From the NCBI GenBank assembly GCA_024636975.1, contig JAGXGA010000061.1, positions 62,001 to 126,000 of the forward strand: a stretch of 64,000 nucleotides of DNA. The letters run 5' to 3'. Position numbers and translations under genes: made by a program. Every line of letters starts with the position of its first letter. Position 1 is the first letter of the stretch. The notes under the pieces were generated by a model that saw only the letters and a program-made list of their open reading frames with translations, searched no databases and was not told where the DNA came from. Shown here piece by piece: positions 1 to 64,000 of the stretch. The stretch is from Mariniphaga sp. GTDB taxonomy: Bacteria; Bacteroidota; Bacteroidia; Bacteroidales; Prolixibacteraceae.

Positions 1-1196
1 ATACTTGAAGCATCCACTACATTCTTTAAAACGCCATCAAATGCTGCATGAAGTTTTGAATTGTCCTTTCCAAGGCATACAATAGCCTTTACTTTTTCTT
101 TAATCAAAGGTGTAAGCATGGAATAATCGTTTCCTTTATCGATTCCCCCGGCAATCCACACTATCGATTTAGGAATACTTTCAAGGGCATACCAGGTAGA
201 ATTTATATTGGTTGCTTTTGAATCGTTTATAAATTCAATTCCATGAACCTTTAAAAACTTTTCTAACCGGTGCTCTACTCCTTTGAAATCAGATAAACTT
301 TCACGCAGTTTTTCGTTTTTGATCTCAAATACCTGGCTCGCTATACCCGCTGCCATAGAATTATAAAAATTATGCTTCCCTTGCAATGAAATATCCAGAA
401 TTGACATGCTGAATTGGTTTTTGTTATAATTAATTATCATCTCTTCGTTTAAAATTCCTGCTCCCTGTTCATCCGGTTCATGTAAACTAAATGGATAGCA
501 ACCAGATAATATATTTCTTTTAATCAGTTCTTTTTGAATAATCTCATCGTCCTCGCAATAAATAAAAACATCATTTTCAGTCTGGTTTTGAATAATACGA
601 AACTTGGAATCGATGTAATTCTGCATATTGTAGCCGTACCGGTCGAGGTGGTCGGGAGTAATGTTCAGCAGAATTGCCACATCAGCCTTAAAATCGAACA
701 TGCCATCGAGCTGGAAGCTGCTCAGCTCAATTACATATACATCGTGGTTATGTTCGGCAACCTGAAGGGCATAACTGTTTCCCACGTTCCCTGCAAGTCC
801 AACGTGCAGCCCTGCATTTTTAAGTATGTGATAAATAAGTAATGTTGTGGTAGTTTTACCATTACTCCCTGTAATGCATACTGTTTTAGCATTTGTATAT
901 CTTCCGGCAAATTCAATTTCCGAGATTACCGGTATGCCTTTATCCTTCAGCTTAAGGACCATTTCAGCATTATCAGGAATACCGGGGCTTTTTACTACCA
1001 GACCGGCCTGCAATATTTTTTCTTCCGAATGCCTGCCTTGTTCATAATCAATGTTGTAGTCAGCAAGTACCTTGCTGTATTTTTGCTTTACTGCTCCCAA
1101 ATCGGAAACAAATACATCATACCCCTGTTTTTGCGCCAGTATTGCCGAACCAACACCGCTTTCTCCTCCACCCAATATGACGATTTTCTCCTTCAT
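1..1196 (-). CDS. murD: UDP-N-acetylmuramoyl-L-alanine--D-glutamate ligase (partial, C-terminus off the window)
   Basis: Cytoplasmic Mur ligase that adds D-glutamate to UDP-MurNAc-L-Ala in peptidoglycan precursor synthesis. About 398 codons are visible, against roughly 440-450 for a full MurD, so only the last part is missing. The protein opens with a Rossmann-like glycine-rich segment (MKEKIVILGGGESG). It has the Mur-ligase ATP loop TGSNGKTTTT at about residue 113 and a downstream ELSSFQLDG segment typical of MurD. Its ATG directly follows the mraY stop codon, so it is translated as part of the dcw operon. No frameshift was seen in the parts translated by hand. Confidence 0.93.
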   Translation of the reverse strand, partial: MKEKIVILGGGESGVGSAILAQKQGYDVFVSDLGAVKQKYSKVLADYNIDYEQGRHSEEKILQAGLVVKSPGIPDNAEMVLKLKDKGIPVISEIEFAGRYTNAKTVCITGSNGKTTTTLLIYHILKNAGLHVGLAGNVGNSYALQVAEHNHDVYVIELSSFQLDGMFDFKADVAILLNITPDHLDRYGYNMQNYIDSKFRIIQNQTENDVFIYCEDDEIIQKELIKRNILSGCYPFSLHEPDEQGAGILNEEMIINYNKNQFSMSILDISLQGKHNFYNSMAAGIASQVFEIKNEKLRESLSDFKGVEHRLEKFLKVHGIEFINDSKATNINSTWYALESIPKSIVWIAGGIDKGNDYSMLTPLIKEKVKAIVCLGKDNSKLHAAFDGVLKNVVDASS

Positions 1197-2447
1197 TTAC
1201 CTGATCTTTAGGGTTACAATAGTTAGTATCGCCAACATAATCCCTACAATCCAGAAGCGGGCAACGATTTTTGATTCGTGAAGGCCTTTCATCTGGTAAT
1301 GGTGGTGTATCGGGCTCATCAGGAATACTCTTCGCCCCTCCCCATACTTCTTCTTGGTATATTTAAAGTAAGCAACCTGTATGACCACCGATAAATTTTC
1401 AATCAGGAAAATCCCACATAAAAGAGGTATTAATATTTCTTTCCGGATGATAACTGAAAAAACAGCCAGGATTCCACCAAGGGCCAGACTTCCGGTATCG
1501 CCCATAAATACCTGGGCAGGAAATGAATTGTACCATAAAAAACCGACTGTTGCCCCAATAAATGCTGCCATAAAAACAGTAAGTTCACCGGAATTCGGTA
1601 TATACATGATGTTGAGGTAATCGGAGTAGATGACGTTACCGCTGACATATGCAAGTATCCCTAAAGTAGCCCCGCTGATTGCCGATGTTCCCGTAGCCAG
1701 GCCATCAAGTCCGTCAGTAAGGTTTGCAGCATTCGAAACGGCTGTGATTATCAGTATAATGGCAAGAGCATATACCAGCCACTTCAGCCATGATGCAGCA
1801 TCACCGGCAAAGGCCACCAGCCATTCATAGTCGAACTCATTCTTTTTGACAAACGGAATTGTGGTTTTGGTTGATTTCACATCTTCCGTTACATATTGCA
1901 TGCGTTGCCTGCCGGTTTCCGGATCTACAACAATTTCCCTCAGCTCAGCTCCACCCGGGCTCTGCACCTGTTCCCTGACCATCACATCATCGCTTATAAA
2001 AAGTGTGGCTGCCACAAACAATCCTAAAGTTACCTGGCCAAGTATTTTAAACTTGCCGGCAAGCCCCTTTTTATTTTTCATGAAAACCTTGATGTAATCA
2101 TCGATGAACCCAATGATTCCAAGAAAAACCGTTGTGACCAGCATCAGCTGAATATATATATTGTCGAGCCGGGCAAAAAGTAAAACCGGTAAAACAATTG
2201 CCAGAAGAATAATCAGGCCACCCATGGTGGGTGTACCCTTTTTCTGTACCTGACCTTCGAGACCCAAATCACGGACCAATTCCCCGATTTGCTTCTTTTG
2301 CAGGTACCTGATCATTTTTTTACCAAATGCTGTAGCGATAATAAGTGAAAGAATGACTGCACCTCCCGAACGGAATGAAATGTACTGAAACATTCCGACT
2401 CCGGGAATATTCGAATCAACCAGCCACTCATACAAATAGTAAATCAT
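1197..2447 (-). CDS. mraY: Phospho-N-acetylmuramoyl-pentapeptide transferase
   Basis: Integral membrane enzyme that transfers phospho-MurNAc-pentapeptide from UDP to undecaprenyl phosphate, giving lipid I. The 416-residue protein has about ten hydrophobic segments. Visible motifs are GTPTMGG (about residue 75), the acidic FIDDYIKV Mg-binding segment, [10 protein letters not shown], and the His-rich PIHHHYQ motif near the C-terminus. It is longer than the roughly 360 residues of E. coli MraY because of a polar insert at about residues 150-210. From memory this insert is usual in Bacteroidota. It lies between murE (13 nt gap) and murD (no gap). Confidence 0.96.
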
Positions 2448-2460
2448 ACTTATCTATCAA

Positions 2461-3927
2461 TTATTCTTCCATTCCAAAACATTTCTTAACTTCTTCCACA
2501 TCATCGAAATGATGCTTCACTCCCTTTACATCCTGGTAGTTTTCATGACCCTTTCCAGCAATCAGTATAATATCACCCGGATTGGCAATCATTACAGCAG
2601 TTTTTATGGCCTCACGTCTGTTTTCAATTGAAACCACCTTGCTTTGATATCTTTTTTCTACTCCTGCTTCCATTTCGTGAATGATCTGAGCCGGCTCTTC
2701 TGTCCTTGGATTATCTGAAGTGAGTATAACTTTATCGCTTCCCATGACAGCTTCTTTCGCCATTTCGGGACGTTTGGACCGGTCACGGTCACCACCGGCT
2801 CCCACTACTGTAATTACCTGCTCAGCACCTGTTCTGATACCAGCTATTGCATTTAAAACATTTTGTAAAGCATCAGGAGTATGGGCATAATCTACTACAG
2901 CCAGTTTTCCATCCAGGCTTCTTATGGTTTCAAAGCGTCCTTTCACCGGGGTAAGGTTACTTATCCCTGAATAAACCTCCTGCAGGTCCTGTTCGAGGTT
3001 AACTGCAGCCGCAAATACTGCCAACAGGTTATATGCATTAAATTTCCCCACAAACCGCGTCCATACTTCCTGTCCGTTTAAATTAAGCAACATACCATCG
3101 AAATGAGATTCTAGAACCTTACAATGGTAATCGGCCATGGTACGCAAAGAATAGGTTAAAACACGGGCTTTTGTGTTCTGCACCATAATACGTCCGTTCT
3201 TATCATCCGTATTAGTAAGGGCAAATGCACCGGCAGGCAGTACATCAAAGAAGCGCTGTTTGGCTTTTATGTATTCTGAAAATGTCTTATGATAATCGAG
3301 GTGATCGTGGGTAATATTGGTAAAAATTCCACCGGAAAAGTGAATACCTGCGATCCGGTGCTGATGAATGGCATGGGAACTAACCTCCATGAAGCAATAC
3401 CCGCATCCGGCCTCAACCATTTTTGCCATCAACTGCTGGATTTTTATGGGATCAGGAGTGGTAAACGAAGCGGTTTCCTCAACATCATTAATACGATACG
3501 AAATGGTAGAAATAAGCCCCGCAGTATATCCCAGCTGCATGAACAATCTGAAAAGCAAAGTGGCAACACTGGTTTTGCCATTTGTTCCGGTAACCCCCAC
3601 TACTTTCATTTTCATTGAAGGAAAACCATAAAAAGCTGCTGCCAGTATCCCTGTGGCGTGAACAGTATCGGCTACTTTAATATAAGTAACTTCATCCTTC
3701 AACGCTTCAGGAAATTCCTCGCAAAATACTGCAACTGCTCCGTTTTCAAGTGCTGAATCAATAAACAGGTGCCCATCGGCATGCAAACCCCGCTGTGCAA
3801 TGAAGGCAGTTCCAGGTTTTACTTTTCGGGAATCGAATTCCAGACCTGTTACTTCCAGATCCTCAATTCCTTTAAGATCTTTATAAACAATATTTTTTAT
3901 CAGTTCGTTAAGTATCATTCTATCCAA
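2461..3927 (-). CDS. murE: UDP-N-acetylmuramoyl-L-alanyl-D-glutamate--2,6-diaminopimelate ligase
   Basis: Cytoplasmic Mur ligase adding the third amino acid of the peptidoglycan stem. At 488 residues it has normal length. It shows the ATP loop GVTGTNGKTS (about residue 112), the central FTNITHDHLDYH segment and the substrate-selecting motif DNPR (in LTSDNPRTEEP). DNPR is the signature of meso-diaminopimelate-adding enzymes, as expected for a Gram-negative wall. The start overlaps the end of the upstream transpeptidase gene by 8 nt, suggesting translational coupling. Confidence 0.96.
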   Translation of the reverse strand: MDRMILNELIKNIVYKDLKGIEDLEVTGLEFDSRKVKPGTAFIAQRGLHADGHLFIDSALENGAVAVFCEEFPEALKDEVTYIKVADTVHATGILAAAFYGFPSMKMKVVGVTGTNGKTSVATLLFRLFMQLGYTAGLISTISYRINDVEETASFTTPDPIKIQQLMAKMVEAGCGYCFMEVSSHAIHQHRIAGIHFSGGIFTNITHDHLDYHKTFSEYIKAKQRFFDVLPAGAFALTNTDDKNGRIMVQNTKARVLTYSLRTMADYHCKVLESHFDGMLLNLNGQEVWTRFVGKFNAYNLLAVFAAAVNLEQDLQEVYSGISNLTPVKGRFETIRSLDGKLAVVDYAHTPDALQNVLNAIAGIRTGAEQVITVVGAGGDRDRSKRPEMAKEAVMGSDKVILTSDNPRTEEPAQIIHEMEAGVEKRYQSKVVSIENRREAIKTAVMIANPGDIILIAGKGHENYQDVKGVKHHFDDVEEVKKCFGMEE

Positions 3928-6043
3928 GCGTTAAATAAATAACTCCTCCTTTGGGAATTGTTGTGTTGGCTTTGAGTGACTGCTCCAGGACCTTCCCCAC
4001 CCCATTAATATTTACTTTCAACCCTGCTTTTTCCAACGTAAAAATGGCATCACTGGCACCCATCCCCAATACATCGGGCACTTTTCCTTCGTGTATTTTA
4101 ACTTCATTAACTACCAGTTTATCGTTGTCGTGTTTCACTGACACTACTGCAGGGGAAACATCACATTCTAAATTCAGAATATTTAAATCATTAGCAACCT
4201 GAATAATGCTTTCCGATGAACTTTTTTTAATCTGTGGCAGCACCAATTTTTGAGGCACTTTCGGATCCTCAATTGCTTCCTCAAACAGATTTTTTGCAGC
4301 AAATACCCGTTCGGCAATTTCCTTAAAAACAGGGCCTGCCACCGAACCGCCATAATAAGCTCCTCCCCGTGGATTATTTATAGTTACAATAAGAGAGTAC
4401 TTAGGATCATCTGCAGGAAAATAACCGGCAAATGAAGCCAGGTACATCCCTTTCTGGTAGCCGTCCTGCCCGGTAGCCACCTGGGCAGTACCAGTTTTAC
4501 CGGCAATCGTGAACCAGGGGTTTTGCAGCGATTTTCCGGTCCCGATTTCACATACAAGCTCCAACATCCTTTGGGCTTTTCCCAGAGTTTCATTCCTTAC
4601 AATCATCGGATTCAGAACTTCCGTCTTAAACTGTTTCACCAATACGCCGTTCTCCCTGATTTCCTTTACAAGCTGAGGCTTCACCATACGGCCGTTATTG
4701 GCTACTGCATTATAAAATGTAAGAATCTGAAGGGGGGTCATTTTCGATTCATAACCGTACGACATCCATGCAAGGGTTGTTCCCCACCAGTCGGAATCAC
4801 CCGGATATTTGAACAGGGGTTTGCCCTCTCCCTTTACCTCAATACCCAGGGGTTTGTTTACTCCAAAACCATATACCCGATCGACAAAAGCTTTGGGATT
4901 ATTTTCATAAGCCGCAGTAATGATTTTTGCCACTCCTACATTCGACGATTTTTCAAATATCTGGTTAACCGTCATTTGCCCGTGTCCGCCATATTGGTAA
5001 TCGCTGTCGTATATGGTGCGACCTTTATATTTCCACACCCCACTCCCGGTATCATAAACGTCACTGGTATCGATTAGGCCGTCTTCCATGGCAGCCATTA
5101 ACGATATGAGCTTAAAAGTAGAACCTGGTTCATAGCAACCGGCATGCCCCAGGGCATAATTATAATTTTCAGTGTATACGCCATTTTCGAGACCCAGATT
5201 GGCAATGGCTTTTATTTCACCTGTTTCCACTTCCATCAGGATGGCTGTTCCCCAATCGGCATTGTTTTTCAACAGGTTACGATAAAGGGTGCTTTCAGTT
5301 ATATCCTGCAATTTTACATTAATGGTAGTAAATACATCCATGCCATCCTGCGGCTCTATTTCAGTACGCAATACCCATCTGCCCGATAGATTTTCCCTGT
5401 AACTTACTCCTTCTTTTCCCTTCAAATATTGTTCATATGCTCCTTCAAGCCCGGTATAACCTATGTTTCCATGTACACCTCCATAGGCTCCTTTATTTAA
5501 ATCGCCAATAGTACGTAATGCTAGTGATCCCAATGGAGTAACCCGTTGGTTTTCCTGTTCAACAATTACACCTCCGCCAAACCTTCCTCTGCGAAGTATC
5601 GGAAACTTTTTAATCTGTTGCAATTCCTGGTAATCCACCTTTCGTGGAGTAAGCATATACCCCCTGTTTCCGCTTTTAAATGCAGCATCAAGTTTCTGTT
5701 TATGCGAAGCTTTTGTGCCATTTTTGAAAAAAGAAGCCAGGTACAATGCCAATGAATCACTTTCATCAGCATAGACCCTTTTTACTCCTTCGGCAGCCAA
5801 ATCAATCCGTATATAATATCCCGGTACAGAAGTAGCCAGTACACTGCCATCGTCGGCACAAATATTTCCCCGGTTGGGTGAAATACTGATTGTATGTTCT
5901 TTCAGATTTTTAGCAATTTTTACCCACCGGTCATTCTGTATTTGCTGAACGGATACCATTTTTACCACTGCTCCCAGAGAAAATAACAGAAGCATAAAGT
6001 AGATAAAAATAATACGGGATGCTATTGAATTTCTGATATTCAC
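3920..6043 (-). CDS. ftsI: Division-specific peptidoglycan transpeptidase (class B PBP with C-terminal PASTA domain)
   Basis: Membrane-anchored transpeptidase that cross-links septal peptidoglycan. The 707-residue protein has one N-terminal membrane segment (about residues 10-30), a PBP dimerisation domain, then the transpeptidase domain. The three penicillin-binding motifs are STFK (about residue 308), SSN (about 364) and KTGTA (about 514). A C-terminal PASTA-like domain follows, with the typical VPDVLGMGASDA start and a PKGG-containing end. In Bacteroidota the dcw PBP usually carries this PASTA module, unlike E. coli FtsI. It is coupled to the ftsL-like gene by a 4-nt overlap. Confidence 0.93.
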   Translation of the reverse strand: MNIRNSIASRIIFIYFMLLLFSLGAVVKMVSVQQIQNDRWVKIAKNLKEHTISISPNRGNICADDGSVLATSVPGYYIRIDLAAEGVKRVYADESDSLALYLASFFKNGTKASHKQKLDAAFKSGNRGYMLTPRKVDYQELQQIKKFPILRRGRFGGGVIVEQENQRVTPLGSLALRTIGDLNKGAYGGVHGNIGYTGLEGAYEQYLKGKEGVSYRENLSGRWVLRTEIEPQDGMDVFTTINVKLQDITESTLYRNLLKNNADWGTAILMEVETGEIKAIANLGLENGVYTENYNYALGHAGCYEPGSTFKLISLMAAMEDGLIDTSDVYDTGSGVWKYKGRTIYDSDYQYGGHGQMTVNQIFEKSSNVGVAKIITAAYENNPKAFVDRVYGFGVNKPLGIEVKGEGKPLFKYPGDSDWWGTTLAWMSYGYESKMTPLQILTFYNAVANNGRMVKPQLVKEIRENGVLVKQFKTEVLNPMIVRNETLGKAQRMLELVCEIGTGKSLQNPWFTIAGKTGTAQVATGQDGYQKGMYLASFAGYFPADDPKYSLIVTINNPRGGAYYGGSVAGPVFKEIAERVFAAKNLFEEAIEDPKVPQKLVLPQIKKSSSESIIQVANDLNILNLECDVSPAVVSVKHDNDKLVVNEVKIHEGKVPDVLGMGASDAIFTLEKAGLKVNINGVGKVLEQSLKANTTIPKGGVIYLTLG

Positions 6044-6396
6044 TTACGTTTATTTTTAGGCACCACAATTTTTTGGGCCGGTTTAACAGGTTCCTCCAAT
6101 CCAAGTCCGGCTTGCTCCACTTTCTCGACCACCTCTGATGGACGGCTTGCATCCATTAACCTGGCAGATAATGTTATGGATTCAGAACGCAGCTCATTGA
6201 TGCTTTCCTGAACCTGCTCAATTTGCCTGATGGTTCTTTCCGCAAGATTCCGGTTTGTAATAAGCACAAATGCAAAGAATACCAGCAACGACAAAAAAGG
6301 CAGCTGCTTCGTAAACCGCTCATCGGTGAGTATGGTACCTCCCAGAAAGGACTTTACAACCGGTTTCTTTTTGCTATTATTCTTTGTATCTGTCAT
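6040..6396 (-). CDS. FtsL-like cell division membrane protein
   Basis: A 118-residue bitopic protein with a basic cytoplasmic N-terminus, one membrane segment (about residues 33-50) and a predicted coiled coil after it (heptad-like TIRQIEQVQESINELRSE). A Lys/Pro-rich tail ends it. This architecture and its place between rsmH and the division PBP match the poorly conserved FtsL slot of dcw clusters; FtsL forms a complex with FtsB and FtsQ and helps activate the septal synthase. In Bacteroidota the product is often annotated FtsL-like. The assignment rests on topology and synteny rather than sequence identity. Confidence 0.8.
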   Translation of the reverse strand: MTDTKNNSKKKPVVKSFLGGTILTDERFTKQLPFLSLLVFFAFVLITNRNLAERTIRQIEQVQESINELRSESITLSARLMDASRPSEVVEKVEQAGLGLEEPVKPAQKIVVPKNKRK

Positions 6397-6398
6397 CG

Positions 6399-7301
6399 TT
6401 ATTTTTTTTCAGCAATTCTCAACTTAGCACTTCTGGAACGTACATTCTCTTTTAATTCATCCTTCTGGGGAGTAATCACTTTCCGGTTAATCAAGCGGAA
6501 CGGGCTGATTACATTCCCATAAAAATCTTTCTCCACATTCCCTTCGAAATTTCCGGCTTTCATAAAGTTCTTACACAACCTGTCTTCCAGGCTGTGATAT
6601 GTAATAACAGCCAGGCGTCCTCCCGGCTTAAGCACATCAAGTGCAGCTGCTAAAAATTCCTTTAGCGTCTCCAATTCATCGTTTACCTCAAGGCGAAGAG
6701 CCTGAAAAACCTGGGCAAGGTATTTATTTTCGATGCCTCCCGGGGCACATCGCATTGCAACTTCTTTTAAGCGGTTTGTTGTATCGATCGGAGCAAGGCT
6801 TCTTTCCTTAAGGATTTCATTAACCAACCGACCTGCGTTCTTAATTTCACCATACATCCTGAAAATAAAAAGCAGTCTCTCTTCGCTATAACTGTTAACC
6901 ACCTGTGATGCATCAATTAACACATCACGGTTCATTCGCATATCGAGGTTCCCATCAAATCGGAATGAGAATCCACGGTCGGCAACATCAAAATCGTGTG
7001 ATGAAACGCCCAGATCGGCAAAAACAGCATCTACTTGTTCAACATTGTAATACCGCAGAAAATTTTTGAGGTATCTAAAATTGTGTCGTATAAAAAAAAG
7101 CCTGTTATCGTTTATTACATTTTCGGCAGCATCTTCATCCTGGTCGAATGCAAATAATTTCCCGTCACCTATTCCAGCGAGTATGAGCCGTGAATGGCCT
7201 CCTCCACCATAAGTGGCATCAACCACCAGGGCCCCGGGGAAAAGATTCAGTCCCTGAATACTTTCCTCTGGCATCACCGGTATGTGGTACGGGTTTGACA
7301 T
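6399..7301 (-). CDS. rsmH: 16S rRNA (cytosine(1402)-N(4))-methyltransferase
   Basis: SAM-dependent methyltransferase modifying C1402 in the decoding centre of 16S rRNA (old name mraW). The 300-residue protein has the conserved start HIPVMPEESI, the SAM-binding loop VVDATYGGGGHS, the ADLGVSS motif (about residue 100) and the C-terminal YHSLEDR segment. Length is normal. It follows mraZ with a 0-nt gap and precedes the ftsL-like gene by 2 nt, the standard second position of the dcw operon. Confidence 0.97.
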   Translation of the reverse strand: MSNPYHIPVMPEESIQGLNLFPGALVVDATYGGGGHSRLILAGIGDGKLFAFDQDEDAAENVINDNRLFFIRHNFRYLKNFLRYYNVEQVDAVFADLGVSSHDFDVADRGFSFRFDGNLDMRMNRDVLIDASQVVNSYSEERLLFIFRMYGEIKNAGRLVNEILKERSLAPIDTTNRLKEVAMRCAPGGIENKYLAQVFQALRLEVNDELETLKEFLAAALDVLKPGGRLAVITYHSLEDRLCKNFMKAGNFEGNVEKDFYGNVISPFRLINRKVITPQKDELKENVRSRSAKLRIAEKK

Positions 7302-7760
7302 TTAATCTGCTGTTTTAGATCTTCTTTTTTCCTTAAACCGCTGTAAAAAAGTAGACTTATCCATTTGCTGACTCTCGTAAACCTCCATATCCCAAACACG
7401 GATTGATTTACCCATGCCAATCAGCCGGACATTCTTTTTAAACTTTCCATAACCGAGAGAATCGGCGGGAATGTTGATGCGCCCATTGGCTGCCATTTCC
7501 ACCTTTTTGAAGTTTTCGTAAAAAAATTGCAGGAATCCATCATCTTCCTCATCAAAGGGATCGAGTGTAGATTTAAATGCCTCCACCCGGTCGTTCCAAA
7601 ATTTTTCAGGATATATATCCAGGCAATCTTTAAATAAATTTCGCTCAATAACCAAAGGCTCTGAAGACAAGTCACCCATCTCCTTTTTGAAGGCAGAAGG
7701 AAGGACAATTCTTCCCTTGTCATCGATGGTTGCATTGTATGTACCTGTGAATTCTGTCAT
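7302..7760 (-). CDS. mraZ: Transcriptional regulator MraZ
   Basis: Ring-forming AbrB-fold DNA-binding protein, first gene of the dcw cluster and known in E. coli and Mycoplasma to bind its own promoter region. The 152-residue protein has the two expected half domains, each with a DxxxR-like element (DDKGRIVLPS near the N-terminus and NGRINIPADS near residue 90). A repeat array at 7808-7842 that looks like its operator lies just upstream, implying autoregulation of the whole wall/division operon. Confidence 0.95.
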   Translation of the reverse strand: MTEFTGTYNATIDDKGRIVLPSAFKKEMGDLSSEPLVIERNLFKDCLDIYPEKFWNDRVEAFKSTLDPFDEEDDGFLQFFYENFKKVEMAANGRINIPADSLGYGKFKKNVRLIGMGKSIRVWDMEVYESQQMDKSTFLQRFKEKRRSKTAD

Positions 7761-7797
7761 TAAAGCGAAATAAAGTATTTTAGTACCTGTAAAAGTA

Positions 7798-7842
7798 CAA
7801 ATTTATTCCATATCCTTCCACTTTATTCCACTTTATTCCACC
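7798..7842 (-). promoter_or_regulatory. mraZ promoter (-7 box) with MraZ-box repeat array
   Basis: Read on the minus strand, positions 7842 to 7798 hold four TGG-containing repeats spaced exactly 10 bp apart (TGG beginning at 7840, 7830, 7820 and 7810). Two are full AAAGTGG boxes (7834-7828 and 7824-7818). The array runs into TAAATTTG (7805-7798), a good match to the Bacteroidota -7 consensus TAnnTTTG, about 38 nt before the mraZ start. Mycoplasma MraZ is known to bind AAAGTGG repeats with 3-nt spacers, the same geometry. No convincing -33 TTG is present; the repeats occupy that place. Confidence 0.65.
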
Positions 7843-8081
7843 AGCTTATTATATGCTTTTTGTTGAAAAAATGTTGATATTGTGTTGAAAACCTGTCGAA
7901 TGCCGCAAGTCCAACTAAATACTCATCACATTTTCAGCAAATTATCGATATCACCGGGGCAATACAGACCCGGTTAATAACTTGGATTTTCATGTCTGCA
8001 AAGAAATTAATAATGCGGAAACCTACAAAAAAACAAGCCTTTCTGTCAATAGAATTATCGATGAAAGGGAGTGTACTATCA

Positions 8082-8225
8082 TATACCTTCTCCTGCATTA
8101 ATTCAGTTATAACTCAGTGTTAACTCAGTATTAACTCAGTGTAAATTCAATTAAAATTGAATTTACACTGAGTTAATACTGAGTTTATATTGAGTTTACA
8201 TTGAGTTTAATCAGGAGAAGGTATA
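8082..8225. repeat. 144-nt near-palindrome made of ten 11-bp units
   Basis: The two ends form a perfect 14-bp inverted repeat (8082-8095 with 8212-8225, TATACCTTCTCCTG and its complement). Between them, 8101-8210 divides without remainder into ten 11-bp units. Five are of type A/A-like (for example ACTCAGTGTTA, ACTCAGTATTA) and five of the inverted type B (for example ACTGAGTTAAT, ATTGAGTTTAC). The symmetry centre is between 8153 and 8154, with a perfect 24-bp inner stem and an imperfect middle. A sequence of the same design is at 40060-40180. Confidence 0.9.
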
Positions 8226-8356
8226 GTCTATGTCCCCTTTATAACCATCCTGTACATCGGAAATACAATGAATAAAATTTTTGTTCAGGTTATAAATGAT
8301 CCCTCCAATAGTATTATTTTTAAGACGATTTTTAGTTAATTGCGAAAAAAAACTAC

Positions 8357-9208
8357 ATGGTGGAAGAAGAAAATTCAGGTTCATATAAACCCATCAATAT
8401 CAAAGAATTATTTACAGCCAAAAATCCACGGTTGGCCCGTGCGATGCCGGGTTTTATATATCGGTTCATCCATTCAGTAATGGAAATCGATTTTATAAAC
8501 AATCTGCTGGAGAGGCATGGACACCTTTTGGGTATTGAATTTATTGACAAAGTTGTTGAAGAGTTTAATGTAACCATTGATATTCATGGTATGGACAATG
8601 TTCCCGACACCGGCCGTTTTATTTTTGCAAGCAACCATCCACTGGGTGGTTTCGACGGGATGCTGCTGCTGAAAGCAGTTGATGAAAAGCTTGGGAATCC
8701 GAAGTTTCTGACCAATGATGTACTGATGAACATACCGCAGTTAAAACCGTTATTTGTACCGGTCAATAAACATGGAAGCCACAGCCGTGAAGCTGCGAAA
8801 TTATTGAGCGAAACATATAATTCCGGTGCACAAATCCTGATTTTTCCTGCAGGGCTGGCATCACGAAAAATCAAGGGTAAGGTAGCAGATCTGGAATGGA
8901 AGAAACATTTCATCACAAAATCTGTCAGATACAAACGCGATGTGATACCTGTATTTGTTGCCGGCCGCAATTCCAACAGGTTTTACAGGGTAGCCAATCT
9001 TCGCAAGTTTCTTCGTATCAAATGGAACCTGGAGATGTTTTTGTTGCCCGGAGAAACAGTAAGGCACCGCAATACTGATGTTCATATTTTCTTTGGCAAG
9101 CCCATCCCCCACATCACCTTCGACAACACAAAAACACACCAGCAGTGGGCTCACTGGGTAAAGGAAAAAACATACCTGCTGGCGGCCGGCAGAACGAATA
9201 CAAATTAA
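8357..9208 (+). CDS. glsA: PlsC-like O-acyltransferase, probable glycine-lipid synthase GlsA
   Basis: A 283-residue acyltransferase with the SNHPLGGFDG motif (about residue 93; His and Asp separated by five residues) and a later FPAGLASR block, as in lysophosphatidate-type acyltransferases. No clear membrane segment is evident. It is followed by a GNAT-type N-acyltransferase gene. This pair corresponds to glsA/glsB of Bacteroides thetaiotaomicron, where GlsB N-acylates glycine and GlsA adds the second, ester-linked fatty acid to give glycine lipids. OlsA-type ornithine lipid synthesis is the main alternative. The pairing supports the assignment; substrate is inferred. Confidence 0.72.
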   Translation: MVEEENSGSYKPINIKELFTAKNPRLARAMPGFIYRFIHSVMEIDFINNLLERHGHLLGIEFIDKVVEEFNVTIDIHGMDNVPDTGRFIFASNHPLGGFDGMLLLKAVDEKLGNPKFLTNDVLMNIPQLKPLFVPVNKHGSHSREAAKLLSETYNSGAQILIFPAGLASRKIKGKVADLEWKKHFITKSVRYKRDVIPVFVAGRNSNRFYRVANLRKFLRIKWNLEMFLLPGETVRHRNTDVHIFFGKPIPHITFDNTKTHQQWAHWVKEKTYLLAAGRTNTN

Positions 9209-9242
9209 TAAACGGTGCAGAAGCATTGTTAATCAATTTTAT

Positions 9243-9250
9243 TAATTTTG
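9243..9250 (+). promoter_or_regulatory. Possible -7 promoter box ahead of glsB-like gene
   Basis: TAATTTTG matches the TAnnTTTG consensus and lies 29 nt before the ATG at 9280. A TTG at 9226-9228 is the only nearby -33 candidate, with a spacer of 14 nt, shorter than the usual 19-21. An inverted repeat (AAACGGTG / CACCGTTT, 9210-9217 and 9254-9261) brackets it. If real, glsB has its own promoter, which also argues for the internal start at 9280. Confidence 0.4.
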
Positions 9251-9279
9251 CACACCGTTTTCATTTAAAAGATTGCTTA

Positions 9280-10236
9280 ATGAAAGAAATTGTAGCTTCG
9301 CTTCCAAAGGAGCAGATTATTGCCGAATTAACACCCGACAAACTTCTGCGTAAAACCAACAAGGGAGGGAATGAAATCTATGTAATTACTCATTATAATT
9401 CACCTGCCCTTATGCATGAGATTGGCCGGTTGCGCGAGATTACATTCAGGGATGCTGGTGGTGGAACCGGAAAAGAAACAGACATCGACAAATTCGATGT
9501 ATCGGATGTTCCATACAAACAACTTATCGTTTGGGATCCTGAAGCAAAAGAAATTTTGGGTGGTTACCGTTACATACTCTGTTCTGAAGCTCCGTTGGAT
9601 GAATATGGAGAGATTCAAATGGCAACATCAAAACTCTTTCACCTTTCCGATAAATTTATCAAAGAATACCTACCTCATACACTAGAACTGGGCCGTTCCT
9701 TTGTTCAGCCTTCCTACCAGTCGAGTAAAGCAGGTGCGAAGGCTCTTTTTGCCCTCGACAACCTGTGGGATGGATTGGGAGCATTAACGGTTGATCACAA
9801 TAATATTGAATATTTCTTCGGAAAAGTAACGATGTATTCACATTTTCACAGGCAAGCCCGTAACCTGATTCAGTATTTCTTCATTAAATATTTCCGAGAT
9901 AAAAGCAATCTTGTTTACCCAAAAAAGCCGATCGAATTCAATTATAACATCGATGAGATGAATGCCATTTTTACCGGAACAAATTACAGGGAAGACTACC
10001 GTATACTGGTTCAAAAGGTAAGGCAATTCGGTGAAAATGTACCTCCGTTAATTAACGCCTACATGAACCTTTCGCCCTCAATGAAAACATTTGGCACAGC
10101 AATGAATGAAGGATTCGGAGGGGTGCTGGAAACCGGCATCATTGTTACTATTAAGGACATCTACGAAGTAAAATACGACCGGCATATTGAAACCTATATC
10201 CAGGACAAAAACGAAGAGTGGGAAACGCCGAAATAG
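9280..10236 (+). CDS. glsB: GNAT-fold N-acyltransferase, probable glycine-lipid synthase GlsB
   Basis: A 318-residue protein of the OlsB/hemolysin-like acyltransferase group, which uses acyl-ACP to N-acylate an amino acid. The segment EIGRLREITFRDAGGGTG (about residues 45-60) is characteristic of the Bacteroidota branch. An in-frame ATG at 9145 would overlap the upstream gene by 64 nt and add 45 unconserved-looking residues. The ATG at 9280, placed behind a candidate promoter box, is preferred. With the adjacent O-acyltransferase it should complete two-step glycine (or ornithine-type) lipid synthesis in the membrane. It converges with the regulator gene at 10237, with no spacer. Confidence 0.75.
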   Translation: MKEIVASLPKEQIIAELTPDKLLRKTNKGGNEIYVITHYNSPALMHEIGRLREITFRDAGGGTGKETDIDKFDVSDVPYKQLIVWDPEAKEILGGYRYILCSEAPLDEYGEIQMATSKLFHLSDKFIKEYLPHTLELGRSFVQPSYQSSKAGAKALFALDNLWDGLGALTVDHNNIEYFFGKVTMYSHFHRQARNLIQYFFIKYFRDKSNLVYPKKPIEFNYNIDEMNAIFTGTNYREDYRILVQKVRQFGENVPPLINAYMNLSPSMKTFGTAMNEGFGGVLETGIIVTIKDIYEVKYDRHIETYIQDKNEEWETPK

Positions 10237-11400
10237 CTATTTAATTGGTGCAGCAAATTTCTGAACATCTTCGCCGGTGATTTTCTGGTCGCAGAGAATT
10301 ATCAGCCGTTCAATTACATTTCGAAATTCTCTGACATTTCCGGTCCAGTTAATTTTCTGAAGCTGGGCGATGGCGTCTTCGGTGATGGCTTTTTCCGGCA
10401 TACCGTATTCATCACATATCTGACTGATAAAATGACTGGCGAGCAGAGGGATGTCTTCAAGCCGCTCATTCAGTGAAGGCACGTGAATCAGAATTACACT
10501 CAGCCGGTGATAAAGGTCTTCACGAAAACGGCCGTTCTCAATTTCCACTGATATGTTTTTGTTTGTTGCAGCCACAACCCGCACATCCACTTTAATGGGC
10601 TTATCACCACCCACTCTTGAAATGATGCTTTCCTGAAGGGCCCTAAGTACTTTAGCCTGTGCCGATAAACTCATATCGCCGATTTCATCAAGGAAAAGTG
10701 TGCCGCCACTGGCTTGTTCAAATTTTCCTTTTCGTTGTTTCACTGCTGAAGTAAATGAACCTTTTTCGTGTCCAAACAATTCACTCTCTATAAGTTCAGA
10801 GGGAATTGCGGCACAGTTCACTTCCACAAACTGTTCCGACGAGCGGTTGCTGTAATCGTGAATACGGCGGGCTACCAATTCTTTCCCTGTGCCGTTCGGA
10901 CCGGTAATCAGGACACGGGCATCGGTTGGCGCCACACGATCGGCCATTTCAGTTACTTTTTTAATAACAGGTGATTCTCCTATTATCTCGAACTTCTTAC
11001 TGACTTTCTTTTTCAGGATTTTAGTCTCGTTCACCAGTGTCGATTTATCCATTGCATTGCGGATGGTGATGAGCAGGCGGTTCAGATCGAGTGGTTTTTC
11101 AATAAAATCATAAGCCCCTTTTTTAATCGATTCAACTGCCGTATCTATATTTCCATGTCCCGAGATCATAACTACAGGTGAATCGGGAGCTACGTCATTC
11201 AGTTGTTCCAGTACTTCGATACCATCCATTCCGGGCATTTTTATATCGCAAAGAATAATATCATATTCAGTATGTTTCACTGCTTCCAGGCCTTTTTTCC
11301 CATCCTCAGCCAAATCAACCTCATACTTTTCGTATTCCAGAATATCTTTTAACGTGTTACGAATGCTTCGTTCATCGTCGATTACCAGTATTTTTGACAT
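10237..11400 (-). CDS. NtrC-type response regulator lacking a C-terminal HTH domain
   Basis: Receiver domain (about residues 3-120; phosphoacceptor Asp in ILCDIKMPGMDG) followed by a sigma-54-type AAA+ domain. Walker A is GPNGTGKE (about residue 167), the sensor-loop motif is GSFTSA (about 213) and a GGTLFLDEIGDMS Walker B block follows. The sigma-54-contacting GAFTGA motif is altered to GSFTSA. The protein stops about 40 residues after GNVREF, so no Fis-like DNA-binding helix-turn-helix is present. Length is 387 residues. The start was set at the ATG at 11400, because the longer frame adds a poor 17-residue extension. No partner kinase is adjacent. Confidence 0.85.
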   Translation of the reverse strand: MSKILVIDDERSIRNTLKDILEYEKYEVDLAEDGKKGLEAVKHTEYDIILCDIKMPGMDGIEVLEQLNDVAPDSPVVMISGHGNIDTAVESIKKGAYDFIEKPLDLNRLLITIRNAMDKSTLVNETKILKKKVSKKFEIIGESPVIKKVTEMADRVAPTDARVLITGPNGTGKELVARRIHDYSNRSSEQFVEVNCAAIPSELIESELFGHEKGSFTSAVKQRKGKFEQASGGTLFLDEIGDMSLSAQAKVLRALQESIISRVGGDKPIKVDVRVVAATNKNISVEIENGRFREDLYHRLSVILIHVPSLNERLEDIPLLASHFISQICDEYGMPEKAITEDAIAQLQKINWTGNVREFRNVIERLIILCDQKITGEDVQKFAAPIK

Positions 11401-11420
11401 AATTATCCTATTTTGTGTTA

Positions 11421-11428
11421 CAAAAATA
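11421..11428 (-). promoter_or_regulatory. Possible -7 promoter box of the NtrC-like gene
   Basis: Minus-strand TATTTTTG matches TAnnTTTG and lies about 20 nt before the chosen ATG at 11400. No well-spaced -33 TTG was seen. Its place downstream of the extended frame's start at 11451 supports the shorter start. Confidence 0.38.
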
Positions 11429-11533
11429 AGCACCCACAGGCAAACATTCATTAAAAATCAAGAAAATAAACAAATCCGTTCCCTTTATTGTGCCGAATTC
11501 CCGTTCCGAACTAATGCAGAATGCCCTTATAAC

Positions 11534-12463
11534 CTAATGTGAATCAATATTATTAAGCATACGTAAAGAATGCTCAAGAGTGGGTGTAATTTCGGTCAGA
11601 TATTCATTAACAGCTTTAGTATTACCGGGGAGGGCATAAACCAGCGTATTCCCCATTACTCCTGCAATACTGCGGCTTAGCAATGCATTGGGTTTTAATG
11701 AACCATATTTATAGCGTATGAGTTCCATAATTCCCGGAATTTCTTTATCAAGCAGTCGTTTGATTACATCAGGGGTTATATCACGGCTGCCTATACCGGT
11801 GCCGCCTGTAGTAACTATAATATCGGCATTTTCTTCCACTGACTTCTTTAAAACATTTTCCAGCATCGCTTCATCATCGGGAATTACAACACTCCCGACT
11901 TGTACAGGCCGGTTATGCTCATGGAAAAAATCGCGCAGTAATTTTGAAGCATGAGGACCGCTTTTGTCTATGTAAATCCCCTTGTAGGCCCGATCACTTA
12001 GAGTTACAACCACAATTTTTATTTCTCTTGGCACATAAATCATTACATCGCCTGTATCCAGTTTTCCTGTTTGAATTACTCTGCAAAATATCCCTTCAAC
12101 AGGCATAATGCAATTACCCGAAATCTTCATGATTTCGCACCCTTTATGGCATTTTTTTCCAATCTGCGTTACTTCAAGGATTACATCGCCACAATGAAAC
12201 CTGTCGAGAATATTGGTTTTATGAAGCTCAATGCCTTCAGTAGTAATATTCTCACCAAAATCGCCATATTTGTATGTACGGTTATTCTGTTCCTTTGCCT
12301 TCTGTAAACTTTCTACCCCCAGTAAACTCACCTGCCGGTGCCAGAAACCGGCATGTGCATCATCTTTTACTCCTGTTTCGGTAATCGCTACCGTATTCAC
12401 CGGATTCTTTAAAGTTCCTTTTTCTTTCGAAATATTAAGGGATTTTATTTTAATCTGAATCAT
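11534..12463 (-). CDS. MOSC domain - MogA/MoaB molybdochelatase-like fusion
   Basis: A 309-residue two-domain protein. Residues about 1-145 form a MOSC domain (beta-rich, found in Mo-cofactor sulfurases and MOSC carriers), with a Cys pair in GKKCHKGCEI that could bear a persulfide. Residues about 150-309 are MogA/MoaB-like, with the molybdopterin-binding signature TTGGTGIGSRDITPD. MogA adenylylates molybdopterin before Mo insertion by MoeA. Its ATG overlaps the moaC stop by 4 nt and it ends the Mo-cofactor gene run. The fusion suggests coupling of cofactor adenylylation with sulfur or cofactor handling, but that is inference. Confidence 0.88.
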   Translation of the reverse strand: MIQIKIKSLNISKEKGTLKNPVNTVAITETGVKDDAHAGFWHRQVSLLGVESLQKAKEQNNRTYKYGDFGENITTEGIELHKTNILDRFHCGDVILEVTQIGKKCHKGCEIMKISGNCIMPVEGIFCRVIQTGKLDTGDVMIYVPREIKIVVVTLSDRAYKGIYIDKSGPHASKLLRDFFHEHNRPVQVGSVVIPDDEAMLENVLKKSVEENADIIVTTGGTGIGSRDITPDVIKRLLDKEIPGIMELIRYKYGSLKPNALLSRSIAGVMGNTLVYALPGNTKAVNEYLTEITPTLEHSLRMLNNIDSH

Positions 12464-12909
12464 TTTTTATGTTTCTCAAGAAGTTCAATTTCACCCATTT
12501 TCATTTCCTTATCAACAGCCTTGCACATATCGTACAGCGTTAACAATGCAACATTTACTGCAGTTAGAGCTTCCATTTCAACACCTGTTTTGCCGGTGCA
12601 TTTGGCTGATGAAAGTACCTTAATGCCATCTTCCTCAGTTACAAAATCAACGGCCACCTTCGATAGTTGTACCTGGTGACACAAGGGAATCAGCTGGAAG
12701 GTATTTTTTGCTGCCTGAATACCGGCAACACGGGCTACCGAAAAAACATCGCCTTTTTTAATAGAATTCGCTTTAATAAGTTTCAATGTGTTTTGCTGAA
12801 GAAATATTTTACCTGTGGCTCTGGCCGTCCTTTCCTGGTCGGTTTTTGCACCAACATCCACCATATTGACTTCGCCTTTTTCGTTTAAATGTGAAAATTT
12901 TTCTGCCAT
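12460..12909 (-). CDS. moaC: Cyclic pyranopterin monophosphate synthase
   Basis: Second enzyme of molybdopterin synthesis, converting the MoaA product 3',8-cyclo-GTP to cPMP. The 149 residues are a normal length. The active-site region LIPLCHQVQLSKV (about residue 75) and a GVEMEALTAV segment are present. It sits between moaA (13 nt) and the MOSC-MogA gene (4-nt overlap). Confidence 0.95.
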   Translation of the reverse strand: MAEKFSHLNEKGEVNMVDVGAKTDQERTARATGKIFLQQNTLKLIKANSIKKGDVFSVARVAGIQAAKNTFQLIPLCHQVQLSKVAVDFVTEEDGIKVLSSAKCTGKTGVEMEALTAVNVALLTLYDMCKAVDKEMKMGEIELLEKHKK

Positions 12910-12922
12910 CGTTTTATTTTAT

Positions 12923-13723
12923 TTATCCACCAATATTGTAGAAGCTATTATTGCTGTTCATTACTCCCCTTTTGGGCTTTGAATTCAGGGCCTGCGTAAA
13001 AGCTTCTCTGATTCCAAGGTCCCTGATGCTGTATTCCTTATTGCTGAACAGGCATGGTTTTATCATGCCGTTTGCAGTCAATCTCAGGCGGTTGCAAATT
13101 GAACAATTTCCTCCCTCACCACCTTCCACCTGCGAAAATTCACCTGATTTTAAATCCATCTGAGTAATAAATCTTACCTGAAGGCCTTGTTCAGTGGCAA
13201 ATTTTTTAACCAAATCTATCTCCTGGTCATCCTGGTTTGCAAGTCTGACAACATTTATTTTAATTGGGGTTAGCCCAGCAGATTTTGCTGCCTGAATCCC
13301 CTCAAAAACATCGTTCAGATTTCCTCCGCGGGTAATATCTCTGAATTTTTCAGGAATTACTGAATCCAGACTTATATTAATGCGATTCAAACCCGCGGCT
13401 TTTAATTGTTGTGCATATTTCGATAACAGGATGCCGTTGGTGGTCATTGTTATTTCCTCAATCGCATCAATCCGGTTTATCATTTCCACCAAATCCACAA
13501 TTCCCTGCCTGACCAATGGCTCACCTCCCGTGAGGCGTATTTTTTTTATACCTAATTCTGCCCCGGTTTTTACTACTTCCGCGATTTCCTCCAGTGTAAG
13601 TATTTCTTTCTTTTTCAGTAATTGAATTCCACCTTCCGGCATACAATAAGTGCATCGAAGATTGCATCTGTCGGTTACTGATATTCGAAGGTATGTTATA
13701 TGTCGGTTATATCGGTCGAACAT
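12923..13723 (-). CDS. moaA: GTP 3',8-cyclase, short form
   Basis: Radical SAM enzyme starting Mo-cofactor synthesis from GTP. The N-terminal cluster motif DRCNLRCTYC (C-x3-C-x2-C) is intact. The second, substrate-binding cluster is present as CSICNRLRL with a third Cys 13 residues on (KPCLFS), and the C-terminal double glycine (NIGG) is kept. At 266 residues it lacks about 60 residues found in typical 320-340 residue MoaA proteins. The gap falls between the radical SAM barrel and the second cluster. All key residues remain, so it is probably a functional short subfamily, not a broken gene. It overlaps moeA by 17 nt. Confidence 0.9.
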   Translation of the reverse strand: MFDRYNRHITYLRISVTDRCNLRCTYCMPEGGIQLLKKKEILTLEEIAEVVKTGAELGIKKIRLTGGEPLVRQGIVDLVEMINRIDAIEEITMTTNGILLSKYAQQLKAAGLNRINISLDSVIPEKFRDITRGGNLNDVFEGIQAAKSAGLTPIKINVVRLANQDDQEIDLVKKFATEQGLQVRFITQMDLKSGEFSQVEGGEGGNCSICNRLRLTANGMIKPCLFSNKEYSIRDLGIREAFTQALNSKPKRGVMNSNNSFYNIGG

Positions 13724-14882
13724 TTATTAATTCTCCTTTTGAAATTTTAGTTACGCCCTTTGGAAATTCAAGCAAATGGGTGGCTTCAGCCAACGCATTG
13801 ATATGAGCTGAGCCATGAAATTCAACCGGAAAAACTTCCATTTCCAGAGTAAGAGTGCCCGGAACGAATTGTAACCGATCAACATTTTTACGCCGCAACT
13901 CCCTTCCAAGAGGAAATTTTAGCTGAACAGTTTGAACAAAGTGTCCCATCATAGCCCTCAAAAAAGGGTTCACATACAATTCAACCTGAACAAATGACGA
14001 AACGGGATTTCCCGATAAACCAAAGCAATATTTATCATTTTTGCGGGCAAAAACCATAGGTTTTCCAGGCTGAATAGCTGTGACAGAAACCATAATTTTA
14101 AATCCCAGCTTTGATAAAACATCAGGAACAAGGTCATAATCACCTACAGAAACACCACCCGTAAGTATTACAACCTGATTGCTTTTAAGTGCCTCCGAAA
14201 TTTTTTCAGTCAGTGAAGGCTCATCATCCTTTATGATTCCACCATATTGTGCTGCTACATTCACCTCTGAAAGCTGCGCAAGCACTTGTGACGAATTGGA
14301 GTTTCGTATTTGAAAAGGCAGTGGCTTAACTTCAGGCTCAACCAATTCGGTTCCTGTGGCAAAAACGGTTACATTGGGCAGACAGAAAACGAGAGGTGTT
14401 GCTACACCGGCGCCTGCCAGTAGGGGCAAGTGCTTTGAAGTTATGAGTGTTGAAGTACCAAGAATTTTTTCACCCTTTTTAATGTCTTCTCCGCGGTAAC
14501 AAATGTTGTTGCCTGTTGAAGGATTGGTACAAACCACATTGTTGCCATCGAATAGTTCAGCATCCTCTTTTTTGAAAACACAATCGGCTTCCACAGGAAC
14601 CACAGCACCTGTCATTATTCTATAACACTGATTAACACCAAGCTTTTTTTCCGGTAACTTACCGGCATACACTGTTTCAACAATCTCCAGCTCATTATTT
14701 AGATCGGCCCTGCGGCAGGCATAGCCATCCATTGCCGATTTATCGAAAGGAGGCATATCCATATCGTAAAAAACATCTTCTGCCAGTATCCGGTTAAGGG
14801 ACTGACGTAGTTCTACTTCTTCGGAAGGTAATGCAACCGCGGCAGATGTTATTAAATCAAATGCGTTTTTATAGTCAAGCAT
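13707..14882 (-). CDS. moeA: Molybdopterin molybdenumtransferase
   Basis: Inserts molybdate into adenylylated molybdopterin. The 391-residue protein has the N-terminal DMPPFDKSAMDGYA motif (about residue 45) and the MogA-like TGGVSVGDYD loop (about 245), followed by QPGKPM and GLSGNPVSSF. A TTG three codons upstream is also in frame. The ATG at 14882 is preferred; it overlaps the end of mobB by 8 nt. Confidence 0.95.
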   Translation of the reverse strand: MLDYKNAFDLITSAAVALPSEEVELRQSLNRILAEDVFYDMDMPPFDKSAMDGYACRRADLNNELEIVETVYAGKLPEKKLGVNQCYRIMTGAVVPVEADCVFKKEDAELFDGNNVVCTNPSTGNNICYRGEDIKKGEKILGTSTLITSKHLPLLAGAGVATPLVFCLPNVTVFATGTELVEPEVKPLPFQIRNSNSSQVLAQLSEVNVAAQYGGIIKDDEPSLTEKISEALKSNQVVILTGGVSVGDYDLVPDVLSKLGFKIMVSVTAIQPGKPMVFARKNDKYCFGLSGNPVSSFVQVELYVNPFLRAMMGHFVQTVQLKFPLGRELRRKNVDRLQFVPGTLTLEMEVFPVEFHGSAHINALAEATHLLEFPKGVTKISKGELINVRPI

Positions 14883-15402
14883 AAATGGCAAATTTTCCGT
14901 TTAAGAACTTAAATACATTCCAGTTAAAGGCAGAAACTTTACCAGAGGGCAATAGAACAGATTTTGAATTCTTCCGTATGTTAATAATCTTTCCGCTGTC
15001 TTCTCCAACTACATTAAGCAGCAGTGCAGGTTCAATATAATCATAAAGGCCTCCCGACTCCACAACCACAGGACTGGCAGGATTTAACTGTTCATTCAGC
15101 AAATTTATTGCGTTCAGCAACTGATCGTTTTTTGCCTGAATGTAAAATACTTTCTTTGCTCCCGCCTGCAGCATCCGGGAACTGTCTTTATCAGTCATGA
15201 ATTTTTCTTCAACTATAACAAAATCTTCTGACTGGTGTATGTAATCCTGATATCCACTCAACTCATGAAAATGGGGGGAAATCTTTATGCCAATTGTCTC
15301 ATGTTTTTCGGCTAAATTTGAAATTATATTACAGGCCGATAGTGTTTTACCTACATTCCGGCCTGTTCCCCTGACAATTATCATATTAGGTAAATGTCTC
15401 AT
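14875..15402 (-). CDS. mobB: MobB-like P-loop protein for molybdopterin guanine dinucleotide synthesis
   Basis: A 175-residue P-loop NTPase with Walker A GTGRNVGKT at about residue 12. It is most like MobB, the GTP-binding adaptor that assists MobA, and the ATGA overlap with mobA supports this. The rest of the sequence is divergent and lacks a second motif recognisable by eye. A generic P-loop accessory protein is the alternative. Confidence 0.72.
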   Translation of the reverse strand: MRHLPNMIIVRGTGRNVGKTLSACNIISNLAEKHETIGIKISPHFHELSGYQDYIHQSEDFVIVEEKFMTDKDSSRMLQAGAKKVFYIQAKNDQLLNAINLLNEQLNPASPVVVESGGLYDYIEPALLLNVVGEDSGKIINIRKNSKSVLLPSGKVSAFNWNVFKFLNGKFAIYA

Positions 15403-15941
15403 TGTAAATCCTCCCGATAATTAATATTTGAAAGTACTCCGTCAGAAGAGATCACAACGATTTCAGTATCCAATAATTTCAACAGGGAAAGCATCTTAAA
15501 ATTTCCGGTTTTTATCTGTTGCTGAATCACCGGTAAAGCCGATTTTCTGTAAAATCCAACTACCGGAAATACTTTACCCTCTTTATCTCCCACTACCACA
15601 GCCTGTTTTCCATTTGTATTTTGTAGTACCATTTCAAATACCACAGGATGAATATTTGGCATATCACACGGGCAAACAATATTGTCTTCTGTCAATGAAT
15701 TTGCAAGGGCAGCCTCCAATCCCCCAATTGGACCCACTTCCATATAATTATCCTGCACCAGCGGATAACCTAAAGCTTCATACCGTTTATTATTTGTGCT
15801 GATAAAGATTTTATCAGTAAAATTTTTACACGCTTCAATGGCATATTCCACCATAAGTTTACCCTTGTAGTTGATCAAGCCTTTATCCTGCCCCATGCGT
15901 TCACTTTTGCCTCCGGCCAATATTATTGCTGACAATTCCAT
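15399..15941 (-). CDS. mobA: Molybdenum cofactor guanylyltransferase
   Basis: Transfers GMP from GTP to Mo-molybdopterin, producing the bis-MGD type cofactor used by the DMSO-reductase family. That family includes the reductase catalytic subunit encoded at 20204-22432. The 180-residue protein has the nucleotidyltransferase start LAGGKSERMGQDKG, then GPIGGLEAAL and a CPCDMPNI motif. It is 2 nt from tauE upstream and coupled to mobB downstream. Confidence 0.93.
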   Translation of the reverse strand: MELSAIILAGGKSERMGQDKGLINYKGKLMVEYAIEACKNFTDKIFISTNNKRYEALGYPLVQDNYMEVGPIGGLEAALANSLTEDNIVCPCDMPNIHPVVFEMVLQNTNGKQAVVVGDKEGKVFPVVGFYRKSALPVIQQQIKTGNFKMLSLLKLLDTEIVVISSDGVLSNINYREDLQ

Positions 15942-15943
15942 AT

Positions 15944-16675
15944 TTAAAAATAAAACAGTTTAAAGCTGGCAAATAAAAGAACCGTAGCCAGCAGGTAGGT
16001 CAGTTTTACATGGGAAAATTTTTCGCGGCCAATCCAGGAGCCTAATACACTTCCGGCAGCCCCGGTAGCTATAAGAAGGAAAATGTTATTTACCGGCTGC
16101 AGTCCTCCGCTTGATGCCAAACCTATTAAACCGCTTGCGGAATTTAACACAATAAAAACAGCAGAAACTGCAGCTGTTTCCTTAATGTTTGCCCAACGAA
16201 ACAATAAAAGAAGCGGGCTTAGAATAATGCCTCCCCCAATTCCAATCATACCTGAGAAAAAGCCAAGGACAGCTCCCACAAACACTGCAATCAAAACATT
16301 GACCGGACGGATAGTTTCAGGTTTCCTTGCGGTAAATAACATACGGGTTATTGCAATGAGTAGAAATATGCCTAAAATGATTTTATATGATGTCGGGTTT
16401 AATTCAAGGCGTGCACCTAAAAAAGAAAAAGGAATTGACAGGATAATAAAAGGGAGAAGCAGTTTGGGGCGGAAGTATCCCCCTCGGTAATAGGAATAAA
16501 AAGAGATACCTGCAACAAATAAATTAAGGATTAAAGCAGAAGCCCGCATATTCTCGGGAGTAACAGAGAAAATGGCCATTATAGCAAGATACCCACTTGC
16601 ACCACCGTGCCCCACAGAAGAGTACAATGCAGCGGTTATAAAAATCAATGCATAAAAAACAATTCCAAATTCCAT
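15944..16675 (-). CDS. TauE/SafE family sulfite/organosulfur exporter
   Basis: A 243-residue polytopic membrane protein with about eight hydrophobic segments and the two family hallmarks, SSVGHGGASGYLA near the N-terminus and FFSGMIGIGGGIILSPLLL near residue 145. TauE/SafE proteins export small anions such as sulfite or sulfoacetate. Start: an in-frame TTG at 16696 exists, but the ATG at 16675 follows a strong AAGGAGA ribosome binding site (16691-16685), rare in this window. A structured 131-nt leader precedes it. With a thiosulfate- or polysulfide-reducing complex upstream, sulfite removal is a plausible role. Confidence 0.88.
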   Translation of the reverse strand: MEFGIVFYALIFITAALYSSVGHGGASGYLAIMAIFSVTPENMRASALILNLFVAGISFYSYYRGGYFRPKLLLPFIILSIPFSFLGARLELNPTSYKIILGIFLLIAITRMLFTARKPETIRPVNVLIAVFVGAVLGFFSGMIGIGGGIILSPLLLLFRWANIKETAAVSAVFIVLNSASGLIGLASSGGLQPVNNIFLLIATGAAGSVLGSWIGREKFSHVKLTYLLATVLLFASFKLFYF

Positions 16676-16724
16676 TAAAAATTTTCTCCTTTCCAATTTA
16701 TTTCAACTACTGTCGAACGCGGGA

Positions 16725-16815
16725 GGACAAGCAGTTTCCAGCCTGTCCCATCGGTTTATTTTCCTTGCCCTGGAGGTTTAGAAAAATAAACTCGGAGAAT
16801 CACCAACCAAAAATA
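16725..16815 (-). promoter_or_regulatory. Structured leader with -7 box before tauE and the Mo-cofactor genes
   Basis: Minus-strand TATTTTTG (16815-16808) is a candidate -7 box located at the end of the rhodanese gene's trailer. Two hairpins follow. One is a perfect 9-bp stem (GTTTATTTT 16791-16783 with AAAATAAAC 16762-16754) enclosing a 20-nt loop. The other is an 8-bp stem with one G-U pair (GGACAGGC 16748-16741 with GCTTGTCC 16732-16725) that may extend to a GAAA-closed loop across a U-U mismatch. Neither is followed by a U run, so they do not look like intrinsic terminators. Next comes the strong ribosome binding site of tauE. It could be a cis-regulatory RNA. Confidence 0.5.
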
Positions 16816-16827
16816 TTCTTTATTTCT

Positions 16828-17451
16828 TTAACATCCTCCCTGGACTCTTTTTTTAGTTTCTCTTTTTTGAACAGGAGGTTTTGCTCCTCCAGGTGCTGCC
16901 ACAGGTTGTGCTGCTTCAGAAGCCTCGCTACCCAAAGCCATTCCTGCACCTTTCCTCAGGTTGTATTTTAAGATTTCTTCATTGGGGCTGCCATTTTCGG
17001 GAGCTTCGGGATTCATTATAGTTTCCACCCAATAATTCAATCCACCCTGCAAAACGTAATTATTTGCATAACCAAGCTGACGGGAAATCATCCATGCCTG
17101 GTTGGCTTCGTTGGTTCCGTTTGAATAAAACACATTTAGTTTTATATCCTGATTGATATATCCTTCCCACTCGGAATTAAGGATATCAACCAGCGGAATA
17201 TTAATTGAATTGGGAAGACTGAATTTTTCATACTCAGCAGCACTTCGAACATCAATCAACTGCAGTGAGGGATCTTTTGAAATTACCATATCGGCAACTT
17301 CTTCAGGTCCTATAAACTGGGTACCGCTTTTCACCTCATCAAGCAATTGTTCGGCAGTAAGTTTATAGGGTTTTGTTGTGTTTTCAGGGACAGCGGCAAT
17401 AATCAAACCTAACGGGATTATTACTGAAGCCAATACAAGTCGTGCTTTCAT
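16828..17451 (-). CDS. Exported rhodanese-like protein with no active-site cysteine and a C-terminal Gly-Gly-Cys
   Basis: A 207-residue protein with a hydrophobic N-terminal signal or anchor (about residues 4-20), a rhodanese domain (QLIDVRSAAEYEKF, then the loop FYSNGTNEA and LQGGLNYW), and a low-complexity Ala/Pro/Lys tail ending in QGGC. The catalytic loop Cys of rhodaneses is Ser here, and the only Cys in the whole protein is the last residue. It lies between the YeeE sulfur transporters and TauE in the sulfur-respiration block. It may bind or relay sulfur through the terminal Cys, or serve only as a binding domain; both are inference. Confidence 0.85.
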   Translation of the reverse strand: MKARLVLASVIIPLGLIIAAVPENTTKPYKLTAEQLLDEVKSGTQFIGPEEVADMVISKDPSLQLIDVRSAAEYEKFSLPNSINIPLVDILNSEWEGYINQDIKLNVFYSNGTNEANQAWMISRQLGYANNYVLQGGLNYWVETIMNPEAPENGSPNEEILKYNLRKGAGMALGSEASEAAQPVAAPGGAKPPVQKRETKKRVQGGC

Positions 17452-17510
17452 GTCTTCGTTAACTTTTGATTTTTAAACAAATATATCAATTATATAAATT
17501 ACTTGCATGA

Positions 17511-18113
17511 TTACTGATTCAATTTGTAGTCATCACGCGAAAATCTTTTCTCAGCCCATTCGCCTATCCAGAACATTCCAAGGGCAACTAATATTATTAA
17601 TAAGGTAAGCATTCCACGTGAGGCCCCAAGCATTTCATTAAGTAAGGGAGCCCCCATAAATTGGGCATTATAAAAGCCTTCCCACAGGGGGTAACCCTCG
17701 GCAAAAACCAGGATGCCAATAAACATACCTCCGATGAATGCCAGTGCATCGATTTTCCCAATAGAAGCAGCACAAAAGGATGTTCCAGGGCAATAGCCAC
17801 CTAATATGAATCCGGCACCCATAATAACACCTCCACCGAGTGTTGACCAAAGGTAAGTTGGGTTAATATATATGTAACTAAGGTCGATCCAATTGAACAA
17901 GCTCATGAAAAGCAACCCGACAGAACCGACAATTGCTGCAGTGAAGAACACTTTTAAGACAGTTGTATCATAACCATAAAACATTCCTGCCAGCCTTCGG
18001 CTGGAGGAAAAACCATTTGCTTCAAGAACAAATCCAAAACCGATTCCTATGAAAAATGCAAGTAACAAATTGGTGTTTTGAGAAATTACTTCATAAACGA
18101 CAAGTGGTCCCAT
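17511..18113 (-). CDS. YeeE/YedE family sulfur-transport membrane protein (second of pair)
   Basis: A 200-residue polytopic protein of the YeeE/YedE (DUF395) family. E. coli and thermophilic members import thiosulfate through Cys-containing selectivity motifs. It has the conserved GGYCPGTSFCA motif at about residue 115 with two cysteines, and roughly five hydrophobic segments. An in-frame TTG at 18152 gives 13 more residues; the ATG at 18113 is preferred. With the neighbouring 170-residue homologue it probably makes a two-piece version of the single-chain transporter. Confidence 0.88.
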   Translation of the reverse strand: MGPLVVYEVISQNTNLLLAFFIGIGFGFVLEANGFSSSRRLAGMFYGYDTTVLKVFFTAAIVGSVGLLFMSLFNWIDLSYIYINPTYLWSTLGGGVIMGAGFILGGYCPGTSFCAASIGKIDALAFIGGMFIGILVFAEGYPLWEGFYNAQFMGAPLLNEMLGASRGMLTLLIILVALGMFWIGEWAEKRFSRDDYKLNQ

Positions 18114-18161
18114 TATAGAAAATTTAAATTTTAAAAAATGAATGATATTCAATGAATTGCA

Positions 18162-18674
18162 TTAAAGCCATAGTTTTCGCGCAAAATAAGCCAGGCCAAA
18201 AGCAGTTCCAAAAATGGCAGCCATCGAAAGGAAACCACTTACTGAGAGCACAGCCATTCCGGTTAGGGCCGAGCCACTTGTGCAGCCACGCCCCAATTGC
18301 GATCCAAAGCCAAAAAATACACCTCCAAGGGCAGCAAATAGCAGTCGCGTTTTATTGGTAATTTTAGGTGATTTTTCCACTTTAAATTTTAGCCTGCCTG
18401 CAATTGCGCCCGACAAAAAACCGCCCACAACAACCCCCAAAATTTGGTAAACCAGCCAGTCGTTCAGCGGATTGGTATGCGTCTCCATATAATCTTTGTA
18501 AAAAGCAGTATTTTCAACATGACCCGGAGCAATAGTTTTCATGCCCGCCACCAGGGTACTTTTAGCAGCTCCGCTGGCTCCAAGCCCCCTGCCTGAAACC
18601 CAGAAAGCAACTATTAAAACAAGTCCCAACAGAACACCCCCCAAATAGGGATTCATGTACCTTCTTTGATTCAT
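18162..18674 (-). CDS. YeeE/YedE family sulfur-transport membrane protein (first of pair)
   Basis: A 170-residue membrane protein with the family motif GRGCTSGSALTGMA (about residue 130) containing a single conserved Cys, and four to five hydrophobic segments. It is encoded directly after the reductase membrane subunit. The frame is open to a GTG at 18716, but the ATG at 18674 starts just before the first hydrophobic stretch and is chosen. It likely works with the product of 17511-18113 to move thiosulfate or another reduced sulfur species across the inner membrane. Confidence 0.87.
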   Translation of the reverse strand: MNQRRYMNPYLGGVLLGLVLIVAFWVSGRGLGASGAAKSTLVAGMKTIAPGHVENTAFYKDYMETHTNPLNDWLVYQILGVVVGGFLSGAIAGRLKFKVEKSPKITNKTRLLFAALGGVFFGFGSQLGRGCTSGSALTGMAVLSVSGFLSMAAIFGTAFGLAYFARKLWL

Positions 18675-18719
18675 ATTTAGTGATTTTTTGTAATATATTT
18701 TTTTTAAAACATTCACCCA

Positions 18720-19661
18720 TCAATATAACCACCGGCTCATCTGCCCGGCATACGCGATAATAAAGCGAAGCATTAAGCTTCCAAAAAGAACAAGAACAAC
18801 TGGAATGAGCACCGGAATATGAAACTTCCGTAGTTCAAGAAATTCAAGTACTGCCGGAATGATCATCCCTATTATTACAACAAATATCCAAAAAAGAGCA
18901 GTGTATGGGCCTCCAAGAAATAAATTGGCAGCATCAATCTGAACTTCGGTACTAGCCAGAAATCCCATGAACATATGCACTATAAGGAACAATTCGATTC
19001 CAATAAGCATGATATCAATTTTAGCAAAATTTATCCTTTCTCCTTTGCGTTTTGAAAAAAGTATAATTATTGCTGCTCCTGCGGAAAGACCTGAGGTGAG
19101 AAACAACGGCCCTAAAATGGAAGTATTCCAAAGCGGCCTTGCATTAAATGCTGAAAACAGGATTCCGGTATAAATACCCAGGATAACAGAGAAGAAAAGA
19201 ATGATCCATGCAAGGTACTTTTTATTTTTTATCAGAAACTTTTCCAGTTCCCTTAACACATTCCATTTCCAATCCCATAAAGGAAAGAACTCCCTTATAT
19301 GAATAGCGGCCCATGCAATGGATAATGGTGTGATAGCCATAAGAGTCCAGGCTCCCCACGACATAGGTGATTGTATTTTAAAAGTGGTATACAATTGCCA
19401 GAAATAGAGTTTATGCCTTAAATCCAAAAACAATGCTCCCAAACCTATTATCAGCACAAATGGTACAATTACAGGTGCCCGGCGAACTGCACCAATATAT
19501 TTATTTTCCTTACCAAGTATAGTGTAGAGACTTGCAAAAAACAAAATCCCTGCTGCCAGACCACCCAAAAACAAATAGAGTGGAATATGCCAGTGCCATA
19601 TTTCCAGATGTGGGTCAATATTGGGGTTTAATCTTCCTGAAATAATTACTTCTTCTCTCAT
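18720..19661 (-). CDS. psrC: Polysulfide/thiosulfate reductase membrane anchor (NrfD/PsrC family)
   Basis: A 313-residue integral membrane protein with about eight hydrophobic segments and an NrfD/PsrC-like start (HWHIPLYLFLGGLAAG). This subunit oxidises menaquinol and anchors the periplasm-facing catalytic and iron-sulfur subunits. It is 12 nt downstream of psrB and precedes the YeeE pair. The quinol dependence is family knowledge, not visible in the sequence. Confidence 0.88.
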   Translation of the reverse strand: MREEVIISGRLNPNIDPHLEIWHWHIPLYLFLGGLAAGILFFASLYTILGKENKYIGAVRRAPVIVPFVLIIGLGALFLDLRHKLYFWQLYTTFKIQSPMSWGAWTLMAITPLSIAWAAIHIREFFPLWDWKWNVLRELEKFLIKNKKYLAWIILFFSVILGIYTGILFSAFNARPLWNTSILGPLFLTSGLSAGAAIIILFSKRKGERINFAKIDIMLIGIELFLIVHMFMGFLASTEVQIDAANLFLGGPYTALFWIFVVIIGMIIPAVLEFLELRKFHIPVLIPVVLVLFGSLMLRFIIAYAGQMSRWLY

Positions 19662-19673
19662 TTTAAAAATATT

Positions 19674-20207
19674 TTAAATCAGGTAATATACATGAGGTTT
19701 TGTTCCCGCCTCGGGAATCAAAGTTTTAAATTTTCGTTTCTTCAGCATTTTTGATACATCACTGTTCGGATCATCCAGATCACCGAAATACATGCATTTT
19801 GTTGGGCATACTTCCACACAGGCAGGTTGCTGTCCTTTTTGTATCCGGTGCAGGCAAAAAGTACATTTATCGACATAACCCTCTGGGTGAGAATAACGGG
19901 CATCATAGGGACAGCTTACAATACAGGCACCACAGCCAATACATTTATTCTCTGTTACAGTAACGATGCCCCCGGCTTCATAATGACTGGCACCGGTAGG
20001 GCAACTCCTGACACAAGGTGCATTTTCACAGTGATTGCATCTTTCAGACCTGATTTCAATTTCGAGCTGCGGATAGGTACCATCGGTAACTTCTACTACC
20101 CAATCACGGCAATACCCTACGGGAACATCATTTTCAGTCTGACAGGCAACCACACAGTCGGAACAGCCAACACATTTTTTTGTATCGATAGCCATTGCAT
20201 ACCTCAT
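19674..20207 (-). CDS. psrB: Polysulfide/thiosulfate reductase iron-sulfur subunit
   Basis: A 177-residue ferredoxin-like electron-transfer subunit with four Cys clusters: CVGCSDCVVAC, CNHCENAPCVRSC, CIGCGACIVSC and CTFC...CVEVC. It should hold four 4Fe-4S centres linking PsrC to the Mo site in PsrA. It has no signal sequence and is expected to be exported together with PsrA by the Tat system. Its start overlaps the psrA end by 4 nt. Confidence 0.93.
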   Translation of the reverse strand: MRYAMAIDTKKCVGCSDCVVACQTENDVPVGYCRDWVVEVTDGTYPQLEIEIRSERCNHCENAPCVRSCPTGASHYEAGGIVTVTENKCIGCGACIVSCPYDARYSHPEGYVDKCTFCLHRIQKGQQPACVEVCPTKCMYFGDLDDPNSDVSKMLKKRKFKTLIPEAGTKPHVYYLI

Positions 20208-22432
20208 GACTGTACCTCACTTTCTTTATTGAACCGGAATGTTACAAAATTTCCCCTCATGCCTGTACCTCCCATTACCGGATCCATTAAAACCCTGGTG
20301 ATCAATTGAGAATCACTGGCTCCTTTTCCATATGCACGTTTAAGTTTTTTATCATTGTGCCCAAAACCATGAACAATATAAACCGAATCAAACCGGATAC
20401 GCTCGGTTACCCTCACCTTTACCGGAAAATCAGACACCACACCATCCTGGTTTTGAAGGTATACGGGTTCTCCTTTCTTTAAACCCCATTCTTTTGCCAC
20501 TTTGGGATTTACCCAAACTGTATTTTCATCCATTAGGTCAGTAAGATTGGGATTGTTGGCTGTACGGCTAAAAGTATGCATCGGAGCACGTCCGTAATTA
20601 AGGTGGTAATACCCTGAAGGTGGTTCCGCATGTGGTGTATAAACCGGAAAAGGATCAAATCCTTCTGCTTCAAGAGCAGTTGAATAGAGTTCAATTTTTC
20701 CGGTATTGGTATAAAATTCGACTTCCTCTCCAGGGGCAAAAAACATATCACTGTACTGACGTGGAAGGTTTTTAACTCCAATCCGCTTCATTTCTTCAAG
20801 TGAAGACCCTACCTGTTTCAATTGCCATTCCAGTTTCTCCTCAAAAGTATCCCAGGCAAAATATTCCTCCAGTCCCAGTCGCTTTGAAACCTCCTTGGCC
20901 ATCCAGTAAGCCGGTTTTGTGTTGTACATTGGTTCAGCCACAGGCATTCTCAAAGCGATGCCGGGATTACGGCCCTGGGCAACCCGAAGGTCGTCCCACC
21001 GCTCCAGGTAAGTACATTCAGGTAACACAACATCGGCATATCCGGTTATCTCCATTGGCATAGTATCGACAACAACCAAAAGATCAAGGTTATTAATGGC
21101 TTCAATTGTCTTTTTCTGGTCGGGCAGTGTCATTATAAGGTTGGTGCCATTAACAATCCATCCTTTTATATTGCAATCCAAATCAGGCGAGGGAATGGTT
21201 GCATCGCAAACGCCTGATGCTAGAGCAAGGTCAGCCAGTTTATATTTCCCGTTCATTGCATCCCGCCATGTTCGCGTTGGTTTTGGGAAAGGAGGATGCG
21301 GGTATTCGGGAAGGCTCATTTTTTCAGGCACATAAAATCCACCTTTTCTGCCCCATGAACCAAGTAATGCATTTAAAATCGCAACAGCCCTCAATCGCTG
21401 GGTATCATCGCCATACCAGGTGACATGCCTCCCGGGATGTATAATAACCGCCGGTGCAGCATTGGCCATTTCACGGGCCGATTCTCTTATCAGGTGTGGT
21501 TTGATGGTAGTAATTCCATAGGCCCATTCGGGCGTATATGGCTGAACATAATTCTTTAATTCATCAAACCCATATGCATATTTTTCAATATAATCTTTAT
21601 CGTACCAATCGTTGTTTATTATTTCCCGTATCCATGAAAGCAACAACGCAATATCGGTCGCTGGCTTTACAGGCAACCAGTACTTTGACTTGCTGGCAAC
21701 CGTAGAAAAACGAGGATCAACAGTTATAATAGCTGCCCCATTATCGATTGCATCCGACATTTCCTGTACCTGTCCATTATGCATGTTTTCCCCCAGGTGT
21801 GAACCAATAAGCACAAGACAGCGCGTATCACGGATATCCAATGGTTCAGGAGAATTTAAACCTTCTCCAAAAGTAGCTAAAAAAGCTACCTCACGCGGTC
21901 CACGGCATTGCGCATAGGAAGGGGCTGCAATATTGTTGGAGCCAAAGGCTTTTATTAAATCACCCCAATAATGACCTCCGGAGCCGTGAGTAAATAATGC
22001 AGTACATTCAGGCCCATGTTCTTTTTTTATTTTTTGAAGCTTTTCCGCAATGAAATCAAAGGCTTCATCCCACGAAACTTCTTTAAATGTCTGTTTTCCG
22101 TCAGAACCTTTAACCCTTAGCAAGGGAGTTTTTAACCGATCTTCATCATAATACATCCCAACACCACCAGTTCCCCTGGGGCAAAGCCTCCCGTTGCAAT
22201 TGGGATCTTCATCATTGCCTGTAATCTTTTTAATTTTACCTTCATCATTTTTATAAACCCATCCTGCACACTGCCAGAAACATACTTCACAAACAGTAGG
22301 TGTGCGGAGAGTAGAACCTAAATCAGCAATTTTCTTTGCCTGCATTGCAGACTGTACGTAATGTCCGCCAAATAAAAGTCCTGCTGCACTTAATGAAGAT
22401 ATTTTAATAAAATCGCGCCTTGAACCCGACAT
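20204..22432 (-). CDS. psrA: Molybdopterin-dependent polysulfide/thiosulfate reductase catalytic subunit
   Basis: A 742-residue DMSO-reductase-family oxidoreductase. It has a twin-arginine signal (SRRDFIKISSLSAAGLL), an N-terminal 4Fe-4S motif (CEVCFWQC with a fourth Cys in RLCPRG), and a conserved Cys in SYAQCRGPRE that is the likely Mo ligand, as in PsrA/PhsA. The C-terminal molybdopterin-binding domain contains NPKVAKEWGLKKGE. It would reduce polysulfide, thiosulfate or tetrathionate in the periplasm using quinol through PsrB and PsrC. Arsenate or other oxyanion reductases are relatives; the YeeE, rhodanese and TauE neighbours point to sulfur. It starts the block. Confidence 0.9.
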   Translation of the reverse strand: MSGSRRDFIKISSLSAAGLLFGGHYVQSAMQAKKIADLGSTLRTPTVCEVCFWQCAGWVYKNDEGKIKKITGNDEDPNCNGRLCPRGTGGVGMYYDEDRLKTPLLRVKGSDGKQTFKEVSWDEAFDFIAEKLQKIKKEHGPECTALFTHGSGGHYWGDLIKAFGSNNIAAPSYAQCRGPREVAFLATFGEGLNSPEPLDIRDTRCLVLIGSHLGENMHNGQVQEMSDAIDNGAAIITVDPRFSTVASKSKYWLPVKPATDIALLLSWIREIINNDWYDKDYIEKYAYGFDELKNYVQPYTPEWAYGITTIKPHLIRESAREMANAAPAVIIHPGRHVTWYGDDTQRLRAVAILNALLGSWGRKGGFYVPEKMSLPEYPHPPFPKPTRTWRDAMNGKYKLADLALASGVCDATIPSPDLDCNIKGWIVNGTNLIMTLPDQKKTIEAINNLDLLVVVDTMPMEITGYADVVLPECTYLERWDDLRVAQGRNPGIALRMPVAEPMYNTKPAYWMAKEVSKRLGLEEYFAWDTFEEKLEWQLKQVGSSLEEMKRIGVKNLPRQYSDMFFAPGEEVEFYTNTGKIELYSTALEAEGFDPFPVYTPHAEPPSGYYHLNYGRAPMHTFSRTANNPNLTDLMDENTVWVNPKVAKEWGLKKGEPVYLQNQDGVVSDFPVKVRVTERIRFDSVYIVHGFGHNDKKLKRAYGKGASDSQLITRVLMDPVMGGTGMRGNFVTFRFNKESEVQS

Positions 22433-22482
22433 AATATTTCTTTTAAACTAAACGAAATCTCACTATATATATATTAGGAGCA

Positions 22483-22512
22483 CAAAATTATCTAAATATC
22501 TAGATATACCAA
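22483..22512 (-). promoter_or_regulatory. psrA operon promoter with palindromic spacer
   Basis: On the minus strand this reads TTG (22512-22510), a 19-bp spacer and TAATTTTG (22490-22483), an excellent fit to the Bacteroidota -33/-7 promoter. The expected start point gives a leader of about 45 nt to the psrA ATG. The spacer contains the perfect 12-bp palindrome ATATCTAGATAT (22496-22507), suitable as an operator for a dimeric regulator. The rest of the 22433-22679 spacer shows only AT-rich sequence. Confidence 0.7.
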
Positions 22513-22679
22513 TACCAAACCCTCAGGTGAACTTCACCATGTATTATTGATTTACATAACAATCTATAAATAAATAAATTACTTCCTAATGTTTTACAAC
22601 ATATGGTATTAATATAAAATCATTCTAAAGAAAATTAAAACGGAATGGAAAGAATAATCAGGAGAAGACAGATCAATAA

Positions 22680-22994
22680 TCAATACTTTTCGGAGTTATT
22701 TTTTTCCTCCTCCGACATAACAATTTTTTTACTCCAATTTTCTTCTTTTTTATCAACTTTATCTTCAACTTTTTCTATTCGGTCTTTTTTGTCTTTGGAT
22801 TTAGCTTTACTCAGCCACTTTTTGAATATAGGAATCTCAGAGCTCAATAAAAATAAACCTCCAAATAAAAAGATATAGCCCAGCGGTATAAAAGGCACGA
22901 CCATAAAAACGATCCCCAACAGAAGTATTATTCCACCTACCACCGGACGCAAATATTTCTTGTGCTCAGGTTTTATTTTAAATATTTTGTTCAT
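22680..22994 (-). CDS. Small membrane protein with charged C-terminal tail
   Basis: A 104-residue protein with two close hydrophobic segments (about residues 17-55, GGIILLLGIVFMVVPFIPLG...) followed by a highly charged Lys/Glu tail. The layout resembles the PGPGW-type small transmembrane family, though the exact motif is not seen. The ATG at 22994 is preferred over an in-frame TTG 15 nt upstream. It stands alone between the TonB receptor and the reductase operon. Function unknown. Confidence 0.65.
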   Translation of the reverse strand: MNKIFKIKPEHKKYLRPVVGGIILLLGIVFMVVPFIPLGYIFLFGGLFLLSSEIPIFKKWLSKAKSKDKKDRIEKVEDKVDKKEENWSKKIVMSEEEKNNSEKY

Positions 22995-23223
22995 TTTTTT
23001 AAAAGGCAAAAAAATAATACCGTTGATGAACTAATAACTAATAAAACAATTAAAAAGGAACAGAGTTCTGTCAATTAACAATTACTTCTCATTGGAAAGC
23101 AACCTGATATTATACCTACACCTCCTATGTAAGAAAAAAAGAAAACAAAAATTGAAAGATGGATTTTAGTTGAAAATTAATGCACAATTGAATTCCCCGA
23201 AATTCTCAAAAAAACAAATATAT

Positions 23224-25779
23224 TTAAAAATTCCACTTAACTTTTGCACCAAGCATTCGTGGTTTACCCGGCATAACAGTTGGCATACCAAACATCCCAC
23301 CCCAATGACCTGCACTGGAATGATAGAATTCTTCCAGCAGGTTGGTTCCGTATATGCTAAGTGCCACTTTGGGATTATCCAGTTCAACCCCGGCATTTAT
23401 ATTTAGCAAGCCATAGGCATTTTGGACCAGACCGGAGGAATTAGCTTCGGTAAACCAGAAATGTGATTTCCAGGTGTACCATGGTGAAGCAAACAAATGC
23501 AAACCTTTTAAAACAGTTGCTTTAGCCGTTAATCCTGCAGAAAAGCTATGCTCAGGTGCCCGCGCAAAGCTATTACCGGCATAAATGAATTCATTGCCAT
23601 CGACACCTGTAGAATCAAAGGCAGATTGCAGCCAGTTATAATTCCCAAATAAATCAATTCCCTTAACAAGTGCTGCCCTTACCGTGGTTTCGATACCATA
23701 TGATGTTGCTTTCCCGTTTCCGGCCAGCAAACCGTTACCAGGAGTCCCTCCCCATTGCAATGTTTGCACATTAATATGCCGGCGGTAAAAACCGGCCGCA
23801 CTCCAATATACCCGCTGCTTTATTGTGGTTTTCAATCCGGCTTCTGCACTGTTTACTTGTTCGGCCTTTACTACCATCGGCTGACTTTCCCAGGTAAACA
23901 GGAGTACCTGCGGCTTTATTCCTCTTGCTGCTTTTAAATAATAGTTGAGGTTCTCATTCCATCGGTAGGTTATTATGGCCTCCCCGGCAAACGACATATT
24001 GTTTTTGGTTAATTGCTGCTTCTCGAAAGGCAGGTATAGTAAATTTGGTGCACTTCCGGTAAATTGCCCCAGTTTGGATTCAGAACCTCCGGTAAAAAGC
24101 GATTCATGAGCCAATTGCACCCGGTCATAAAAACCACGAACGCCTCCGGTAAGAAACAATCGCTGCATTAACCGATAGGTCAGGTGAAAATAAGCCTGAG
24201 CCGATTGGGTTAGCTGTTCATTTAAAATTTCTTCGGTATGCGGTCCACTCAATGGAAAACCAGCCAGTGGCGAATCATTTAAAGGTTGAGGATTAACCGG
24301 ATAACGATTTTCCGAAGGCATAACAAAATTCCCGGGAGAGCTAAAAATTTCGTAAATAAACTGATCGGATGATGAAATCCCATGCCACCGGGAATTTCTT
24401 TCATGGTTGTAGCTTAATCCAGCCGATCCGTTCGTACGGCTTTTTCTCGAGAAATTATAACGTATTTCCTGGTAAAATTTATCTGTTTTAATTTCATCGT
24501 CCATCCCGAGTGCCGGCAGGTCTGTTCCATCGGCATCCCAGGCATCGGATGCATTACTCTTTCTGAACGAACTGATTAGTGTCCAGTAATCATGTTCGTT
24601 CAAAAAATACCTGTATGTTAATGTTCCGTCTATCAGTTCCTGTTGAGATCCCAGTTCTTCTCCCCTGTTTAAAGAAATCAGGTATTTCTCAATTCTCAAA
24701 TCTTCAACTTCACCTGCAAACCACGGGTTCATGAAGGCCATTCCCGAATGATCGTTTTTATTGTAGTTCAGGGTAACATCAAGCTTATGATTATATACAG
24801 GCAGGAAACGCAGGGAAAATCTTCCGCCATAATTATTGGTTCCATTAAGTGTTCCACCTTGTGTATTTTCCACATACCCATTACTGGCAGAGTAAATACC
24901 CGCTGCCCTTATGAATAGCATTTCATTGATTACTGGCACATTTACTGCTGCGGTTACCTCTTTTGCACCATAATTTCCACCACCTGCCTGAATAAATCCT
25001 CTCAAATAATTATCTGGCTTTTTGCTTACAAAATGTAATGCGCCACCCAGTGCATTTCTCCCAAACAGTGTATTTTGAGGACCACTAAGCACTTCAACCC
25101 GTTCCATATCAAAAAACAAGGGTGAAATGCCACCGGGTTGAGTTAACGGTACCTCATCGGAAAACACAGCAACAGAAGGCGAAATTTCAGTGAAGCCAGC
25201 ATTATTAATTGTACCAGGGAAAGAAAAACCAGCTTTTCCTGCTCCCGGTTCTAAATATGAAAGTACCGGAATAATTTTGGCAATACCCTCAATTGTGTTC
25301 ACGCTAAGCCGATCGGCAAAGGAATTGTTAACGACTGAAACGGCAGAGGGTATATCAGGAATTTGTTGTTCTCTCTTTTGGGAACTTGAAATTAATGTTT
25401 CAAGATGCACTCTTTCCTGATCCAGTGCAACGTAATGGTCATTGAAGCCGGCCTGTAAAACAAAGTCACTGGTTTTGGTCCGGTAGCCAATGCATGAAAC
25501 CTTAAGCCGTAACCTGCCGGTCGGCAAATCGGAAAGCATAAATTGCCCAAACTCATTGGAATGTACCAACCGTTTAATCCCTTCAATTTCAATACTGGCA
25601 CCGGGAATAGGAATTTTATTTATATCACGCACAAGGCCACGAAAAATTACCTGGGGTAGGTTTTCACTTACCCGCTCAACATTGCGGTATTTCCTCTTAA
25701 CCCTATCCCGGGTTTTAGGTTGGGCTATTGCTGTGAGTACAATCAGTAACAGAGACAAAAATATCAGGGCACGTTTCAT
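23224..25779 (-). CDS. TonB-dependent outer membrane receptor with carboxypeptidase-like N-terminal domain
   Basis: An 851-residue outer-membrane transporter. It has a signal peptide (about residues 1-19, ending AIAQ), a CarboxypepD_reg-like domain (VIFRGLVRDINKIPIPGAS..., about 40-125), a plug domain (SAVSVVNN... GPQNTLFGRNALGG, about 145-265) and a 22-strand beta-barrel ending in aromatic KWNF. No SusD partner is adjacent, so it is closer to siderophore/cofactor-type receptors than to a glycan SusC. The substrate is unknown. Its start codon lies inside a long hairpin, which suggests translational control. It is 87 nt downstream of gltD on the same strand. Confidence 0.92.
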   Translation of the reverse strand: MKRALIFLSLLLIVLTAIAQPKTRDRVKRKYRNVERVSENLPQVIFRGLVRDINKIPIPGASIEIEGIKRLVHSNEFGQFMLSDLPTGRLRLKVSCIGYRTKTSDFVLQAGFNDHYVALDQERVHLETLISSSQKREQQIPDIPSAVSVVNNSFADRLSVNTIEGIAKIIPVLSYLEPGAGKAGFSFPGTINNAGFTEISPSVAVFSDEVPLTQPGGISPLFFDMERVEVLSGPQNTLFGRNALGGALHFVSKKPDNYLRGFIQAGGGNYGAKEVTAAVNVPVINEMLFIRAAGIYSASNGYVENTQGGTLNGTNNYGGRFSLRFLPVYNHKLDVTLNYNKNDHSGMAFMNPWFAGEVEDLRIEKYLISLNRGEELGSQQELIDGTLTYRYFLNEHDYWTLISSFRKSNASDAWDADGTDLPALGMDDEIKTDKFYQEIRYNFSRKSRTNGSAGLSYNHERNSRWHGISSSDQFIYEIFSSPGNFVMPSENRYPVNPQPLNDSPLAGFPLSGPHTEEILNEQLTQSAQAYFHLTYRLMQRLFLTGGVRGFYDRVQLAHESLFTGGSESKLGQFTGSAPNLLYLPFEKQQLTKNNMSFAGEAIITYRWNENLNYYLKAARGIKPQVLLFTWESQPMVVKAEQVNSAEAGLKTTIKQRVYWSAAGFYRRHINVQTLQWGGTPGNGLLAGNGKATSYGIETTVRAALVKGIDLFGNYNWLQSAFDSTGVDGNEFIYAGNSFARAPEHSFSAGLTAKATVLKGLHLFASPWYTWKSHFWFTEANSSGLVQNAYGLLNINAGVELDNPKVALSIYGTNLLEEFYHSSAGHWGGMFGMPTVMPGKPRMLGAKVKWNF

Positions 25780-25816
25780 TCTTAAAGATTCTTATTCTTC
25801 AAAACGAAACGTGCCC
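25767..25816 (-). promoter_or_regulatory. Hairpin enclosing the TonB receptor start codon
   Basis: In the minus-strand RNA, 25816-25801 (GGGCACGUUUCGUUUU) can pair along its full 16 nt with 25782-25767 (AGAAUGAAACGUGCCC). The pairing has two G-U wobbles and an 18-nt loop, and 11 pairs on the open side are perfect Watson-Crick. The receptor's AUG (25779-25777) is within the stem. Such a structure should block ribosome entry unless opened by a ligand, protein or temperature. Confidence 0.6.
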
Positions 25817-25866
25817 GATTTAATTTTCTGGTGAACTGTTTTTTATTTCAGAAAACATCTGAAGCA

Positions 25867-27297
25867 TTAACTGATGCTTTTAAGGAATGCATCCACTCCG
25901 CGGGCAGCGATTTTTCCGGCTTCAATTGCATGCACGACAAGGCTGGCTCCTTTTTCGGCATCACCTGCAGCAAATATTTTTTCTGCCGAGGTTTGCTTTT
26001 GATTATCCACCTTCACATTTCCTCGCGGATCGTAATCTATACCTAGCGTTTCAAGCAAACCATTATGCACAGGCTGGGTAAATCCCATCGACAGCAGTAC
26101 CAAATCGGTATCAAGTAACTGGCTGGTTCCTTCTACTTCGTTCATTATCCAACGTCCATTTTCATCTTTCGACCATTCTACCTGTACGACTTCAGTTTGT
26201 TTCACTTTTCCGTCGGCATCACCAATAAACCGCCTGGTCGACAAGCTCCAGTAACGGGTACAACCCTCCTCGTGCGAGCTTGATGAACGCAAGGTATTGG
26301 GCCAGTATGGCCAAGGGTTGTTAATTTCTCTTTTATCGGGTGGCTTTGGCAGAATCTCAATTTGAGTGATTGATTTTGCCTGCTGCCGGATGGAGGTTCC
26401 AACACAATCGGAACCGGTATCTCCACCACCAATAATAAGAACATGTTTATCTTTGGCGGAAATTTTTAATTCTTCAGGTACATTTTTCCCTGCAACAACT
26501 TTGTTTTGCTGTGATAGAAAATCCATTGCAAAATGGACACCACTCAGCTCACGGCCTTCAACAGGTAAATCCCTCGGTTGCTCGGCACCTACAGCCAGAA
26601 GTACAGCATCAAAATTCTGAAGCAGTTCATCTTTGGAAATATCAGAACCAACAGTTACATTGGTTTTAAAATCAATACCTTCATCAACAAAGATTTCCAG
26701 CCTGCGATCGATTACCCGCTTATTCAGCTTAAAGTCAGGAATACCATAGCGCAACAACCCACCAATGGCATCATTCTTTTCGAAAACTGTTATGTGATGG
26801 CCAGCCCTGTTAAGCAGATCGGCCGCAGACAGACCAGCCGGTCCGGAGCCAATAACAGCCACTTTTTTACCTGTACGGTATTTGGGCGGACGTGCTTTAA
26901 TAACGCCTGCTTCAAAGGCCTGCTCTACTGTGGCACATTCATTTTCACGAATGGTCACCGGTTCCTCATGAATTGCCAAAACACAGGCTTTCTCACACGG
27001 TGCCGGGCAAATTCTTCCGGTAATTTCCGGGAAAATATTTGTAGAACTCAATATTGAGTATGCTTCTTCAATTTCTCCACGATACATTGCATCCTGCCAT
27101 TCAGGGATTTTGCTATTCACCGGACAACCCCAATGGCAAAAAGGTACGCCGCAATCCATACACCGGGCTGCCTGGAGTTTCCTGTCCTTAACATTTAGTG
27201 TCTGCTCCACCTCCCCGTAATCGAATTTCCTCTCCTTTGCCGGCCGGTAGCCAGCTTCCTTACGTGGAACATTTATAAAACCTTTTGGATCTCCCAT
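25867..27297 (-). CDS. gltD: Glutamate synthase small subunit (NADPH-dependent)
   Basis: The 476-residue beta subunit feeds electrons from NADPH to the large subunit for glutamate formation from glutamine and 2-oxoglutarate. The N-terminus has the Cys motifs for iron-sulfur clusters (CMDCGVPFCHWGC and CPAPCEKAC). Two dinucleotide folds follow: the FAD motif VAVIGSGPAGLSAAD (about residue 147) and the NAD(P)H motif VLIIGGGDTGSDC (about 288). Length is normal. It is 33 nt downstream of gltB. Confidence 0.96.
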   Translation of the reverse strand: MGDPKGFINVPRKEAGYRPAKERKFDYGEVEQTLNVKDRKLQAARCMDCGVPFCHWGCPVNSKIPEWQDAMYRGEIEEAYSILSSTNIFPEITGRICPAPCEKACVLAIHEEPVTIRENECATVEQAFEAGVIKARPPKYRTGKKVAVIGSGPAGLSAADLLNRAGHHITVFEKNDAIGGLLRYGIPDFKLNKRVIDRRLEIFVDEGIDFKTNVTVGSDISKDELLQNFDAVLLAVGAEQPRDLPVEGRELSGVHFAMDFLSQQNKVVAGKNVPEELKISAKDKHVLIIGGGDTGSDCVGTSIRQQAKSITQIEILPKPPDKREINNPWPYWPNTLRSSSSHEEGCTRYWSLSTRRFIGDADGKVKQTEVVQVEWSKDENGRWIMNEVEGTSQLLDTDLVLLSMGFTQPVHNGLLETLGIDYDPRGNVKVDNQKQTSAEKIFAAGDAEKGASLVVHAIEAGKIAARGVDAFLKSIS

Positions 27298-27330
27298 ATC
27301 TGATTTTTCTTTTTTTCTGTTAAAATAAGT

Positions 27331-30300
27331 TTACTCATGTCGCGAAGGATCATCTTCGGTAAGCTGCAGTTTTTTCTGCAAATCAAGAAGCTTTTGTTCT
27401 TCCAGCACCTTTTTGTATTCAAACGGTATAACTTTCACAAATCTTGAAAGGTATTCCTCCCAATTGGTTAAAATTTCGGAAGCTAACGCACTTTGAGTAT
27501 AAAGCAGGTGATTATTTATGAGGGATTGCAGTTCGTTAATGTCTGATTTATCTTCGACAGGTAGTAAATCCACCAGTCCTTTATTGCAGAAATAATCGAA
27601 GTTTCCTGTCTGATCAAGTACATATGCGATACCTCCACTCATTCCGGCAGCGAAGTTCTTACCAGTTTTACCAAGAACAACTACACGTCCACCGGTCATG
27701 TATTCACAGCAATGGTCGCCGGCACCTTCTACAACGGCATTCGCTCCTGAGTTTCGAACGCAGAAGCGTTCGCCTGCCACACCCCGGATATAAGCTTCAC
27801 CTCTGGTAGCTCCATAAAAAGAAGTATTACCAACAATGATGTTTTCTTCCGGTTTGAACGTAGTGCCAATTGGCGGTACTACAATTATTTTTCCACCGGA
27901 AAGTCCTTTTCCTATATAGTCGTTGGAATCGCCTTCAAGCCTGAAAGTGACACCTTTCACCAGGAAAGCACCAAAGCTCTGACCCGCAGTGCCATGAAAT
28001 GTGCAGTTAATGGTGTCATCGGGCAGGCCGGCTTCGCCATATCTTTTTGAAATTTCTCCTGAAAGCATAGCCCCTGTAGTACGATCAACATTGACAATAG
28101 GATGTGAAATCCATACTTTTTCGCCGCCTCGTATAGCTTTTCGGGCGTCCTTTATAAGATCGGTATCAAGATGTCCTTTATCAGGCCGCGTATTTGGATG
28201 TGTATTGCGTATGGCCACTTTCTTTGCTTCCTTTGGTACATAAAGCAACTGTGAAAAATCGATGCTTTTCATTTTCCAGTTTGTTACCTCAGGATCAATC
28301 TCAAGCAGGTCGGTACGACCAACAATATCGTCAAATCGGGTGAAGCCCATTTCAGCCAGGTACTCCCGGATCTCCTTTGCCACAAACCTGAAATAGTTAA
28401 TTGTATATTCTGCTCTGCCAATAAATCTTTTCCGGAGGTTTTCATCCTGAGTGGCAATTCCTGCAGGACAGGTATTCATATGGCATTTTCGCATCATTAC
28501 ACATCCCAGAACAATAAGAGGAGCAGTTGAAAAGCCGAACTCCTCGGCTCCCAGACATGCCATCGATATAACATCCCTTCCGGTTTTTAATTGCCCATCG
28601 ACCTGCAATTTTACCCTTCCGCGAAGGTTATTAAGCACAAGCGTTTGCTGTGTTTCAGCAATTCCCAGTTCAACAGGTAAACCTGCATGTTTAATAGAAC
28701 TGGCAGGACTTGCACCTGTACCGCCTTCAGTGCCGGCTATAACAATAATATCGGCAAATGCCTTTGATACACCGGCAGCAATGGTACCTACTCCGTTTTC
28801 AGACACCAGTTTAACCGATACTTTGGCATTTGGGTTGGTAACTTTCAGATCGTAAATAAGCTGAGCAAGATCCTCAATTGAATAAATATCATGATGAGGA
28901 GGAGGTGATATAAGCGTAATCCCGGGGGTTGAGTTCCGGGTTTTAGCAATAATCTTATTCACCTTATATCCTGGCAGCTGGCCACCTTCTCCCGGCTTGG
29001 CTCCCTGGGCAATCTTAATTTGAAGTTCTTCAGCATTTATCAAATAGTTGTTTGTTACTCCAAATCTCCCGGAAGCAACCTGTTTAATTTTGCTGTTCCG
29101 GTTTGTTCCGAATCGTTCGGGATCTTCTCCCCCTTCGCCGGTATTGCTTCTTCCGCCAATAGTATTCATTGTAATGGCGAGGGCCTGATGTGTTTCAATA
29201 CTTATGGAACCGTAGGACATGGCACCGGTAACAAATCTTTTCATGATTTCCTCTTCCGGCTCTACCTGGTCGAGTGGTACTGGATTTCGCTTAAATTTAA
29301 AGCACCCTCGAATAAAAGCAGGTCTGCGGTTTTGCTGATCAACAAGGCTGCTAAATTCTTTATACTTACTGTAATCATTAGTACGTGTAGACCATTGCAG
29401 TAATCCAATAGATTCAGGATTCCAGGCGTGATGAAGGCCATTTTTTCTCCATACATAGGCGCCTTCGTTTTCAAACTGGAATATTTCAGGAGAATTAGTT
29501 TCCTTATATGCTCTTTCATGAAACATAAGAGCTTCCTTATGAATTTCCTCGAGGCCCACACCCCCAATTTTGGTGGCAGTACCTGTGAAAAATTTATCTA
29601 CCACTTCTTTACTCACTCCCACCGATTCAAAAATCTGAGCTCCATGGTAACTTCTCAAGGTAGATATACCCATTTTAGAGAATACCTTTAGCAGGCCCTT
29701 ATCAATAGCCTTAATGTAGTTGCTCCGGGCTTCCTTATATTCGAGTGAGATTTTTCCATCTTTAACCATCTGATCGATTGCTGCAAAGGCAAGGTATGGA
29801 TTGATAACGCTGGCACCATACCCCAAAAGAAGTGCAAAATGATGTACTTCTCTGGCCTCCCCTGTTTCAAGAATAATACCCACCTGCATCCGTTTCTGCT
29901 TTTTAATCAGGTGATGATGAACAGCGGCAACGGCCAGCAATGAAGGAATAGCCGCTTCATGTTTACTAATATTGCGATCGCTAAGGATAATATAGTTTTT
30001 CTTATTGTCAACGGCCTTCTCGGCATCTGACAGCATCTTATCCAAAGCTTTCTCAAATCCTTCCACACCTTCACTTACAGGAAAAAGCATATGAATAACC
30101 TGGTGGGAAAACATTTCATCCTTCAGGTCTTTAATTTTACCTAAATCGGTATTGGTAAGGATAGGCCCCTGGAATTTTATCAATTTGCAATGATCCGGAT
30201 TTTCTGCAAGAATATTTGAATGCAGGGAACCAATATAATTTGTAAGTGCCATAACCAAACCTTCCCGAATTGGATCGATGGCCGGATTGGTAACCTGGGC

Positions 30301-31845
30301 AAACATTTGTTTGAAGTATTCAAACAGGCGTCTTGGCTTATCAGAAAAAACTGCAAGAGGGACATCATTTCCCATTGAACTGGTGGGCTCGGCAGCAGTT
30401 TCACACATGGGTTTAATGAGGTCATACATATCTTCCTTTGAATAGCCAAATTCACCTGCATAAGTTTGAAAATTATCAATTGATGAAGTAACCCTATGCT
30501 TTACTTTTATGTCACCCATCATCAGCCGGTTCTCTTTAAGCCACATATCGTAAGGATTTCGGTGACTAAGCTGATCTTTAACCTCCTCGTCGGGTATAAT
30601 AATCCCTAACTGAGTATCTACCAGCAGGATTTTTCCCGGACGCAGTCGACCTTTTTCTTTGATTTCATCAGGCCGGAAAGTTTGCACGCCCACTTCCGAT
30701 CCCATAACAATGAGATCATTTTTGGTAATTATGAATCGGGAAGGCCTCAAACCATTCCTGTCGAGTGTTCCTCCTATATAACGCCCATCGGAAAATACCA
30801 TGGAAGCAGGTCCGTCCCATGGTTCCATAATAGTAGAATGGTACTCATAAAACGACTTTAAACTTGCAGGAATCGGATTCTTTTCATTGAACGATTCAGG
30901 AATCATCATGCACAATGAATGGGGTAAGGTACGACCAGTCATATGCAAAAATTCCAGAACGTTATCGAATGAAGCTGAATCAGATTTATCCTTTTCAATA
31001 ACAGGCAACAATTTTTTCAGGTCATCGCCATAAATTTCCGATTTCATTAATGCTTCACGTGCCTGCATCCACAGCCGGTTTCCTTTTATTGTATTTATTT
31101 CACCGTTATGTGCAACAATGCGGAAAGGCTGTGCCAAATCCCATGTAGGGAAAGTATTGGTACTAAACCTAGAATGCACCAGGGCAATAGCACTCTTAAA
31201 CTTCGGGCTTTTAAAATCGAGAAAGTAATCACGTAATTGGGCGGGAGTAAACATCCCTTTGTAAACAATAATTTTAGCAGAGAAACTAGGCTGATAAAAA
31301 CTGGATTTGTGTTTTAAAGAAGATTCCCTTATCTCATTTTCTGCTAGTTTACGTACCAGGTAAAGTTTCCGCTCAAGCATATCCTTTTCAAGGTTTGCCC
31401 GCACAAAAACCTGCTTAATAGAAGGCTCTGTCTGCTTGGCTATTTCACCGGGAGCATTATGATCAACCGGCACGTCACGATAACCTACCAGAATCAATCC
31501 TTCTTCCTGTATGTGTTTTGATAATATTTCAATGCATAAATCCGCTTCCTTTTCTTCTTTTGGAAGAAAAATTAATCCTGTACCATATTTACCGGCTTCA
31601 CCTACAGGCATCTTCAGCTCTTCGGCAATAAATTCATGGGGTATCTGAAGCAATATACCTGCTCCATCTCCGGTTGAATTATCGGCGCTGATAGCTCCGC
31701 GGTGATCCATATTCAACAACACCTCAAGGCCTCTGTTAATGATATCGTGAGAAGGATTACCTTTTATGTGCGCAACAAATCCTATCCCACAATTATCATG
31801 TTCATTTTCGGGATTATATAATCCCTGTATTTCAGGTAATCTCAT
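27331..31845 (-). CDS. gltB: Glutamate synthase large subunit
   Basis: A 1504-residue alpha subunit. A short propeptide precedes the catalytic Cys19 (HDNCGIGF) of the N-terminal glutamine amidotransferase domain, as in other GltB proteins where cleavage exposes Cys. The central FMN/synthase domain holds a 3Fe-4S motif (CVMMRKCHMNTC, about residue 1115). The C-terminal glycine-rich beta-helix domain is recognisable (GGRVVVLGKTGKNFAAGMSGG). It starts the gltBD operon behind a good promoter at 31961-31991. Confidence 0.97.
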   Translation of the reverse strand: MRLPEIQGLYNPENEHDNCGIGFVAHIKGNPSHDIINRGLEVLLNMDHRGAISADNSTGDGAGILLQIPHEFIAEELKMPVGEAGKYGTGLIFLPKEEKEADLCIEILSKHIQEEGLILVGYRDVPVDHNAPGEIAKQTEPSIKQVFVRANLEKDMLERKLYLVRKLAENEIRESSLKHKSSFYQPSFSAKIIVYKGMFTPAQLRDYFLDFKSPKFKSAIALVHSRFSTNTFPTWDLAQPFRIVAHNGEINTIKGNRLWMQAREALMKSEIYGDDLKKLLPVIEKDKSDSASFDNVLEFLHMTGRTLPHSLCMMIPESFNEKNPIPASLKSFYEYHSTIMEPWDGPASMVFSDGRYIGGTLDRNGLRPSRFIITKNDLIVMGSEVGVQTFRPDEIKEKGRLRPGKILLVDTQLGIIIPDEEVKDQLSHRNPYDMWLKENRLMMGDIKVKHRVTSSIDNFQTYAGEFGYSKEDMYDLIKPMCETAAEPTSSMGNDVPLAVFSDKPRRLFEYFKQMFAQVTNPAIDPIREGLVMALTNYIGSLHSNILAENPDHCKLIKFQGPILTNTDLGKIKDLKDEMFSHQVIHMLFPVSEGVEGFEKALDKMLSDAEKAVDNKKNYIILSDRNISKHEAAIPSLLAVAAVHHHLIKKQKRMQVGIILETGEAREVHHFALLLGYGASVINPYLAFAAIDQMVKDGKISLEYKEARSNYIKAIDKGLLKVFSKMGISTLRSYHGAQIFESVGVSKEVVDKFFTGTATKIGGVGLEEIHKEALMFHERAYKETNSPEIFQFENEGAYVWRKNGLHHAWNPESIGLLQWSTRTNDYSKYKEFSSLVDQQNRRPAFIRGCFKFKRNPVPLDQVEPEEEIMKRFVTGAMSYGSISIETHQALAITMNTIGGRSNTGEGGEDPERFGTNRNSKIKQVASGRFGVTNNYLINAEELQIKIAQGAKPGEGGQLPGYKVNKIIAKTRNSTPGITLISPPPHHDIYSIEDLAQLIYDLKVTNPNAKVSVKLVSENGVGTIAAGVSKAFADIIVIAGTEGGTGASPASSIKHAGLPVELGIAETQQTLVLNNLRGRVKLQVDGQLKTGRDVISMACLGAEEFGFSTAPLIVLGCVMMRKCHMNTCPAGIATQDENLRKRFIGRAEYTINYFRFVAKEIREYLAEMGFTRFDDIVGRTDLLEIDPEVTNWKMKSIDFSQLLYVPKEAKKVAIRNTHPNTRPDKGHLDTDLIKDARKAIRGGEKVWISHPIVNVDRTTGAMLSGEISKRYGEAGLPDDTINCTFHGTAGQSFGAFLVKGVTFRLEGDSNDYIGKGLSGGKIIVVPPIGTTFKPEENIIVGNTSFYGATRGEAYIRGVAGERFCVRNSGANAVVEGAGDHCCEYMTGGRVVVLGKTGKNFAAGMSGGIAYVLDQTGNFDYFCNKGLVDLLPVEDKSDINELQSLINNHLLYTQSALASEILTNWEEYLSRFVKVIPFEYKKVLEEQKLLDLQKKLQLTEDDPSRHE

Positions 31846-31960
31846 TTGCCTTATCTTTTTAATCTGTTTCCTAATTCATTCATTTCATCAAAAGAAAGAA
31901 AAAATGCTCTATTCGTATAAAATTGAAAGAAAATTATAGTTTTTTTTAACGAAATGAAAT

Positions 31961-31991
31961 CAAAAATAATCACAGAATAGAAGTATTGCAA
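31961..31991 (-). promoter_or_regulatory. gltB promoter
   Basis: Minus strand TTG (31991-31989), a 20-bp spacer and TATTTTTG (31968-31961) fit the Bacteroidota -33/-7 consensus. The implied leader to the gltB ATG is about 110 nt, AT-rich, without an obvious hairpin. No other feature was seen in the 31846-32105 spacer. Confidence 0.62.
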
Positions 31992-32105
31992 TCGAACAAG
32001 AAAAAAAATGTGTTTAATAACATACATTTAACTTACTTCTGAATGGAAAAACTACAGTACTGAAATTATGTTGAAATTAAATTTAAACTGTAAAATAATT
32101 ACCAG

Positions 32106-33440
32106 TTATACATTCAGAAGCGATGAAACAGCAGTATCGATTTTATCAAAATTAAACTTTCCCGTTACTTCTTCCTTTTTCGCAGCGATTTTATCAAGAC
32201 ATAAATTTCCAATACTTCCTTCATGAACATGGTGAATCTCCTTATTTGGATTATATTTCCCTGTTTCAATTTTTTCAGCTATCTGCCGGTAAGCATCTCT
32301 AAAAGTAACTCCTTTCAGAACGAGTTCATTCACCTCTTCAACACTAAAAATATAATTGTATTTTTCATCATTTAAGATATCCTTGTTTACTTCCAGCTTA
32401 CCAATTGCCAGACCAGCAATAGTAAGACATTCATGCATTTCTGCAAAGAGGGGAAGAAAAACCTCTTTCACCGTTTGCAGGTCACGAAAATATCCACTGG
32501 GAAGGTTATTAACAATCATTGAAATTTGTTGAGTAGCACCCTGAATTTTATTGCATTTCCCCCTGATAAGCTCAAATACATCAGGGTTTTTTTTATGAGG
32601 CATAATACTCGAACCGGTAGTAAATTCAGAAGGGAGTTTAACGAAGTTAAAGTTTTGGCTGTTGAACAGGCAAACATCATATGCAAGTTTTGAAAGGGTA
32701 GCTGCCAGATTTCCAAGTGCAAACGACACAATTTTTTCCATTTTCCCGCGGCCCATCTGGGCATATACAACGTTATAATTCATTGCATCAAAACCCAGCA
32801 GATCGGTAGTCAGCTGCCTGTTTAGAGGAAAGGATGAACCGTAGCCTGCAGCTGATCCCAAAGGATTTTGGTTAGCAATTCTGTATGCAGCAAGTATCAA
32901 TTCCAGATCATCGGTAATACTTTCGGCATAGGCCCCAAACCAAAGACCGAAACTTGAGGGCATAGCCACCTGAAGATGCGTGTACCCTGGCATAAGAACC
33001 TGTTTATGCTGGTTGCTTTTTGCCAACAGTACATCGAACAATTCTCCGGCAGCTTCAACAATACGACGGATGCCATCACGTGCAAATAATTTCAAATCAA
33101 GCAGAACCTGGTCGTTACGCGAGCGACCACTATGAATTTTCCGGCCCAGATCACCCAACTCTTGTGTTAATAAAAATTCCACCTGGGAGTGGATATCTTC
33201 AATCCCCTCATCAATTCCAACCCCTCCTTCCCTAGACTTAAAGTACAATCTTTTTAATGCTTCCAGCAATAAAGGCAACTCTTTCTCTTCAAGCAAGCCA
33301 ACAGATTGAAGCATTTTAACATGAGCCATTGAACCCAGAATATCAAATGGCGCAAGCCACACATCCAGTTCCCTGTCTTTACCAACTGTAAATTTCTCTA
33401 CTGCTTCATTCACCGGTATACCTTTTTCCCAGAGTTTCAT
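32106..33440 (-). CDS. argH: Argininosuccinate lyase
   Basis: Last step of arginine synthesis, splitting argininosuccinate to arginine and fumarate. The superfamily signature GSSIMPHKKNPD (about residue 270), including the catalytic Ser, is intact. Other conserved parts are SGRSRNDQV and GYTHLQVAMP. The frame is open to 33563, but the 41-residue extension is unlike the family. The ATG at 33440 (MKLWEKG) gives a normal 444 residues. A single gene divergent from the glycosyltransferase genes at 33605. Confidence 0.95.
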   Translation of the reverse strand: MKLWEKGIPVNEAVEKFTVGKDRELDVWLAPFDILGSMAHVKMLQSVGLLEEKELPLLLEALKRLYFKSREGGVGIDEGIEDIHSQVEFLLTQELGDLGRKIHSGRSRNDQVLLDLKLFARDGIRRIVEAAGELFDVLLAKSNQHKQVLMPGYTHLQVAMPSSFGLWFGAYAESITDDLELILAAYRIANQNPLGSAAGYGSSFPLNRQLTTDLLGFDAMNYNVVYAQMGRGKMEKIVSFALGNLAATLSKLAYDVCLFNSQNFNFVKLPSEFTTGSSIMPHKKNPDVFELIRGKCNKIQGATQQISMIVNNLPSGYFRDLQTVKEVFLPLFAEMHECLTIAGLAIGKLEVNKDILNDEKYNYIFSVEEVNELVLKGVTFRDAYRQIAEKIETGKYNPNKEIHHVHEGSIGNLCLDKIAAKKEEVTGKFNFDKIDTAVSSLLNV

Positions 33441-33604
33441 TGTAAAAAGAATTGAAATTAAGGCAAAGATATTGATTTTGCTTTTGAAACATTTGTTTTC
33501 CTTCATTTTATAGTCTCTGAAAAAATTACCACATTTGCGCGGGATTTGCAGTCGTACAGGCATTTATCCTTTTGCAAATACAATAACCAAATTATCAGGA
33601 TATA

Positions 33605-35257
33605 ATGAATAAAATAAATATAACCGCCATTAAGAAATATTCCTGGTTAGCAATTCCAATGCTTTTTTTGCTGTATTCGGCCCCGGCAGCACTCGATTAC
33701 CTCTTTTATTTCCCTGATGAAAAATATTATACAGATGCTGTTCTCCAAATGATGGATAAGGGGGATTATTTCACTCCCTACAAAGCTGACGGCACACACC
33801 GGTTTTATAAACCCATTATAACTTACTGGGTTTTAATGGGGAGCTATAATTTATTTGGAGTAAGCTCTTTCACTTCGAGGCTTATGTTTTGGCTGGCTGG
33901 AGCCCTGCTTACTATAGTTGTATACTTTATGGCCAAATCGCTCCTTAAGAATAAAAAAACAGCAATCCTGGCTGCATTTATTACGGCTGCCAATCCTTTG
34001 GTGCTAATGGGCGCAGGCCGTTCCATACCCGATATCCTCCTGGTTCTGTTTCTTACTGTCAGCGCATGGGGATTTCTAAAAATCATGCTGAACGAACGTC
34101 CTCCGGGTACATTTTACTGGATGGCATACCTTGGCGCAGCCCTTGCATTTGAGGTAAAGGGATTACCGGCAGCAGCCTTTGCAGGCATTAGCATGATATA
34201 CCTGCTCCTCAATCCATGGAAGCCAAAAAAACTGCGTGAGATTATTCACCCCGGGGCAATTATTTCAGCAATTATAGTGGCATTAAGCTGGTTCATAATT
34301 ATGTACCTTAAACACGGCACAGAATATCTCAATTCATTTATTGCTGATCAGGTTGGCTACCGTGTCTCTTCCAAAACTGCCCAGGTAATTAATAATGCTT
34401 TCCTGGGCATTGTAAACCTTTTGGCATTCACACTTCCCTGGTTAATCATTGCTGCATCAAAACCTGCAAAGTTGAAACAGTACATTACCAAAGGCCCTGA
34501 TGAAAGAAAGGCCTTACTGGGATTTATAGCCCTTTGGGTAATAGCCGTAATTGCCATGTCGGGAGCAGTATTCAGGTTTTACGACCGGTACCTTCTGCCT
34601 GTTATACCGCTGGTTTCTTTGTTTTTTGGAATGGTAATAATTCAGTCGGAAACCCGTTTCAGGAAGCCTGCGATAAAAATTCTTCTAGCCTTTAATTCCC
34701 TGGTGCTTTTCATTAACCTGCTTTATGCAATTTTTATTGATCATGGAATAATAATAATTGGGGGGACTATTACAGGCATAGCTCTTTTCGTTCTGATAAT
34801 TTCCAGAAACAGGTTTATAATTCCCGGCACAGCATTGGCTAATGCATTTTTGCTTCTGTGGTTTAATGGTCATGTTCTATTATTTGCAATGCTAATGCCC
34901 CATCCGGCAAAACAACTTACACAAACAATACAAAACGAGCAGGTATCAGATCAGGAATCAGTATATGTATATGGCAACATTCGTATCGCATCGGGTATTC
35001 GAATTTACAGCAACCATCAACTGAATGTTGTCAGTATGGATACCCTGTACATGCTTCCTGACAAACAGAACCATTTGCTTGTATTCGATAAAAAGGAAGA
35101 GCATCTGCTTGATTTGGAGAATTACAAATTGATTAAAGGATCAGAAGAGTGGAAGCGTGTTCCGGCAGAACGATTCCCGGAATTTCTGCAACCAGCGGTT
35201 AAAAAGCTAAAAAAGAGCGGTACCGTATACTATATTGCTAAACCTTTAGAAAAATGA
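33605..35257 (+). CDS. GT39/ArnT-like membrane glycosyltransferase
   Basis: A 550-residue polytopic protein with about eleven hydrophobic segments and an early acidic motif in the first outer loop (FYFPDEKYYTDA, about residue 36), as in GT-C enzymes that use polyprenyl-phosphate sugars. Relatives attach aminoarabinose or other sugars to lipid A or glycosylate exported proteins. The final 100 residues form a soluble domain. The stop overlaps the next gene's start by 4 nt, so the two related enzymes are co-translated. Donor and acceptor are not evident. Confidence 0.82.
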   Translation: MNKINITAIKKYSWLAIPMLFLLYSAPAALDYLFYFPDEKYYTDAVLQMMDKGDYFTPYKADGTHRFYKPIITYWVLMGSYNLFGVSSFTSRLMFWLAGALLTIVVYFMAKSLLKNKKTAILAAFITAANPLVLMGAGRSIPDILLVLFLTVSAWGFLKIMLNERPPGTFYWMAYLGAALAFEVKGLPAAAFAGISMIYLLLNPWKPKKLREIIHPGAIISAIIVALSWFIIMYLKHGTEYLNSFIADQVGYRVSSKTAQVINNAFLGIVNLLAFTLPWLIIAASKPAKLKQYITKGPDERKALLGFIALWVIAVIAMSGAVFRFYDRYLLPVIPLVSLFFGMVIIQSETRFRKPAIKILLAFNSLVLFINLLYAIFIDHGIIIIGGTITGIALFVLIISRNRFIIPGTALANAFLLLWFNGHVLLFAMLMPHPAKQLTQTIQNEQVSDQESVYVYGNIRIASGIRIYSNHQLNVVSMDTLYMLPDKQNHLLVFDKKEEHLLDLENYKLIKGSEEWKRVPAERFPEFLQPAVKKLKKSGTVYYIAKPLEK

Positions 35258-36912
35258 TGAAAAACCTTCAAAAAAAACATTATTACCTTATTGGCGCCTG
35301 GTTTGCTATCAATCTCTTACAGGCATATTTTACAGGACTGCATTCCGATGAATCATATTATTGGATGTATTCTCAAGACCTTGCATGGGGATACTTCGAT
35401 CATCCCCCTATGGCAGCCTTTTTCATTCATGCGGGATACTCTCTATTACACGGAGAACTTGGTGTACGTCTGCTATTGATACTGCTATCGACTCTTACTT
35501 TTGCTCTTATTCTAGATGAGTTGAACGAACAGAAGGATATCTTTTTTCTGTCGGTATTTGTGCTCTCTTTCCCTCTTATTCACACCCATATTGCGGGATT
35601 TCTTGCAATACCCGATGTTCCCCTGGTATTTTTCACCATGCTGTTCCTTCTGCTTTACAGGAGATTTCTGGAAAAGCCGGATACAAAAATTGCAATTCTT
35701 CTTTCAGTAGTGGCAGCAGCAATGATTTACAGTAAATACCATGCATTTTTGGTAATAGGTCTTACAGTGCTGTCGAACCTGAAATTACTGCGCAACAAAT
35801 TCTTCTGGCTAACGGCTGGCATCACTATACTTTTACTGATACCACATGCATGGTGGCAAATTGATAACGGATTCCCTACCTTTAAATACCACCTGATTGA
35901 CCGTGCCAAGCCACTAAGATTAAAACACATAACCGACTACCTGCTCAACCAGCTGCTTATGGCAGGTCCTTTATCAGGCGTGTTGGTAATATGGAAGCTT
36001 ACAAAGTTTCAAATCAGAAATAAATTTGAGCGGGCCCTTGTGTTTAATATCATCGGGTTTTATGGCATCTTTTTCCTGTTAAGCTTTAAAAACCGGATTG
36101 AAGCACATTGGACAGCAGCAATAATGCCTATGCTGATACTAATCACTTATCCGCTTATAAAAAATGACCCAATCTTTAAACTTTGGTTCAAGCGACTTGC
36201 CCTGCCGGTAATCGTTTTAATGTTACTCTACAGAATTTACCTTGCAGTGGATGCAATTCCAAATGTAGGATATACTAAAATAACCTTTTATCAGCGCGAA
36301 GCTTCAGCACTGGAAATAAAGGAAATGGCAAATGGGAAAAAAGTGGGTTTCTTCAACAATTATGCTGCTGTGAGCAACTACATCTTCTATACCGGCGATT
36401 CGGCAGTCCATTTATCCACGCCAGGATACAGGTTCTCTCAATACGATTTATGGAATGATGAACAGTACGCCACCGGCAACACCGTTCTCGCCATCCAGTC
36501 GAAGCACTTAAATCCACCTAATCTTTCCCGCATAGCCACAGGAGAAATGAAAGGATATGTTATTATTGAAGAGTTTCAGGCTTTAACCGGTCTTGATATG
36601 CAGCCAAATATAACAAAGCAACCTGATGGCGACTACTCATTTGAAGTTAAACTATATAATGCCACAAAACGCACTATTTTGACAGATCATATATCAGAAC
36701 CTGTTTTGGCTATTATGCAGAACAATGCTGAAGTTGCAATAGTACCGCTTGATAAGGCAGGCAAATCCGAAATTGGTCCCGGAGAACGAGCCACCATTCT
36801 TTTTACAGTCGATTCCGGGACATTAAATTCGCAGAATCCTTTTATTATTTACACCCGTTCAAAAGATAATATCAGGGGAGAGCTGAAAGTAATAAAAGAA
36901 TTTCAGGAGTAA
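35254..36912 (+). CDS. GT39-like membrane glycosyltransferase
   Basis: A 552-residue GT-C type enzyme paralogous in architecture to its upstream neighbour. The luminal acidic motif is [12 protein letters not shown] (about residue 30), followed by a [11 protein letters not shown] segment typical of the dolichyl-phosphate-mannose transferase-like group. About nine to eleven hydrophobic segments follow. The last 150 residues look like a soluble beta-rich domain. It is 25 nt upstream of a methyltransferase gene. Acceptor unknown. Confidence 0.82.
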
Positions 36913-36937
36913 TCAAAACCAGCAATATTTAAACATC

Positions 36938-37711
36938 ATGAGTAACGAAAGTAGATCAATTCACGAATTCGACTTTAGCTTAATTTGCGAATACTTTTCA
37001 GGCATAGAACGTCAAGGGCCCGGTAGTCCTGAAGTTACCTCAAAAGCATTAAGTTTTACAAGTAATATTACCAGCCAGTCCAGGATTGCTGATATTGGCT
37101 GTGGAACAGGGGGACAGACCATGGTTCTAGCAAAGCATACACAGGGATTAATTACGGGCATTGATTTGTTTCCTGCATTTATTGACCGGTTTAATTACAA
37201 TGCTGCTGAACTTGGTCTTGAGAGCAGGGTTAATGGGATTGTTGGTTCTATGGAAAACCTTCCTTTCAGCAGTGAAGAGTTGGACCTGATCTGGTCGGAA
37301 GGGGCAATCTATAATATCGGTTTTGAAAGAGGTATAAACGAATGGCGTAAATTCCTGAAAACAGGAGGTTATATAGCCGTATCAGAAGTATCTTGGTTTA
37401 CTAATAACAGGCCTGATGAAATTGAAGCATTTTGGAAGGATGCTTATCCTGAAACAGACACTATTCCGAATAAGGTGGCCCTGATGCAGCAAGCCGGTTA
37501 TATTCCTGTAGCTACATTTATTCTGCCGGAAAATTGCTGGACAGAACATTTTTATGATCCACAGGTTGCCTTACAGGAAGCTTTCCTGAAGAAATATGCA
37601 GGCAACCAGATGGCCGAAGAGTTCATAGTCAACCAACGGCATGAAGCTCAACTGTACAACAGGTTTAAAAAGTATTATGGTTATGTTTTTTACATTGGCA
37701 AAAAAATTTAA
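36938..37711 (+). CDS. Class I SAM-dependent methyltransferase
   Basis: A 257-residue cytoplasmic protein with the SAM-binding motif [12 protein letters not shown] (about residue 57), an acidic residue at the end of strand 2 (GIDLFP) and the motif [13 protein letters not shown]. It probably acts on a small molecule, judging by its similarity to MerR/UbiE-type enzymes. It follows the two glycosyltransferases on the same strand and is convergent with the AT-rich gene at 37732, 20 nt away. Substrate unknown. Confidence 0.82.
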
Positions 37712-37731
37712 TGAATCAAAAATAATTTCCT

Positions 37732-39807
37732 CTAATATCCTGATATCGAAATTTCGAAATTATCAACAAATGCTTTTTGTTTATCCATATTCCATAAATA
37801 AATTTTTAACCAGGAACCGGGTTTAATTTCTTTTATATCAACTGTTATTTCATGGTTTACAGGCCACCAGTTTGAGTAAGCTTTAATAAATTTATTTACT
37901 TCAAGGCCGTGCCATATATAAGAACCGTTCCGATCTTCAATTGACATTACAAGCTTCGACCTGGTCTGGTCTTCAAAGTAACATTGTAAACTGCAATTTA
38001 CAGCTAACCGGTTTATTGTATCCAAATCAAGTGAGTCGAGGCTGTACTTAAAAGATGCTGAGTATTCACCTACCTTAATTGACCTGGTTCCTTCATATTT
38101 CATTTCATTGGATAAATTCTCACTATTCTGATTCCAGTTTTCTTTTTGCTCTTCAAATCCATTTTTTGTATACAAAATCTTTCGAAACGACTTCTCCGGT
38201 ATCAAAATCTCATTCATTTCATAGATTTCAATGTTCAGCTCCTTATCCTGATGAATTAAGTTATTTTTTGATGAGATATCCCTTGCATAATATGGCAAGT
38301 CTTCATAATCCAATTTTGATAAGTATCTTGTATACAAGTTTAGAAATAATATTTTCTTTCTGTTTTCCAGTGTATCATTTTCAAATTCACTGTAATTCAT
38401 AATGTTTATTCTGCTGTTCTTGTTGAATTCGTTATAATAGTAACCCAAACGCTTTTGTACATCATTTGTAATCACAACAATACTATCGGATTGATTAATG
38501 ATATACTCAGTAAAAACCTCTTTTTGTTTCCTGTATTTTACTTTTTGTGCGTAATCAATCATTGTTAAAGGTTTAATTATTAATACCAGGATGAAGATCG
38601 TTACAAAAAGATTCTGATAAACCTTATTGGGCTTTACCCATATATAAATAAAAAACAGGATGAATAAAGGAAAGTATTGATATAAGAAATTATTCCCTTG
38701 TAAAAATAATGAAACAAAAGCTGTAATTCCCAATACAGAAATCATTTCGATTTTAAAGGCCTTTCTTACAATAAATTCATTTACAATTATTGATGCAGGG
38801 ACAGATACAACCGGAATTAAAAAAAGATAATGTCTCGGATCAAGGCACATGGGAGAATAGGACGTACATGAAATGGTCATAAAATTGGAAGACAAAAGCA
38901 GCATTAAAGATGATGCAATCCAGTATGAGAAGGAATTGTTCATTTTTAAAAAACTCAATGTTCTTTTCCCGATCAGATATGCAATCAAAAACATAAAACC
39001 AGTTATCATTGACTGATATACAAGCAACACAAAGAATTCATAAGAAATTCTTTTCAGCAGGATTGTTAAAGATTGCTTTTCATAACTGCATAGGTTCAGA
39101 TAACTGTTGCTTACAATTGCATCAAAGCGTTTAAAAACATCACCTGTAAAATGACCAATTATTAAAAAATAGCATAAAAAGATAAAGGAACCGGTAGCAA
39201 TTGAAAAAATCCATAATTTTCTATCGCGCTTTAATAGAAAATCAACAATAAAGAAAAATAACAATACAGGAATAAATAGAACAATAGTCCCTTTGGCCAT
39301 AAATCCGAAAAGGAGCACAAGACTTAGCATGGCTGAATAGAGAAATGTATTTTTTTTATTACTCTGAAATTTATACTGGTGGATTATATATAATGCCAAC
39401 AAAACAGACAATGCAACATATACATCAGGCATTAACTTATCGGAATAAAAAATGAACCAGTTGGAGAATGTAGTCAGTGACAAACCCATTATCAAGGTAC
39501 GGGAACCTTTGTCCTTGAGCAACTGATAAACTATGCCTAAAATTAAAACTGTGATCATCATTGATGGAATTGATGACGCCAGATCATTAACTCCTAAAAT
39601 TGAATAAGCAAGTGAGGTCAAAACTATTATTGGTGTTCTGTAGGAAAAATGGTCATTATAATCGACAATACCCTCCTTAAAATCAACAGCTAACTTTGCG
39701 TAATGTAAATCATCGTAACCATAATGACCAATATAGCCAAACAGATGATAGGCTATAATTACACAAATAAAGATTAGTAATAGTAACGATCGGTTCCTGT
39801 TCTTCAT
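37732..39807 (-). CDS. Large GT-C-like membrane protein with C-terminal soluble domain
   Basis: A 691-residue protein with 11-12 hydrophobic segments over the first 430 residues and an acidic first-loop motif YGYDDLHYAKLA (about residue 30) like GT39-type enzymes. A non-membrane C-terminal region of about 250 residues follows, whose end (RSIKVGEYSASFKYSLDS... FVDNFEIS) looks like a beta-sandwich carbohydrate- or lipid-binding module. Codon use is noticeably more AT-rich than in neighbouring genes, which could mean recent acquisition. Function beyond probable glycosyl transfer is not known. Confidence 0.7.
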   Translation of the reverse strand: MKNRNRSLLLLIFICVIIAYHLFGYIGHYGYDDLHYAKLAVDFKEGIVDYNDHFSYRTPIIVLTSLAYSILGVNDLASSIPSMMITVLILGIVYQLLKDKGSRTLIMGLSLTTFSNWFIFYSDKLMPDVYVALSVLLALYIIHQYKFQSNKKNTFLYSAMLSLVLLFGFMAKGTIVLFIPVLLFFFIVDFLLKRDRKLWIFSIATGSFIFLCYFLIIGHFTGDVFKRFDAIVSNSYLNLCSYEKQSLTILLKRISYEFFVLLVYQSMITGFMFLIAYLIGKRTLSFLKMNNSFSYWIASSLMLLLSSNFMTISCTSYSPMCLDPRHYLFLIPVVSVPASIIVNEFIVRKAFKIEMISVLGITAFVSLFLQGNNFLYQYFPLFILFFIYIWVKPNKVYQNLFVTIFILVLIIKPLTMIDYAQKVKYRKQKEVFTEYIINQSDSIVVITNDVQKRLGYYYNEFNKNSRINIMNYSEFENDTLENRKKILFLNLYTRYLSKLDYEDLPYYARDISSKNNLIHQDKELNIEIYEMNEILIPEKSFRKILYTKNGFEEQKENWNQNSENLSNEMKYEGTRSIKVGEYSASFKYSLDSLDLDTINRLAVNCSLQCYFEDQTRSKLVMSIEDRNGSYIWHGLEVNKFIKAYSNWWPVNHEITVDIKEIKPGSWLKIYLWNMDKQKAFVDNFEISISGY

Positions 39808-40662
39808 TCAGGGGTAGCTTAATATTTTTGTATCAATATAATTGCAGGATTTAAGGAAGTATATGTAGATATTGCTTTTGTACAAAGAGTATGAGTTATT
39901 ATATTTTTTGAGCATGTATTAATATACAATAAGTTATCAGTTAACCTCCAGCCTGACCTGCTAAAATAATCATAATGCAGATTACCCTCTCATACAGGAG
40001 TATTATTTTATATATATATCAGACAATTCATCAGATGGAACATACCTCTTCCGGATTAAATTCGTATTAAATTCGTTTTTAATTCGCTCTTAATTCGTCA
40101 TTAATTCAATTTAAATCGAATTAACATCGAATTAACATCGAATAAACATCAAATAAACCCCGAATTTAAAATGAGTTTAATATAGCCAAGATTACTTGTA
40201 TCTCAGGTTATTTTATTCGTTAAAAATGACTAGAACTGTTGGAGGGGCTTTAACGCTTGTGTTTTTAAAGTTGAATGACATGAGCGTTCCCTCACTTATC
40301 CCCCGATAAAAATTTATCTATCTGGTGACATGCAAACGCTAAAATGTAATTCAATTATTCAATTTGATATTTTATTATTTCAATTCCAATCTTTTTGATA
40401 ACATCATGTGGCTTATGCTGTCTTATTTATTATTTATCTTACGTATTTTAACTATTTGTTAATTATTCATCCTATTCACTCACAAAATAGGGTTCTATAT
40501 AAAAAAATCCATCATTTTTGACACATGATATCAAAATTGAAGGGGTACAAATTAAAAATTAGGTTATTATTTGATCACAAACATCATTATCATAGGGGAT
40601 AAATAAAAATATAAAAAAATTAGAATTAAAATAACTGTTTAACAAATTTAAATTTAAAAGTC
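39808..40662. other. Long divergent spacer
   Basis: This 855-bp AT-rich stretch between divergent genes has no reading frame worth reporting and no tRNA. It contains the 11-bp-unit hairpin at 40060-40180. No good TAnnTTTG promoter and no -24/-12 sigma-54 promoter was found ahead of the gene at 40663, although a regulated promoter would be expected for the P-II/ammonium transporter unit. Confidence 0.65.
40060..40180. repeat. Second near-palindrome made of 11-bp units
   Basis: From 40060 the sequence divides into eleven consecutive 11-bp units. Five are type A (ATTCGTATTAA, ATTCGTTTTTA, ATTCGCTCTTA, ATTCGTCATTA, ATTCAATTTAA) and five are inverted type B (ATCGAATTAAC twice, then ATCGAATAAAC and two decayed copies). 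A final unit contains GAGTTTAA, as in the 8082-8225 element. The left flank ATACCTCTTCCGG (40042-40054) resembles that element's ATACCTTCTCCTG, but the matching right flank is missing. The symmetry centre is at about 40112. Confidence 0.88.
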
Positions 40663-41316
40663 ATGAAAAGAATCTATTTTATCATTGCAACCAGTCTCCT
40701 GCTAACAGGAGCGTTTACACCGAGGCTAAATGCACAGGAGTGGAGTACAGGCCTCGACATTTACAGCAGCTATGTATGGAGAGGAACAAAGTTTGGTTCA
40801 GGTCCAGCCTTCCAACCCTCAGTGGAATTCAGTATAGGCGGTCTGGCTATAGGTGCCTGGGGTTCATATAATGCATCGGTTGAAGAAGCAGCAGAAGCAG
40901 ACTTGTATGCAAGCTATGAACTGGCATTGGGAGAAAATGCCTCGATCTCATTTACTGTAACCGACTATTACTTTCCAGGTCCCGGCTCAGACTGGCTGAC
41001 AGGTGATCCACATTACATCGAACCGATGATAGGATTTGGAGCAGGAGGTTTTTCTCTTCTTGGAGCTTATATGATGAACGGTGGCGAAGGTGACATATAC
41101 CTGGAAGCAGGATATGCTGCAGGACCGGTTAACCTTTTTATCGGCGGCGGAGATGGGGCTTATACAGTTGATGGTGAATTTAGCCTTTGCAACATAGGCA
41201 TCGGCACCTCCAAAGAGCTGAAAATTACCGATACGTTTTCACTTCCGGTTTCAGGAGCCGCTATTCTAAATCCTTCTTCTGAACAGTTTCATATTGTAGC
41301 AGGAATTTCTTTTTAA
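40663..41316 (+). CDS. TorF-like outer membrane protein linked to ammonium transport
   Basis: A 217-residue exported protein with a signal peptide ending near LNAQ (about residue 24) and a beta-strand-rich mature part with alternating aromatic/glycine residues, ending in Phe. The N-terminal YSSYVWRGTKFG pattern fits the TorF/Gcw_chp family of putative porins. It is 20 nt upstream of the P-II gene and forms a unit with P-II and Amt. It may admit ammonium or amines through the outer membrane, which is inference from position. Confidence 0.75.
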   Translation: MKRIYFIIATSLLLTGAFTPRLNAQEWSTGLDIYSSYVWRGTKFGSGPAFQPSVEFSIGGLAIGAWGSYNASVEEAAEADLYASYELALGENASISFTVTDYYFPGPGSDWLTGDPHYIEPMIGFGAGGFSLLGAYMMNGGEGDIYLEAGYAAGPVNLFIGGGDGAYTVDGEFSLCNIGIGTSKELKITDTFSLPVSGAAILNPSSEQFHIVAGISF

Positions 41317-41336
41317 AAACACAAACAACAGATACA

Positions 41337-41693
41337 ATGAAAAAAATTGAAGCAATAATACGCAAGACCAAATTTGAAGAAGTTTGGGAAGCATTACGGG
41401 AAGCCGGTATCGAATTTTTCTCCTACTGGGATGTACGTGGTGTAGGACAGGCCCGCGAGGGACGTGTTTACCGGGGGGTGGTTTATGATACCAGCACCAT
41501 TGAACGCACCAAACTTTCAATAATTGTACGTGATAAGAATGTGGAAAAAACAGTGAACGCTATACTTAGCTCTTCACGTACTGGAGAAATTGGCGATGGT
41601 AAAATTTTCATTATTCCCATTGAGGAATCTTACAGGATCAGGACTGGTGAAAGAGGCGATGAATCGCTGTACATCAAAGGAAAAGAAGAGTAA
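41337..41693 (+). CDS. Nitrogen regulatory P-II protein
   Basis: A 118-residue trimeric signal protein that senses 2-oxoglutarate, ATP and ADP and controls ammonium uptake by binding the transporter. The conserved fold is visible (KKIEAIIRKTKFEEV, then GRVYRGVVY). Tyr50 aligns with the uridylylated Tyr51 of E. coli GlnB/GlnK in the T-loop. The C-terminal GDGKIFIIPIEES motif is typical. Linkage to amt makes it GlnK-like. A T-loop sequence of EGRVYRGVVYDTST differs from the enterobacterial type, so the partner contacts may differ. Confidence 0.93.
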   Translation: MKKIEAIIRKTKFEEVWEALREAGIEFFSYWDVRGVGQAREGRVYRGVVYDTSTIERTKLSIIVRDKNVEKTVNAILSSSRTGEIGDGKIFIIPIEESYRIRTGERGDESLYIKGKEE

Positions 41694-41716
41694 TAACACC
41701 TTAAAAAGAATTTATC

Positions 41717-42931
41717 ATGGAAGAACTTTCTATTTCGATTAACAATATATGGGTTTTGGTTGCAACCTTTCTTGTAATGTTTATGCAACCAGGATTTGCA
41801 ATGGTTGAGGCAGGTTTTACACGATCGAAAAATACGGCCAACATACTTACCAAAAATTTGATGGACTTTGCAATCGGATCTATCCTTTTCTGGGTAGTTG
41901 GGTACTCAATAATGTATGGCGATTCGCTTTGGGGTTTTATAGGAATTCCTGACCTGTTTTTTAATGATAACGGTATTGGCGATTACGCCAATAAAACCGA
42001 CCTGATGTTTCAGACAGTGTTTGCTGCAACAGCAGCAACAATTGTTTCGGGCGCAGTAGCTGAGCGAACAAAGTTTAATTCTTACCTGATTTTTACAGTA
42101 GTGATCACTGTTTTTATTTATCCGATTTCAGGCCATTGGAAATGGGGCGGCGGCTGGCTCGATCAGCTGGGATTCCTTGATTTTGCCGGCTCAACACTGG
42201 TTCACTCTGTAGGCGCATGGGTTGGTTTGGCAGGAGCCATCGTTTTGGGGCCAAGGGCTGGAAAATATGAAAATGGTAAAGTCAAAGCAATTCCCGGACA
42301 CAACCTGACCTTTGCAGCCCTGGGTGTTTTCATTCTGTGGTTCGGCTGGTTTGGATTTAATCCGGGTTCTCAGTTGGGAGCAGCCGGGAATGATAATACA
42401 CTGGCGATAGCCCACATCGTTCTTACAACAAACCTTGCCGCTGCAGGCGGAGCGGTTTCTGCGCTTTTTATTTCATGGTGGAGGTATAAGCGGCCGGCAT
42501 TATCACTGGCATTAAACGGCGCCCTCGCAGGACTTGTTGCTATAACGGCAGGATGCGATATCGTAAGCCCGGGGGGAGCACTTATCATTGGCTTACTCGC
42601 CGGAATCATACTTGTATTCAGCGTTGAATTCATTGATCAGAAACTAAAAATTGATGATCCTGTTGGTGCCGTTTCGGTACACGGTGTAAATGGTGCATTC
42701 GGTACACTGGCTGTGGGACTGTTTGCAACCGAAGGAGGCTTGTTTTATGGAGGAGGTAGTAGTCTGCTCATATCCCAGCTAATTGGAGTAGCTGCCATTT
42801 TTGTATGGGCATTTGGCTTGGGTATGATACTTTTCAAAACCATAAAAGCCACTATAGGTCTGCGTGTGTCACGCCGGATTGAAGAAGAAGGTCTCGATAT
42901 ATATGAACATGGTGAAAGCGCCTATAATTAA
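41717..42931 (+). CDS. amt: Ammonium transporter
   Basis: A 404-residue polytopic Amt/Rh protein with 11 hydrophobic segments. It keeps the AmtB-type pore residues: Asp and His in LDFAGSTLVHSVGAW (about residues 155-165) and the second pore His in VSVHGVNGAFGT (about 315), plus the early MEAGFTRSKN-like segment VEAGFTRSKNTAN. It is the last gene of the unit, 23 nt after the P-II gene, and is followed by a strong terminator. The N-terminus begins directly with the first membrane segment, without an AmtB-like cleavable signal. Confidence 0.96.
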   Translation: MEELSISINNIWVLVATFLVMFMQPGFAMVEAGFTRSKNTANILTKNLMDFAIGSILFWVVGYSIMYGDSLWGFIGIPDLFFNDNGIGDYANKTDLMFQTVFAATAATIVSGAVAERTKFNSYLIFTVVITVFIYPISGHWKWGGGWLDQLGFLDFAGSTLVHSVGAWVGLAGAIVLGPRAGKYENGKVKAIPGHNLTFAALGVFILWFGWFGFNPGSQLGAAGNDNTLAIAHIVLTTNLAAAGGAVSALFISWWRYKRPALSLALNGALAGLVAITAGCDIVSPGGALIIGLLAGIILVFSVEFIDQKLKIDDPVGAVSVHGVNGAFGTLAVGLFATEGGLFYGGGSSLLISQLIGVAAIFVWAFGLGMILFKTIKATIGLRVSRRIEEEGLDIYEHGESAYN

Positions 42932-42977
42932 TATTTATTTAAAAACTCCCGATTCTTTTTAGTCTGTTGTAGTCTGT

Positions 42978-43009
42978 AAAGGTTCGCCACTATTGGCGAA
43001 CCTTTTTTT
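42978..43009 (+). terminator. Rho-independent terminator after amt
   Basis: Perfect 11-bp stem AAAGGTTCGCC (42978-42988) with GGCGAACCTTT (42995-43005), a 6-nt loop and a T run to 43009. It ends the P-II/amt unit. Confidence 0.92.
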
Positions 43010-43066
43010 GTTGATAACTTCGATGAATTCCCTTGAAAATTGGAGATACTAAACCCGGTGGAATGT

Positions 43067-43074
43067 TATTTTTG
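43067..43074 (+). promoter_or_regulatory. Possible -7 box ahead of the DUF4494 gene
   Basis: TATTTTTG matches the consensus and is 24 nt before the ATG at 43099. The closest TTG upstream (43040-43042) is 24 nt away, longer than usual. A similar TATTTTTG (43613-43620) precedes the next gene, so both may be separately transcribed. Confidence 0.42.
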
Positions 43075-43098
43075 CCCCTTCATTAAAATTATCTAAAT

Positions 43099-43572
43099 AT
43101 GCAAGTCTGGTTCGAATGTAAAGTTAAATATGTGAAAGTTACAGAAAGTGGAAAAGAACAAACTGTAACTGAAAATTTCCTGCTCGATGCCGTTTCTTTT
43201 ACCGATGCTGAAACCCGCATTACCCGTCAAATGCAAGAAATGGTTAAAGGAGAATTCACTATAACCGATATCAGAAAATCAAGAATAGCTGAAGTGTTTC
43301 CTTTTGAAAACGGGGAATGGTGGTTTAAAGCAACCATTAATCTGGTTACTATTGACGAAGATGCAGGCAAAGAAAAAAAATTGCGTACCCAGTACCTGAT
43401 AATGGCTGACGATATCCAGGAGGCACTAACCAGGCTTGACGAAAGCCTGTCCTTTATGGTAATTCCTTATGTGATATCTTCGCTTACCGTGAGTACAATT
43501 GTTGATGTCTTTCCCTACCAGCCTTCTGAATCACTGATACCAGAGGGATTTACGCCCGTTCAGCAAGAATAG
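43099..43572 (+). CDS. DUF4494 domain-containing protein
   Basis: A 157-residue cytoplasmic protein from a family confined mostly to Bacteroidota. It shows the family pattern of an N-terminal WFECKVKY strand and two repeated strand-helix units with the paired segments GEFTITDIRKSRIAEVFPF and ISSLTVSTIVDVFPY. The FPF/FPY repeats suggest internal duplication. Function unknown. It sits alone, 82 nt before the large gene at 43654. Confidence 0.85.
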   Translation: MQVWFECKVKYVKVTESGKEQTVTENFLLDAVSFTDAETRITRQMQEMVKGEFTITDIRKSRIAEVFPFENGEWWFKATINLVTIDEDAGKEKKLRTQYLIMADDIQEALTRLDESLSFMVIPYVISSLTVSTIVDVFPYQPSESLIPEGFTPVQQE

Positions 43573-43653
43573 GAACAAGATAACGCTTCATTTCTCTGAG
43601 AAATTCTCCCTATATTTTTGTAATTTAGCTATTGCAAAGAAAAATGCAATGCT

Positions 43654-46600
43654 ATGAAACACAGTGACGATTACAGAAAAAAAGCCAGGAAGAAAGACCG
43701 GAGGGAGATGATTCAATACATTAACCTCCAGCTTGCAGCGCTTGGACAACCTTTATTCACAGGAGAAACCGAAGAGGAAGAAAAACTTGCAAGTGCAAGA
43801 TTTATATCTCTTACCGAAGGATTAATAAGCAGCTTTCGTGAAAAATCGAGGCTGCTGACAGGACATCTTTCGCCTGCAGATACACGTATTCAGGATTTTA
43901 TTAATGATTATTTAAAGGATCTGAAGTTTGATAAGCCTTACCGGTTGCCCTATACCACCTTTGTATTAAATCAACCGGGAATGGCAAGGGAAGTAAGTCT
44001 TCCTCCCAACGGAAAATCGTTTAAAACATCCCTGTTAAACTCATACCGCCTGAAGCAGGGAATCCTGAACAATCCTGCTGCTGATAAGCGGACCACTAAG
44101 GGTACATTTCACATTGTGGAAGGGGGCTTGCCAGTGGCACTTGATAAAAAAGAAGTTCCAAAAATTGCTTTCGCACACTTGCTGCACGAAGCACTTCATC
44201 CTTCCGACGATATTAATGTTCTCCCATTTACTGCTAACCAGGAAAAGCAGGCAAAAATAATGGTATCCCTTCTGCTTCGCCCTGTTGTATGTCCCGAAGT
44301 GAAAGGGGTTATAAGCAAAAAAAGTATGGAGATCCGCTTTTTCGCTCCCGGGAGCCTTGTAAGCAACCTCGACTTTGTGGAAACCATCTTTGGTAATGCC
44401 GGCGACCATAACCTGGCAGAGAATGATGCGGCACTCGACATTGAACACTGGACCGGACATACAGGTTGCATTATACTTGCACCCCAGCTAACAAAAATGA
44501 AAAAGAAAGATGTCGGATTACCACATTACAACGATGCCACAGAAAGGCAGCGAATCGACGGAATGTGCTGGACCGATGAAAACGAACTGTACAACGACGG
44601 GGGCGCCTTTAAAATGACATGTCGTGATGAGCGCGGTGTAGTAGTAACCTTAATTGCCGATAACTACTACGGATATTCTAAAAAAGAAATTAAAACCCAG
44701 ATCAGCTATTCGGCAAACCTTTATGGTCTTGTTGAGGAAGAGCATGCTGGTGGAGCCATTGCTTTCCCTTGTGGTAACATGGGCGATAATATTTTCGGAC
44801 AACCATTTTCAGAAAAATTTAATAACCTCTATTCTTTTGAAGAAGTAAAAAAACTTCTGGACGGGAAAGTTGATGTAAGGCCCGAAAATTATGCTGTTGA
44901 TAAAAAGTATCCCAACATTATTTATATCCATGAACATTCCGATATCGACATTGAAAAGGGTACGGTAGAATGGGTGCATGAAGGCAATTTACATTCACTG
45001 AACCTGTCGCCCGAAAAAATTTATGTTCATCCGACAGGCCATAAATTTCAGCTTGCAAAACATCCTGAGCAACAATTATGGCGGATTGTGGATACTTCTC
45101 CCGAAGGAGTTTTTTGCCATAAGCCCAGCACAGTTTCTGGCGGAGGCAAATCAGAAATATCAAAATCGATGCAGAATGCCATCAAGTACGGTGCATTTTA
45201 TATACAGAACCTTGAGGAAGACTCAAAGATGGCCGATATGCTCATCAACTACGATTATTCAAACCGGTGGAAAAACATCAGACCTGATGCCCGCCCCTCA
45301 AGACCGTTATTAAGCCCTCACCGGACCCTCGGATCTGCAGTTAAATTGCTTACTCCTTCCGACCAGTACAGCGAGGAATACAACAACTTCCTGTTAAGTT
45401 TACCTGTGCATGTAAAACAGCTTGCATTGTATATTAAACGGATGTACCGTTCACATCATGATAAAGGATCGTGGAAGGAGTACCTCAATGTTGAGTTGGT
45501 AAACGGAAGAAAAGGCAATGCGCTTCGCTACAAGCACAATAAGATAATAGCAAGTTATGTTCGCATTGGTTTTAACCCCGACGGGCAATGGTTCCTGCAT
45601 AAGCTGCGCTCTGATTTTATTGCCAGCAAGAAAATACAAACTGAAGATGACATTACTGCTTCCATAACGCTGCCTGCAAGCCGGTTAAATAACCTGAATC
45701 CGGAATATAAAAACAAAAGCGTTAAGCTGCTTACGAATTGCGAAAGTTACCTGTTCCAGAGACCCGATGAAGCCATTATCAGGGGGTACGACAAGGAAGC
45801 AGAGGAAGACATTGTTAGCGAAAATACTTTTCTGACAAACTATGAACCGCTTACACGGCAGAATGCGATTGAACTGTTCGAAAATACTATTCAATTCGAT
45901 AAATATACCCAACCGGTAAAAGACCTGATTAAAAAGGTAGTTGACAGCAGTAAAGAGGACTATTTTGTTTCACCTGCTCATACCCGAATAGTTGATGGTA
46001 TCCCAACTAATAATCCGAGATACCTGCAACGAAACCTGTTCAGACATGAAAACCAGGACTCATATCTGGCCGAAACAGGTGTTCGCCTGTTCAGGAAAAT
46101 CCCTAACGATAAACCCGTTCACTTCACAGTTAACGCAGTACTTCCCGGCCGCAGGAACAATCCTGCCGACAGGGAAAAAGGCATACGTCCGTTGAGTGTG
46201 TACAATCCCATCCATTACCAGGAAGTTCCGGAGCTGTTCATGGATTTCATCTGCAGTCTTACCGGAAAATCACCTTCCACTACAGGTGCTGGCTCAGAAG
46301 GAGCACTAACAAAAGGACCTTTCAATATGCTGGTTCCAACATCCGATTTAAACAATGCCCTGCTTTCTCATATTCTTTGTGAATACCAGGGATTCAGTTC
46401 AGCGGCAGGATACATCGGGCAGGAGAACCGGTTCGACCACGACATCAGCATCCTTGTGCCTGAGATCTGGGCACGCCTTGTGCCGGAAGACAGGGATGCC
46501 AACCAGCTCATACAAAACAATTCACTTGAAAAACTGGAAGACTTCGAATACAACGGAGAAAAGGTCCTGGCCAGCAGGTTAGGATACCGTATCAATGAAA

Positions 46601-47133
46601 ACTTTGCCTTCCGATGTATGAATAAATTGTTTGATGAACCGCTTTCTGTTTTCAATGAAAAAATGCTGAAACCTGAATTGCAGGATATGGAAGCCTTTGT
46701 CGATGGTATTAAAAACATTGTGGAAGCACAGCAAAAGGTTGCACTTCGTTATTTTGAGGACAGAAGTGTTGAAGCAGCCATTCCCCCCTTGAAAATTCTG
46801 CTGAATATTATGGCTTACGGAAATTTTAACGGAAAAGATCTAAATGATCCTGAACTGAGAAAAGAATTCGAAAGAGATCATGTAATTCAGTCCGAATGGT
46901 ATCGCAAACGGCTGGAATTGAAGCAACAAAAAGATATTGCATTTTTAAAAAAACAGATTCAATATCTGAATGATTTTACGACCGATACCAATAACCATGA
47001 TTTGGTGAAAGGTATGCATATAAATGAACGCATAGAAAAAGCTCAAAACAAGCTCAATTATATAGAATCCGGGAATTACCTGGAAGAACTCACCGGTACG
47101 ATAGGTGCAGACATTCTGTTTACAGGAAAATAG
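43654..47133 (+). CDS. Candidate diphosphate-dependent PEP carboxykinase (PPi-PEPCK-like giant protein)
   Basis: A 1159-residue cytoplasmic protein, free of signal or membrane segments. Long conserved-looking blocks include ENDAALDIEHWTGHTG (about residue 255), YNDGGAFKMTCRDERG (about 310) and a Gly-rich phosphate-binding-type loop STVSGGGKSEIS (about 492). The protein ends in a charged helical tail. Size and blocks resemble, from memory, the PPi-type PEPCKs described from Entamoeba, Propionibacterium and relatives (about 1100-1160 residues), which interconvert PEP and oxaloacetate using pyrophosphate. This match is recollection and cannot be verified here; at the least it is a large conserved protein of unknown function. 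Confidence 0.5.
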   Translation: MKHSDDYRKKARKKDRREMIQYINLQLAALGQPLFTGETEEEEKLASARFISLTEGLISSFREKSRLLTGHLSPADTRIQDFINDYLKDLKFDKPYRLPYTTFVLNQPGMAREVSLPPNGKSFKTSLLNSYRLKQGILNNPAADKRTTKGTFHIVEGGLPVALDKKEVPKIAFAHLLHEALHPSDDINVLPFTANQEKQAKIMVSLLLRPVVCPEVKGVISKKSMEIRFFAPGSLVSNLDFVETIFGNAGDHNLAENDAALDIEHWTGHTGCIILAPQLTKMKKKDVGLPHYNDATERQRIDGMCWTDENELYNDGGAFKMTCRDERGVVVTLIADNYYGYSKKEIKTQISYSANLYGLVEEEHAGGAIAFPCGNMGDNIFGQPFSEKFNNLYSFEEVKKLLDGKVDVRPENYAVDKKYPNIIYIHEHSDIDIEKGTVEWVHEGNLHSLNLSPEKIYVHPTGHKFQLAKHPEQQLWRIVDTSPEGVFCHKPSTVSGGGKSEISKSMQNAIKYGAFYIQNLEEDSKMADMLINYDYSNRWKNIRPDARPSRPLLSPHRTLGSAVKLLTPSDQYSEEYNNFLLSLPVHVKQLALYIKRMYRSHHDKGSWKEYLNVELVNGRKGNALRYKHNKIIASYVRIGFNPDGQWFLHKLRSDFIASKKIQTEDDITASITLPASRLNNLNPEYKNKSVKLLTNCESYLFQRPDEAIIRGYDKEAEEDIVSENTFLTNYEPLTRQNAIELFENTIQFDKYTQPVKDLIKKVVDSSKEDYFVSPAHTRIVDGIPTNNPRYLQRNLFRHENQDSYLAETGVRLFRKIPNDKPVHFTVNAVLPGRRNNPADREKGIRPLSVYNPIHYQEVPELFMDFICSLTGKSPSTTGAGSEGALTKGPFNMLVPTSDLNNALLSHILCEYQGFSSAAGYIGQENRFDHDISILVPEIWARLVPEDRDANQLIQNNSLEKLEDFEYNGEKVLASRLGYRINENFAFRCMNKLFDEPLSVFNEKMLKPELQDMEAFVDGIKNIVEAQQKVALRYFEDRSVEAAIPPLKILLNIMAYGNFNGKDLNDPELRKEFERDHVIQSEWYRKRLELKQQKDIAFLKKQIQYLNDFTTDTNNHDLVKGMHINERIEKAQNKLNYIESGNYLEELTGTIGADILFTGK

Positions 47134-47140
47134 TTAATTT

Positions 47141-47176
47141 AAAACGGCCTGCCAGCATTAGCCGGCAGGCCGTTTT
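47141..47176. terminator. Bidirectional terminator between convergent genes
   Basis: A perfect 13-bp stem, AAAACGGCCTGCC (47141-47153) with GGCAGGCCGTTTT (47164-47176), has a 10-nt loop. The A run on one side and T run on the other let it act in both directions, serving the 1159-residue gene and the minus-strand gene at 47200. Confidence 0.93.
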
Positions 47177-47199
47177 TAAATACTAAATTATCAGGCAGT

Positions 47200-47880
47200 T
47201 TAAAGATTTACCATTACCTTATAAAAATTAAATTCATCACGCCGGATGGGATCAAACTGATAATATGCTACAGCAATACGGCAAATGTCCTGAGTAGTTT
47301 CATAAATTTCAGCAACTTCTTTTAACCCGTAAGTATTTAACTCATTTTCATTTTCAAGTGTTTCGAAGCAACACTTGTAATCTTCAATCTGACGGGCCGA
47401 TTCATATATTTTATTGAACAACGAATCCGGAACCCCCTTATGGGAAATCCTTTTCCGGGTATCTTCATCGATGTTGGCTGCAAAAGTTGTCAGCAAATTA
47501 TACAAACTAAGGTGATCACCATTCTTTGCATCGCTGAAATGGTCGTTATAACCTAATTTGCGGAAAGTATCTTTTAGGAAAGGTTTGTTGTTTTTAAAAT
47601 CCACTTTTAAGGAAGCACGCAGAACCTTTAAGCTTTGCAGCCCTGCCACCATTACCTCGTGCCAATCGCGATACCTCTTATCTTCAATACTGTCGAGGTT
47701 ATCGGAATAAAACTTTTCAATGGTATCGCTTATCCACACTTGCAGGGATATTGCATATTCCGGGTCCCATTCCTTTCGTATACTCGAAAGCTCGTAAATA
47801 TTTTCCCTAAACGATTTGGCGATTTTCTGACAAGCCAGAATTGTTGCAGTGCTGGTTGGACATAATGTTGCGGTTTCCAT
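47200..47880 (-). CDS. Uncharacterised helical protein
   Basis: A 226-residue protein without signal peptide or membrane segment, predicted by composition to be almost entirely helical. No known motif was recognised. It shares the terminator at 47141-47176 with the convergent large gene, and a TAAATTTG -7-like box lies at 47918-47911 on its strand, 31-38 nt before its ATG. Conserved pairing with its neighbour cannot be judged from one sequence. Function unknown. Confidence 0.7.
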   Translation of the reverse strand: METATLCPTSTATILACQKIAKSFRENIYELSSIRKEWDPEYAISLQVWISDTIEKFYSDNLDSIEDKRYRDWHEVMVAGLQSLKVLRASLKVDFKNNKPFLKDTFRKLGYNDHFSDAKNGDHLSLYNLLTTFAANIDEDTRKRISHKGVPDSLFNKIYESARQIEDYKCCFETLENENELNTYGLKEVAEIYETTQDICRIAVAYYQFDPIRRDEFNFYKVMVNL

Positions 47881-48028
47881 GATACAGTTTTTTTGAATTA
47901 GCAGTTATCACAAATTTACCAATTTGATTGCAAACCTTCCTGGAAACAGTAAAAAATATAAAATGTTTTACAGCTATGTTATGAAACTATGTTACATAAC
48001 ATCAAGTATTTATATGTTAAAGATTCTA

Positions 48029-48646
48029 TTATTTATGTCTTTTCTTTAGTTCACCCACAACATCTTCCAGGCGATAGCCTTTATGCGTCAGCAAGACAAT
48101 AAGGTGGTAAAGCAGATCTCCGGCTTCATAAATAAAATTTTCATCATCGTTGGCCATAGCTCCGATAATAGTTTCAACAGCCTCCTCTCCTACTTTTTGG
48201 GAAATTGTTGAAGTACCTTTCTGAAACAATGAAGTGGTATATGAACCTTCGGGCATTTCTTGTTTCCGCTTATCAATGAAATCCTGGAGGACCGACAGAA
48301 ACTGGATCCCGGAGTCTTTATTTGCTTCAAAAAAACAGGTGTCGGCACCGGTGTGGCATACCGGTCCGGTTGGATTAACTTTTACAAGCAGCGTATCATT
48401 ATCGCAATCAACCATCATGGAAACCACATTCAGAAAATTCCCCGACTCCTCTCCTTTTGTCCATAAACGGTTCTTTGTCCGGCTAAAAAATGTAACCTTT
48501 CCTGTTTCCTCGGTTTTTTGAAGTGCCTCCCTATCCATAAACCCAACCATTAAAACCTTTTGAGTAGAATCATCCTGGATAACTGCCGGTACCAATCCGT
48601 TCAGTTTATTAAAATCTATTTGTTCCACGCCTGAAAAACTATTCAT
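48029..48646 (-). CDS. hisIE: Bifunctional phosphoribosyl-AMP cyclohydrolase / phosphoribosyl-ATP pyrophosphatase
   Basis: Catalyses steps two and three of histidine synthesis. The 205-residue fused protein has the HisI half first (FFSRTKNRLWTKGEESGN, the metal-binding DCDNDTLL and the CHTGADTCFF region) and the HisE pyrophosphatase half second (QKVGEEAVETIIGA, about residue 140). It is the last gene of the hisA-hisF-hisIE run, 33 nt after hisF. Confidence 0.96.
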   Translation of the reverse strand: MNSFSGVEQIDFNKLNGLVPAVIQDDSTQKVLMVGFMDREALQKTEETGKVTFFSRTKNRLWTKGEESGNFLNVVSMMVDCDNDTLLVKVNPTGPVCHTGADTCFFEANKDSGIQFLSVLQDFIDKRKQEMPEGSYTTSLFQKGTSTISQKVGEEAVETIIGAMANDDENFIYEAGDLLYHLIVLLTHKGYRLEDVVGELKKRHK

Positions 48647-48679
48647 ATCTAAAATTATAGTGTATTTAATCGAATCACG

Positions 48680-49435
48680 TTAGCGAATGGCTATTCCCTT
48701 TTCCCTGAGATAAGTTTTAAGTACCGGTACAGGAATTTCATTGTAATGAAAAATACTTGCTGCCAGCCCGGCATCGGCTTTTCCCTTAGTAAACACATCC
48801 ACAAAATGCTCTTTTGTACCAGCCCCACCTGATGCAATAACAGGTATTTTCAGCGAATCGGCCAGTTTTGCCAGTTGCTCATTGGCAAAGCCATTCTTCG
48901 TTCCATCATGATTCATGGATGTAAACAATATCTCACCAGCTCCCCTGTCTTCTGCCTCTTTAGCCCATGAAAACAGTTCTTTGTCGGTGGGAATGCGTCC
49001 TCCGTTCACAGTAACAGTCCAATGATTATTTTCATCGCCACGTGCATCAATTGCCACCACTACAAACTGGCTGCCGAACCTCTTTGCCATATCATCAATC
49101 AGCCCTGGATTGCGTACAGCGGAGGAATTGATCGATACTTTATCGGCCCCTGCATTGAGAAGCTTACCGGCATCCTCAATATCGCTGATACCCCCACCCA
49201 CAGTAAATGGAATGTTAAGGTGAAGGGCTATCCGTTTTACAAGCTCAACAAACGTTTTCCGGCCTTCATGGGTGGCTGTTATATCAAGAAATACCAGTTC
49301 GTCGGCACCATCGACGGCATATTTGGCCCCCAACTCCACCGGGTCGCCAACTTCTTTGATATCTACAAAATTAATCCCTTTGACGGTCTTGCCATCGCGG
49401 ATATCTAAACAGGGTATTATACGTTTTGCAAGCAT
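48680..49435 (-). CDS. hisF: Imidazole glycerol phosphate synthase cyclase subunit
   Basis: A 251-residue (beta/alpha)8 barrel enzyme that, with HisH, makes imidazole glycerol phosphate and AICAR. The catalytic Asp11 is in [12 protein letters not shown] and the second catalytic Asp in [10 protein letters not shown] (about residue 130). The phosphate-binding VGGGI and SGGAG loops are present. HisH is not encoded in the window. 62 nt downstream of hisA. Confidence 0.97.
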
Positions 49436-49497
49436 GAATCATAAAAAGTTTAAAGTTTCAACTTCAAAGTTTTAAGATATAATTTACCAGATAATCT

Positions 49498-50238
49498 TCA
49501 CTGGTTGTACTTTTTTATTTCTATTAGGCTTATCTTTCCTTCATAAATGGCTTTGCCTGTAATTACACCAGGCACATTCATCTCAGCCAGTTTAAATATT
49601 TCCTCCATGGAAGAAATTCCACCGCTGGCAATTATTTCAACATCCGGCAAGGCCTCCATGATTTCAGCATACAATTCAAATGCTGGACCGGTAAGCATGC
49701 CATCCCTGCTAATATCGGTTGAAATGACTTTAAGAACTCCCTTAGCATGAAACCCGGAAATAAAATCAATTACAGGTAATTCTGTTTCTTCCTCCCAGCC
49801 ACTTACTGCGATTTTTCCATCTTTGGCATCTGCTCCCAGTATTATTTTCTCACAGCCGTACTTTGCCAGCCATGCAAAAAAAGTGTCCGGCTTTTTTACT
49901 GCTATACTGCCCCCCGTAACCATAGCAGCACCCGATTCAAAAGCAACAATAACATCATCATCCGATTTTAGCCCACCTCCAAAATCAATTATAAGACTGG
50001 TTTTGGAAGCCACCTGTGCCAACACTTTATAATTGACAATATGCCTGGCACGTGCTCCATCCAGATCAACAAGGTGCAGACGCCTTATGCCCGCATCTTC
50101 GAACATCCTGGCAACTTCCAGCGGATGCTCATTATAAATGGTTTTTCTGTTGTAATCACCCTGAGAAAGACGCACACATTTACCCCCTAAAATATCGATG
50201 GCAGGAATAATCTCCGTTCTGCTCTTCATGTAATACAT
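49498..50238 (-). CDS. hisA: Phosphoribosylformimino-5-aminoimidazole carboxamide ribotide isomerase
   Basis: A 246-residue barrel isomerase of histidine synthesis, paralogous to HisF. The N-terminal catalytic Asp lies in [13 protein letters not shown]. Other landmarks are [11 protein letters not shown] and [12 protein letters not shown]. Two ATGs compete, 50238 and 50229. The second gives a start closer to the family, and a -7 box at 50260-50253 leaves a very short leader, so the shorter form is possible. First gene of a his sub-operon. Confidence 0.95.
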
Positions 50239-50252
50239 TTACTTATATCGTA

Positions 50253-50260
50253 CAAAGATA
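50253..50260 (-). promoter_or_regulatory. Candidate hisA -7 promoter box
   Basis: Minus-strand TATCTTTG fits TAnnTTTG and is followed by GTA-type sequence at the expected start point. It implies a leader of about 10-20 nt. No -33 TTG is seen at the right distance. The rest of the 50239-50530 spacer is featureless. Confidence 0.48.
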
Positions 50261-50530
50261 AAAGGATAATGTAAAGAATAGATTATTTATAATTTGGTTA
50301 ACTGCAGAACTTAACACAAAAACCGGGCAGCAGGGACAGGTAAAACAACATCAATGTATATTTAAAACCGATACAACATATCCTTTAAGGTACTTTTATT
50401 GCTCCTGAATTTTAATGACATATAAAATATCTTATTCAGGTTCTGGAGTTGATTATACAACCTCTGAAAAGTAGTTAAGATTAAATATCATTTAAGAAAA
50501 TGAACTTTTATCCTGTCACAAACTTATTTT

Positions 50531-51454
50531 TCATAAGCTTTCCGCAATACTTTGAATCTTCTTGTCGCTCATTTTTCCCTTATAAACAAGCAGTGTATAT
50601 TTCAACACCAAAGGACTGAATGAGGAAACAGGGATAATGCTGTTACCTGGAAAGGCAGCATTTTGCATGCTGTTTTTCTTTCGGAGTATCCAGGACTGCG
50701 GATAGCCGGGATTCTTTGGATGATCAATAATAACAACTCCTGCCTTTTTACCATCTTTTCCCATGCTCCCCGAAATATTTATGTACCCGGGAGATTCCAC
50801 AGCAGTTACTTCCGGTTCTACAGCACCCTCTTGCCCACTAAACGTCACATCGTCGGGTAAAACCATCCGCACCGAGAAGCCACTGTAGCCTTTTTCATCA
50901 TCTGATCCACCAATGAAAAGATTCTTTTCAAGGGCAAGCAAACTGATTTCAATGTCAAGTCTCCTGTAATTCTTTTCAATGGGATGTATAACTATAGTTA
51001 AATTCTCTTCCAGGTAAGGAACTTTTTTCCCCTCCATCATCCACTGATCCGACAGCCAGTTTACCCTTGCACTAAGCAAACCTGTTCCATCCTGCCGGGA
51101 GCGAAATTCAATGTCCTTTAGGTCCTGTTCAAAATCAATCAGTTCCCAGGGATCACCAATTTCCTTTTCACCGATCCAAACCTGGTGCCAGGCCCAAAAA
51201 ACCCCGCGGTGATGCAGGTGGTCAGCAGGAAAATCCTCAGTAAGAATGGCTCCGTCAGGCCCCCACAAAGGATGGATGTAATGCCGCCGCTCATATTTTC
51301 CTTCAAAACTTTTTGGCTCCATCTGGTAAAAAAAGAACTTCTCTCCATCGTCCAGGATAAGTATCCCTTCTTCATTTTTCTGCATGGTAATCTGCGCAAT
51401 TGCACCTAAGGTTCCAATCCATAATATACCAACAGTGAAAAAAAATTTCTTCAT
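50531..51454 (-). CDS. Secreted DUF6807 (PmoA-like) family protein
   Basis: A 307-residue exported protein with a signal peptide (about residues 1-20, ending AIAQ) and the family motif ADHLHHRGVFWAWHQVW (about residue 79), whose histidines could bind metal. Members are called methane oxygenase PmoA by automatic transfer, but this is misleading. In Bacteroidota they occur in polysaccharide-utilisation contexts. It is 9 nt downstream of the CE7-type esterase gene, so both are likely expressed together. Confidence 0.78.
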   Translation of the reverse strand: MKKFFFTVGILWIGTLGAIAQITMQKNEEGILILDDGEKFFFYQMEPKSFEGKYERRHYIHPLWGPDGAILTEDFPADHLHHRGVFWAWHQVWIGEKEIGDPWELIDFEQDLKDIEFRSRQDGTGLLSARVNWLSDQWMMEGKKVPYLEENLTIVIHPIEKNYRRLDIEISLLALEKNLFIGGSDDEKGYSGFSVRMVLPDDVTFSGQEGAVEPEVTAVESPGYINISGSMGKDGKKAGVVIIDHPKNPGYPQSWILRKKNSMQNAAFPGNSIIPVSSFSPLVLKYTLLVYKGKMSDKKIQSIAESL

Positions 51455-51463
51455 CTCTGCAGT

Positions 51464-52744
51464 TTATTTTAAAAGTTTTTCAGCAATCCAATCGTTTCTG
51501 ATTTGTTGTTGTTCAGGGAATGTCCAGTGCTGTGTTTCCTGAAAAACATGCAGTTCCTTTTCTGCGTCAATTACATTGTAAGCTGCATGCATTGAAGTAG
51601 GCGGGCAAACATTATCGTTGTATCCCCAGCTGTACCAGCCCGGAACCTTTACAAAACGGGCAAAATTCACAACATCGAAATATTTTGATGTTTCCACTTT
51701 TTCAGGCTTATTGGTAGCTTCATCCCGAAACAGATGGGGCCAACCACCGGCACGACCGTGCAAAAAGCCGGTCAGATCGGACAATGCCGGGTAAAATGCC
51801 GCAAGGTAATCAACCCGGTCATCAAGCCCGGCAGTAATAATAGAGAGAGCACCCCCCTGGCTTCCGCCGGTAACAGCTATATCTCTCCCGTTGAATTCTT
51901 CCAGCGATTCAATGAAATCAACGGCACGAACGCATCCCAGGTAAACCCGTTTATAGTAATAGTTGTCCTTATCATCGAGGTTCATGCGCCAGTATCCATC
52001 AAGAGCTCCTGAACGCAAATCATCATACACCGATGGATCGAGGTTAACCGGTATGCCATGGATGCCAATCTGAAATGTAATTATACCCTTTTCTGCATTC
52101 CAGGGGTCCCCCTGATAAGGTCGTATTCCGGCACCCGGAACATGCAACAGTGCCGGATATTTTCCTTCTGCTTTCGGCACCGAAAGTATACCATAAATTT
52201 TCCCTTTTATATTATCGATGCTTACATGATAAACATCCACACTTGATGTGCTTCTTTCCGGCATCAGGGTCATTACCGGATTCACTGGAATCCGGGCCAG
52301 TTCAGTTTTGGCATTATCCCAGAAAGATTCAAAATCAGCAGGCAGCGTGGTTACAGGCTGTATCTCATCCGGCGAAAAACCGGCTGTGGCATACGATGAA
52401 TAGGTTTTACCATCCACTTCAACGGATGCCTGGCAACGCAGGAAACCTGGCTCTTTAAATGCCTTTGCCCTTACCGAGGCAATCCCCTTTTTTAGAGTTA
52501 ACGTACCCTCATCCCACGACTCCATTAACTCAGGCTGAATGCTGTAATTCACCAATATACCCTCCAGGGGAATATTATTTCGCATAACAGTAATCTGGAA
52601 TTCGGCCCTATCGCCTTTTTCATATGTCCAGTCAGTTTTATCGGGCGATACAATAACCTGAACAAGTTGTTTTGAAGGTTGAGCAAGTAGTGCTGTGCCA
52701 ATTAAAAGCATCAGCAACAAAGAAGTTAATCTATTGGCTTTCAT
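51464..52744 (-). CDS. Secreted acetyl xylan esterase-like hydrolase (CE7/AXE1 family)
   Basis: A 426-residue exported protein with a signal peptide (about residues 1-21), an N-terminal beta-rich domain of about 100 residues and an alpha/beta-hydrolase domain. The nucleophile lies in GGSQGG (about residue 300), and a likely acid/base His in TQHWTFPEQ near the C-terminus. CE7 enzymes remove acetyl groups from xylan fragments or other sugars. The extra N-terminal domain is usual in Bacteroidota forms. It precedes the DUF6807 gene. Acetylated mannan or xylan is a possible substrate given GH26 genes at 60478-62597. Confidence 0.85.
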   Translation of the reverse strand: MKANRLTSLLLMLLIGTALLAQPSKQLVQVIVSPDKTDWTYEKGDRAEFQITVMRNNIPLEGILVNYSIQPELMESWDEGTLTLKKGIASVRAKAFKEPGFLRCQASVEVDGKTYSSYATAGFSPDEIQPVTTLPADFESFWDNAKTELARIPVNPVMTLMPERSTSSVDVYHVSIDNIKGKIYGILSVPKAEGKYPALLHVPGAGIRPYQGDPWNAEKGIITFQIGIHGIPVNLDPSVYDDLRSGALDGYWRMNLDDKDNYYYKRVYLGCVRAVDFIESLEEFNGRDIAVTGGSQGGALSIITAGLDDRVDYLAAFYPALSDLTGFLHGRAGGWPHLFRDEATNKPEKVETSKYFDVVNFARFVKVPGWYSWGYNDNVCPPTSMHAAYNVIDAEKELHVFQETQHWTFPEQQQIRNDWIAEKLLK

Positions 52745-52896
52745 AAGTTAATAATTTCAAGAAATGAATTAAATATATTGATTCAGTAAGATTTACTCCC
52801 CCTAAAATACAATTTATTTGGTAATCAGACGGTATGCCTTCCAATGAAAACCATACCCTGATTGGTAACAAAATAAAGTTCAATGGGGAATTTGCT

Positions 52897-53463
52897 TTAA
52901 TTTCCGGCACACAATTCCGTAATTTTTTGTGCAATATCTTTCAAATCCAGCACATAATCCGGTGTACTGGCATCAATTGCTGCAAGAGGCATCGTATTGG
53001 TATATGCTGATGCAGGATTTTCGACAATGGTAGTTCCCCCATATTCTTTTATGGCTTTAAGACCTGATGCTCCATCACTGTTTGAACCGGTAAGCAATAC
53101 ACCAATAAGTTTTTCTTTATAAGTCCAGGCAGCTGTTTCGAAAAGCACATCAATCGACGGGCGGGAGTAATTAACCTTTGCATCAATTGAAAGGCTGAAC
53201 GTAAAATTGGCTTCAACCTGCAAGTGGTAGTTTGGGGGCGCAAAATAAACTGTTGAAGACTCAATAGCTTCTTTCTCCCCGGCTTCCTTCACACGAAAGC
53301 CAATGTTGCTGCCAAGCAGCGACAAATAATGATTAATGTTATTTGAACCGATATGCAATACAATCAATACAGGCACCTCGAATTTATCAGGCAGACCAGA
53401 CAAAACCTGCCTGATAGCCTCCATTCCGCCGCTTGATGCTCCTATGACAATGGCAGGTGTCAT
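52897..53463 (-). CDS. cheB: Single-domain CheB-type methylesterase
   Basis: A 188-residue CheB catalytic domain without receiver domain. The catalytic triad is visible: Ser in GASSGGMEA (about residue 10), His in VLHIGSNN (about 37) and Asp in LTGSNSDGA (about 130). CheB enzymes remove glutamyl methyl esters from chemoreceptors. Here no receptor, CheA or CheW gene is nearby; the upstream genes encode CheR and two hybrid kinases. It overlaps cheR by 4 nt. Confidence 0.9.
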   Translation of the reverse strand: MTPAIVIGASSGGMEAIRQVLSGLPDKFEVPVLIVLHIGSNNINHYLSLLGSNIGFRVKEAGEKEAIESSTVYFAPPNYHLQVEANFTFSLSIDAKVNYSRPSIDVLFETAAWTYKEKLIGVLLTGSNSDGASGLKAIKEYGGTTIVENPASAYTNTMPLAAIDASTPDYVLDLKDIAQKITELCAGN

Positions 53464-54305
53464 AATGATCCCGTAAGTTTTCTGTATATCTTCATTTTTT
53501 TATCGATGTCTGAATAATTTGCCTCTTCTTCTGAAAACTGGAGGCTTTCCTTTGTTCCCAGACATAAAAAACCTCTCTTTGTAAGACTATTGGAAAATAA
53601 AGTTAAAACTTTATTTTGTAGAAATTTATCGAAATAAATAAGTACATTCCGGCAGAATACAAGATTAATTTCAGCAAAAACACCATCAGTTACCAAATTA
53701 TGATCGGCAAAAACTACATTCTTTACTAAGGATTGGTCGAAAAGTACCGAGCCGTATTTCGATGTATAATAATCCGACAGCTTACCTGCACCACCAGCTT
53801 CCATGTAATTCCTGGTATATTGTTCCATTTCCTTACTGCTGTAAATACCCTGCTTTGCTGTTGCAAGTGCATTTTTATTAATATCTGTAGCATAAATTCG
53901 TGTTTTTGACAATATGCCTTCTTCCTTTAATAAAATTGCAAAGGAATATACTTCTTCACCGGTTGAGCATCCGGCATGCCATACTTTTATGTGTGCATAG
54001 GTTTTCAAATCGGGAATTACCTTTTTTCTGAATGCTGCATAAAATTCAGGATCACGAAACATTTCAGTTACTGTTATGGAAAGATCCTGAATCAGGGTCT
54101 GGAAAAATTCTTTTTCCCAAAGAACCCTGTTTTGCAATTCTGAAATTGTTTTTAGTCCGCTTAACTGCAGGCGCTGATTAATGCGTCTTCTTAGATGAGC
54201 TTTATTGTAGTTTCTGAAATCGTATCCGTATTTAAGATGAATTGCCTGCAGAAATAAATCAAGCTCTATTTCCTCGGTATCGACGGTTTTTTGACTGATA
54301 TGCAT
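53460..54305 (-). CDS. cheR: CheR-type protein methyltransferase
   Basis: A 281-residue SAM-dependent glutamate methyltransferase with an N-terminal helical subdomain (GYDFRNYNKAHLRRRINQRL, about residue 27) and the catalytic domain (VWHAGCSTGEEVYS SAM loop, about 100; IYATDINKNAL; FCRNVLIYF). An in-frame GTG at 54332 would overlap the upstream kinase gene; the ATG at 54305 is preferred. The C-terminus lacks the tail that binds enterobacterial receptors. It is coupled to cheB and downstream of the kinase genes. Confidence 0.92.
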   Translation of the reverse strand: MHISQKTVDTEEIELDLFLQAIHLKYGYDFRNYNKAHLRRRINQRLQLSGLKTISELQNRVLWEKEFFQTLIQDLSITVTEMFRDPEFYAAFRKKVIPDLKTYAHIKVWHAGCSTGEEVYSFAILLKEEGILSKTRIYATDINKNALATAKQGIYSSKEMEQYTRNYMEAGGAGKLSDYYTSKYGSVLFDQSLVKNVVFADHNLVTDGVFAEINLVFCRNVLIYFDKFLQNKVLTLFSNSLTKRGFLCLGTKESLQFSEEEANYSDIDKKMKIYRKLTGSL

Positions 54306-54315
54306 AGAATTGAAT

Positions 54316-55902
54316 TTAATTATTGACGACACTCCTGATAATTCTCATCAATTCATCGGCATTGAATGGTTTGGTTAAAAAATCATTCATTCCCGCAGAG
54401 AAACACTTTTCCTTATCTTCACGCATGGAATTTGCAGTCACTGCCACAATAAAGGCAGTTTTCCCATTTCCGTTTTGCTTTTCGTATTCCCTGATTTTTT
54501 GTGTTGAAACGATTCCATCATACTCAGGCATTTGCATATCCATCAAAATCAAATCGTACTGTTTCTTTTGGAACATCTCAAAGGCCTCTTTGCCATTGTC
54601 AGCAATATCACATTTTAATCCTGCATTTTTAAGCAGAAGTTGAGTTACCTGCTGATTTATCACATTGTCTTCAGCATACAGTATCCTGATGGTTCCTGGA
54701 ATACTTATCTTTTCGGGTTTTGTGAACTTTTTTGCTTTATCCTGGATACCAAATGTTAAGCTGAACCAGAATTCTGAGCCCACTCCGGGTTTGCTGTTCA
54801 CTCCAATTTCTCCACCCATCAGCACAACAAGGTTCCTGCAAATGGCAAGACCTAATCCGCTTCCTCCATACTTGCGTGCAGTGGACTTATCGGTTTGTGA
54901 AAATTCTTTAAACAATTTCTTCACTCCAGTTTCTGAAATTCCAATACCTGTATCAATTACTTTAAAGAGAAGCTTTATTTTATCTATCTCTTTTCCCAGA
55001 GATTCAACAACAATTTTTATGCTGCCTTTGCTGGTAAATTTAATGGCGTTATTCAGCAGATTTGTTAATATTTGATTTAACCTGTAAGGGTCTCCTTTTA
55101 GGTTTTTTGGTATATCGTCAGAAATATTAACTGAGAGCTCCAGTCCTTTTTCAGTTGCATTAAAATTAAGCAGTTCAGCGATATTTTTAATAACTTTTGA
55201 CAGACTGAATTCAATATCCTCAAGTTGAATCTGACCCGATTCAATTTTTGAAAAATCAAGTATATTGTTTATGATATTTAAAAGATTTTCCCCTGAGGTT
55301 GAAATAATGCGGACTAAATCTTTGTGTTCCTTTTTGAGGTTGTCTTTTTTAAGAATATTTGAAATGCCAATTATGCCATTTAAGGGAGTTCTTATTTCGT
55401 GCGACATATTAGCCAAAAACATTGCTTTGGCATGTGTAGCTTCTTCAGCTTTGTTTTTTTGAATCTCTAATTCCCGATTATTTTCTTTGAGTTGTTGAAG
55501 CAAATCTTTTAACTCTTGTTTTTGATTATGCAGGTCGAGAAAGACTTTTACCTTTCCGATAAGTATTTCAGGAATAATGGGTTTTGGAATAAAATCAACT
55601 GCTCCTGATTCAATCCCTTTTATGATATGCATATCACTCTGATGAATAGCGGAAACAAAAATCACAGGTAAAAACTGTGTCTTTTTTCGTGTCCGCATCA
55701 GCGACAGCGTTTCATAACCATCCATATCCGGCATTTGAACATCAAGAATGGCCATTGCAAAATCTTCGGTAATAGTTTTTCGTAAGGCCTCCATTCCCGA
55801 AGCTGCCCTTACAAAGGTTACATCGAAATCCTCCAACAGCATTTCCATGCTTACAAGGTTTTCAGGCAAATCGTCGACAAGCAATATTTTAGGTTTTTCC
55901 AT
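54316..55902 (-). CDS. Hybrid histidine kinase (REC-HisKA-HATPase-REC), cytoplasmic
   Basis: A 528-residue protein without membrane segments. It has an N-terminal receiver domain (KILLVDDLPENLVS, Asp in MAILDVQMPDMDG), a helical linker, HisKA (ANMSHEIRTPLNG, about residue 170), HATPase (N, G1 and G2 boxes visible, e.g. SGLGLAI) and a C-terminal receiver (LYAEDNVINQQV, Asp in LILMDMQMPEYDG). Sensory input would come from phosphorylation or partner proteins, since no sensing domain is seen. It lies 3 nt downstream of the large kinase and 10 nt upstream of cheR. Confidence 0.93.
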   Translation of the reverse strand: MEKPKILLVDDLPENLVSMEMLLEDFDVTFVRAASGMEALRKTITEDFAMAILDVQMPDMDGYETLSLMRTRKKTQFLPVIFVSAIHQSDMHIIKGIESGAVDFIPKPIIPEILIGKVKVFLDLHNQKQELKDLLQQLKENNRELEIQKNKAEEATHAKAMFLANMSHEIRTPLNGIIGISNILKKDNLKKEHKDLVRIISTSGENLLNIINNILDFSKIESGQIQLEDIEFSLSKVIKNIAELLNFNATEKGLELSVNISDDIPKNLKGDPYRLNQILTNLLNNAIKFTSKGSIKIVVESLGKEIDKIKLLFKVIDTGIGISETGVKKLFKEFSQTDKSTARKYGGSGLGLAICRNLVVLMGGEIGVNSKPGVGSEFWFSLTFGIQDKAKKFTKPEKISIPGTIRILYAEDNVINQQVTQLLLKNAGLKCDIADNGKEAFEMFQKKQYDLILMDMQMPEYDGIVSTQKIREYEKQNGNGKTAFIVAVTANSMREDKEKCFSAGMNDFLTKPFNADELMRIIRSVVNN

Positions 55903-55905
55903 AAT

Positions 55906-58900
55906 TTATTTAAACAGCCAGATTTTTAACAAGGATAATAACTTATCAACATCAACCGGTTTTGAAATATAATCATTCGCTCCGCAGTCGATGGCTTTCC
56001 TGTAATCATCCTTCATGGCTTTCGCAGTGAGAGTGATTATCGGGACATTCATGATACTATCAGTTTTTCTGATTTTCACCATAGCTTCATAGCCATCCAT
56101 AACTGGCATCATTATATCCATCAATACCAAATCGATATCAGGATTATTTTTCAACACGTCAATGGCAACCTCACCATTTTCCGCTTCTAGTACTTCAATT
56201 TCCCGCTCTTCAAGGATCTGTGCCAATGCAAATACATTTCTAATATCATCATCCACTACCAATACTTTTTTCCCCTTAAAAACAGGATTGTCATTACCTG
56301 TTTTCATTTCTGTTTTAGAAATTTTATTTTTTACCTGGTGCAAAAACAATGTGACCTCATCCATTAGCCGTTCATCTGATTTGATGCCCTTTATTACAAT
56401 TGAATCAGAAAAATCCTGTAGCTCGCGGAGTTCAGCCTGCGAAAGGTCACGTGCCGTATGAATCACCAGATTGGGAATTGCAATTCCGGCTTCATTAAGC
56501 TTTTGCAACAACTGATTTCCGGTGAAATCGGGCAGTCCAAGATCGAGAATTACACAGTCAAATGGTTTGGCAACCATCATATCAAACGCCTGCTGTCCGT
56601 TTTTCGCTTCATGGATGACAATGTCCTTGTTTTCAAAAAGAGATTGTATGGCTACCCGGGTATTTTGATCATCCTCAACAACCAATACCTGCTTGTATTC
56701 CTTCTTAAATTTACTTTCTATTGTTTTCAATGAATTCTGAAACAATTCCGATTCAGGAGTTATCAGTTCATCAATTGTATTGCTAAGTGAATCATCTATA
56801 CGGGATACGAAATGCAATGGCAGTTTGCTGGTTGCTTTGTTTTTACCTAATTCTTCAAACTCTGACTCAGATAACGCTGCTGAAATAATGATGGCGCCGG
56901 GAGTATGCTTTTCGGCAAGTTTAATTCCGTCTTTTATTGTTTCTGCCGAAATCACATTCATGTTCTTCTTATGGCACAGTTCAGCCAGTTTCTGTGCTTT
57001 TTCCTTTTCATCATGAATAATCAACACCACAGACTTAGCTGTTACCATCCTTTGATCACCCTCAGGAACATTAATTTGGGTACCATCACTAAGCATGCTT
57101 TCGTTCTTTATGGCTGGTATTTCGACTAATTCCTGCTCATATTCTGGTTGAACAGATGCTGTTTCCGCAGTGTTTCCGGAAAGGGTTTTATCAACGGGCA
57201 GGTAAACAGTAAAAACAGAACCTTTCCCTTCTGTGCTTTCCAGATGAATTTCACCACCTAATACCTGAACCAGTTGTTTTGAAATTGAAAGTCCTAACCC
57301 GGTACCTCCAAATTTTCTTGAGATACTTCCATCTGCTTGTTGAAAAGCATCAAAAATTGCATCAGCCTTATTTTTAGGAATCCCAACTCCTGTATCTTCA
57401 ACAGAAATATAAAACGAATTGCCTGAATTTAATTCTGAATTAATAAAAGTAGTTTCATCTGCCGGAATACCAAAGTTAACCTTTATGCCGCCTGTGCTTG
57501 TAAATTTAAAGGCATTCGACAAAAGGTTTTTTAAAATCTGCATCAGTCGTTGCCTGTCGGTAACTACTTGCGCAGGAAAATCGGAAGAACGGTATAGCTT
57601 AAGTTCCAGATCTTTGTTTTCAGCAATGGGCTTAAAGGTATGGTTAATTTCAGTCAGAATGCTGTCTGTTAAAACATCTGTAAATTCATAAGTCATTTTT
57701 CCGGCCTCAATTTTCGAGAGATCCAAAATCTCATTTATCAGGTCGAGAAGGTCTTTTCCGCTCTTATAAATTATTTGAATTGACTTTAACTGTTCATCGG
57801 TTAGATTCCCTTTCTTATTATCAGCCATCAGTTTCGACAGGATCAGCAGACTATTTAGCGGAGTCCGCAATTCATGCGACATATTGGCAAGAAACTCCGA
57901 TTTGTACTGGCTGGCCTGTTCCAGCTCCCTGGCTTTCATTTTTAAATCGTTTTGCGTCTTTAAAAGGTTGTCGTTTTTTATTGAAATTTCCATTTTTTGC
58001 CGTTCCATTTCAACCGACTTCACTTCAAGCTCTTCATTTATAACACGCAGCTCTTCCTGTTGTGCCTGGAGGTTCATTTGGTTTTCTGTCAGAACCTTTG
58101 TCTGTTCTGACAGTTCCTCATTTGCAACCCGAAGTTCTTCTTCCTGCGATTTTAGCTCCTCGTTTGTGGCTTTAAGTTCTTCTTGCTGGGCAACCAGCTT
58201 TTCATTATGCACCTGAACCTCTTTTTCAAGTTTCTTTATCAGAGTAATATCTTTTGAAATACCAAATGTTCCAATGCATTTACCCGTTTCATCATACATA
58301 GGTAGTTTGGTAACCGAGGTCCAGAAACTATTTCCATTATCATCAGTGTTTTCATTGATTTTATCAATAAACCCTTTCTTTTCATTAATTATTTTTTGTT
58401 CTTCCTCAAAATATTTTTTTGCATCCTTCCCTGGATAGAGATCAAAATCCGACTTCCCGATGACTTCACCAGAAGATGATACGTTTAAAAAACCTGCAAG
58501 CGACTCGCTTATGCGCAAAAATTTACAATTCAGGTCTTTGAAATGAATATAGTCAGGAATAATATGCAACATGGAATCCAGCAGGGCTTTCTCCTGAACA
58601 AGCTTTTCCTGAATTTGCCTGTTCTCTTCCAGTTTTTTGCTCAATTCTTCATCACGCTTTTTTAATGTTTCTGCCTGTTCTATTGAGCTCTCGAGCAATT
58701 CACTGTGCCTGAACCGGGCTACCGCTGCTCCCAGGTTTACTGAAATCCGATCAGCAATTGCATTTAAGAATTCAATCTTTTCATTTGATAATTCCTTTAT
58801 GGTTGCCAGTTCAATAACTGCCTGAATGCGTTTACTGTAATACATAGGCAGCAAATACAACTTTTCAGGAGTCAGTTCTCCGGAAGCGCTGTAAATTTTA

Positions 58901-60180
58901 TGATACTTGCCCTTAGTGTCCAGTATTTGAATATTCGCCTGAAGGGCAGCTTTTCCTATTAGTCCTTCACCCAGGTTTAATTTTTCTTTTACTTCTTTTT
59001 GATCAATACCTGCAGATGCAGTAAATTCAAGATGTTCCAGTACTTCATCAAAAACATATAGAGCTCCCATTTCCACTTCAAGAAAACTACACAAATAGGT
59101 AATAATGCGGGAAGAAAGCTCCCTTACTGAAAAATTACCCCTCATTTGATCTTCCAAACCACTTATTCCTTTTTGCAGCCAGCTTTCCTTTTCATTTTTT
59201 TCCTTTGTCAGTTCAAGCCGTTCGGCCATTTTATTCAGTGCCACTGTCAGCTCATCTTTTCCCGATTTGGGCCTTAGTTTCTGGCTGTAATCGCCTTCGG
59301 CCACTTTTTTCGAATAGGCTATTATATCCTGCAGCCCTACCTGAATCGCCATAAAGGCGTTTGATAACTCCCCTACCTCATTTTGAGTGTCGATATTAAT
59401 TGAGGATTGCAAATCACCCTTTGCTATTTTTTTAAAACTTTCTGTCAGTCTGGTTACTGGTCTTGAAATGGAACTGGCAATTCCTTTTGAAACCAAAGCA
59501 ACTACGGTTCCTAATACCAGAACAAAAAGAATAATGTAAAGAAACAGGCGTCTGAAAATATAGTCACTGAAGGAATAAATTTGTTGGGAGAAAATCTCTG
59601 TCAAGGAATGGATGCTTTCAAACCGTGATTCAAGAAACTTCAACGATTCCAGATTTTTGTCCTGAATATACCGTTCAATAAGACTCGATACATCTTTTCC
59701 TGTGCGGGAAGCTTCCAAAGCAACTACCTGAATGTCTTTCAATATTTCCGAATCAAGCTTTGAAAGCACATTCATCATATTCCCCAATAACCTTATTTTT
59801 CGTTTATCGTTATTTACCCCTTCACTAAAATGACTGAACAAATGACTTTCCAATTCTATTTGTGACATTTCACCAATGAGGCTGTCGATGGTTCCAAAAG
59901 TATAGGCTATACCAACAGCCTTGTCCAGATGCTCGTAACTCTGCTCCAGCTCCTTAACATCACCTGTTAGTTCGTACCGGTAAAAATGTTCAATTCCTTC
60001 ATTGAAGTTCCCAATAAATACACGCTGCACGTTTACAATAATGGTAGAGGTTTTGCTGGTGTTAAACAGAAGATTTACAAACGCCCCTAGTATTATGAAG
60101 CTAATTAAAAAGATGCCGATTAATATAGCCAGTTTTGAATTCAGGCTGAAATCAGTAAAGCGACGTTTAAACTTTCTCAT
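55906..60180 (-). CDS. Large membrane hybrid histidine kinase (TM-HAMP-GAF-PAS-coiled coil-HisKA-HATPase-3 REC)
   Basis: A 1424-residue sensor. Two membrane segments (about residues 16-38 and 208-232) enclose a mostly helical extracytoplasmic domain. Next come HAMP, a second HAMP-like linker, GAF (about 345-490), PAS (about 545-660) and a long Glu/Gln-rich coiled coil (EELKATNEELK-type repeats, 665-775). HisKA (SHELRTPLN, about 790), HATPase and three receivers follow. The first receiver (about 1045-1150) lacks the phosphoacceptor Asp; the other two have it (CVILDLGLPDF, LVLMDIMMPVMDG). It heads the kinase-cheR-cheB unit. Confidence 0.92.
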   Translation of the reverse strand: MRKFKRRFTDFSLNSKLAILIGIFLISFIILGAFVNLLFNTSKTSTIIVNVQRVFIGNFNEGIEHFYRYELTGDVKELEQSYEHLDKAVGIAYTFGTIDSLIGEMSQIELESHLFSHFSEGVNNDKRKIRLLGNMMNVLSKLDSEILKDIQVVALEASRTGKDVSSLIERYIQDKNLESLKFLESRFESIHSLTEIFSQQIYSFSDYIFRRLFLYIILFVLVLGTVVALVSKGIASSISRPVTRLTESFKKIAKGDLQSSINIDTQNEVGELSNAFMAIQVGLQDIIAYSKKVAEGDYSQKLRPKSGKDELTVALNKMAERLELTKEKNEKESWLQKGISGLEDQMRGNFSVRELSSRIITYLCSFLEVEMGALYVFDEVLEHLEFTASAGIDQKEVKEKLNLGEGLIGKAALQANIQILDTKGKYHKIYSASGELTPEKLYLLPMYYSKRIQAVIELATIKELSNEKIEFLNAIADRISVNLGAAVARFRHSELLESSIEQAETLKKRDEELSKKLEENRQIQEKLVQEKALLDSMLHIIPDYIHFKDLNCKFLRISESLAGFLNVSSSGEVIGKSDFDLYPGKDAKKYFEEEQKIINEKKGFIDKINENTDDNGNSFWTSVTKLPMYDETGKCIGTFGISKDITLIKKLEKEVQVHNEKLVAQQEELKATNEELKSQEEELRVANEELSEQTKVLTENQMNLQAQQEELRVINEELEVKSVEMERQKMEISIKNDNLLKTQNDLKMKARELEQASQYKSEFLANMSHELRTPLNSLLILSKLMADNKKGNLTDEQLKSIQIIYKSGKDLLDLINEILDLSKIEAGKMTYEFTDVLTDSILTEINHTFKPIAENKDLELKLYRSSDFPAQVVTDRQRLMQILKNLLSNAFKFTSTGGIKVNFGIPADETTFINSELNSGNSFYISVEDTGVGIPKNKADAIFDAFQQADGSISRKFGGTGLGLSISKQLVQVLGGEIHLESTEGKGSVFTVYLPVDKTLSGNTAETASVQPEYEQELVEIPAIKNESMLSDGTQINVPEGDQRMVTAKSVVLIIHDEKEKAQKLAELCHKKNMNVISAETIKDGIKLAEKHTPGAIIISAALSESEFEELGKNKATSKLPLHFVSRIDDSLSNTIDELITPESELFQNSLKTIESKFKKEYKQVLVVEDDQNTRVAIQSLFENKDIVIHEAKNGQQAFDMMVAKPFDCVILDLGLPDFTGNQLLQKLNEAGIAIPNLVIHTARDLSQAELRELQDFSDSIVIKGIKSDERLMDEVTLFLHQVKNKISKTEMKTGNDNPVFKGKKVLVVDDDIRNVFALAQILEEREIEVLEAENGEVAIDVLKNNPDIDLVLMDIMMPVMDGYEAMVKIRKTDSIMNVPIITLTAKAMKDDYRKAIDCGANDYISKPVDVDKLLSLLKIWLFK

Positions 60181-60414
60181 TTTAGATTAAGTAGTATTGT
60201 AGGGCTGCAAAGTATATAAAAATTGAATAAATTTCATTTTTATTATTCCTTTATTCAGCTTTTTTTTCTTCCTTAAAATTAATCCTGTTCATTCTTCGGT
60301 CGGGGATAAAATCGTCGTTATAAAATTAATGCTGTGAATTATGAAATCAAACGCTGCCGAAATTACACTGTTGTGTATCTGAAAATAATTAAGTGTTGGC
60401 ATTATAAGCTGGAA

Positions 60415-60422
60415 TAAATTTG
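60415..60422 (+). promoter_or_regulatory. Possible -7 box ahead of GH26 genes
   Basis: TAAATTTG fits the -7 consensus, 56-63 nt before the ATG at 60478. A TTG at 60396-60398 is 16 nt upstream, slightly short spacing. A GGAG element precedes the ATG. No promoter could be assigned for the divergent kinase gene in the 60181-60477 spacer. Confidence 0.4.
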
Positions 60423-60477
60423 TATTTTAACGCAGTTGTTGATTTTATCTGACAAAATAATCTAATGTGGAGAAACT

Positions 60478-61533
60478 ATGAATAAAGCGGGTATTTTATC
60501 TCTACTGATATTTACTTTCAGTTCCATTGCTTGCCTGGCACAAAACAGCAGGGTAAATTCAACATCTGATTTTACCGTGCAAAAGAAAAAGATATTGCAA
60601 TACCTGCAGACATTGGTATCCGATAGTATGATCATTACTGGGCAGCACTGTGGAAACGGCAATGCCACAGAACAGGGATATAACAATTATATTGACGGCC
60701 TTTTCCGGTCAACAGGCAAATATCCTGCCTTAATTGGTCTGGAATATGGATATTCAAAGGGAAATGATCTAAGCTTCATCAATAGTTTTGCACTAATGCA
60801 TACAGAAAAAGGGGGTCTTGTTACCATTACCTGGCATGCCGATAATCCCTGGGTTGAGGGATATAACTGCAGGTGGAATTCTGTGGAGAACAAAGAAACC
60901 ATCAACTTTACAAAACTGGTGAAGAATGCACCGGATTCGAATGAAAAAACCAGCTACCGTAATGAATTGATGACAGTTGGATTGGCTCTTCAGGAACTGC
61001 ATGAAGCAGGAATAGTTATACTATGGCGCCCGTTTCATGAGATGAACGGAAGCTGGTTCTGGTGGGGACCCGATGAATTGAAATCACCCCGGAACAATAA
61101 AGAGTTCAGAATGCTGTGGAAAGATATGTATGACACATTTACAGCAGATATGGGGCTGGATAACCTGATTTGGATTTATTCCCCTATTGCAGCAAGCAAC
61201 TGGTCTGCTGCACTTGATGCTTTTTATCCAGGCAATGAAATGGTAGATGTAAACGGGGTAGATATATACAGCCCCAAACCGGAGTTTAAAGATTACGATC
61301 TTATTAAAAGCCTGGGTAAGCCGGTTGTTGTTGGTGAGATTGGTCCGGTAAAAGAAACATACGGCAACTTTAATGCACTGGAAACCCTGAAGCAATTACG
61401 GGGTAAAGCTGCCTGGTTTCTACAGTGGAGCAGCTGGCCCAATGCCAAAGTGGCAATTGTTGATAATCCCAATGCCAGGGAAATGATGCGGCATCCTTCC
61501 GCAGTAACGCTTGAAGATATTGACTTACATTAA
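60478..61533 (+). CDS. Secreted GH26 glycoside hydrolase (beta-mannanase type)
   Basis: A 351-residue exported enzyme (signal peptide to about residue 22; a Cys in SSIACLAQ could instead be a weak lipobox). It has the GH26 catalytic acid in WRPFHEMNGSWFWWG (Glu188) and the nucleophile in VVVGEIGP (Glu287). GH26 enzymes cleave beta-1,4-mannan, and some cleave related glucans or xylan. First of two GH26 genes in tandem (20 nt gap), consistent with a mannan-utilisation locus. Confidence 0.93.
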   Translation: MNKAGILSLLIFTFSSIACLAQNSRVNSTSDFTVQKKKILQYLQTLVSDSMIITGQHCGNGNATEQGYNNYIDGLFRSTGKYPALIGLEYGYSKGNDLSFINSFALMHTEKGGLVTITWHADNPWVEGYNCRWNSVENKETINFTKLVKNAPDSNEKTSYRNELMTVGLALQELHEAGIVILWRPFHEMNGSWFWWGPDELKSPRNNKEFRMLWKDMYDTFTADMGLDNLIWIYSPIAASNWSAALDAFYPGNEMVDVNGVDIYSPKPEFKDYDLIKSLGKPVVVGEIGPVKETYGNFNALETLKQLRGKAAWFLQWSSWPNAKVAIVDNPNAREMMRHPSAVTLEDIDLH

Positions 61534-61553
61534 TCATAGATTAACTTTCAGAA

Positions 61554-62597
61554 ATGCTGTTTATGAAACCTGCTACAATAGTATTTACCGCCCTTCTAAT
61601 ATATTCATTAATGTCCTCTGCGCAGGTAAATCCTGATGCCACAGAAAATTGCAAAAAGGTATACGTATACATAAAAAGCCTTGGTGGTTCAGAAAACCGG
61701 GTTTTGGCAGGCCAAAACTGTTATCATGGAAATCAGATTTATAATTATGGTTACAAAGAGCTCTTCGAAGGCCTTTATCATTCAACTGGGAAATGGGCAT
61801 CTATATTATCGGTTGATTACGAGTATGCAAAAATATTTACGCCGGAAGAATTGCGCCAAACCAATTCAATGTTAGTCAAACACTGGAAGGCTGGAGGACT
61901 GGTAACAATCAACTGGACGGCAAGGCATCCCAATGGTGGAGATACACGGGTAAAGGATGATCCGATTGATTTGAGCACGCTGTTTAATCGTGAAGACTGG
62001 AAAGCCAGGGTCGACGTGATAGCCAATGCGCTTGATGAACTGCAGGATTCAGGCGTTGTGGTGCTGTTTCGCCCAATGCAGGAGATGAATAACAATTGGT
62101 TTTGGTTCGGAAGCTGGCTTACTCAAAACCCAACCGATACTGAACCCTACAAAGTACATTGGATTAATTTATACAACTACTTTACCAAAACAAAAAAAAT
62201 AAATAACTTGCTTTGGGTTTATTCGCCAAACGAACATTACGATCCTTCTTTCACAAAACCTGTCGACTATCACTATCCTGGAAACGAATATGTAGATATT
62301 ATTGCTCCCACTGTTTATAAAAACGATCTTTCTATCCCCGATTACGACATTATAAAAAAAACAGGTAAGCCATTAGGGATTGCGGAGTTTGGAAAGCCCT
62401 TTAAAAATGCTGACGGAACTATCGATAACCGGGAGTACATCGAAAAAATCCGAAACGAATATCCCGAAATCAGATATTTTGTGGTTTGGCATAACTGGAC
62501 AGGTGTAAAAATGGCAATTCCTTCCAACCAGTATGCAAAGGATTTAATGAATGACCCCTGGATTATTACGCGGGATGAACTTAATTTAATCAACTGA
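61554..62597 (+). CDS. Secreted GH26 glycoside hydrolase, divergent paralogue
   Basis: A 347-residue exported protein (signal peptide ending SSAQ) of the same family as its neighbour. The acid/base Glu is kept (RPMQEMNNNWFWFG, Glu177) and so is the nucleophile (GIAEFGKP, Glu278). The His before the acid/base, which is His in most GH26, is Gln, and the following Gly is Asn. This suggests altered substrate choice, not loss of function. Another ATG 9 nt downstream is possible. Expected to be cotranscribed with the first GH26 gene. Confidence 0.88.
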   Translation: MLFMKPATIVFTALLIYSLMSSAQVNPDATENCKKVYVYIKSLGGSENRVLAGQNCYHGNQIYNYGYKELFEGLYHSTGKWASILSVDYEYAKIFTPEELRQTNSMLVKHWKAGGLVTINWTARHPNGGDTRVKDDPIDLSTLFNREDWKARVDVIANALDELQDSGVVVLFRPMQEMNNNWFWFGSWLTQNPTDTEPYKVHWINLYNYFTKTKKINNLLWVYSPNEHYDPSFTKPVDYHYPGNEYVDIIAPTVYKNDLSIPDYDIIKKTGKPLGIAEFGKPFKNADGTIDNREYIEKIRNEYPEIRYFVVWHNWTGVKMAIPSNQYAKDLMNDPWIITRDELNLIN

Positions 62598-62611
62598 AAA
62601 TTCCTGAAACA

Positions 62612-64000
62612 ATGAAAAACATTTTTCTCCTGATAGTAGGAATGGTAATGGCTCTTTCAACCGTCCATGCCAAAACCTGGATAATTACCGATTCATTACT
62701 GGAGCTGCATTTTAATGATGAAACAGCCTTGTTAAAAATTATCGACAAGCGATGTAAAAAAGTGTGGGAGCAAACGGAGTTGAAGGAGAAATTTACAATT
62801 GCCAAAACCATACAGAATGGAAATAGCCTGCATGTTGTTTTTATAGGTGACTACCCACTTGAAGTGGTTTTTTCATTAACCGGATCTGCATCCCTTGAAG
62901 TTGAACTGAAGGCCAATAAGGATGTTCCGTTTGAAAAGCTGACCTATCCTCCGCCATTCAAAACACCCGATAAAAACCATTACCTGCTGTTTACCGACGG
63001 TGAAGGCTTTTTACTCCGGGCCGATGATACAGAATACGGCATCGGCCGCCAGATAATGCACTCAATGCGCGGCCTGTCAATGCCATGGATGGGTGTAACT
63101 GATTTTGACTTTAAAACCGGATACATGGCTGTTGTTGATACCCCCGATGACAGCGAAATTTGGGTAAAGCGTTACGATGACCTGATTTCATTCGAACCCA
63201 TATGGATATCACAGAAGGAGAAATTCGGATACAACAGGAAAATCATTTACCATTTTTTCGATGAAGGAGGGTATGTTGCACAGTGCAAAAAATATCGTGA
63301 TTATGTTTGGGCAAAGCTGACGGTTCCGCCCACTCTCCGGGAAAAGCAGAAACGTTTCCCAGCACTGGAAAAAATGGCTGGTGCGGTGCATATTTATGTC
63401 TGGGACGATGCCCGTGAGGTAAGCTTCGCCCGCGAGCTTAAGGAAGCAGGTATCGGCAAGGCTTTCATCCTCTGGAATCCAAACCATCCCCCTTATCCTG
63501 AAGCGGGTTACGATAACCGGCTCAAGGAGCTGGGGTATCTTTCGGGAGTATATGAACTGCTCCGTGACGTGCATTTGCGCGATACCGTGGGGCAAATCGA
63601 CCCTGCCAACCGCTCAGGAACCTGGCTTAACCGGTTTCGTTATCCGGGATTATTTCATAAAATTGCCCTTGTGGAGAAAGGCGGCACGCTTCATCATTCA
63701 GGCTTTGGCTACGATATAAATCCTAAAACAATCCTGTCTTTGATCTCAGATATTCGCACCGACCGGGAAATGGATGTTTATCCGCACGAATCTTTTTTCC
63801 TGGATGGTTTTCTGGCCAGTGGCATCTTTGAGGATTACGGCAGTGAAAACCCGCTTACCCGGACTGAATATAAAGAAGCTGTAATTGAAATGAATAAGTA
63901 CTTTGAAGAAAAGTATAATGCCATTGTTGGGGTAGAGTGGGGAGCCGATTATGGGGTACCCACCTCTGCTTATGCCCACGGGATGACAACCCTGCATCAC
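62612..64000 (+). CDS. Secreted glycoside hydrolase, GH129/GH101-related (partial, 3' end off the window)
   Basis: 463 codons are visible with no stop before the window end. A signal peptide (about residues 1-20, ending VHAK) is followed by a beta-rich domain to about residue 245 and the start of a barrel domain. In that barrel HESFFLDGF (about residue 400) may hold a catalytic Asp and VGVEWGADYG a nearby acid. The arrangement recalls GH101/GH129-like enzymes of Bacteroidota, which act on alpha-linked N-acetylgalactosamine or related sugars. The assignment is tentative. It is 14 nt after the second GH26 gene, so it is the third gene of this locus. Confidence 0.55.
   Translation, partial: MKNIFLLIVGMVMALSTVHAKTWIITDSLLELHFNDETALLKIIDKRCKKVWEQTELKEKFTIAKTIQNGNSLHVVFIGDYPLEVVFSLTGSASLEVELKANKDVPFEKLTYPPPFKTPDKNHYLLFTDGEGFLLRADDTEYGIGRQIMHSMRGLSMPWMGVTDFDFKTGYMAVVDTPDDSEIWVKRYDDLISFEPIWISQKEKFGYNRKIIYHFFDEGGYVAQCKKYRDYVWAKLTVPPTLREKQKRFPALEKMAGAVHIYVWDDAREVSFARELKEAGIGKAFILWNPNHPPYPEAGYDNRLKELGYLSGVYELLRDVHLRDTVGQIDPANRSGTWLNRFRYPGLFHKIALVEKGGTLHHSGFGYDINPKTILSLISDIRTDREMDVYPHESFFLDGFLASGIFEDYGSENPLTRTEYKEAVIEMNKYFEEKYNAIVGVEWGADYGVPTSAYAHGMTTLHH

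What the first reader, a model, noticed from the sequence alone, without database searches (positions are those of the whole stretch)
40042..40180. Second copy of the 11-bp-unit palindrome with a different unit sequence
The element keeps the 5+5 unit design, period and central inversion of 8082-8225 but with unit core ATTCG instead of ACTCAG. It also keeps the left flank (ATACCT-C/T-rich) and a closing GAGTTTAAT. Keeping the architecture while changing the unit sequence suggests compensating change in both arms, that is, selection for folding or for a phase-reading protein. The right flank has decayed.
Basis: partly seen in the sequence, partly recalled or inferred. Interest (0 to 1): 0.65.

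Follow-up and report, generated by a model that had tools for sequence, protein, structure and literature searches.

The report
Evenly spaced 11-bp palindrome arrays
This bacterium's chromosome carries about a hundred large mirror-image DNA arrays, spaced tens of thousands of bases apart like mileposts, and two relatives carry the same design in different letters, which suggests an undescribed landmark for folding or handling the chromosome.

Summary
The element at 40042-40180 is one of at least 96 in this genome: 65 of the 8082-8225 type (A, unit TGARTTNANAY) and 31 of its own type (B, unit CGAATWWANNA). In 94 of 94 profile-scored copies an 8-nt centre is flanked by arms of in-register 11-bp units. 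All 90 placeable copies are intergenic. Neighbour orientation is mixed, so the 'divergent genes' clue fails. Arms do not covary as proposed: beyond the shared consensus only the innermost units match, and in type A one arm is near consensus, the other degenerate.

Spacing is the main new fact. No two located neighbours lie closer than 18.4 kb (about 22 such pairs expected), median 35 kb, and types A and B share one spacing pattern. Two other genera carry the same architecture with other units (TGRACAAACCA, 38 places along a single-contig genome; TGAGTTTGGTC, six). All repeat a YG step about every 11 bp at a similar distance from the centre. Two congeners lack arrays in the stretches examined.

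Best reading: a dyad-symmetric site wrapped by a protein that organises the chromosome at intervals. DNA gyrase is the leading known candidate, but a dedicated protein is equally possible. RNA hairpins and ordinary mobile repeats fit poorly.

The parts
40043..40053 (.). Left cap unit (outward reading CGGAAGAGGTA; type-A cap consensus RGGMGAAGGTA)
   Evidence: cap at a unit boundary
40054..40108 (.). Left arm: five 11-bp units, outward TGAATTAATGA, CGAATTAAGAG, CGAATTAAAAA, CGAATTTAATA, CGAATTTAATC
   Evidence: scored as type B, centre 8 nt (L030)
40109..40116 (.). 8-nt centre ATTTAAAT (dyad between 40112 and 40113)
40117..40182 (.). Right arm: CGAATTAACAT, CGAATTAACAT, CGAATAAACAT, CAAATAAACCC, CGAATTTAAAA, TGAGTTTAATA
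40183..40193 (.). Decayed right cap (TAGCCAAGATT)
   Evidence: by comparison with the cap profile
8084..8223 (.). Sister element, type A: cap 8084-8094, five units 8095-8149, centre ATTAAAAT 8150-8157, five units 8158-8212, cap 8213-8223

Best explanation
Each element is a dyad-symmetric DNA site of about 160-180 bp that a symmetric protein complex wraps or coats, touching one YG-containing unit per helical turn on each side of an 8-9 nt centre. Such sites stand at intervals along the chromosome (median gap about 35 kb here, mean about 117 kb in a relative) and serve its large-scale handling: supercoil control, domain anchoring or segregation. Shown: fixed geometry, one spacing pattern shared by two unit types, intergenic placement, and a similar register with different units in two other genera. 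Inferred: that a protein binds, that it wraps the DNA, that the spacing is selected, and what the site is for. The leading known candidate is DNA gyrase (a strong gyrase site); a dedicated unidentified DNA-binding protein is about as likely, so each takes about half of the stated confidence.
For: Rigid geometry: 94 of 94 scored copies have an 8-nt centre with in-phase arms, although type-A copies differ by at least 11% and type-B copies by at least 16% from their nearest relative. YG at unit starts is 0.87-1.00 for units 1-4 in G000-A, G000-B and G013 and 0.88-1.00 for 5 of the first 6 units in G399; at other phases it is 0.00-0.14, except 0.23 (G000-B) and 0.25 (G399). At period 11 the GC wave peaks 5.49, 4.79, 5.39 and 5.30 bp from the dyad in these four families. 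Information fades outward in 11-bp steps (A at cap offsets 5, 16, 27: 0.85, 0.73, 0.57; 117 of 126 arms used) with no sharp end. Spacing: 0 of 61 gaps under 18 kb, CV 0.40; slot null (59 gaps) mean CV 0.90, 21.8 gaps under 18 kb. Of the 23 B elements tested (of 31), 0 lie within 18 kb of an A element, 10.1 expected. G013: 38 places, CV 0.42, 0 of 50,000 simulations as regular. Four long gaps chosen as likely to hide elements yielded five. Gyrase analogy: the E. coli motif is symmetric, 130 bp, with arms phased at 10.75 bp (PMC6379681 section 23); the Mu strong gyrase site needs its right arm and not its left (PMC10052514 passage), compare one strong and one weak arm here (also visible in G013); gyrases prefer -4G/+8C and -2A/+6T (PMC12324340 passages), which I convert to 5.5 and 3.5 bp from the dyad.
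Against: No binding data exist and no cognate gene was found. Two congeners lack arrays in about 436 and 198 kb, so the site is not general in the genus. The phase origin was chosen on the YGA step, so its presence at unit starts is partly by construction (its repetition and its distance from the dyad are not). In G000-B and G399 the GC wave is slightly stronger at period 11.5 than at 11, with another phase. Against gyrase: units are conserved base by base within a genome (A replaces T at unit position 0 in 0-2% of type-A units 1-4), more than a shape code needs; the GC pair at 5.5 bp has the opposite polarity to gyrase's preference; phasing runs through the centre, where the gyrase motif has a separate 36-bp core; the 9-nt centre of G013 puts the dyad on a base; none of the 15 genomes searched has an extra type IIA A-subunit, and only one was found in the G000 assembly. 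A second round of gap filling found one element in five gaps; four 75-87 kb gaps gave none, so spacing is not strictly periodic.
Confidence: 0.55

Rival explanations
1. A non-autonomous mobile repeat (MITE, or REPIN-like repeat moved by a Y1/RAYT transposase) spread by copying; spacing comes from target immunity and intergenic placement from purging.
For: Copies within a genome share ancestry (position-specific unit consensus); the array is absent at the orthologous mraZ-acyltransferase site in three congeners; immunity could give a minimum distance (recalled for Tn7 and Mu); Y1 transposases exist in G000 (7 matches).
Against: No target-site duplication and no sharp ends; no near-identical copies among 63 A and 31 B (best pairs 89% and 84%); register intact in 94 of 94 scored copies, though the profile favours intact ones; two unit types exclude each other; 35 of 61 gaps fall in 25-45 kb rather than piling up at the minimum; Y1 transposases are also present in congeners without detected arrays (G001 10, G003 4, G002 1) and G013 has one weak match.
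Confidence: 0.2
2. A partition or centromere-like site read by a filament-forming protein in 11-bp steps, as ParR reads plasmid parC, but scattered along the chromosome as SegB sites are. This is a special case of the dedicated-protein half of the best explanation, so its odds overlap with it.
For: [quoted passage not shown] the 11-bp repeat length is recalled); SegB binds palindromic sites scattered over an archaeal chromosome (PMC12284271 passages); base-specific unit conservation; arms change by whole units, four or five.
Against: parC sets are direct repeats at one locus, not inverted arms at about 100 loci; no recurrent partner gene found within about 1.5-2 kb of the elements.
Confidence: 0.15
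3. An RNA hairpin (terminator, mRNA stabiliser or processing signal) with compensating arms.
For: Strong predicted fold, z -15.8 and -5.0; innermost spacers match across arms (z +5.0).
Against: Outer type-A arms anti-correlate (z -6.5); arms differ systematically; no preference for direction, strong arm downstream 15 and upstream 15 in co-directional type-A cases; no Rfam match at the two window copies; regular chromosomal spacing is not expected of an mRNA signal. Convergent neighbours do look enriched (26 of 90 against 7 of 61 long intergenic gaps).
Confidence: 0.05

Closest known systems
Strong gyrase sites / E. coli gyrase Topo-Seq motif (Mu SGS, BIME-2)
   Same: Dyad-symmetric, over 120 bp, arms phased at about 11 bp, one arm may dominate (Mu SGS), intergenic repeats among them (BIME-2).
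   Different: The E. coli motif is degenerate GC phasing (10.75 bp) with a separate 36-bp centre; here units are sequence-conserved, phase runs through the centre, and copies are regularly spaced. No binding shown.
REP/BIME/REPIN repeats with RAYT transposases (features recalled)
   Same: Dispersed, intergenic, palindromic, species-specific.
   Different: Here larger (about 140-180 bp), rigid 11-bp lattice, regular spacing, two types sharing one spacing, no correlation with Y1 transposases in 8 genomes.
Plasmid R1 parC / ParR
   Same: Two sets of five short repeats read by one protein.
   Different: parC sets are direct repeats at one plasmid locus; here inverted arms at about 100 chromosomal loci.
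Scattered chromosome sites (SegB sites of Sulfolobales; matS of E. coli, recalled)
   Same: Palindromic sites spread over a chromosome, thought to serve organisation.
   Different: The SegB motif is 13 bp; here extended helically phased arrays whose unit sequence turns over between genera.

Membership tests
Strong gyrase site | Dyad symmetry over about 130 bp with helically phased arms | tested here: met
Strong gyrase site | Preferred bases at the cleavage core (G at -5.5 / C at +5.5, A at -3.5 / T at +3.5 from the dyad, converted by me) | tested here: inconclusive
   GC pair present at 5.5 bp but reversed polarity; A/T at 3.5 fits the common type-A centre, not the G399 centre read in L280 nor most printed B centres
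Strong gyrase site | Gyrase binds and cleaves it | not testable with these tools
   Needs EMSA or Topo-seq
MITE | Sharp terminal inverted repeats with target-site duplication | tested here: not met
   60 cap-anchored type-A pairs: for any pair of offsets at most 3 share a 5-bp duplication, 1 a 6- or 7-bp one; 2-3 bp sharing (20 and 9 of 60) lies inside the cap; information fades outward. Type B not tested.
REPIN/RAYT system | Association with a Y1/RAYT transposase | tested here: inconclusive
   Y1 matches in 8 of 8 genomes, with and without detected arrays; one weak match in G013
ParR/parC centromere | Two sets of direct repeats beside parMR genes | tested here: not met
   The two sets are inverted; no recurrent neighbouring gene
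Rfam RNA families | Match to a curated covariance model | tested here: not met
   In the window only a Moco riboswitch at 16670-16809
Structured RNA hairpin | Compensatory covariation along the stem | tested here: not met
   Positive only in innermost units; negative in units 2-3 of type A; near zero in outer type-B units

The most novel reading that the evidence does not exclude
A previously undescribed class of bacterial chromosome landmark: large dyad-symmetric 11-bp-lattice arrays kept tens of kilobases apart, read by a conserved protein geometry, whose unit sequence turns over between genera like satellite DNA at eukaryotic centromeres while phase, centre and spacing persist.
Probability: 0.4. 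Interest if true: 0.9.

Novelty: categorically new. Interest (0 to 1): 0.8.

Why it matters
How a bacterium could keep landmark sites at regular intervals along its chromosome is open, and how Bacteroidetes organise theirs is little studied (both recalled).

Tried and rejected
Rejected: selection for RNA folding. Divergent-promoter element. MITE with target duplication (type A). Y1/RAYT association (no correlation in 8 genomes). Extra topoisomerase paralogue in carriers (two type IIA A-subunits in each of 14 genomes, one in G000). Recurrent neighbouring gene (no protein family spans more than 5 of 119 loci; the largest is histidine-kinase-like by my reading of its sequence, the next is translated array DNA). 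Plasmid or phage origin: no blastn match for one G000 and one G013 element in either collection; no IMG/VR match to one 20-base A motif. Named genomes: no match to the A core; six single matches to a G013 motif, five in Lachnospiraceae records (Anaerobium placed there from memory) and one in Verrucomicrobium, taken for chance and not pursued. The tools may leave out records near the window's genome. Replichore polarity of the strong arm in G013: hit strands look mixed along the contig (read by eye).

Left unfollowed: the congener G001 gave 12 hits of the unit-pair pattern against 1 in the control, G002 5 against 3 and G003 5 against 4; the small excess in G001 was not examined beyond its mraZ locus. 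G012 gave 62 against 7, from one repeated 18-mer that looks like another repeat. G033, G035 and other order members gave hits that were not followed.

Errors of mine: one search assumed minus-strand loci were reverse-complemented; one search corrects it. One search placed the window's second element one unit off; one search has the right register. One search removed some true copies as duplicates; one search supersedes it. One search entered one element (C50) about 4.5 bp off its centre, without effect on gaps.

Full report
WHAT IS THERE. The window is G000:C20:62001-126000 of a 5.76-Mb draft genome in 67 contigs. The element at 40042-40180 reads, outward from an 8-nt centre (ATTTAAAT, 40109-40116), as 11-bp units on both sides, with a cap on the left (40043-40053) and a decayed cap on the right. 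The sister copy at 8084-8223 has the same plan with other letters. Both fold far better than shuffles (z -5.0 and -15.8). A sequence-agnostic score (palindrome matches plus period-11 excess) gives 92.8 and 84.2 for the two, against 46.1 for the next best place in the window.

A GENOME-WIDE FAMILY. A search with the sister copy scored 40 places out of 100 first-look candidates; a search with the given element scored 40 out of 76. Patterns for one unit pair gave 545 hits against 133 for the reversed-pattern control (first 100 listed), 97 against 0 (type A) and 47 against 0 (type B). I located 96 distinct copies, 65 type A (unit TGARTTNANAY) and 31 type B (CGAATWWANNA); this is a lower bound. A profile scan that allowed centres of 4-13 nt found 94 distinct copies in the fetched DNA, all with a centre of exactly 8 nt. 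The profile assumes in-phase arms, so copies with an arm indel could have been missed. Of the loci below L100, ten gave no new copy: nine repeat loci of copies already counted and L097, fetched for a single pattern hit. Arms hold four or five units and then a cap (RGGMGAAGGTA) at a unit boundary wherever the cap was clear: in 62 of 63 type-A copies a cap was recognised on at least one arm, and 14 of 31 type-B copies showed none by this measure. In 117 of 126 type-A arms, aligned on the cap, weak 11-bp phasing continues outward (A at offsets 5, 16 and 27: 0.85, 0.73, 0.57), fading without a sharp edge.

ARMS DO NOT COVARY AS PROPOSED. For 63 type-A copies, matching between arms beyond column composition is positive for the innermost spacer (z +5.0) and the core of unit 1 (+3.1), and negative for unit 2 spacer (-6.5) and unit 3 spacer (-3.4). 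The cause is polarity: a two-arm model fits far better than after shuffling arms (log-likelihood -3736.5 against a best null of -3823.8 in 10 shuffles), giving one near-consensus arm and one degenerate arm. For 31 type-B copies no polarity was detected and inner matching is weak (z 1.6-2.1). A pairing requirement for the whole stem is therefore not supported.

PLACEMENT. Of 94 copies, 90 had a gene call on both sides; none lies inside a gene: 43 co-directional, 26 convergent, 21 divergent (a simple codon-score gene finder of mine; coding fraction 0.859 in the gap stretches). Among 61 intergenic gaps of 200 bp or more in those stretches, 38 were co-directional, 16 divergent and 7 convergent, so convergent sites may be favoured. 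In co-directional type-A cases the strong arm points downstream 15 times and upstream 15 times; in type B 4 and 6.

SPACING. For 61 within-contig gaps the minimum is 18.4 kb, median 35.4 kb, maximum 87.0 kb, CV 0.40. In the slot-based null (59 gaps) about 21.8 gaps under 18 kb are expected (never fewer than 12 in 5,000 simulations) and the CV averages 0.90. Type B elements avoid type A as well: 0 of 23 tested (of 31) within 18 kb, 10.1 expected. As a prediction test I fetched four long gaps (C48 one, C14 two, C50 one) and found five elements in them; one, C14:210948, had shown as a weak hit. The same fetch included the first 20 kb of C20, which held none. A second round of five gaps gave one element (C50, about 226,620); four gaps of 75-87 kb on C53, C51, C12 and C21 held none under either detector, but for about 2.5 kb of the C12 gap that was not fetched. 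Spacing is thus strongly regular but not strictly periodic.

OTHER GENOMES. At the orthologous mraZ-acyltransferase gap three congeners have no array. About 436 kb of G003 and 198 kb of G002 contain nothing above the detector's background; at this genome's density about ten and five would be expected. A congener with arrays ten times sparser would not have been noticed. Counts of the unit-pair pattern in the congeners were 12, 5 and 5 against 1, 3 and 4 in controls. A covariance model of 46 of the copies (24 A, 22 B) searched over 393 genomes of the order, with only nine candidates scored in each listed genome, matched 13, this genome included. Several of these matches are 11-bp palindromes with other units, others look unrelated. 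Two were followed up. G013, another genus of the same family in one 4.47-Mb contig, has 38 places (40 scored of 65 candidates; I dropped two hits at E 0.59): unit TGRACAAACCA. In the 30 read, the script put a 20-nt spacer in 25 and a 9-nt spacer in 5; I read the 20 as a 9-nt centre plus one further unit (TGGAGAATCGA). One arm is the more regular and the other degenerate. Its spacing, treated as circular, has mean 117.5 kb and CV 0.42; 0 of 50,000 random placements were as regular. The gene finder placed 0 of 24 non-edge copies inside genes. Three similar copies lie upstream of 16S genes. G399, another family, has six copies with units TGAGTTTGGTC / TGAGTTTRRTG, an 8-nt centre in all six, two of them 120.8 kb apart on one contig.

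ONE REGISTER, MANY SEQUENCES. In G000-A, G000-B and G013 a pyrimidine-G step stands at the start of units 1-4 in 87-100% of arms, and in G399 at 5 of the first 6 unit starts (88-100%); at other phases it is 0-14%, except 23% (G000-B) and 25% (G399). At period 11 the GC wave peaks 5.49, 4.79, 5.39 and 5.30 bp from the dyad respectively (G399 only 8 arms). For G000-B and G399 a period of 11.5 fits slightly better and puts the peak elsewhere. I set the unit origin on the YGA step, so its presence is partly by construction; its repetition and its distance from the dyad are not. R1 was built on YGA units, so families found through it are biased to such steps; a second G013 type found only by the sequence-agnostic score (L230, unit TGAAGGGTAAC) also has it.

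MECHANISM. Fixed phase, fading edges, dyad symmetry and unequal arms point to a symmetric protein that wraps or coats about 160-180 bp. The E. coli gyrase motif is symmetric, 130 bp, with 10.75-bp phased arms and a central 36 bp (PMC6379681, sections 23-25 read, other passages seen). A cryo-EM preprint describes the same three-part motif and a palindrome at its gyrase sites (PMC12393610, passages). Gyrases of three species show 10-11 bp GC periodicity and prefer G at -4 / C at +8, which I convert to 5.5 bp from the dyad (PMC12324340, passages). The Mu site depends on its right arm (PMC10052514, passage). The analogy is good but not membership: here the GC pair at 5.5 bp has opposite polarity, phasing runs through the centre, and units are conserved base by base. 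None of 15 genomes searched has an extra type IIA A-subunit. A dedicated reader is equally possible. Its gene was not found; no gene family recurs beside the elements (119 loci, most of 3-4 kb).

STATUS OF CLAIMS. Shown: family, geometry, intergenic placement, spacing, cross-type exclusion, same architecture in three genera, absence in the congener stretches examined. Inferred: protein wrapping, selection on spacing and a chromosome-scale role. Not shown: binding, function, how copies spread. Literature searches aimed at such elements listed nothing whose title or abstract start describes them; the library lacks most subscription papers, so novelty is provisional.

Noticed in passing
window 7816-7841: Direct 10-bp repeats TTCCACTTTA just upstream of mraZ (7302-7760, minus strand; PF02381), kept with changes in three congeners; looks like an MraZ-box operator (recalled).
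   Followed up: partly
window 16670-16809 (minus strand): Molybdenum/tungsten cofactor riboswitch, 65.8 bits.
   Followed up: no
L184, L186, L190 (G013): Three similar arrays sit upstream of 16S rRNA genes, with a group II intron match near one of them, L186.
   Followed up: partly
L230:18860-19100 (G013:C1 about 4,198,970): A second array type in G013, unit TGAAGGGTAAC, found only by the sequence-agnostic score.
   Followed up: partly
L163 (G216, one contig): A much longer palindromic array of alternating 11-bp halves (ATACATCGAAT / GTATCTTTGAT).
   Followed up: no
G000 assembly: Only one type IIA topoisomerase A-subunit was found, and its score is like that of the second-ranking (ParC-like) subunit of 14 relatives, which have two each; gyrA probably lies in an assembly gap.
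   Followed up: no
L171 (G167) and L165 (G112): Other long period-11 arrays (unit TGAATGACAAC; TTGAANANCTA) in other families of the order.
   Followed up: no
G012 (same family): The 18-mer TGAATTATTCATGAGTTT recurs dozens of times in this genome; probably a different dispersed repeat.
   Followed up: no
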